From positions 1-23,327 of IMG/VR virus record IMGVR_UViG_3300017740_000083: a DNA stretch of 23,327 nucleotides. The stretch is one strand, 5' to 3'. The notes under the pieces were generated by a model. It did no database searches. It was not told where the DNA came from and was given only the letters and a program-made list of their open reading frames with translations. Position numbers and translations under genes: made by a program. Of the stretch, positions 1-23,327 are shown piece by piece (position 1 is the stretch's first letter; the number at the start of each line of letters is the position of its first letter). This DNA is from a virus.

Positions 1-1232
1 AAAGAAATGGTTTTCTTTTTGACTTAGGTAATGCTCACCTATTATTAGGTCAGCTTAGAGAGAAGATAAACGAAATAGAAATAAAAGTAAAGGAAAGATT
101 TGTACCTTTACCTACCTTTGTTAGACAAGTTAAACCTCGCTATCGTAAAGATGGCACACTAAGTACGGTTGGACTGAAGAATAGTCTGGGACAGGGGTGG
201 GAAAATACTACTGGAGAGTTCTCTTTGATTGAAATGAAAGAGTTTAATCTTGGTAGTCGACAACAGATAGGTAGATATCTACAATACTTTGGGTGGAAAC
301 CTACAAAGTTTACAGACAAGGGACATATAATTGTAGATGAAAAAGTTCTTGAAGGTATCAAAGATATACCAGAAGCAGAACTGATAAGAGATTTTCTCTT
401 ACTGCAAAAAAGAATAGCTCAAGTTAGTTCTTGGGTAGATGCAGTATCAGAAGATGGGAGAGTACACGGAAGAGTAATAACAAATGGTGCTATTACTGGT
501 AGAATGAGCCATCAGTCGCCCAACATGGCTCAAGTTCCTGCAGTGTATTCTCCCTACGGAAAAGAATGCAGAGGACTATGGGTAGTACCAAGTGGATACA
601 AACTAGTGGGAGTAGACGCAAGTGGTTTAGAATTAAGAATACTTTCTCACTACATGAACGATAAGGAATATATAGATGCTATCATTAATGGAGATATACA
701 CAGCACAAATCAAAATCTTGCAGGTCTTGGCACAAGAGACCAAGCAAAAACTTTCATCTATGCCTTCATTTATGGGGCAGGTGACGAAAAACTCGGAACT
801 ATCGTCGGCGGGAATAGAAGCGATGGGAAAAAGATTAAAGATAGATTTCTCAGAGGTACTCCAGCCCTTGCAAGCTTTAGACAACGAGTGGGAAAAGCTA
901 CTGGAAAGGGTTGGCTCAGAGCAATCGACGGAAGAAGACTCATCATCAGAAACAGACACTCCGCCGTCAACACCTTAATACAAGGCGGTGGTGCTATCGT
1001 AATGAAGAAAGCACTAGTCTTACTTGATGGTTATGTAAGACAAAATAAATTAGAGGCTAGACCAGTTGCTAATGTTCACGATGAATTTCAATATGAGGTT
1101 CGTGAAGAACAAGCAGATGACTTTGGTAGACTCGCAGTTAATTCAATAGTAAACGCAGGTGTCGAACTTGGTATTCGATGCCCATTAAATGGAGAATATA
1201 AGAGTGGAAACAACTGGCAAGAAACACACTAA
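1..1232 (+). CDS. T7-type DNA polymerase (family A), 5'-truncated by the window edge
   Basis: The frame is open from the window edge (first full codon at position 3), so the exonuclease domain lies outside; 409 residues are visible. This is the replicative polymerase of T7-like phages. Motif A is DASGLEL (Asp codon at 615, metal ligand). Motif B is RDQAKTFIYAFIYG, with Arg, Lys and two Tyr spaced as in T7 R518, K522, Y526 and Y530. Motif C is VHDE (Asp codon at 1077). The text YFGWKPTKFTDKG and the end NNWQETH match the T7 enzyme closely. The stretch between the thumb helix (ending KERFVP) and GSRQQIGRYL, where T7 carries its thioredoxin-binding loop, is only about half the T7 length, so host thioredoxin use is uncertain. 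A Tyr occupies the position equivalent to E. coli Pol I Phe762. The gene overlaps the exonuclease gene by 44 nt. Confidence 0.97.
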   Translation, partial: RNGFLFDLGNAHLLLGQLREKINEIEIKVKERFVPLPTFVRQVKPRYRKDGTLSTVGLKNSLGQGWENTTGEFSLIEMKEFNLGSRQQIGRYLQYFGWKPTKFTDKGHIIVDEKVLEGIKDIPEAELIRDFLLLQKRIAQVSSWVDAVSEDGRVHGRVITNGAITGRMSHQSPNMAQVPAVYSPYGKECRGLWVVPSGYKLVGVDASGLELRILSHYMNDKEYIDAIINGDIHSTNQNLAGLGTRDQAKTFIYAFIYGAGDEKLGTIVGGNRSDGKKIKDRFLRGTPALASFRQRVGKATGKGWLRAIDGRRLIIRNRHSAVNTLIQGGGAIVMKKALVLLDGYVRQNKLEARPVANVHDEFQYEVREEQADDFGRLAVNSIVNAGVELGIRCPLNGEYKSGNNWQETH

Positions 1233-2091
1233 GACATTAGATACTTTAGTTGAAGATATCAATAGTGTACTAACAAATATATCATCAGGAGTTAAGCCTG
1301 ATGTAAAAGAAGAACAGATAGATAAGTTCTTAAACAATACTAAACTAGCCTTACTTGATTGGCTTGAGCCTCGTAAGAGTTCTGGCAAAGGATTGAGAAT
1401 GTCTGTCATTGGTAGACCTGCTCGTCAACTATGGTATGATAATCGTATCGAAAGAAAAGAAGAGATACATGACCCTTCTACTCAATTAAAATTTTTGTAT
1501 GGTCATATGCTTGAACATCTATTACTATTTCTTGTTGAAGTATCTGGACATACAGTTACAGCACAACAAAAGAAAGTAAAGGTTGCAGATGTAGTTGGTC
1601 ATATGGACTGTAAGATAGATGGTGAAGTTGTTGATGTCAAGTCAGCATCACCAATGTCATTTAAAAAATTCAAGACTGGAAGTCTATATGAGAATGACCC
1701 CTTCGGATATGTTGCTCAACTTGCAGGATATGAACACAATGAACCAACTAGTAATGGTGGTTTGTTTGCAGTAGATAAATCATCAGGCGAGATTGCATTG
1801 TTTAGACCAGATGAACTAATGAAACCCAATGCAGAAGAATTAATTAAAAACTTAAAGGAGAAAATACAAAGTGAAGAACCACCTGAAAAATGTTATCAAC
1901 CGATTCCACATGACAAGACAGGGAATTATAAACTTCCTGTGGGGTGCGTATACTGCTCTCATAAGTTTCATTGTCATAGTGATACTAATGAGGGTCGTGG
2001 ACTTCGAGTATTTAAATATGCCAACTCTAATGTGTTCATGACCACAGTAGCTAACACTCCAAAAGTAGAGGAGATAACTATCAATGAATAG
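1189..2091 (+). CDS. PD-(D/E)XK exonuclease, Cas4/RecB-like with putative Fe-S cluster
   Basis: A 300-aa nuclease in the place where T7 has its gp6 exonuclease; probably degrades host DNA and processes replication ends. Visible nuclease signature: Glu109 in GHMLEH, Asp140 in GHMD, Asp149-Val-Lys151 in VVDVKSAS, and the RecB-type Gln177-x3-Tyr181 (QLAGY). Four cysteines lie C-terminal to the nuclease core: Cys235, Cys253, Cys256 and Cys262, giving C-x17-C-x2-C-x5-C. The last three match the CxxCxxxxxC arrangement that ligates a 4Fe-4S cluster in Cas4 and AddB; here the fourth Cys is also C-terminal, not N-terminal. The chosen ATG overlaps the polymerase end by 44 nt and lacks a clear Shine-Dalgarno sequence. 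The next in-frame Met (71) would remove what looks like folded protein, so the upstream start is preferred, but it is not certain. Confidence 0.88.
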   Translation: MENIRVETTGKKHTKTLDTLVEDINSVLTNISSGVKPDVKEEQIDKFLNNTKLALLDWLEPRKSSGKGLRMSVIGRPARQLWYDNRIERKEEIHDPSTQLKFLYGHMLEHLLLFLVEVSGHTVTAQQKKVKVADVVGHMDCKIDGEVVDVKSASPMSFKKFKTGSLYENDPFGYVAQLAGYEHNEPTSNGGLFAVDKSSGEIALFRPDELMKPNAEELIKNLKEKIQSEEPPEKCYQPIPHDKTGNYKLPVGCVYCSHKFHCHSDTNEGRGLRVFKYANSNVFMTTVANTPKVEEITINE

Positions 2092-2395
2092 AAAAAAAAT
2101 AAAAGTGTTAAGACGCAAAGCTAAACACATATTAGTTGAATGGTTAAAGTCTTTACTTCCAGAAGAAGAACAAGAGAAAGTTACTATCAATAATATTTTA
2201 GAGTTGATGCCAAAGCAAACACATTACATACATAACTTTCAATTGTATCAAAGTGCTTGGTCATTTAGATGGGTGATGAAAAGATTAAAAAAGAATCCAG
2301 AATGGACATTCAAAGAAATGAATGAAAGTGCAAGCCCAAGTGAACGACAATTAAGAAGAGAAAGAATGGTTGAAGATGGCCCAGTACCGCTCTAA
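2084..2395 (+). CDS. Hypothetical protein, 103 aa
   Basis: I do not recognise a family. The protein is basic at both ends (MNRKKIKVLRRKAK at the N-terminus, ERQLRRERM near the C-terminus) with a central aromatic stretch (YIHNFQLYQSAWSFRWVMKR). It has no membrane segment or cysteine. A good ribosome site (GAGGAG, about 10 nt upstream) supports the ATG. It overlaps the exonuclease gene by 8 nt and the endonuclease gene by 20 nt, so it is translationally embedded in the DNA-processing operon. A DNA-binding or nuclease-accessory role is possible from position and charge only. Confidence 0.78.
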   Translation: MNRKKIKVLRRKAKHILVEWLKSLLPEEEQEKVTINNILELMPKQTHYIHNFQLYQSAWSFRWVMKRLKKNPEWTFKEMNESASPSERQLRRERMVEDGPVPL

Positions 2396-2738
2396 GTTTG
2401 AGAAGACTATTGTTACTGGTCTTCAAAAGAAAAAAATAAAATATAAGTACGAAGAATATGTTATTGATTTTGTACAACCAGCTATTGATAGAACATATCT
2501 TCCCGATTTATATTTTCCTAAGACAGATATCTTTGTAGAATTAAAAGGTGTTTTAAAACTAGAAGACAGAAAGAAACATTTGTGGATACAAGAACAGTCA
2601 GACTATGATATTCGTTTTTGTTTTATGAATGCAAATAATAAAATAAGAAAAGGTTCTAAGACAAGTTATATTAATTGGTGTGAAGCCAATAACTTTTTAT
2701 GGTGCGACAAAGAAATACCTTTAGATTGGATGAAATAA
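2376..2738 (+). CDS. Endonuclease I, T7 gp3-like Holliday junction resolvase
   Basis: A 120-aa homologue of T7 endonuclease I, the dimeric PD-(D/E)XK enzyme that resolves branched DNA before packaging and helps break down host DNA. Catalytic residues align with T7: Glu9 (RSKFEK; T7 E20), Asp44 (TYLPDLYF; T7 D55), Glu55 and Lys57 (IFVELKG; T7 E65 and K67). The following DRKKHLWIQEQ and KGSKTSYINWCE also match T7 text. The ATG at 2376 is chosen over the TTG at 2370 because MAQYRSKFE matches where related proteins begin. It is slightly shorter than the T7 protein, lacking the N-terminal swap extension and the basic C-terminal tail. Its stop overlaps the next start (TAATG). Confidence 0.94.
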   Translation: MAQYRSKFEKTIVTGLQKKKIKYKYEEYVIDFVQPAIDRTYLPDLYFPKTDIFVELKGVLKLEDRKKHLWIQEQSDYDIRFCFMNANNKIRKGSKTSYINWCEANNFLWCDKEIPLDWMK

Positions 2739-2989
2739 TGAAGATAACAAAAGACAATGCATATATTATACTAACTCCTAACGTACCTGGTGATGGTGAT
2801 GTTGGTTTAGAAATGATAAATTATACTGACGACCCTAATGTAGACACACTAGCTTATGGTATAAGGTGGTTAGTAACACAAAATCCAGAGCTTGTATACT
2901 ACATAGGTGCAAGAGAAATGGAATACGAAGTAATTAAAAAAATAAAAGATGGAAAGGATACCCCAGACAATGACCCAAGTCTCCACTAA
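2738..2989 (+). CDS. Hypothetical protein, 83 aa
   Basis: The start is taken as the ATG at 2738, in a TAATG overlap with the endonuclease stop; an in-frame ATG at 2699 lies inside the endonuclease gene and is less likely. The product (MKITKDNAYIILTPNVPGDG...) is acidic and looks like a small alpha/beta protein: beta-like first half, then a helix (VDTLAYGIRWLVTQNP) and a C-terminal charged helix (EYEVIKKIKDGKD). No family recognised, no membrane segment. Coupled translation with its neighbours suggests a role with the nucleases or nucleotide genes. Confidence 0.75.
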   Translation: MKITKDNAYIILTPNVPGDGDVGLEMINYTDDPNVDTLAYGIRWLVTQNPELVYYIGAREMEYEVIKKIKDGKDTPDNDPSLH

Positions 2990-3248
2990 AAAACTAATAG
3001 AAAAAGCAAAGAGTATTGTCTCTACTGATAGAGAGAAAACACACGGAAACAAAAAGATTAATCACGATAATATAGCTAAGATGTGGTCGGCTTATCTTGA
3101 TATACCAATGACTGGTCTTGATGTTGCATTAATGATGACCTTACTAAAGGTTGCAAGAACAAAAGCAGGTTCACATAACCCAGATGATTACATTGATATG
3201 GTTGGTTATAGTGCTATTGCTGGTGAGTTAGCGGAAGGAGAAAAATAA
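2970..3248 (+). CDS. DUF6378-like phage protein
   Basis: A 92-aa protein (start at 2970; an in-frame ATG at 2949 would add 7 residues). The string DREKTHGNKKINHDNIAKMW, followed by SAYLDIPMT...DVALMMTLLKVARTKAG and HNPDDYIDMVGYSAIAGE, is the pattern I know from phage proteins catalogued as DUF6378; this assignment is from memory. The fold is probably all-helical, resembling helical nucleotide-binding or MazG-like proteins with conserved Asp, His and Lys, but the activity is unknown. GGAAAGGA lies 11 nt before the 2970 ATG, supporting that start. It overlaps the upstream gene by 20 nt and the reductase start by 1 nt, so a link with nucleotide metabolism is plausible inference. Confidence 0.82.
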   Translation: MTQVSTKKLIEKAKSIVSTDREKTHGNKKINHDNIAKMWSAYLDIPMTGLDVALMMTLLKVARTKAGSHNPDDYIDMVGYSAIAGELAEGEK

Positions 3249-5176
3249 TGTCTAACAATCAATTACCAACCACATACCAACAATTTATACATGCATCAAG
3301 GTATGCTAGATTTGTTGAAGAACATAAACGCAGAGAGTCTTGGAGTGAAACAGTCACACGATACTTTGACTTCATGCAAAAACATTTAAAAGAAAATAAT
3401 AAATATAATCTACCTAAAGATTTACGAACTGAACTTGAAGATGCTGTTTTAAGTTTAAGTATTATGCCATCTATGAGAGCACTTATGACAGCAGGTGAAG
3501 CATTAAATAGAGACCATACCGCAGGATATAATTGTAGTTATATTCCTATCAATGATGTTAGAAGCTTTGATGAAGTTATGTATATTCTTTTGTGTGGTAC
3601 AGGTGTAGGCTTCTCAGTTGAAAGAGATTATGTTGATGAGCTTCCTACAATTGCAGAAGAGTTTGAAAGTAGTGATACTATTATTGTAGTACAAGATAGT
3701 AAACAAGGTTGGGCTAAAGCATTTAGAGAATTGATTGCTATGTTATATGGTGGACAAGTTCCTAAGATAGATGTAACAAGAATTAGACCTGCAGGTGCAA
3801 GACTAAAAACTTTTGGTGGTCGTGCTAGTGGGCCTCAACCTCTTGTAGATTTGTTTGACTTTGCAATTACCACATTTAAAAACGCCGCAGGTAGAAAGCT
3901 TGACGCTCTTGAGTGCCATGACTTAGTCTGTAAAGTTGGAGAGGTTGTTGTTGTAGGTGGTGTTAGACGAAGTGCTTTGATATCTTTAAGCAACATACAA
4001 GATGATAGAATGAGAAATGCTAAGAGTGGTTCTTGGTGGATGACTGAACCACAAAGAGCATTAGCTAACAACTCAGCTTGTTATACTCGTACTCCCGATA
4101 TGGCTTTATTCATGACAGAATGGAAGTCATTATATGATAGTAAGTCTGGTGAGAGAGGTATCTTTAATCGACAAGCCGCTAAAGAAAAATCTGCATTGAA
4201 TGGTCGTCGTGATATTGAACATGACTTCGGTACTAATCCTTGTTCAGAAATTATTCTTAGACCTTATCAGTTTTGTAACTTAACTGAGGTTGTAGTTCGT
4301 GCTACTGATAGTGAAAAAGAATTATCAAGAAAGGTTAAGTTAGCTACGATACTTGGTACATTCCAATCAACTCTTACAGATTTTAAATACATAAGAAAGA
4401 TATGGAAATCAAACACTGAAGAAGAAAGATTACTCGGTGTATCTCTTACTGGTATCATGGACTCAACCGCAACCAACAGTCCTAAGAAAGGTTTTCTATC
4501 TGGACTTAGACAGTCTGCTGTTGATACTAACAAAGAGTTTGCTAAGAAACTTAAGATACCACAATCAACTGCAATCACTTGTGTAAAACCTAGTGGTACA
4601 GTAAGTCAGTTAGTTGATAGTGCATCTGGTATTCACACCAGACATAATCCTTATTACATTCGTACTGTAAGATGTGATAAGAAAGACCCACTAACTCAAC
4701 TGATGATTGATAAAGGCGTACCACATGAGCCTGATGTAACTAAACCAGATTCAGTTATGGTGTTTTCTTTTCCTACTGAATCACCAAGGGGTTCGATAAC
4801 TCGTAATGATAAGACTGCTATTGAACAGTTAGAGTTATGGTTACAGTATCAACGAGAATGGTGTGAGCATAAACCTTCTGTAACTATTAGTGTTAAGGAA
4901 CACGAATGGATGGAGGTTGGAGCTTGGGTATACAAACATTTTAATGAGGTATCTGGAATTAGTTTTCTTCCTTATACTGACCATGTATATAAGCAAGCAC
5001 CTTATCAAGATATAACAAGAGAAGAATATCTTGAATGGAAAAAGAAGATGCCTAAGACTATAGACTTTTCTTTACTAAGTGAATATGAATCCGAAGACAA
5101 TACAACAGGTTCTCAAGAACTTGCATGTACTGGTGGAGTGTGTGAGCTTGTAGATATCACACAAGAAATTGCTTAG
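3248..5176 (+). CDS. nrdJ: Class II (adenosylcobalamin-dependent) ribonucleoside-triphosphate reductase
   Basis: A 642-aa monomeric class II reductase that makes deoxyribonucleotides for phage replication using coenzyme B12. The key residues match Lactobacillus leichmannii RTPR. Cys96 (NCSYIP) and Cys343 (FCNLTEV) are the active-site redox pair. Cys332 in NPCSEI is the radical-carrying Cys, with Asn330 and Glu334 beside it. Cys627 and Cys632 (CTGGVCEL) are the C-terminal reducing pair. The Cys332-Cys343 spacing of 11 equals that of RTPR C408-C419. Other landmarks are LLCGTGVGFSVE, GGVRRSALISLSN and VKPSGTVSQL. It is about 100 residues shorter than RTPR, with roughly 50 missing between Cys96 and Cys332, where RTPR carries its allosteric insertion, so dNTP feedback may be reduced. 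A strong GGAAGGAG ribosome site precedes the start, suggesting high expression. Confidence 0.96.
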   Translation: MSNNQLPTTYQQFIHASRYARFVEEHKRRESWSETVTRYFDFMQKHLKENNKYNLPKDLRTELEDAVLSLSIMPSMRALMTAGEALNRDHTAGYNCSYIPINDVRSFDEVMYILLCGTGVGFSVERDYVDELPTIAEEFESSDTIIVVQDSKQGWAKAFRELIAMLYGGQVPKIDVTRIRPAGARLKTFGGRASGPQPLVDLFDFAITTFKNAAGRKLDALECHDLVCKVGEVVVVGGVRRSALISLSNIQDDRMRNAKSGSWWMTEPQRALANNSACYTRTPDMALFMTEWKSLYDSKSGERGIFNRQAAKEKSALNGRRDIEHDFGTNPCSEIILRPYQFCNLTEVVVRATDSEKELSRKVKLATILGTFQSTLTDFKYIRKIWKSNTEEERLLGVSLTGIMDSTATNSPKKGFLSGLRQSAVDTNKEFAKKLKIPQSTAITCVKPSGTVSQLVDSASGIHTRHNPYYIRTVRCDKKDPLTQLMIDKGVPHEPDVTKPDSVMVFSFPTESPRGSITRNDKTAIEQLELWLQYQREWCEHKPSVTISVKEHEWMEVGAWVYKHFNEVSGISFLPYTDHVYKQAPYQDITREEYLEWKKKMPKTIDFSLLSEYESEDNTTGSQELACTGGVCELVDITQEIA

Positions 5177-5416
5177 ATGAAAAAGAAAACTGTAAAGGAA
5201 GGAGTTATTGCTAGTTATAGTGTACTAGTAAATAACAAAGGAGAGTTGATATCAGAAGTATCAGCTCTACCAGAAGATAAAGCAGACATTATGAATGAAA
5301 CATTTAAAAGGAGTGAAGAAGAAAAACAATTTTATATTCAACTTGTAAAAGAACTTAAGTTAAAGTTTAATGAAGTAGAAAAGTGGATACAAAAATATAT
5401 AACTTCTATAAATTAA
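5177..5416 (+). CDS. Small coiled-coil hypothetical protein, 79 aa
   Basis: Starts on the base after the reductase stop. A short beta-like N-terminus (VIASYSVLVNNKGELISEV) is followed by a long charged helix (residues about 35-79) rich in Glu, Lys and hydrophobics at heptad-like spacing, which could form a coiled coil. No membrane segment, no cysteine, no known family. The AAGGAAGG downstream of the ATG is internal and does not serve this start; translation is probably coupled to the reductase. A role as a small partner of the reductase is possible from position but has no other support. Confidence 0.7.
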   Translation: MKKKTVKEGVIASYSVLVNNKGELISEVSALPEDKADIMNETFKRSEEEKQFYIQLVKELKLKFNEVEKWIQKYITSIN

Positions 5417-5418
5417 TT

Positions 5419-5799
5419 ATGAAAACATTTGTATACGGTACATTAAAAAAAGGAAAGAGGCTTCATTCTATTATTGAAGACGCAACTTTTATGGGAACAC
5501 ACGAGACTAAACAATCTTTTGATATAAAAGATTATGCTAATGGTGCGTTTCCTATTGTGTTCTTACCCAAAGATGATGGGTATAAAATAAAAGGTGAGTT
5601 GTATGATTTAGATAGTAAGATTATGAGTTATGTTTGGAGCTTGGAAACAGGTGCAGGTTATTCTCCTGTTGAGATAGATGTGGGAGACCATACTGCAGTT
5701 GCATTTATATATCCTCAGTTTGCTGAAAGCTCAGCGATTGAGGTAACTGATAAGTATATAGCTACTAGTAATGATGTTAAGGAATGGACTGGAGTTTAA
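5419..5799 (+). CDS. Gamma-glutamylcyclotransferase-like (AIG2/GGCT fold) protein
   Basis: A 126-aa protein starting at 5419, 2 nt after the previous stop; an upstream ATG at 5383 lies inside that gene and would add a non-conserved lead. The N-terminal MKTFVYGTLKKGKRLH is the substrate-loop signature (YGTLxxG) of the GGCT/AIG2 fold. IKGELYDLD and the later LETGAGYSPVEI follow the family plan, with Glu76 in the position of the catalytic acid. Family members release 5-oxoproline from gamma-glutamyl amines or peptides. The true substrate here cannot be read from sequence; candidates are glutathione-derived peptides or a gamma-glutamyl modification. It is the last + strand gene before the strand switch. 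Confidence 0.85.
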   Translation: MKTFVYGTLKKGKRLHSIIEDATFMGTHETKQSFDIKDYANGAFPIVFLPKDDGYKIKGELYDLDSKIMSYVWSLETGAGYSPVEIDVGDHTAVAFIYPQFAESSAIEVTDKYIATSNDVKEWTGV

Positions 5800-5801
5800 G
5801 A

Positions 5802-5996
5802 TTATTTATTAGCTTTTTTCTTTAATCTTTTAAAAATTTTTGTAATTTGTTTATCAAGTTTTTCATGCATGTGTTGTTGTTCATGTTGCATTTTTAAAAT
5901 TTCTTGTTGTAAATTAATTGTAGATATTAAGTTCCAACTAATTAAAGCCATCAATCCTATAAGAGCTACACCTATAACTTTTTCTGCTAAATTCAT
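5802..5996 (-). CDS. Small membrane protein with coiled-coil tail, 64 aa
   Basis: Last gene of the - strand module. Residues about 7-28 (VIGVALIGLMALISWNLIST) form one hydrophobic membrane segment. It is followed by a Gln/His/Lys-rich helix (QQEILKMQHEQQHMHEKLDK) and a very basic end (IFKRLKKKANK). Topology and size resemble XhlA-like or holin-accessory proteins and small inner-membrane spanin-type proteins, but no motif decides. The start overlaps the upstream stop (ATGA). The stop is 2 nt from the convergent cyclotransferase stop. Confidence 0.72.
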   Translation of the reverse strand: MNLAEKVIGVALIGLMALISWNLISTINLQQEILKMQHEQQHMHEKLDKQITKIFKRLKKKANK

Positions 5997-6220
5997 TTAA
6001 TAATTCTTTCACAATGTTTGACACCAGTTTGGTCTACTGAAAATTCACATTGCTCTAGAGTGCATGTATACTGAACTTGATTGCCAGAGTTTCTCTCCGC
6101 CGTGCGCTTAGCTGTGAGGCACGTACTTAAATTGTCCTGGTGATACCAACCTTCTATAGTTTTATTACCACCATCATAGACATATAAACTAAGTATGATA
6201 ACTGTTTCAATGATTCCCAT
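5993..6220 (-). CDS. Secreted or membrane-anchored small protein with four cysteines, 75 aa
   Basis: The first 15 residues (MGIIETVIILSLYVY) are hydrophobic and could act as a signal or anchor. The rest is a small domain with Cys34, Cys53, Cys58 and Cys70, a number and spacing that would suit two disulfides in the periplasm. GWYHQDNLSTCLTAKRTAE recalls small conserved proteins found near lysis genes of other marine phages, but the function is unknown. It overlaps the upstream gene by 14 nt and the downstream gene by 4 nt (ATGA), so it belongs to the same translationally coupled cassette. Confidence 0.75.
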   Translation of the reverse strand: MGIIETVIILSLYVYDGGNKTIEGWYHQDNLSTCLTAKRTAERNSGNQVQYTCTLEQCEFSVDQTGVKHCERIIK

Positions 6221-6581
6221 TCTTTCGTTCCTCTAAATCTATTAATCTTTCTTCATGAAATTGTATAATCATTTCATTCTTTAGTATTAGTGGTATCTCT
6301 CCTTCCATTTGTTCCTTAAGTTTTTCAGTACTCTCGGCAAGATATTCCACCAACATGTAAAGCTCTTGGACTTGTGGACTGACCATGTCTCCTTTTGGAA
6401 CACCATCAATAAAAGTATTAGCAGCTTCTAGGTCTTTCTCCATAAGCTGTAGTTTAGTTTCTATATTATTAAGTCGCTCAATGACGCCAAACCCGAACCA
6501 AGCACCCACAAGGCAAGCGCCAATAATGCTGATAAGATTACGAGCTGGCATTGAGATAGGGGTGTTTTCATTTATTTTCAT
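6207..6581 (-). CDS. Inner-membrane protein with periplasmic-type coiled coil (possible i-spanin-like), 124 aa
   Basis: A short N-terminal tail (MKINENTPISMPAR) precedes one membrane segment (about residues 15-35, NLISIIGACLVGAWFGFGVI). Then follow a coiled coil (ERLNNIETKLQLMEKDLEAA) and a second charged helical stretch to the C-terminus. One N-terminal membrane segment plus a long charged coiled coil is the plan of inner-membrane spanins (Rz-like) that help break the outer membrane at lysis. No partner with a lipobox was seen next to it, so this is only a topology-based guess. The start overlaps the upstream stop by ATGA. Confidence 0.78.
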   Translation of the reverse strand: MKINENTPISMPARNLISIIGACLVGAWFGFGVIERLNNIETKLQLMEKDLEAANTFIDGVPKGDMVSPQVQELYMLVEYLAESTEKLKEQMEGEIPLILKNEMIIQFHEERLIDLEERKNGNH

Positions 6582-6808
6582 ACCTCATCCGTCTGTACAG
6601 GTTTGCCTTCACAAAAGTATTCAAATGATTCCATATTCATATCTTCTATGTTTCTAAACTTTTCTAATAAACTATCTACTAATACTACTTTATTATCAAA
6701 TAAGTATTGTTGACAAGCATCTTTAGAAATAAAGTGCATATCTTGAAGGTGACTGTTTCTAGTTTCTTCTCCTCCAAACCACATCATAACAGTAAGAATC
6801 CAAATCAT
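6578..6808 (-). CDS. Small protein with N-terminal hydrophobic segment and two cysteines, 76 aa
   Basis: MIWILTVMMWFGG at the N-terminus is a short hydrophobic signal-like segment. The remainder is acidic, with one Cys in DACQQYLFDN (residue 32) and another in YFCEGK near the C-terminus, a possible disulfide pair if exported. No lipobox is obvious. The start sits in a TAATG overlap with the upstream 146-aa gene, and the stop overlaps the next start by 4 nt. No known family; context suggests lysis or envelope function. Confidence 0.72.
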   Translation of the reverse strand: MIWILTVMMWFGGEETRNSHLQDMHFISKDACQQYLFDNKVVLVDSLLEKFRNIEDMNMESFEYFCEGKPVQTDEV

Positions 6809-7248
6809 TATTTTTTTACCAAACTTCCACCAAAGTATAGACCAATAATTGCCGCCACTAAATTAGTATCAAGTGGTGTAATTACAACTCCAGGTGCTGC
6901 CATTGGTACCCATTTCATTATCTCTTTACCTTCTGTAAAGAATAAAAATCCAGGTTTAAATTCAAGGTAACCTACTATTATCTGTACCTCTGGTGCAAAT
7001 AAAGGAATAAGTTTAGGCAATACAACAATAGAAAAGATTGCAGTCAATGCAATGATACGTCTTGTCCATTGAAATCCTACGTTCTCATATTCTCTTGCCG
7101 CTTTATAACCTTTTTGTTGAACAGAATTTCTTTCTATAAGAAGCTTTTGTTCTGATTCTTTAGCTTTAATTTTTTGTGACCATATGCTCATGACTCCACC
7201 GAGTACGGTAGAGCCAAGCATGGTAATCATTTCAAATGGTATACCCAT
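6808..7248 (-). CDS. Conserved membrane protein, putative holin, 146 aa
   Basis: Three hydrophobic stretches are visible: about residues 7-23 (ITMLGSTVLGGVMSIW), 65-86 (IIALTAIFSIVVLPKLIPLF) and 128-143 (NLVAAIIGLYFGGSL). A charged helix (QKIKAKESEQKLLIERNSVQ) lies between the first two. I recognise this protein type (MGIPFEMITMLGSTVLGG, GFQWTRR, GFLFFTEGKE, VITPLDTNLVAAIIGLYFG) as recurrent in marine phage genomes, usually without assigned function. Three membrane segments and its place among small membrane proteins near the end of the late operon make a class I holin reasonable, but this is inference. It begins 6 nt after the 35-aa gene. Confidence 0.85.
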   Translation of the reverse strand: MGIPFEMITMLGSTVLGGVMSIWSQKIKAKESEQKLLIERNSVQQKGYKAAREYENVGFQWTRRIIALTAIFSIVVLPKLIPLFAPEVQIIVGYLEFKPGFLFFTEGKEIMKWVPMAAPGVVITPLDTNLVAAIIGLYFGGSLVKK

Positions 7249-7254
7249 AATAAA

Positions 7255-7362
7255 TTATCCTATTACTACAGCAAGAACAATTACTACGGCAACAGCAATA
7301 GCAATTTTCTTTTTTTTATCTAGGTTCATAAACCATTCTTTAGCTTGCATTATTTTTTCCAT
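7255..7362 (-). CDS. Tiny single-pass membrane protein, 35 aa
   Basis: Translating the - strand between the Hsp20 and the 146-aa gene gives MEKIMQAKEWFMNLDKKKK, then a continuous hydrophobic segment (IAIAVAVVIVLAVVIG), then a stop. A GGAGAA ribosome site lies 5 nt before the ATG, and the product fills the space up to the 146-aa gene. An amphipathic head, a four-lysine boundary and one membrane helix resemble small pinholin-type or antiholin peptides. Because it directly precedes the putative holin, a part in lysis timing is a fair guess. Confidence 0.75.
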   Translation of the reverse strand: MEKIMQAKEWFMNLDKKKKIAIAVAVVIVLAVVIG

Positions 7363-7410
7363 AATGTTTCTCCTTTGTTAGTTATAAAACTCCTGCCCCA
7401 CACACGAGTG

Positions 7411-7851
7411 TTATTTTATTTTTATTGTTTTACTTTTCTTTTCTTCTGGAAGGTTAAGCTTCATCTTAATTAAAAGTATGCCGTCTTTAAACTCTGCATC
7501 TTTAACTTCAAGATGTTCTGCAAGAGTCCACTTTCTAGTAAAGGCTCTCTTTGCTATTCCTTTATGAAGAAAACTTTCTTCTTCATCTTTTGATTCTTTA
7601 GAAGCTGATATAGTTAAGACATCTTCTTTGACTTCTACATTGATATCACCTTTAGTGAATCCTGCTAAAGCCATTTCCAATTCATAACCATCAGTACCTA
7701 GCTTACGAATATTGTAAGGTGGGTAACTTGGTGCTTCAAAGTTTGACATTGAAGACAGTTGGTCAAAGATAGAATCAAAGCCGACTGTTAAGTTTCTAAA
7801 TGGGTCTGCATTAAACACCAGACCTCTTCTTGTTGTTGTAGGTATGTTCAT
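7411..7851 (-). CDS. Small heat shock protein, Hsp20/IbpA family
   Basis: A 146-aa ATP-independent holdase chaperone. The N-terminal FNADPFRNLTVGFDSIFDQL matches the IbpA-type leader, and YPPYNI opens the alpha-crystallin domain (about residues 43-135). That domain includes DGYELEMALAGFTKGDINVE, the beta strands VEVKEDVLTISASKE, and AFTRKWTLAEHLEVKDAEFK. The C-terminal IKI (residues 143-145) is the I-x-I tail that docks sHSP oligomers. Phages, notably marine myoviruses, carry such genes; here it lies in the late operon, so it may protect virion proteins during assembly or lysis proteins from aggregation. AAAGGAG sits 7 nt before the ATG, a strong ribosome site. Confidence 0.95.
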   Translation of the reverse strand: MNIPTTTRRGLVFNADPFRNLTVGFDSIFDQLSSMSNFEAPSYPPYNIRKLGTDGYELEMALAGFTKGDINVEVKEDVLTISASKESKDEEESFLHKGIAKRAFTRKWTLAEHLEVKDAEFKDGILLIKMKLNLPEEKKSKTIKIK

Positions 7852-7929
7852 AATTAACTCCTTTCATTAAGCAAGTTATTGTTGTTGTTGTCATCTAGAG
7901 TGCTACCTATAAGCCACCCCAAATCTCTA

Positions 7930-7951
7930 GTAGAAATAATAAAATTTCTAC
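7930..7951 (-). other. Perfect AT-rich inverted repeat in the longest intergenic gap (7852-7972)
   Basis: GTAGAAAT (7930-7937) and ATTTCTAC (7944-7951) form a perfect 8-bp stem with a 6-nt loop. It lies 21 nt after the lysozyme-protein stop in the direction of transcription. No T-tract follows on the - strand, so a simple intrinsic terminator is unlikely. It could be an mRNA processing or stability hairpin that separates the virion genes from the Hsp20/lysis genes. The rest of the 121-nt gap holds the Hsp20 ribosome site and nothing else I can name. Confidence 0.45.
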
Positions 7952-7972
7952 AATAGTATTTTCCACAGTGTA

Positions 7973-9196
7973 CTATTTTTTCTTATGATTTCTATCTAAC
8001 AGTCCACCCTTTTCAAATGAAAACGATATACCTGCTTTAACAGAACTTAAACTAGTAGCATCTATTCCAATTTGAGTACCACCTTCAGTTGTATAACCAA
8101 ATCCTTCATCATTAAGACCCCAACCATTGTCTACTTTACTAAATAAACTTCTCTCTTTTTCAGGAGGAGAATATTTAGGAGTATCAAATGTAGGAGTTGC
8201 TGGACCAAATGTAGGATTATTATTATTGTTATTATTATTATTATTATTAGGATTAGTAGTTGTACGACCTTTTCCTGGTCCACCAGGAGTTTGTCCTTGT
8301 TTGCTATTATTACTTTTATCTCTGTTATTACCACCTGGATTGCCACCATCTCTAGCTCCACCTCTACCACGACCAGCACTACCCATACCAGAAGCACCTG
8401 CTCCACTATCAGCACCACCACCATATCTAAAACCAAGTCTATCCATATCTTCTTTACTAGGTTTTTTTATTGGTAAAGTAATTTCTTTTTCTTCTGAAGA
8501 TTCTTTTTTTTCTTTAGCCATTTTTATTAAGGCTTTAGATACAGCTTCCATTCTTTTTTTAATACCACCCATTTTATTTTTGTCAGCATTTTTATATTCA
8601 TTGTTATTTAAAAATTCTTTAGCTGCTTCTTTATATCTACCTGTGTTTATCAAAGCACGAGTAACAGGACTCTGACCTATTGAACCTCTGTAATACTCAC
8701 TAAAGATAGCTTGTTGTGCATCTTTAGGAAAGTTTACAAAATTAGGAAGAAGACTATTAACTTCTTTTAATCTTACTTCTATATCTTTTTCTAGTAATTT
8801 TTCCGCATCTTCTTTATTTATTCTATCAACAGAAATGTTACCAGTTCTACCATCAATTAATAAATGACCATAACCTACTGAGTCTTTATCTTTATCTTTA
8901 TAAGGTTCAAGGCTAAGTCCTTCTGCTTGTCGAATAGTTTCTTTAAACTTTTCAACATCTATGTTAGCTCCTTTGTTAGCTTTAATACTACCAAAATATT
9001 CTTCTGTATTTAAAGGACTTTTTCTAGAATAAGTATTGCCACCATAGTTAGTAATAGAATCGTTAGCAGTATTAACAGTTCCATACATCTTGTTTCCTAC
9101 TCTCATAAACGCATCCATTCTTCTACGTCTGTCAGTAGGTACTGATGGTGGTAGCATTCCAAATTCTGCTAATGTTTTTTTACTTGACATTCCCAT
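7973..9196 (-). CDS. Virion-associated lysozyme (GH24, T4-type) with low-complexity tail
   Basis: A 407-aa protein. Residues about 80-230 are a T4-lysozyme-like muramidase: Glu92 (RQAEGLSL) and Asp101 (PYKD) sit nine apart as in T4 E11 and D20. They are followed by Ser106 in SVGYGHLL, where T4 has Thr26 before GIGH; the loop is one residue shorter. The domain ends around MGGIKKRMEAVSKALIK. An N-terminal about 80-residue extension with Arg-rich DRRRRMDAFMR and a C-terminal Gly/Arg/Asn-rich linker with 11 Asn in a row make it unlike a soluble endolysin. It abuts the 1278-aa ejection-type protein by 1 nt, so it is probably a virion muralytic protein that opens peptidoglycan at infection, though it could double as endolysin. 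AAAGGA precedes the start; Met3 is an alternative start. Confidence 0.9.
   Translation of the reverse strand: MGMSSKKTLAEFGMLPPSVPTDRRRRMDAFMRVGNKMYGTVNTANDSITNYGGNTYSRKSPLNTEEYFGSIKANKGANIDVEKFKETIRQAEGLSLEPYKDKDKDSVGYGHLLIDGRTGNISVDRINKEDAEKLLEKDIEVRLKEVNSLLPNFVNFPKDAQQAIFSEYYRGSIGQSPVTRALINTGRYKEAAKEFLNNNEYKNADKNKMGGIKKRMEAVSKALIKMAKEKKESSEEKEITLPIKKPSKEDMDRLGFRYGGGADSGAGASGMGSAGRGRGGARDGGNPGGNNRDKSNNSKQGQTPGGPGKGRTTTNPNNNNNNNNNNNPTFGPATPTFDTPKYSPPEKERSLFSKVDNGWGLNDEGFGYTTEGGTQIGIDATSLSSVKAGISFSFEKGGLLDRNHKKK
8216..8248 (-). repeat. Trinucleotide microsatellite coding poly-Asn
   Basis: Eleven consecutive Asn codons on the - strand, (AAT)6-AAC-(AAT)4, in the linker of the lysozyme protein. 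It sits between a Gly/Arg-rich segment and a Pro/Thr-rich segment. Such a tract can gain or lose units by slippage without shifting the frame, so linker length may vary between isolates. Confidence 0.9.
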
Positions 9197-9197
9197 A

Positions 9198-12100
9198 TTA
9201 ATTATTCCTTTGTTGTAATCTTCTTGTTAACTCTTTAACGTACCCACCTTGATTAAATAAATTTGGTGATATTAATTCAAAATCTTTTTTAAAAAAATCT
9301 TTCTGTAAATTAAAATTATCTTTGTAAGTAAGACCAGGAACTCCTGTTCTTGTTAATAAACCCCTAATAGTAGGAGCAGGTAAAGCATCATAAAAATTTC
9401 TAATAGCTTCATCATAATCTTGTTTACCAAAAACACCACCAGTAGCATTAGTTATAGCTAAAAAAGAATTACTTGCTACAGTAGCACCTGGAAATATTTC
9501 TAAAGGTCTGTCTGCTCCTGGCCCTACAACTCTATTTAAAACATAAGTAGGTAACCATCCCATGTTACCAGATAAATTCATAGAGTTAGCTAACCAAACA
9601 TCAGGACTATCATCAATATTAGTTCTAACTTCACCATACTTTGCATACTCTCTTAAAGAACTGATAGCTCCATAAACAGTCAAAGCTCCAGTCATTTTAA
9701 ATAGTTGTGCTTGTTCACCACTTTCTGCTCTGGCTATTAATGCATTTGTTTGTGCAGATTTAGCTTGTGCCCAAGAACTAAACTGACCTAATATTCTTAC
9801 TAATGGATTTCTTGTTTGTGTAAATAATAATCTATTACCAACAGTAGGAATAATTGCATCTCTATCAGCAGACTTTACTCCAATTTTATTAAGTAAGACT
9901 TTTCCTTCTTTATTAGCTAAAGCTTCATCAAGTGTATTAAACTTACCTAATTTTATAACATCTTTAATTGAAGTAACTCCAAGTTTAGTAAGATGTTGTA
10001 TATCTTCTACTTGTACTTTATTTAAAGATTTTAAATTTCTAAAAGATTTTACATTAGCTTTTTCTAAAGCAAGAGCAATAGACCTAGCACTTTTATATCC
10101 ATCTACTATTCCTGTATTATATGCATACCTTCTAGCTACATTTGTAATACCTTCAAGACCTATATATTTAAAAAACTTTTCATTACCCATTCCAATAATA
10201 TCTATGTATCTAGCAGAAGCTTGGCCAGCTTCAGTAGCTGTCCTATCTCCAGCACCTACATAAGCATCTTTTAATAATTGTCTAGCAATTTTACCATGAA
10301 ATAATTCAAGAGATTCGGCTCCACCTTTTTCGTATTTAGTACGAATGTTTGTTCTAGCAATTCCTTGTAACCAAGAACCAAAGTGTCTACTATTTTGAAA
10401 CGGTTGTACTAAATCACCAAGGTTAGCTATAGTAACTTTATCCATCATAGATAAGTTAGCTAATGTAGAAAGTGTAGCTACTATATTTTTTTCTGCAGGA
10501 TTACCTACTCTACCATGTCTTCCAAACAAAGCATTAACTGAATCAGCTATAGCTTTAACATCTTTATTATAACCACCAACTCCCATAGTTTCTTTAGTAA
10601 AACCATTATTAATATATTGACTTTTTAATCTATTAAAATAACTATTTAATAGTTCACCATTAGGACCAAACTTTCTAGCAAATTCTACTGATTTAACACT
10701 AGTACGAGCTAAGTCATTTAATACAGAACCTATATCATTAACCAACCATTTTTCCATTACTTTTTCTACATCATCATAAGAACCTTGTATAACTCTTTGA
10801 TGTTGTATATGCTCACTAAGAGGTAAGACTAATTTTAATTGACCTCTAACATCTGAATTTAAAATACCATAGTTAGAATCTAAACCTATAATAGGATTAT
10901 CATATTCTCTACTAATACTTTCAAAATATTTTTTAGCTGCTGCTTTACCTTGTGAAGGAGTAAACATTTTTTTTCCTACAGGAACACCAGCATTTTTAAG
11001 TATTTTTCTTTGAGCTGAAGTTTTACTTATATTTTGAAATACAGTTCCCATATCAGTCATAAATAACTCCATACTTTCTTTGCTTTTATTAACTGCATTA
11101 AAATTAATTTTTCTAGGAAAGTAATTTGTTACTGCTTCTGCTTCTGTAATACCTACTTCATTAAAATAAGATTTAAAATCACTTAAAAATCCTTTAATTT
11201 TTGTAGCAAGTTGTTGTGCTTGTGAATTAAATTTTTCTGTAGAACCTCTAACAATTTTTAAAGCTTCATCTTGTGTTTGTTGAGATGCTCCAAAAAGTAT
11301 TCCTTCTTCTCCATATATAGCTCCAGTAAATCTATTGTAATTACTTTGTGCTAATTGTTCTATATTAGAAGTTGTTCCTGTTAATACTGGTCCTCTTCCT
11401 TCAACTACATTTCCAAAAAAATTAAGTCGAGGTGCTGTATCAAATTTAGGAAACATCATTGTAGAAAGTTCATCTACTATTGGACCTCTAGAAGAAAGTT
11501 TAGTAGATAAAGTTGTTGATGTATTTATATTAATTTGTCGTGCTAAATTTTTTACATACTCTCCATTTAATAAACGAGAAAATCCTTGTTGAACATTTGT
11601 AGGTATGCCAGTAAGTGAGCCACTTCTTAAAGCTCTTGAAGTTAAACCAAGAGCAAAACCAGAAGCAACAAAAGTATTAAATCCTTCTTCTGAATCTGTA
11701 AATAAAGTTCCTGCAGTAGCACCCATTGCTGAGCCAACAAGAGGTCTAGTTAAATTTATAGCTAACATTCTACCAAGTTGAGATTGTAAACCACCAATAG
11801 AATGTATTTGTTTAATAAGTTCTTGTTGATATTTATGTTCAGCTCCTGCTTGTTTTTCTAAACCTAGTTTAATTTCATCAGATAGTTTTTTAGTATACTT
11901 AGTGTAATCGTTTTCAGTACCTGTTAATATTTTTTTTTCTTTATCAGTTAATTTTTTAACAAGTTTTTTATATTTAGGTGACTTTGAACTTAAAACTTCT
12001 CCTGTTTTTTTATTTATTAAACCAAGAGATTTTTTTATTTCACTTAATTTTAAAAGTCTTTCTCTTTTAGGTTGTACATAACTAGCAAAATTATTATTAA

Positions 12101-13034
12101 CTGATTCTAATTCTTTAAACAATCTTTTTATTTCAGGAAGAGAAGATATTTTTTTTACTTGTGTAAGTTGTTTAGATGTAATATTTAAATTTTTAAGAGT
12201 GTCCTCTTTTAATATTTGAGTAACAGCTCCAGCTTTAGTTTTATCTCCACCAAATATTTTAGGTGCTACTTTACTAGCAACTTTAGATACACCTGTTGTA
12301 ACTCCTAATGCAACAGGAGATAATACAGCACCTGCACCTGCACCTACAAGAACATCATCCCAATTAAATTTTCCTTTTGCGGCAGTGTGAATAGAAGTAG
12401 CTCCAGCTCCTACACCAGCACCTAAAGCTGCAGTAGCTCCACCTGAAACTGCATAAGATTTAATTCCTTTATAAGCTCTTCCTGCTTGAGCTGCTCTTCC
12501 CCAAGGCATTAAAAAATACACAGGGTCTGTTAACATAACTAAACCACGACCACTCCAAACAGCAGCATCATTATCATACTTACCATCTTTAAATTCTGGA
12601 AAATTTTTTTGTATTTCTTTTACTCTTTCTTTTTCTATTTGTTTAGAAGTTTTATTAGTAAAAGCAGCTTCACCTAATCTCCACAAATCTCCAAATAAAT
12701 AAGTCTCAAGAGCCGCACCGTACTGTGCTTTTCTAACAGCAGAAGGTTCTCCTGTTATAGTTGTTTCAGAAGTTACTTGAGGTTCACTTCCTGTAGCCCA
12801 AGATTCAAAATTAAAAGTAGAAGTAACATTATCAGTAGGAGTAGTAAGTTCTTTTATATTTTCTTTATTAGTTTTTTCATTTCCTGTAGCCCAAGATTCA
12901 AAATTAAAAGTAGAAGGAGTTTGTTCTATACTTTCAATAGAAGTATTTTGTTCTATAGTTTCAATAGGCACCTCTTTTATATCATCAGGCTTTTCAGATG
13001 TTGCCCAACTTTCAAAGTTAAAAACTTCAGACAT
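9198..13034 (-). CDS. Very large internal virion / ejection protein, 1278 aa
   Basis: The largest gene in the window, likely the functional counterpart of T7 gp16-type internal core proteins, which are ejected with DNA and form a channel across the cell envelope. No enzymatic domain is visible; the muralytic activity is in the next gene. The N-terminus carries three copies of FNFESWAT (about residues 5-12, 43-50 and 74-81). A Gly/Ala-rich hydrophobic region follows (about residues 190-260, including GGATAALGAGVGAGATS and VGAGAGAVLSPVALGV) that could enter membranes. Then come Lys-rich coiled-coil stretches and a long helical C-terminal part (FSSWAQAKSAQTNALIARAE, LPAPTIRGLLTRTGVPGL) that I associate with large internal proteins of marine podoviruses. 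It starts 10 nt after the 623-aa gene with an AGGAAAA ribosome site. Confidence 0.85.
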   Translation of the reverse strand: MSEVFNFESWATSEKPDDIKEVPIETIEQNTSIESIEQTPSTFNFESWATGNEKTNKENIKELTTPTDNVTSTFNFESWATGSEPQVTSETTITGEPSAVRKAQYGAALETYLFGDLWRLGEAAFTNKTSKQIEKERVKEIQKNFPEFKDGKYDNDAAVWSGRGLVMLTDPVYFLMPWGRAAQAGRAYKGIKSYAVSGGATAALGAGVGAGATSIHTAAKGKFNWDDVLVGAGAGAVLSPVALGVTTGVSKVASKVAPKIFGGDKTKAGAVTQILKEDTLKNLNITSKQLTQVKKISSLPEIKRLFKELESVNNNFASYVQPKRERLLKLSEIKKSLGLINKKTGEVLSSKSPKYKKLVKKLTDKEKKILTGTENDYTKYTKKLSDEIKLGLEKQAGAEHKYQQELIKQIHSIGGLQSQLGRMLAINLTRPLVGSAMGATAGTLFTDSEEGFNTFVASGFALGLTSRALRSGSLTGIPTNVQQGFSRLLNGEYVKNLARQININTSTTLSTKLSSRGPIVDELSTMMFPKFDTAPRLNFFGNVVEGRGPVLTGTTSNIEQLAQSNYNRFTGAIYGEEGILFGASQQTQDEALKIVRGSTEKFNSQAQQLATKIKGFLSDFKSYFNEVGITEAEAVTNYFPRKINFNAVNKSKESMELFMTDMGTVFQNISKTSAQRKILKNAGVPVGKKMFTPSQGKAAAKKYFESISREYDNPIIGLDSNYGILNSDVRGQLKLVLPLSEHIQHQRVIQGSYDDVEKVMEKWLVNDIGSVLNDLARTSVKSVEFARKFGPNGELLNSYFNRLKSQYINNGFTKETMGVGGYNKDVKAIADSVNALFGRHGRVGNPAEKNIVATLSTLANLSMMDKVTIANLGDLVQPFQNSRHFGSWLQGIARTNIRTKYEKGGAESLELFHGKIARQLLKDAYVGAGDRTATEAGQASARYIDIIGMGNEKFFKYIGLEGITNVARRYAYNTGIVDGYKSARSIALALEKANVKSFRNLKSLNKVQVEDIQHLTKLGVTSIKDVIKLGKFNTLDEALANKEGKVLLNKIGVKSADRDAIIPTVGNRLLFTQTRNPLVRILGQFSSWAQAKSAQTNALIARAESGEQAQLFKMTGALTVYGAISSLREYAKYGEVRTNIDDSPDVWLANSMNLSGNMGWLPTYVLNRVVGPGADRPLEIFPGATVASNSFLAITNATGGVFGKQDYDEAIRNFYDALPAPTIRGLLTRTGVPGLTYKDNFNLQKDFFKKDFELISPNLFNQGGYVKELTRRLQQRNN
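12788..13031 (-). repeat. Three-copy FNFESWAT repeat at the N-terminus of the 1278-aa protein
   Basis: An exact 36-nt direct repeat occurs at 12788-12823 and 12881-12916 (93 nt apart), with a diverged third copy near 12998-13031 (114 nt further). Each encodes (S/V)(T/F)...FNFESWAT followed by an acidic/Ser-Thr spacer of about 22-30 residues. The copies are in frame and separated by disordered-looking sequence, as expected for a repeated short binding motif. Confidence 0.9.
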
Positions 13035-13044
13035 TATTATTTTC

Positions 13045-14916
13045 CTAATTTAAATATTTTTTAATTCTACTATTTATGTTTAAAATATTTCGATAGTTGT
13101 TATTCCATTCTTTTTGAGCAGTAGCGTAATCTTCTCTTCTTTGTTTAAAATCTTCTACAGATTCAGTAAAACCATCCTCATTTCTAAATCTAGTTTCAAA
13201 AAGAGTATCACTAGGATTAGCAGGAATAGTATCTATAAATGCATTCCAACTATCTTTATTATTATCTCTCCACTCTTTAAATTCAGAACTAATACCTACT
13301 GCTCCTGCTTTTTTAATTGCTCTTCCATTATTAGGAGGCATAAAATCTTCTACATTTTCTAATGTAATTGTAGATTTAGTTTTATTTTCTTCAGGTATTA
13401 ATGTATTTACTTGTTCGTCAACAGATGTTTTAATAGATTCTTGTGTAGTTGATTGAGTTTTTAACCATTTTTGATAACCAGCTAAAATATCAGAAGAAAC
13501 ACCTTTTGAATTTTGGAGACCTCCTGTTTCTTTTACTTTTTTATCAAAACTTTCCCAAGTATTAATTGTTTCATTACCATCTTTAACTGCATTAAATCCA
13601 CTATCTGTAATAATATATGTTACAGCTTTTGGATTTAAAACACTTGATACAAACGCATCCATTTCAGTTTTAGCAACTCTTAATGTAGAACCTTGTTCTT
13701 CATATTTTTCTGCAATAGCGTTTAATTCTATTGCTAAATAATCTTTAGTATTTACTTCTTCATTATTAACTACTATAGTAGAGGGTACATTTGTTCCTAA
13801 CCCTACTATATTAGTAGGAATTACATAAAATCCTTTAATAGGTTGTTTAATATCATAACCAAATTGGTCTGTATCTAATTCAATTTTTCTATTAATAAAA
13901 GATTGACTTACTGCTTTTTTAACACTGGCTTCATTTAAAGTAGTTAAATCTCCAGTAAAATATTTAGCCATATTATAATAATAATTATCCCATTCTACTT
14001 GTAAACCATTAATTGAATCAAATAAATCTTGTCCGTCTGGTCTTACAGTAATATCACCTTTATCGTTTTTAACAACAATATCTTTTATTTTTTCAGATGG
14101 AATAACAGACCCCATAACAGCAGTTGAAATTCCATAAGTACTTTTACTTTGAATACTTTTCCAAACACTATTTAAAGTACTTAAATCTGAACTATTTTTC
14201 ATTACAGTTTTTTTACCACCTAGTATGTCTGACTCAATAGCTTTTTCATATCCACTATCCATATCATTTTGTAAAGTTTGTAAAACACTAGCAGATTTAT
14301 CATCTTTATTAAAAAGTTTTTGAGTTAATGTAGAAACAGTATTATTTTCAATATCTTCTTGAGCTTGTGTAAATTTAGATGAATCAAAATAATTTTCATA
14401 CTTAGGTCTTACAGGAAGTGCTGTTCCTTCATAAGTATATCCTGTAACTTTACCATCTTCTCCTTGTATATCTTTTATTTTATTTATTTCATTTTCTAAT
14501 TGAAAAGATATACCACTACCAGCATCTATTTTTGTTCCAGTATTAGGAATAATTCCTTTAGCTACTAAAATATTCATACCTATTTCTTCTTTAGAAGCAC
14601 CTTTACTTGCTGATGCAGATACTAAACTATTCATAGCATTATCTAATTTACTAGTTGTTGCAAAATCTGTTTCGTATTGTGCTGATTTATTAGCAAACAA
14701 TACATCAGCTCTTCGTCTATAATAATCTTTTTCTTTAGCAAGTTCTTCTCCTCTTGCTTTAATTAATTCTTGTCTTTCTCTCATTGCAGTTTCTGCTAAA
14801 CCACCTGCAACTTGTAAAGCACCATCAGGATTTTTAACTGCTAATGCAAGAGCACCTACTCCTAGTGCCCCTTTTAATATTTTTTTAAAATTATTATTTT
14901 TTTCTTCTTCAGCCAT
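13045..14916 (-). CDS. Probable internal virion protein, 623 aa
   Basis: No family recognised, but position between the acidic 209-aa protein and the 1278-aa protein fits a T7 gp15-like ejection protein. The N-terminus has a hydrophobic stretch (ILKGALGVGALALAVKNPDG) followed by Ala/Glu/Arg-rich helices (ETAMRERQELIKARGEELAK). The remainder is a mixed, Asn/Ser/Thr/Lys-rich sequence without cysteines. A hydrophobic N-terminal helix plus helical body would suit a protein that contacts membranes on ejection. The start sits in a TAATG overlap with the upstream gene, and GAGGAAGAGGAG upstream provides a ribosome site. Confidence is high that it is a gene, modest for the role. Confidence 0.85.
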   Translation of the reverse strand: MAEEEKNNNFKKILKGALGVGALALAVKNPDGALQVAGGLAETAMRERQELIKARGEELAKEKDYYRRRADVLFANKSAQYETDFATTSKLDNAMNSLVSASASKGASKEEIGMNILVAKGIIPNTGTKIDAGSGISFQLENEINKIKDIQGEDGKVTGYTYEGTALPVRPKYENYFDSSKFTQAQEDIENNTVSTLTQKLFNKDDKSASVLQTLQNDMDSGYEKAIESDILGGKKTVMKNSSDLSTLNSVWKSIQSKSTYGISTAVMGSVIPSEKIKDIVVKNDKGDITVRPDGQDLFDSINGLQVEWDNYYYNMAKYFTGDLTTLNEASVKKAVSQSFINRKIELDTDQFGYDIKQPIKGFYVIPTNIVGLGTNVPSTIVVNNEEVNTKDYLAIELNAIAEKYEEQGSTLRVAKTEMDAFVSSVLNPKAVTYIITDSGFNAVKDGNETINTWESFDKKVKETGGLQNSKGVSSDILAGYQKWLKTQSTTQESIKTSVDEQVNTLIPEENKTKSTITLENVEDFMPPNNGRAIKKAGAVGISSEFKEWRDNNKDSWNAFIDTIPANPSDTLFETRFRNEDGFTESVEDFKQRREDYATAQKEWNNNYRNILNINSRIKKYLN

Positions 14917-15545
14917 TATGCTAACTCCTCTTCCTCTGTGTCAGAAATACCTAAGTCTTCTGCTTTAGGTAACTCTTTTACTCTTGCAAGTAAAGAAGGT
15001 TCAACACTAGATTTTCTAATTTCTTTTGGTTTCATATCTTTTAATTGTTTATCTGACTCTTCCATATACATTTCTTTTTGGTCATCATCAAAATCTTCAT
15101 CTTCATCTTCATAAATTACAGGCTCAATATCATTTTGTTCTGCTATTGCAATAAGAAGATACATTAAAGGCTCAATACAAAGAAGCATTAAATCAGGATT
15201 AATTTTACCACTTGTCATAGAAGTGTAAAGTACTGTTTGAACTATTTCATCAATAGGAGTATTGTTTAAATATTGACCTAGCAACTCTACATAGTTATCT
15301 TCTTCAGTCATTTTTAAAAACAAATCTTCTATAAAAGGTCTTACCTCAGTATATTCAGGTGAACGTTCCCATGGAAATTTTGATTCGGGTGCAGCTGTTA
15401 AACTTTCACCTGGAACAGGAGCATCAAAAGGGTCAAAGCTAGTACCATCTCCTAAGTCTACTTGACCTGCAGTATCTGCAGCAGGATTTGGTTGCTCTTG
15501 ATTGGCTTCCAATTGCTGTTCTATATTTACGTTTTCTTCTTCCAT
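14916..15545 (-). CDS. Acidic hypothetical protein, 209 aa
   Basis: Strongly acidic at both ends: an N-terminal Glu/Gln/Pro-rich disordered region (residues 1-55, with DLGDGTSFDPFDAPVPGES), then a helical hydrophobic core (about 60-145, IEDLFLKMTEEDNYVELLGQ and LLCIEPLMYLLIAIAEQ). An Asp/Glu run (YEDEDEDFDDDQKE) and a charged tail ending EEEELA follow. A scaffold-like, chaperone or virion role is suggested by its place before the two large internal proteins. It sits just after a set of very basic proteins, which could be electrostatic partners. It overlaps the 59-aa gene by 19 nt and the 623-aa gene by 1 nt. Confidence 0.82.
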   Translation of the reverse strand: MEEENVNIEQQLEANQEQPNPAADTAGQVDLGDGTSFDPFDAPVPGESLTAAPESKFPWERSPEYTEVRPFIEDLFLKMTEEDNYVELLGQYLNNTPIDEIVQTVLYTSMTSGKINPDLMLLCIEPLMYLLIAIAEQNDIEPVIYEDEDEDFDDDQKEMYMEESDKQLKDMKPKEIRKSSVEPSLLARVKELPKAEDLGISDTEEEELA

Positions 15546-15706
15546 GATTTTTTATCCTTTAATAAATTATCCAGAGGATGCTCTGGTAAATTAAATTTTT
15601 TCTTTCTTTCTTTTTCTCTTTTTTCTTTTAGTTCATTAAACTCAAACTCAAGTTGTTCTTCTGTATTTTCTTGTTTTTTCTGCGATTCTCTTTGGTTGCT
15701 TAACAT
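15527..15706 (-). CDS. Small charged coiled-coil protein, 59 aa
   Basis: Start assigned at the ATG at 15706; a further upstream ATG at 15757 would make a 76-aa product but overlap the 82-aa gene by 110 nt. The product (MLSNQRESQKKQENTEEQ...) is a highly charged helix (EFNELKEKREKERKKK) followed by FNLPEHPLDNLLKDKKSWKK, which looks like a folded or binding tail. It overlaps the 82-aa gene by 59 nt in another frame and the 209-aa gene by 19 nt. Without it there would be about 100 nt of gap in an otherwise packed operon, which supports it, but the overlap lowers confidence. Confidence 0.6.
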   Translation of the reverse strand: MLSNQRESQKKQENTEEQLEFEFNELKEKREKERKKKFNLPEHPLDNLLKDKKSWKKKT

Positions 15707-15896
15707 GTTGTTTTCCCTTTCGAGTGCCTTTACGTTTAGCTTTAGTTGTAGCAGCATATTCGGCTGCAGTCAGAGACTTAATAGCAGCTGACGGAAGATA
15801 ACGTTCTCCTGTCTCACTACTTTTTTTTCCAGATTTAGTTCGCCATACTTGTTTTGTCCACTGTTTAAGAGATTTTTGAGATTTTTTTAAGGCCAT
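15648..15896 (-). CDS. Small basic conserved viral protein, 82 aa
   Basis: Strongly basic (MALKKSQKSLKQWTKQVWRT at the start, KRIAEKTRKYRRTT at the end). The core SGKKSSETGERYLPSAAIKS, followed by LTAAEYAATTKAKRKGTRKGK, is a pattern I know from many aquatic phages and some giant viruses; it may correspond to DUF5872, from memory and unverified. Function unknown; charge suggests nucleic-acid binding. It is the first gene after the exact-consensus promoter at 15902-15930. Only 5 nt separate the -10 hexamer from the ATG, and there is no Shine-Dalgarno sequence, so its mRNA from that promoter would be leaderless or nearly so. Confidence 0.85.
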   Translation of the reverse strand: MALKKSQKSLKQWTKQVWRTKSGKKSSETGERYLPSAAIKSLTAAEYAATTKAKRKGTRKGKQHVKQPKRIAEKTRKYRRTT

Positions 15897-15901
15897 ATTA
15901 T

Positions 15902-15930
15902 ATTATACCATACTATATAAGAGTTGTCAA
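15902..15930 (-). promoter_or_regulatory. Exact-consensus sigma70 promoter
   Basis: On the - strand: TTGACA (15930-15925), a 17-nt spacer (15924-15908) and TATAAT (15907-15902). All 12 hexamer bases and the spacer match the bacterial housekeeping consensus. It fills the 37-nt gap between the 61-aa gene stop and the 82-aa gene start. The expected start of transcription, about 7 nt past the -10, falls at or within 2-3 nt of the ATG at 15896. It would drive the 82-aa, 59-aa, 209-aa, 623-aa and 1278-aa genes and what follows. I found no second match of this quality near other gene starts. Confidence 0.85.
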
Positions 15931-15933
15931 TAG

Positions 15934-16119
15934 TTAACTTTTGTAACCACCACCAGCAGCTTTGTATTGTTTAGCCAACATTTGTGCTTTACGAGCAGAC
16001 CATTGACCAGCTTTACCACCTTTAGTACCAGCTTTAATTTTATTAAATAATCTTTTACGCATTCCAGGTTTAGTATAGTTACCTGCTGCATTTACTTTAC
16101 TTTTAGGTTTAGTAGCCAT
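15934..16119 (-). CDS. Small basic conserved viral protein, 61 aa
   Basis: MATKPKSKVNAAGNYTKPGM, then RKRLFNKIKAGTKGGKAGQW and SARKAQMLAKQYKAAGGGYKS. The KGGKxGQWSARKAQxLAxxYKxAGGGY core is one I know from phages and nucleocytoplasmic large DNA viruses. Very basic, with no acidic residues visible, so DNA or RNA binding is likely by charge, but no activity is known. Ribosome site AAGGAAAA lies about 7 nt before the ATG. The stop is 3 nt before the -35 of the promoter. Confidence 0.85.
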   Translation of the reverse strand: MATKPKSKVNAAGNYTKPGMRKRLFNKIKAGTKGGKAGQWSARKAQMLAKQYKAAGGGYKS

Positions 16120-16133
16120 TTGTTATTTTCCTT

Positions 16134-16277
16134 TTATATTTTTTGCCACTGTTGTTTCAAAGTTTGTTTTAATTGATTTCTTGATAACTTCTTTTTATTA
16201 GGAAGTATTTGACTTTGATTTTGATTTGTTTGCAACAGGCTTTTTGCTATTGGATTGCTTTTAAGTTTTTGGTCCAT
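16134..16277 (-). CDS. Small basic Gln/Lys-rich protein, 47 aa
   Basis: Found by reading the - strand between the 83-aa and 61-aa genes. It starts 1 nt after the upstream stop (TAAGATG), runs MDQKLKSNPIAKSLLQTNQN and continues with QSQILPNKKKLSRNQLKQTL and KQQWQKI. It ends 14 nt before the next start. Rich in Lys, Gln and Asn and free of Glu. No family recognised. Exact filling of the gap and coupling to both neighbours support it as a real gene of the small basic cluster. Confidence 0.7.
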   Translation of the reverse strand: MDQKLKSNPIAKSLLQTNQNQSQILPNKKKLSRNQLKQTLKQQWQKI

Positions 16278-16278
16278 C

Positions 16279-16530
16279 TTACCAAGCTTTACAACTCCAG
16301 TATCTAGCTGTTAGTTTACTAAGTTTACCTTTATCACATCCATGTCTAGCTCTAAAAGATTTTTTACGAGCTGGTATGTTCTTTTTAATCTTCATATTAG
16401 CATCACCAAAACGAATCATCTTAATAGTCTTACCTTCTTTAGCTAACACTACAGACTTCTTACCGCCTTTAATAGAACGTTTTGGTTTATTGTAACCAGA
16501 AAATCTTTCTCCTCTGTATTCAATAGACAT
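16279..16530 (-). CDS. Small basic conserved phage protein, 83 aa
   Basis: MSIEYRGERFSGYNKPKRSI, then KKSVVLAKEGKTIKMIRFGD and ARKKSFRARHGCDKGKLSKL, ending TARYWSCKAW. The KKSFRARHxCD...ARYWSCKAW end with two cysteines and a His (Cys65, Cys80, His63) is a pattern I recall from many marine phages; it could bind a metal or fold as a small zinc-ribbon-like unit, unproven. It starts in a TAATG overlap with the 450-aa gene and is followed 1 nt after its stop by the 47-aa gene. Function unknown. Confidence 0.85.
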   Translation of the reverse strand: MSIEYRGERFSGYNKPKRSIKGGKKSVVLAKEGKTIKMIRFGDANMKIKKNIPARKKSFRARHGCDKGKLSKLTARYWSCKAW

Positions 16531-17882
16531 TATGCGTATTTACTACTTCCTTGTATATCTAATTTTTGTCTATCAAAACCATCTTGAAGAGCTTTAGTTA
16601 GTAGTGAACCACTTTTGTTATAACTTCCTTTTGAATCACCATAACTAGCTCCATAAGCTTCTAAAGAAGAATCACCATAACCAGTACTATAAGAAGCATA
16701 AGCATCTTCTTGATTGTCTGCTGCTAAATAAGATGAAGCATAATCAAGTGCTTTAGTTTTTCCTTTATCAAGTAAACTACTTGTTTTAGCTTTAGCACTT
16801 ATATCATAAACAGGTGCATCACCTACACTAGTATAACTACCTGTTTGCCACATAGAAGCATCTCCTACTCCACCTTGTGTTGATGATAGTTTAGCTTTTG
16901 AACCAGTATAACTATATTGAGTAGCTGAATCCATATGAGGATTAGGTTGAGAAACTGTAAAGTCTCCTGAACTTGAGTAATCAATATCCCATGTTGTTTT
17001 TGTTTTACCTGGTCCTGTAACTTGTGTAGTAGAAGTCATACCATTATTTTTTGTATACTCATGTGCACTAAAGTCATCAAGTTTATAATCTTGTTTAATA
17101 GTGTTATGATATCTTTGAGCATCAGGTGTCATGTTTTGATAAATACCTTGTTTACTCCAAGCAGCATTTAAAATATTATATGACTGTGCATTAGCAGCAT
17201 TAGCTACTGCCATATTAACACCACCAGTACTAACTACTCCACTAGCACCTGCAACAAAATTACCTGTAGCTTTTGTTACTTGAGCAGCTATTGTACCAGG
17301 AGCACCACGAGCACCAGTTAAAACAGTTTGAGATACAAGTTTTTGTGTACCCATACCTGCACGACCACTAAGTACATCACCAGTTCCACCTACAAGATTT
17401 TTAAATCCTTCTGAAAAATTTCCTTGACCAAAACTTCCCACAGTTTTAGATAAAGTTTGTGTTATACCTTTGTAAGTACTACCAACAAATTGAGCACCTT
17501 TATAAGCATAACTACCTAAAGTTTTCATAGCACCTCCTAGTCCTGAAGCAAATCCAGGTGCAACTCCACCAGGCATAAGGAAACTTCCAAGGTTACCCCA
17601 GGCTGTACTAGCTATACCGCCTAAACCTCCCATCAGCCAAGGCATAGCAAAAGATAAGGCCATCATCCCTATTGGACCTATCTTATTACTAAACTTAGCA
17701 AACTTAGTCATAGCACTCTTGCCAAATTTTTTAATTCCTTCCCAAGTTTTTTTACCAAGTTTTTTAATTCCTTTGGCAACTTTTTTTACAACCTTAGTAA
17801 TAGGATTTTTTTTGACAACTTTCTTGACAACTTTTTTTACTTTTTTCTTTACTTTTTTTATTGCTTTAACTACTGAACCCAT
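16530..17882 (-). CDS. Probable virion protein with Lys-rich, membrane-active-looking N-terminus, 450 aa
   Basis: The first 67 residues hold about 26 lysines in a repeating helical pattern (AIKKVKKKVKKVVKKVVKK, VVKKVAKGIKKLGKK, WEGIKKFGKSAMTKFAKF). They are followed directly by a hydrophobic Gly-rich segment (residues about 68-115, GPIGMMALSFAMPWLMGGLG). This cationic amphipathic plus hydrophobic pairing resembles membrane-permeabilising peptides. The middle and C-terminal parts are Gly/Ser/Thr/Tyr-rich, with YASYSTGYGDSSLEAYGASY, probably fibrous or disordered. No enzymatic domain. The start overlaps the end of the HlyC-like acyltransferase gene by 17 nt, with GGAG 9 nt upstream. A virion ejection or penetration protein is the best guess; the lysines could also simply bind DNA. 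Confidence 0.82.
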   Translation of the reverse strand: MGSVVKAIKKVKKKVKKVVKKVVKKNPITKVVKKVAKGIKKLGKKTWEGIKKFGKSAMTKFAKFSNKIGPIGMMALSFAMPWLMGGLGGIASTAWGNLGSFLMPGGVAPGFASGLGGAMKTLGSYAYKGAQFVGSTYKGITQTLSKTVGSFGQGNFSEGFKNLVGGTGDVLSGRAGMGTQKLVSQTVLTGARGAPGTIAAQVTKATGNFVAGASGVVSTGGVNMAVANAANAQSYNILNAAWSKQGIYQNMTPDAQRYHNTIKQDYKLDDFSAHEYTKNNGMTSTTQVTGPGKTKTTWDIDYSSSGDFTVSQPNPHMDSATQYSYTGSKAKLSSTQGGVGDASMWQTGSYTSVGDAPVYDISAKAKTSSLLDKGKTKALDYASSYLAADNQEDAYASYSTGYGDSSLEAYGASYGDSKGSYNKSGSLLTKALQDGFDRQKLDIQGSSKYA

Positions 17883-18321
17883 AGTCTTTTTCTCCTTTTG
17901 TAAATGCGTATCCTTGTTTTTTAACTTTTACTTCGCCAAACTTATCTTGACCTAAACGTATCCAATTTATTTTTTGTTTATCACCAACTTGCTCAGCTAA
18001 ATTTCTTTGTGTCCACCTATGTAATGTAAGAACACTACCATCATTACATATAGTATCCATGTGCCATATATTTTTTCCATTATTCCACCAGCTTTCATTT
18101 TCTATTATACCTGTGCGTTTAAATCTTTTAGAAGATTCATTGTTCATAAAAGCCCAACTAGTATAAGCAAAAGGTCTATCGCCTCTTCTAAAAACTCTAT
18201 ACTGATTAAGTTTTATTGGTGGTAAAACTTGTTGTAAGATGTGTTCAACATCTCCTTTAAATATATCTTTGTATATATTAGCAGTTCCAACTAAATGAAC
18301 TGCAGCTTCTACATCATTCAT
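17866..18321 (-). CDS. HlyC-like toxin-activating lysine acyltransferase family protein
   Basis: A 151-aa protein aligning with HlyC, which moves fatty acyl groups from acyl-ACP to internal lysines of RTX toxins. Matches include VLPPIKLNQYRVFRRGDRPF (HlyC VLPAIRANQYVLLTRDNYP), AYTSWAFMNNES (AYCSWANLSLEN) and W..GKNIWHMD (W..GDRKWFID). Asp89 corresponds to the HlyC catalytic-site Asp92. The catalytic His of HlyC (His23, in PLHRNW) is not conserved: the best alignment, needing a short insertion, puts Tyr17 there; His9 and His27 are nearby candidates. The family match is clear by eye; acyltransferase activity is uncertain. It lies between the 671-aa protein and the Lys-rich 450-aa protein, overlapping the latter, so that protein is the natural candidate substrate. 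An A-rich leader with no Shine-Dalgarno sequence precedes the start. Confidence 0.82.
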   Translation of the reverse strand: MNDVEAAVHLVGTANIYKDIFKGDVEHILQQVLPPIKLNQYRVFRRGDRPFAYTSWAFMNNESSKRFKRTGIIENESWWNNGKNIWHMDTICNDGSVLTLHRWTQRNLAEQVGDKQKINWIRLGQDKFGEVKVKKQGYAFTKGEKDYGFSS

Positions 18322-18337
18322 TGTTTTTTTTTTATTA

Positions 18338-20353
18338 TTATAATAAAGTTATAGCAAACTCAGCTAACTTTTTAATATTAGCGTACCTATCTTTTTCTGC
18401 AGATTGTTCATTACCAAGCGCTGCAATAGCTATTTTAGCTTTTCTATCTTCTTCATTTTCTGATGACTCGTACTCCCACTTTGCAGCATCTCTCATTTCT
18501 TGCCATAAAAAAGACAATCCTTGATTACTAAGATTAAAAGCATTCATTGCATTAGCTTGATTAACTGCGTTAACTCCAGCAGTATTAGCAGTATTAGTTT
18601 GTCTACGCCATTGTACATTTGATTGCTCAATAGCCATAGAATTTTGTACATTAAACTGGTCTTTTTGAAATGCAAGATTAGAATTAAACTGTGCTATTTG
18701 TGAATTCATAGAATCTTGTAGTCGTTCAGCTTCAAGAGCATTACCCACATTTTGTGCAGATATTGTATTAGCTTGTGTATTATTAAACTGTGTCATTGCA
18801 TCAGCACGAGCTGCATTATTTTGTGAAATAGTAGAAGCAAGATTAGCCATAAATTGGTCAGTTTGCATATCACTAGTTGCATTAAATTGACTAGCTGCAT
18901 TAAGAGAAGCTTGGTCAGATAACATAGCTTGTTGTCTTTGTTGTGCAGTTAACATAGCAGCTTGTTGTTTATTACTAAGATTAGTCATGTCAAGTTGTAA
19001 AAATGATTGAGCATTTAATACTTGAGCTTGTTGTTTGTTAGTAAGATTAGCCATATCCATAGCAGCAAGATTGGCTGCATTTTGCATTACAGCTTGTTGT
19101 GAGTTACTAAGATTTTGTAAACCAAAAGTTCTAAATAAATTAGAGTTAGATATTACAGCTTGTTGTTTATTATTAAGATTAAGAACATCAAGACCTGCAA
19201 CAGTTTGAGCATTAGCAAGAGCAACAGATTGTTTGTTGTTCATTCCTGCTAATTCCATTTGTTGTTTTAACTCAGCATTACCTACAGATGTTTGTTGATT
19301 ATTAGCAAGGTTTTGTAAACGAACTTGTTGTGCTTGAGACGCACTAGCAACAATAGCTTGTTGTTGATTATTTAAATTAGCCATTAACAACTGTTGTGTA
19401 TTTTGTCCAGTTTGTATAGCAGCTTCTTGAGTAAACTGTGCACCTGTTAACTGTGCTTGAAATTGTTGTTGTTTACTTAATACTTCAGCTTGTTGTTGAT
19501 TGTTAAGATTAGCCATTGCAGCTTGTTGTAACTGTGTAGCATTAGCTTGAGCAATTGGAATAGCACTTTGAATAATAGAATTAACTAAAGCTTCTCGTCC
19601 AATAGAAGAACGACTCATACCTCTTGATGCAAGATTTTTATCTACAGCTTCAACAGCAGCTCTTGCCCATGTAGGAATAGTACCACTATCAATACCATCT
19701 AATAACTTTTCCATTTGACCTGACACAAGTGTATCAGCAGGAAGTGAAGCTATCTGTGCATTAACAGCAGCAGGTTGACTTACAGTTGCAGCAGTTATTG
19801 CCGCTGGATTAGTTCCAACAGCTCCTTGAATATTAGAAGGAAGACTTGCAGTTTGTGCAGCTATTGTAGCTTTTTGTCCAGTAATAGCAGCAGCTAAAGC
19901 TTTACTATTAATAGTACCTTGTGCAGCATTTGCTATTGCAGTTGCCGCAGGATTTGCAGAAGCACCTGTAACACTAGAAGCAGTACCAGATTGAGCAGCT
20001 ACTTGTCTAGTTGCAGCAAGATTAGTTTGAGAAGCACCTGTTGCTACTTGTCCTTGACCTACTCTAGCAGCAGTCATAGTTGTTGGCTGAAGTGTGGTAG
20101 GAGTTGCAGCAGTTGCTGAAGTACCTGCAGTTGCACCAGTAATAGTGCCAGCAGATATACCTTGAGTTCCTACAGCTGTAGTACCTGCTTGAGTAGCAGC
20201 ACCTTGTAATTCATTAGACTGAACAGTTTGTTTAGTATAAGTTTGTTTAGCTTTTGATGCTATTTTAGGGTCAGCTACTTGTTCAGAAAGATAATCAGGT
20301 ATTTTTTTACTACCTATTTTTCCTCTAGCTTTTGATTCAGTTGGTATTGCCAT
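18338..20353 (-). CDS. Ala/Gln/Asn-rich repeat protein, probable virion protein, 671 aa
   Basis: After a short basic head (MAIPTESKARGKIGSKKIPD), residues about 45-210 are Ala/Thr/Gly/Gln-rich low complexity. Residues about 225-265 contain NLASRGMSRSSIGREALVNS and IIQSAIPIAQ, a pattern I associate with phage internal or tail-linked proteins. From about residue 275 to 465 it is built from 22-residue repeats (core NLxNKQQAxxxNA), then a Gln/Asn-rich helical section to the C-terminus. No cysteine, no enzyme motif. Probably a long helical virion protein, either a tail/needle component or an ejected core protein. It starts 3 nt after the 47-aa gene. Confidence 0.82.
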   Translation of the reverse strand: MAIPTESKARGKIGSKKIPDYLSEQVADPKIASKAKQTYTKQTVQSNELQGAATQAGTTAVGTQGISAGTITGATAGTSATAATPTTLQPTTMTAARVGQGQVATGASQTNLAATRQVAAQSGTASSVTGASANPAATAIANAAQGTINSKALAAAITGQKATIAAQTASLPSNIQGAVGTNPAAITAATVSQPAAVNAQIASLPADTLVSGQMEKLLDGIDSGTIPTWARAAVEAVDKNLASRGMSRSSIGREALVNSIIQSAIPIAQANATQLQQAAMANLNNQQQAEVLSKQQQFQAQLTGAQFTQEAAIQTGQNTQQLLMANLNNQQQAIVASASQAQQVRLQNLANNQQTSVGNAELKQQMELAGMNNKQSVALANAQTVAGLDVLNLNNKQQAVISNSNLFRTFGLQNLSNSQQAVMQNAANLAAMDMANLTNKQQAQVLNAQSFLQLDMTNLSNKQQAAMLTAQQRQQAMLSDQASLNAASQFNATSDMQTDQFMANLASTISQNNAARADAMTQFNNTQANTISAQNVGNALEAERLQDSMNSQIAQFNSNLAFQKDQFNVQNSMAIEQSNVQWRRQTNTANTAGVNAVNQANAMNAFNLSNQGLSFLWQEMRDAAKWEYESSENEEDRKAKIAIAALGNEQSAEKDRYANIKKLAEFAITLL
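18959..19222 (-). repeat. Tandem 66-nt coding repeats in the 671-aa protein
   Basis: The marker AGCTTGTTGT (+ strand reading), which ends each NxxxxQQA codon block, recurs at 18959, 19025, 19091 and 19157, exactly 66 nt apart, with decayed copies continuing to about 19540. Each unit codes 22 residues of the form NLxNKQQAxxxNAxxxxxLxx. The units are imperfect at DNA level, so this is an old, selected protein repeat. Confidence 0.85.
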
Positions 20354-20356
20354 AAT

Positions 20357-20500
20357 TTATCTTCTCTTTCCTTGACCTCGGTAAGGTTTGAAGTTTGCTT
20401 TCTTTTTCTTATTCATAGTACTAGTTATTGGATGTCTGCCTATTGAAGTTCCCTTTAGTACAGGGACATGTCCTTCTTGTGATTTCCAAATCTTTGCCAT
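20357..20500 (-). CDS. Small basic protein, 47 aa
   Basis: Translating the - strand between the 67-aa and 671-aa genes gives MAKIWKSQEGHVPVLKGTSI, then GRHPITSTMNKKKKANFKPY and RGQGKRR. It begins 3 nt after the upstream stop and ends 3 nt before the next ATG. The tail (KKKKANFKPYRGQGKRR) is strongly basic and suggests nucleic-acid binding. No family recognised. Its tight fit between neighbours and non-repetitive sequence support it as a real gene. Confidence 0.72.
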   Translation of the reverse strand: MAKIWKSQEGHVPVLKGTSIGRHPITSTMNKKKKANFKPYRGQGKRR

Positions 20501-20503
20501 TAA

Positions 20504-20707
20504 TTACATAAAAGTTCTTAAAACAATAAACATCATCTGAGCAAAGACAGTAGTACCAATAAACCATACTAAAGCACGCAGTTGTCGCATGTCTTTTTCA
20601 ATATGAAATAAATGATTGTCCTTTAAAACTCCTAGTTTACTATCCATTAGTTCAAGTTTACCTTCTATTCTTATTATTGCTTCTTTGTTATCTTGCTCAG
20701 TTGTCAT
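20504..20707 (-). CDS. Small C-terminally anchored membrane protein (XhlA-like plan), 67 aa
   Basis: A soluble charged N-terminal coiled coil (NKEAIIRIEGKLELMDSKLG, HLFHIEKDMRQLRALV) is followed by one C-terminal membrane segment (about residues 47-66, WFIGTTVFAQMMFIVLRT). This plan matches haemolysin XhlA-like proteins found beside holins, and is also used by other small membrane-tethered phage proteins. It begins 4 nt after the 71-aa gene stop. Role not provable; it lies far from the other putative lysis genes, next to the fibre region. Confidence 0.72.
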   Translation of the reverse strand: MTTEQDNKEAIIRIEGKLELMDSKLGVLKDNHLFHIEKDMRQLRALVWFIGTTVFAQMMFIVLRTFM

Positions 20708-20711
20708 AAGA

Positions 20712-20927
20712 TTAACTTTCTTTTTTAACTTCTTCTTCTTTATTTTCTTCTTTTGGAAGTTCTTTTTTAAGAAGAGAAGTATAGTGTTCCCCTAAAACTT
20801 TTAAGTTATCAAACTTTAAATTAAGGGCAGTCTGTTCTTGACCTATATTTCTTAACTGCATAAAAGCATACTTGCCATTATCACTTAAGTTATTTTCGTC
20901 GTATTCTTTATTGTCTATTGTAAACAT
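20712..20927 (-). CDS. Small DUF6447-like protein, 71 aa
   Basis: MFTIDNKEYDENNLSDNGKY, then AFMQLRNIGQEQTALNLKFD and a helix ending in a Glu/Lys-rich tail. The opening (I-D-x-K-E-Y-D-x-x-x-L-S-D) followed by one long helix is typical of small phage proteins I know as DUF6447; recalled from memory. Unknown function, often near tail fibre genes. AAGGAAAAC sits directly before the ATG. It is preceded by a 32-nt gap with nothing notable. Confidence 0.75.
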   Translation of the reverse strand: MFTIDNKEYDENNLSDNGKYAFMQLRNIGQEQTALNLKFDNLKVLGEHYTSLLKKELPKEENKEEEVKKES

Positions 20928-20959
20928 TGTTTTCCTTTTTCTTCGCCCAATATTTTAAT

Positions 20960-21256
20960 TTAGCTTAATGTTGAAACATCAAAACTATTGTCAACTGTGT
21001 CAGCTACTGGTGGGTTCTTGTGTACGTTATGTTTTTTTGCAAACATATCATCCCAATGTGCCTCATCCATAAGTGTCAACAATTCAGCTTTTGTATAATC
21101 ACCCGGTGCTTTTGATGGTGTGTCTATCTTTTCAGATTTTTTAAATGTATGAGAAAAGTCACCGTCAGTATATTTATACTCAACGGACCATTCTGTAACA
21201 TTACCATCAGCATTTTTTTTAGGTTTAGCCGATACCCATTGTTTAGTTACTGCCAT
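20960..21256 (-). CDS. Hypothetical fibre-adjacent protein, 98 aa
   Basis: MAVTKQWVSAKPKKNADGNV begins a beta-like domain (VTEWSVEYKYTDGDFSHTFK), and a C-terminal helix follows (YTKAELLTLMDEAHWDDMFA). It starts 1 nt after the fibre stop with AAAGGAG in the fibre's last codons, so it is translationally coupled to the fibre. Size and location suit a fibre-assembly chaperone or a small fibre/virion accessory; no sequence motif decides. Its beta-then-helix plan resembles the partial protein on the other side of the fibre gene. Confidence 0.75.
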   Translation of the reverse strand: MAVTKQWVSAKPKKNADGNVTEWSVEYKYTDGDFSHTFKKSEKIDTPSKAPGDYTKAELLTLMDEAHWDDMFAKKHNVHKNPPVADTVDNSFDVSTLS

Positions 21257-21257
21257 A

Positions 21258-23069
21258 TTATTCTCCTTTTAGAACTTTAATTTCAGCGGAAAGTTCTTTT
21301 ACCGCATTTATTAAATACCAAAGTAAATTATCTGTTTCAATTGATTTTACTCCTGTACTTTCAGTCTTTACAATTTCAGGTAAAATTGTTTCTATTTCTT
21401 GAGCAACAACACCTAATTGTGTTCCACTTTTATTAACATAACAAGATTTTGCGTTATCAAAGTCTGTAACTTCTTCTAAAGTTCTATACTCAAAATTTCT
21501 TACTTGAATTTGGTCTATTTTTTCTAAACCAATATTATTATTAACAATATTTTTTTTAATACGTTCATCAGAAGTTTGAGACCAAGTTGTGCTGTTATTA
21601 CCTTGATAAACACCACCACCATTAGGGTTAATAAATCCAGTGTTTGCACCTTTACCATCTGAATCATAACCTATAACTATTTCATTTCCTACAGTTGCAC
21701 CTGAGGCATCTGTAGCATCCCCTATCATTATACTATTACCACCAGTGGTTATATTGTCTCCTGCTTTGTGACCAACACAAACAAGACTTCCACCATCAAT
21801 AACAGCTAACCCTGCTTCAAAACCTATCAATGTATTTCCTGACCCAACAGTTAAAGCATTTCCTGCGGCATTTCTACCAATAGCAACATTATAACTACCT
21901 GTTATAGTACTTTGACCACCACAGTTATCACCTATAAAAACATTACTACCACCCGATGTTAAAGATGCACCTGCATCAGTACCAATTAAAACATTTCTAA
22001 CACCTGTATTTAAAGCACTGCCAGTATTATAGCCCAAGGCTGTATTATTATCACCAGAAGTCAAAGCATCTAAAGAGTAGTTACCGATTGCTACGTTGTA
22101 TTCTCCGCCTGCTATTGAACCTGACATTGCTAAATGACCGATAGCCAAGTTGTTTGCCTCAGTATCAGGAAGTTGTAATGCGTTTCTTCCTATTGCAATA
22201 TTCCCATCAGTAGTTGTTGTTTGAGCTAATGCGTCTTGACCAATGGCTACATTATTTGCACCAGAAGTAATATCCTTACCAGCATTAGTTCCAACGCAAA
22301 CATTTCCGTCACCATCTACAATAGCCTCACCAGCGGCATAGCCAACTAAAGTATTGTTGCCACCAGTGGTAATTGCAGTACCAGCTTGATACCCTACTGC
22401 TGTGTTAAAATCTGCAGAAGTTAAAGCATCTAAAGTATAGTTACCTATTGCTACGTTGTATTCTCCTCCAGCTACAGCTCCACCAAGAGCGGATGTACCA
22501 ATAGCCAAGTTATGATTTTCTGTATCTGCTGCGTCATAAGCTAAATAGCCCATAGCTAAAATATTACTGCCCGTTGTATTTGATGTAGCAGCTTTGTAAC
22601 CAACAATAGTTGCTTCACTCATACTTGTCATTTCTTCGGCAGCTTCGTTACCAATTACAACATTGTAACCACTTGTAGCAGCTTGTGCAGAACCAGCTAA
22701 ATACCCAATAATAACATTTTCCGATGCACTTGTAGCATTTGCAAATGCATTTTTACCAATCATCACGTTTTTACTACCAGTATTCATATCAGTTCCAGCT
22801 TGTTGACCGATAGCTACATTTTGGTCTCCAGTTGTAATAGCATCTAAGGCATTTATTCCATAAGCGGCATTAGCTTCAGCAGTGTTATCTGTTCCAGATA
22901 CATCGTGAGTATAGATAGAATTATCAGCAGTATAGAACGGAATACCAGCAACACTAGTAGCTGTACCTGTTGCACCTACTGCACCGTCTTTTAAGGTTAC
23001 CCCGTCAACGGCTACACCGTTAGCATTAGTATTTTCACTAATAGTATCTACTTTAATCGTACTTGTCAT
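21258..23069 (-). CDS. Tail fibre with collar-type AIG repeats and C-terminal S74 chaperone domain
   Basis: A 603-aa receptor-binding fibre. The N-terminus MTSTIKVDTISENTNANGVA is of the kind that starts marine phage fibres and probably attaches to the tail. Residues about 70-470 are some 18 repeats of 21-26 residues built on NVAIGxxAG, as in YadA-head-like trimeric beta-rolls. The C-terminal about 105 residues are an intramolecular chaperone (peptidase S74): WSQTSDERIKKNI with Ser500-Asp501 at the expected self-cleavage site, then IQVRNFEYR, LGVVAQEIETILPEIV and a final coiled coil. The domain trimerises the fibre and is then cut off. Start is 12 nt after the upstream stop, with TAAGGA as ribosome site. 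Confidence 0.93.
   Translation of the reverse strand: MTSTIKVDTISENTNANGVAVDGVTLKDGAVGATGTATSVAGIPFYTADNSIYTHDVSGTDNTAEANAAYGINALDAITTGDQNVAIGQQAGTDMNTGSKNVMIGKNAFANATSASENVIIGYLAGSAQAATSGYNVVIGNEAAEEMTSMSEATIVGYKAATSNTTGSNILAMGYLAYDAADTENHNLAIGTSALGGAVAGGEYNVAIGNYTLDALTSADFNTAVGYQAGTAITTGGNNTLVGYAAGEAIVDGDGNVCVGTNAGKDITSGANNVAIGQDALAQTTTTDGNIAIGRNALQLPDTEANNLAIGHLAMSGSIAGGEYNVAIGNYSLDALTSGDNNTALGYNTGSALNTGVRNVLIGTDAGASLTSGGSNVFIGDNCGGQSTITGSYNVAIGRNAAGNALTVGSGNTLIGFEAGLAVIDGGSLVCVGHKAGDNITTGGNSIMIGDATDASGATVGNEIVIGYDSDGKGANTGFINPNGGGVYQGNNSTTWSQTSDERIKKNIVNNNIGLEKIDQIQVRNFEYRTLEEVTDFDNAKSCYVNKSGTQLGVVAQEIETILPEIVKTESTGVKSIETDNLLWYLINAVKELSAEIKVLKGE
22021..22540 (-). repeat. Long-period (360-nt) duplication inside the fibre repeats
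   Basis: The blocks around 22021-22165 and 22381-22525 align with an offset of exactly 360 nt (120 residues, five beta-roll units). Both encode GGEYNVAIGNY(T/S)LDALTS preceded by NLAIG and followed by NTA(V/L)GY. Other units between them are clearly more diverged, so this is a later multi-unit duplication on top of the older single-unit repeats. Confidence 0.8.
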
Positions 23070-23081
23070 AATAGTTTATCC

Positions 23082-23327
23082 TTAAATAGTTTGACTGTCT
23101 TGAAAATCTTTCCAAGCAGCTTTAACAGCATCAGTCCATACAGCGTTTGCCACCGCTTGAACTTCTACATCTTCAGCAGATATATCCATATCTGGGTGTA
23201 ATACATGTCTGTGAGTTGAACGTGATATTTCTGCATCATCTTCTTTGATAACAGTATCCGTTCTAACCTGAACAGCTTTATACTCTCCAACTACTTCTAT
23301 CTTTGCTATTTCTGTTTCTTTTGTTAT
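23082..23327 (-). CDS. Small hypothetical protein, start beyond the window edge
   Basis: An open - strand frame from the right edge to TAA at 23082-23084 codes 81 residues: ITKETEIAKIEVVGEYKAVQ, then VRTDTVIKEDDAEISRSTHR and HVLHPDMDISAEDVEVQAVA, ending in WTDAVKAAWKDFQDSQTI. The beta-like first half and Trp-containing C-terminal helix fit small proteins often found just upstream of marine phage fibres. Only the first residue or few should be missing. Function unknown; a fibre-linked assembly role is a guess from location. Confidence 0.75.
   Translation of the reverse strand: MTKETEIAKIEVVGEYKAVQVRTDTVIKEDDAEISRSTHRHVLHPDMDISAEDVEVQAVANAVWTDAVKAAWKDFQDSQTI

Follow-up and report, generated by a model that had tools for sequence, protein, structure and literature searches.

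We find that a virus fragment of 23,327 nucleotides carries a sigma70-type promoter that matches the consensus at every position and abuts the start codon of a small gene within the structural region. In the following, the window means this whole fragment, a 23.3-kb virus record and therefore a partial genome. The explanation that overall we hold to be probable is that of a strong extended -10 sigma70 promoter which lies inside a structural operon, is read by the host RNA polymerase and may give a leaderless message of the gene that follows it, here called gene B.

The promoter in the gap between genes A and B

The promoter, its parts and the surrounding genes are as follows.

15902-15930, minus strand: promoter TTGACA-17-TATAAT, 12 of 12 consensus positions
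15925-15930, minus strand: -35 element TTGACA, 6 of 6 positions
15908-15924, minus strand: 17-nt spacer ACTCTTATATAGTATGG, its 3' end being the extended -10 TGG
15910-15908, minus strand: extended -10 TGG, directly 5' of TATAAT
15902-15907, minus strand: -10 element TATAAT, 6 of 6 positions
15897-15901, minus strand: 5-nt discriminator ATAAT, between the -10 element and the ATG at 15896-15894
15934-16119, minus strand: gene A, 61 aa, PHROG 17747, unknown function
15648-15896, minus strand: gene B, 82 aa, basic, PHROG 14910, unknown function; first gene after the promoter
15527-15757, minus strand: gene C, open reading frame of at most 76 aa whose beginning lies within the last part of gene B; the true start is probably inside this frame
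14916-15545, minus strand: gene D, 209 aa, function unknown, with its own AAGGA Shine-Dalgarno sequence; marker of the syntenic block
9198-14916, minus strand: proteins of 623 and 1278 aa, downstream of gene D in the same direction; from size and position likely internal virion proteins

An AT-rich gap of 37 nt between the stop of gene A (15934) and the start of gene B (15896) houses the promoter, and only 3 nt separate the end of gene A from the -35 element. The initial annotation had described two perfect hexamers with a 17-nt spacer in this gap, had called such a match rare by chance and had noted that the -10 element ends 5 nt before an ATG without Shine-Dalgarno sequence; all of this is borne out. 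It had overlooked the TGG. With both hexamers, a spacer within the 16-18 nt range and a TGn motif, the site falls into the extended -10 class of sigma70 promoters. In dinucleotide-preserving shuffles TTGACA-N15-19-TATAAT is expected 0.07 times per window, and the promoter is the only 12/12 match that the window contains. Sites with up to two mismatches are at chance level (9 observed, 7.3 expected). Given also its retention in relatives (below), we conclude that the sequence at 15902-15930 is very probably a genuine promoter. It is of a known kind, for the most part an ordinary promoter for host RNA polymerase; its placement against a start codon is moderately interesting, as is the difference in promoter quality between these phages and their host. 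On the plus strand a promoter-like site with 10 of 12 matches (TTGAGA-17-TATATT, 15876-15904) overlaps it, probably by chance.

As to the genes, the 623-aa protein has no match in Pfam, PHROG or NCBIfam and the 1278-aa protein none in Pfam or NCBIfam; the NCBIfam search likewise gave no function for genes A, B and D.

The virus and its RNA polymerase

The plus strand of the window encodes DNA polymerase A, endonuclease I and a B12-type ribonucleotide reductase, followed by convergent structural genes on the minus strand. HTVC115P, HTVC104P and HTVC103P are the only deposited phages to which the large structural protein has a match, the gene order agrees with that of HTVC115P, and the G+C content of 33.6% is within the 31-34% of this type. 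From the homologous structural genes in the order of HTVC103P, HTVC104P and HTVC115P, the DNA polymerase A and the G+C content, the window is from an HTVC103P-type pelagiphage. Phages of this type, as defined in PMC8528129, are pelagiphages of SAR11; they have an HMO-2011-like structural module and are unclassified (PMC10504331). Judging from the isolates, SAR11 is probably the host of the window virus as well.

We searched the relatives for a T7-type RNA polymerase (PF00940) and found none in those searched, the complete HTVC115P and HTVC104P included; T7 itself as positive control gave E=1e-109. As the window is partial, it is these relatives which suggest that the window virus, too, would lack such an enzyme. 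Host RNA polymerase is therefore expected to read the structural genes. The statement of the initial annotation that host RNA polymerase reads part of the late region gains support from a sigma70-type promoter in the structural region that is syntenic in relatives. The contrast which it drew with the late genes of T7 does not hold, since the virus is of the HTVC103P type and its complete relatives are without PF00940. For the same reason we reject a T7-like late transcription. The likeness to T7 is confined to the family A polymerase, endonuclease I and a resemblance of gene order in the replication block.

Conservation of the promoter

Six relative contigs have an extended -10 promoter with 12 matches or, with TTGACT, 11 in the syntenic place, upstream of gene C and the 209-aa gene D. 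The first gene after it is gene C in these relatives and gene B in the window; the distance to the ATG is nonetheless short throughout, as the -35 elements and TATAAT-to-ATG gaps show:

window: TTGACA, 5 nt
L169: TTGACA, 5 nt
L173: TTGACA, 6 nt
L183 and L184: TTGACA, 8 nt
L177 and L186: TTGACT, 3 nt

The members of each of the last two pairs are near-duplicates at the promoter, so that the six contigs provide four independent sequences. Even the spacer sequence is conserved in L173 and L183. Between the window and L183 a 39-nt promoter block is 95% identical, the DNA of gene D 68%, and no 39-nt stretch of gene D matches as well as this block; the corresponding values for L169 are 82% and 86%. 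This pattern points to recombination or to a strong constraint which would include the spacer. In IMG/VR the exact promoter core is found at this syntenic place alone.

Conservation of the hexamers had been proposed as a check on the promoter, and the outcome is mixed. Whereas the six contigs keep the promoter, L168, the nearest relative with genes A and B (87% DNA identity in gene D), has A-B-C-D and is without the hexamers, with only 3 nt (ATT) between the stop of gene A and the start of gene B; this one relative thus shows the outcome that the initial annotation had named as refuting. The promoter is thus dispensable. Neither HTVC115P nor HTVC104P has a promoter before gene B, and the more distant gene D homologues are without it.

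Equal-quality promoters in related phages and in the host

Promoters of equal quality were counted, as the initial annotation had also proposed: next to the single one of the window, 42 perfect promoters with 17-nt spacer are listed in 20 relative records, up to seven per record, and the reversed pattern as control gave 0. In four SAR11 genomes (G005-G008, about 4.2 Mb) there is no perfect TTGACA-17-TATAAT, and 1.18 Mb from three of the four contain thirteen sites with 11 of 12 matches. Fourteen HTVC103P-type contigs have 43 intergenic sites scoring 11 or 12, 30 of them with an extended -10. Several positions recur, and perfect promoters are among those before the terminase small subunit, the portal and hsp20 (distance to the ATG):

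before the terminase small subunit: 7 nt
before the portal: 16 and 46 nt
before a 68-71-aa gene: 38-39 nt
before gene C: 3-8 nt
before a 142-aa early-side gene: 29-47 nt
before hsp20: 54-79 nt

The window has lost the promoters of the 71-aa gene and of hsp20 and retained their leaders; internal promoters thus come and go. At 20928-20959 there is no counterpart of the promoter that stands 38 nt ahead of the 71-aa gene in relatives, but the leader has preserved its 3' part (GGGCGAAGAAAAAGGAAAACA).

Is gene B translated from a leaderless message?

RNA polymerase of E. coli as a rule initiates 6-9 nt downstream of the -10 element. In the window the A of the ATG is the sixth nucleotide, and in the relatives the gap to the start codon is 3-8 nt. 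With a spacing of 5 nt the A of the AUG is only just reachable, at the near limit of the start distance, and the G at 15894 would compete with it. From the sequence we predict the start of transcription at 15896, the A of the ATG, or at about 15894. In L177 and L186 the gap of 3 nt together with the usual start distance would mean an RNA lacking the AUG.

Gene B starts with AUG, not GUG or UUG, and has no Shine-Dalgarno sequence, as would be expected of a leaderless gene. About 12 of the 21 minus-strand frames of the window have AGGA or better, and AAGGA-type sites are common before the genes neighbouring B; gene C is also without one. Leaderless transcription at gene B, as the initial annotation had predicted it, appears plausible; the chances that this promoter gives an RNA from which B is translated without a leader we would put at about even.

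We also surveyed the spacing elsewhere. At eleven loci of the terminase small subunit the -10 element precedes the ATG by 6-9 nt. The excess of 3-9 nt spacings over the family is weak (12/34, p=0.008; reversed-motif control 5/12). An apparent peak at 7 nt in a first survey was partly an artefact, and nine in-frame coding motif matches (LTGEELGSIITDME) were excluded. In unselected IMG/VR records the perfect promoters (no more than 35, all intergenic) cluster at 4-9 nt and at 23-30 nt and are scarce at 10-22 nt. In SAR11, -10-like hexamers 5-7 nt before starts are in mild excess (43 against 25.8 expected, p=0.001; control 29 against 29.9), which vanishes when a -35 element is also demanded (8 against 5.3). 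Start-codon-abutting sigma70 promoters occur also in the unselected IMG/VR sample (L389-L468) and in the Methylophilales phage MEP401 (L164; 10759 and 29814), where TTGACT-17-TATAAT stands 6 nt before an ATG.

Among alphaproteobacteria, leaderless mRNAs are known from Caulobacter (375; PMC4117421) and S. meliloti (171; PMC3616915). It is conceivable, though we regard it as rather doubtful, that HTVC103P-type and related marine phages possess dedicated super-consensus extended -10 host promoters placed 3-9 nt before the AUG for leaderless messages of the genes that head structural operons (terminase small subunit, B or C), and that SAR11 phages would thus deliberately use leaderless initiation to express structural genes.

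Proposed mechanism and alternative explanations

Promoter activity, start site, leaderless translation and extent of the operon could, as far as the sequence tells, fit together in the following way. Host RNA polymerase would read a strong sigma70 promoter inside the rightmost structural operon, and transcripts of B-C-D and the genes of the 623-aa and 1278-aa proteins would be added to those that read through from promoters further upstream. Since the -10 element directly adjoins the start codon, the A of the gene B AUG is probably the first nucleotide of some of these transcripts or of most of them, and B would be translated as a leaderless message; C, D and the later genes would be translated from their own Shine-Dalgarno sites. 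In L168, gene B could be reached by coupling from gene A across the 3-nt gap. The inserted promoter of the window separates the two genes and may have swapped coupling for leaderless initiation.

The strongest competitor, to which we give somewhat less than an even chance, accepts the promoter but takes its closeness to the AUG as incidental: the RNA would start at 15894-15890 without the AUG, B would be made by read-through only, and the purpose would be expression of C, D and the large proteins. The 3-nt spacing in L177 and L186 is indeed incompatible with a full AUG at normal start distances, gene D has its own AAGGA, and relatives have a different small first frame, as if its identity were unimportant. 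However, the spacing stays at 3-8 nt across the swap of the first gene and at 6-9 nt before most terminase small subunits, which is tighter than such a promoter needs, and both B and C lack the Shine-Dalgarno sequence that translation from read-through RNA would use. The promoter might instead belong to B as an accessory gene and have arrived together with it, in the manner of a moron. Gene B is widespread in unrelated contexts, and in three contigs (L134, L142 and L159) TTGACA-17-TATAAC lies 3-6 nt before it. Yet L168 has B without promoter, as do about 76 of 80 B homologues, and conversely L169, L173, L183, L184, L177 and L186 have the promoter but no gene B; this explanation is largely refuted, and we consider it unlikely.

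That the perfect match is a functionless chance product of AT-rich intergenic DNA is very improbable. The composition of the gap, the lack of the promoter in the closest A-B relative and the chance level of two-mismatch sites would fit, but not the rarity in shuffles, the synteny in six contigs with diverged flanks or the 42 perfect sites in relatives against 0 in controls. We give equally little credit to a short untranslated RNA, regulatory or a replication primer, as the product. The first gene is small, and a weak hairpin whose T run is poor follows about 310 nt downstream (15586-15571), but terminator-like sites are at chance level, an Rfam search of the window gave no match and the initial 100 nt fold less well than shuffled sequences (z=2.0). 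On the latter two grounds a structured or known RNA at the transcript start is rejected. We prefer the host-read promoter, with B as a possible leaderless message.

Comparison with known systems

The pelagiphage Skadi-1, a phage without RNA polymerase, has sigma70 promoters (PMC10504331), and in phage T5 all promoter classes are sigma70 (PMC7472727). The window virus resembles both in its expected reliance on host RNA polymerase and sigma70-type promoters with no phage polymerase. The promoters of Skadi were reported near replication genes, whereas the window site heads a block of the structural region and abuts an ATG.

The cI message of lambda is a leaderless phage mRNA. The cI and cro messages of phage PY54 are leaderless, too (PMC4488713). 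These genes share with gene B the strong promoter immediately upstream and the RNA from the AUG, the latter predicted for the window; they differ in being lysogeny-switch genes with mapped starts, whereas B is a structural-region gene with a predicted start. In Deinococcus-Thermus a -10 motif about 6-7 bp upstream of the open reading frame leads to leaderless mRNA (PMC12340547). The -10 element adjoins the frame there as here, but the arrangement is genome-wide and often without -35 element, unlike the full -35 and extended -10 of the window.

SAR11 phages belong to the most abundant viruses. In the literature searched we found no transcription-start map for them; the promoter set described here amounts to a testable promoter map. 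Perfect host promoters in polymerase-less phages, with 0 in 4.2 Mb of SAR11, could help to outcompete host genes. If the leaderless starts are true, several structural-region messages begin at the AUG, beyond the few lysogeny-switch examples known.

Other features of the window

The hsp20 leader (7852-7935, minus strand) is conserved across HTVC103P-type phages. One hairpin has three compensated pairs in ten sequences; in a second, CUYGCUU pairs with AAAGGAG and thus with the Shine-Dalgarno sequence, like in an RNA thermometer. In place of the hsp20 promoter of relatives, an inverted repeat GTAGAAAT...ATTTCTAC is present in the window (7922-7943) and in L179 (about 7730-7760); its 6-nt loop reads TTTATT in the former and the reverse complement AATAAA in the latter. 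Among the structural genes, 17866-18321 (minus strand) encodes an HlyC-like lysine acyltransferase (PF02794, E=6e-18); HTVC115P has it under the annotation toxin-activating acyltransferase, and so has HTVC104P, though at another place of the genome. Finally, a 603-aa protein (21258-23069, minus strand), which contains repeats and, at its C terminus, a Peptidase_S74 chaperone of endosialidase domain (PF13884), is likely a tail fibre or spike.
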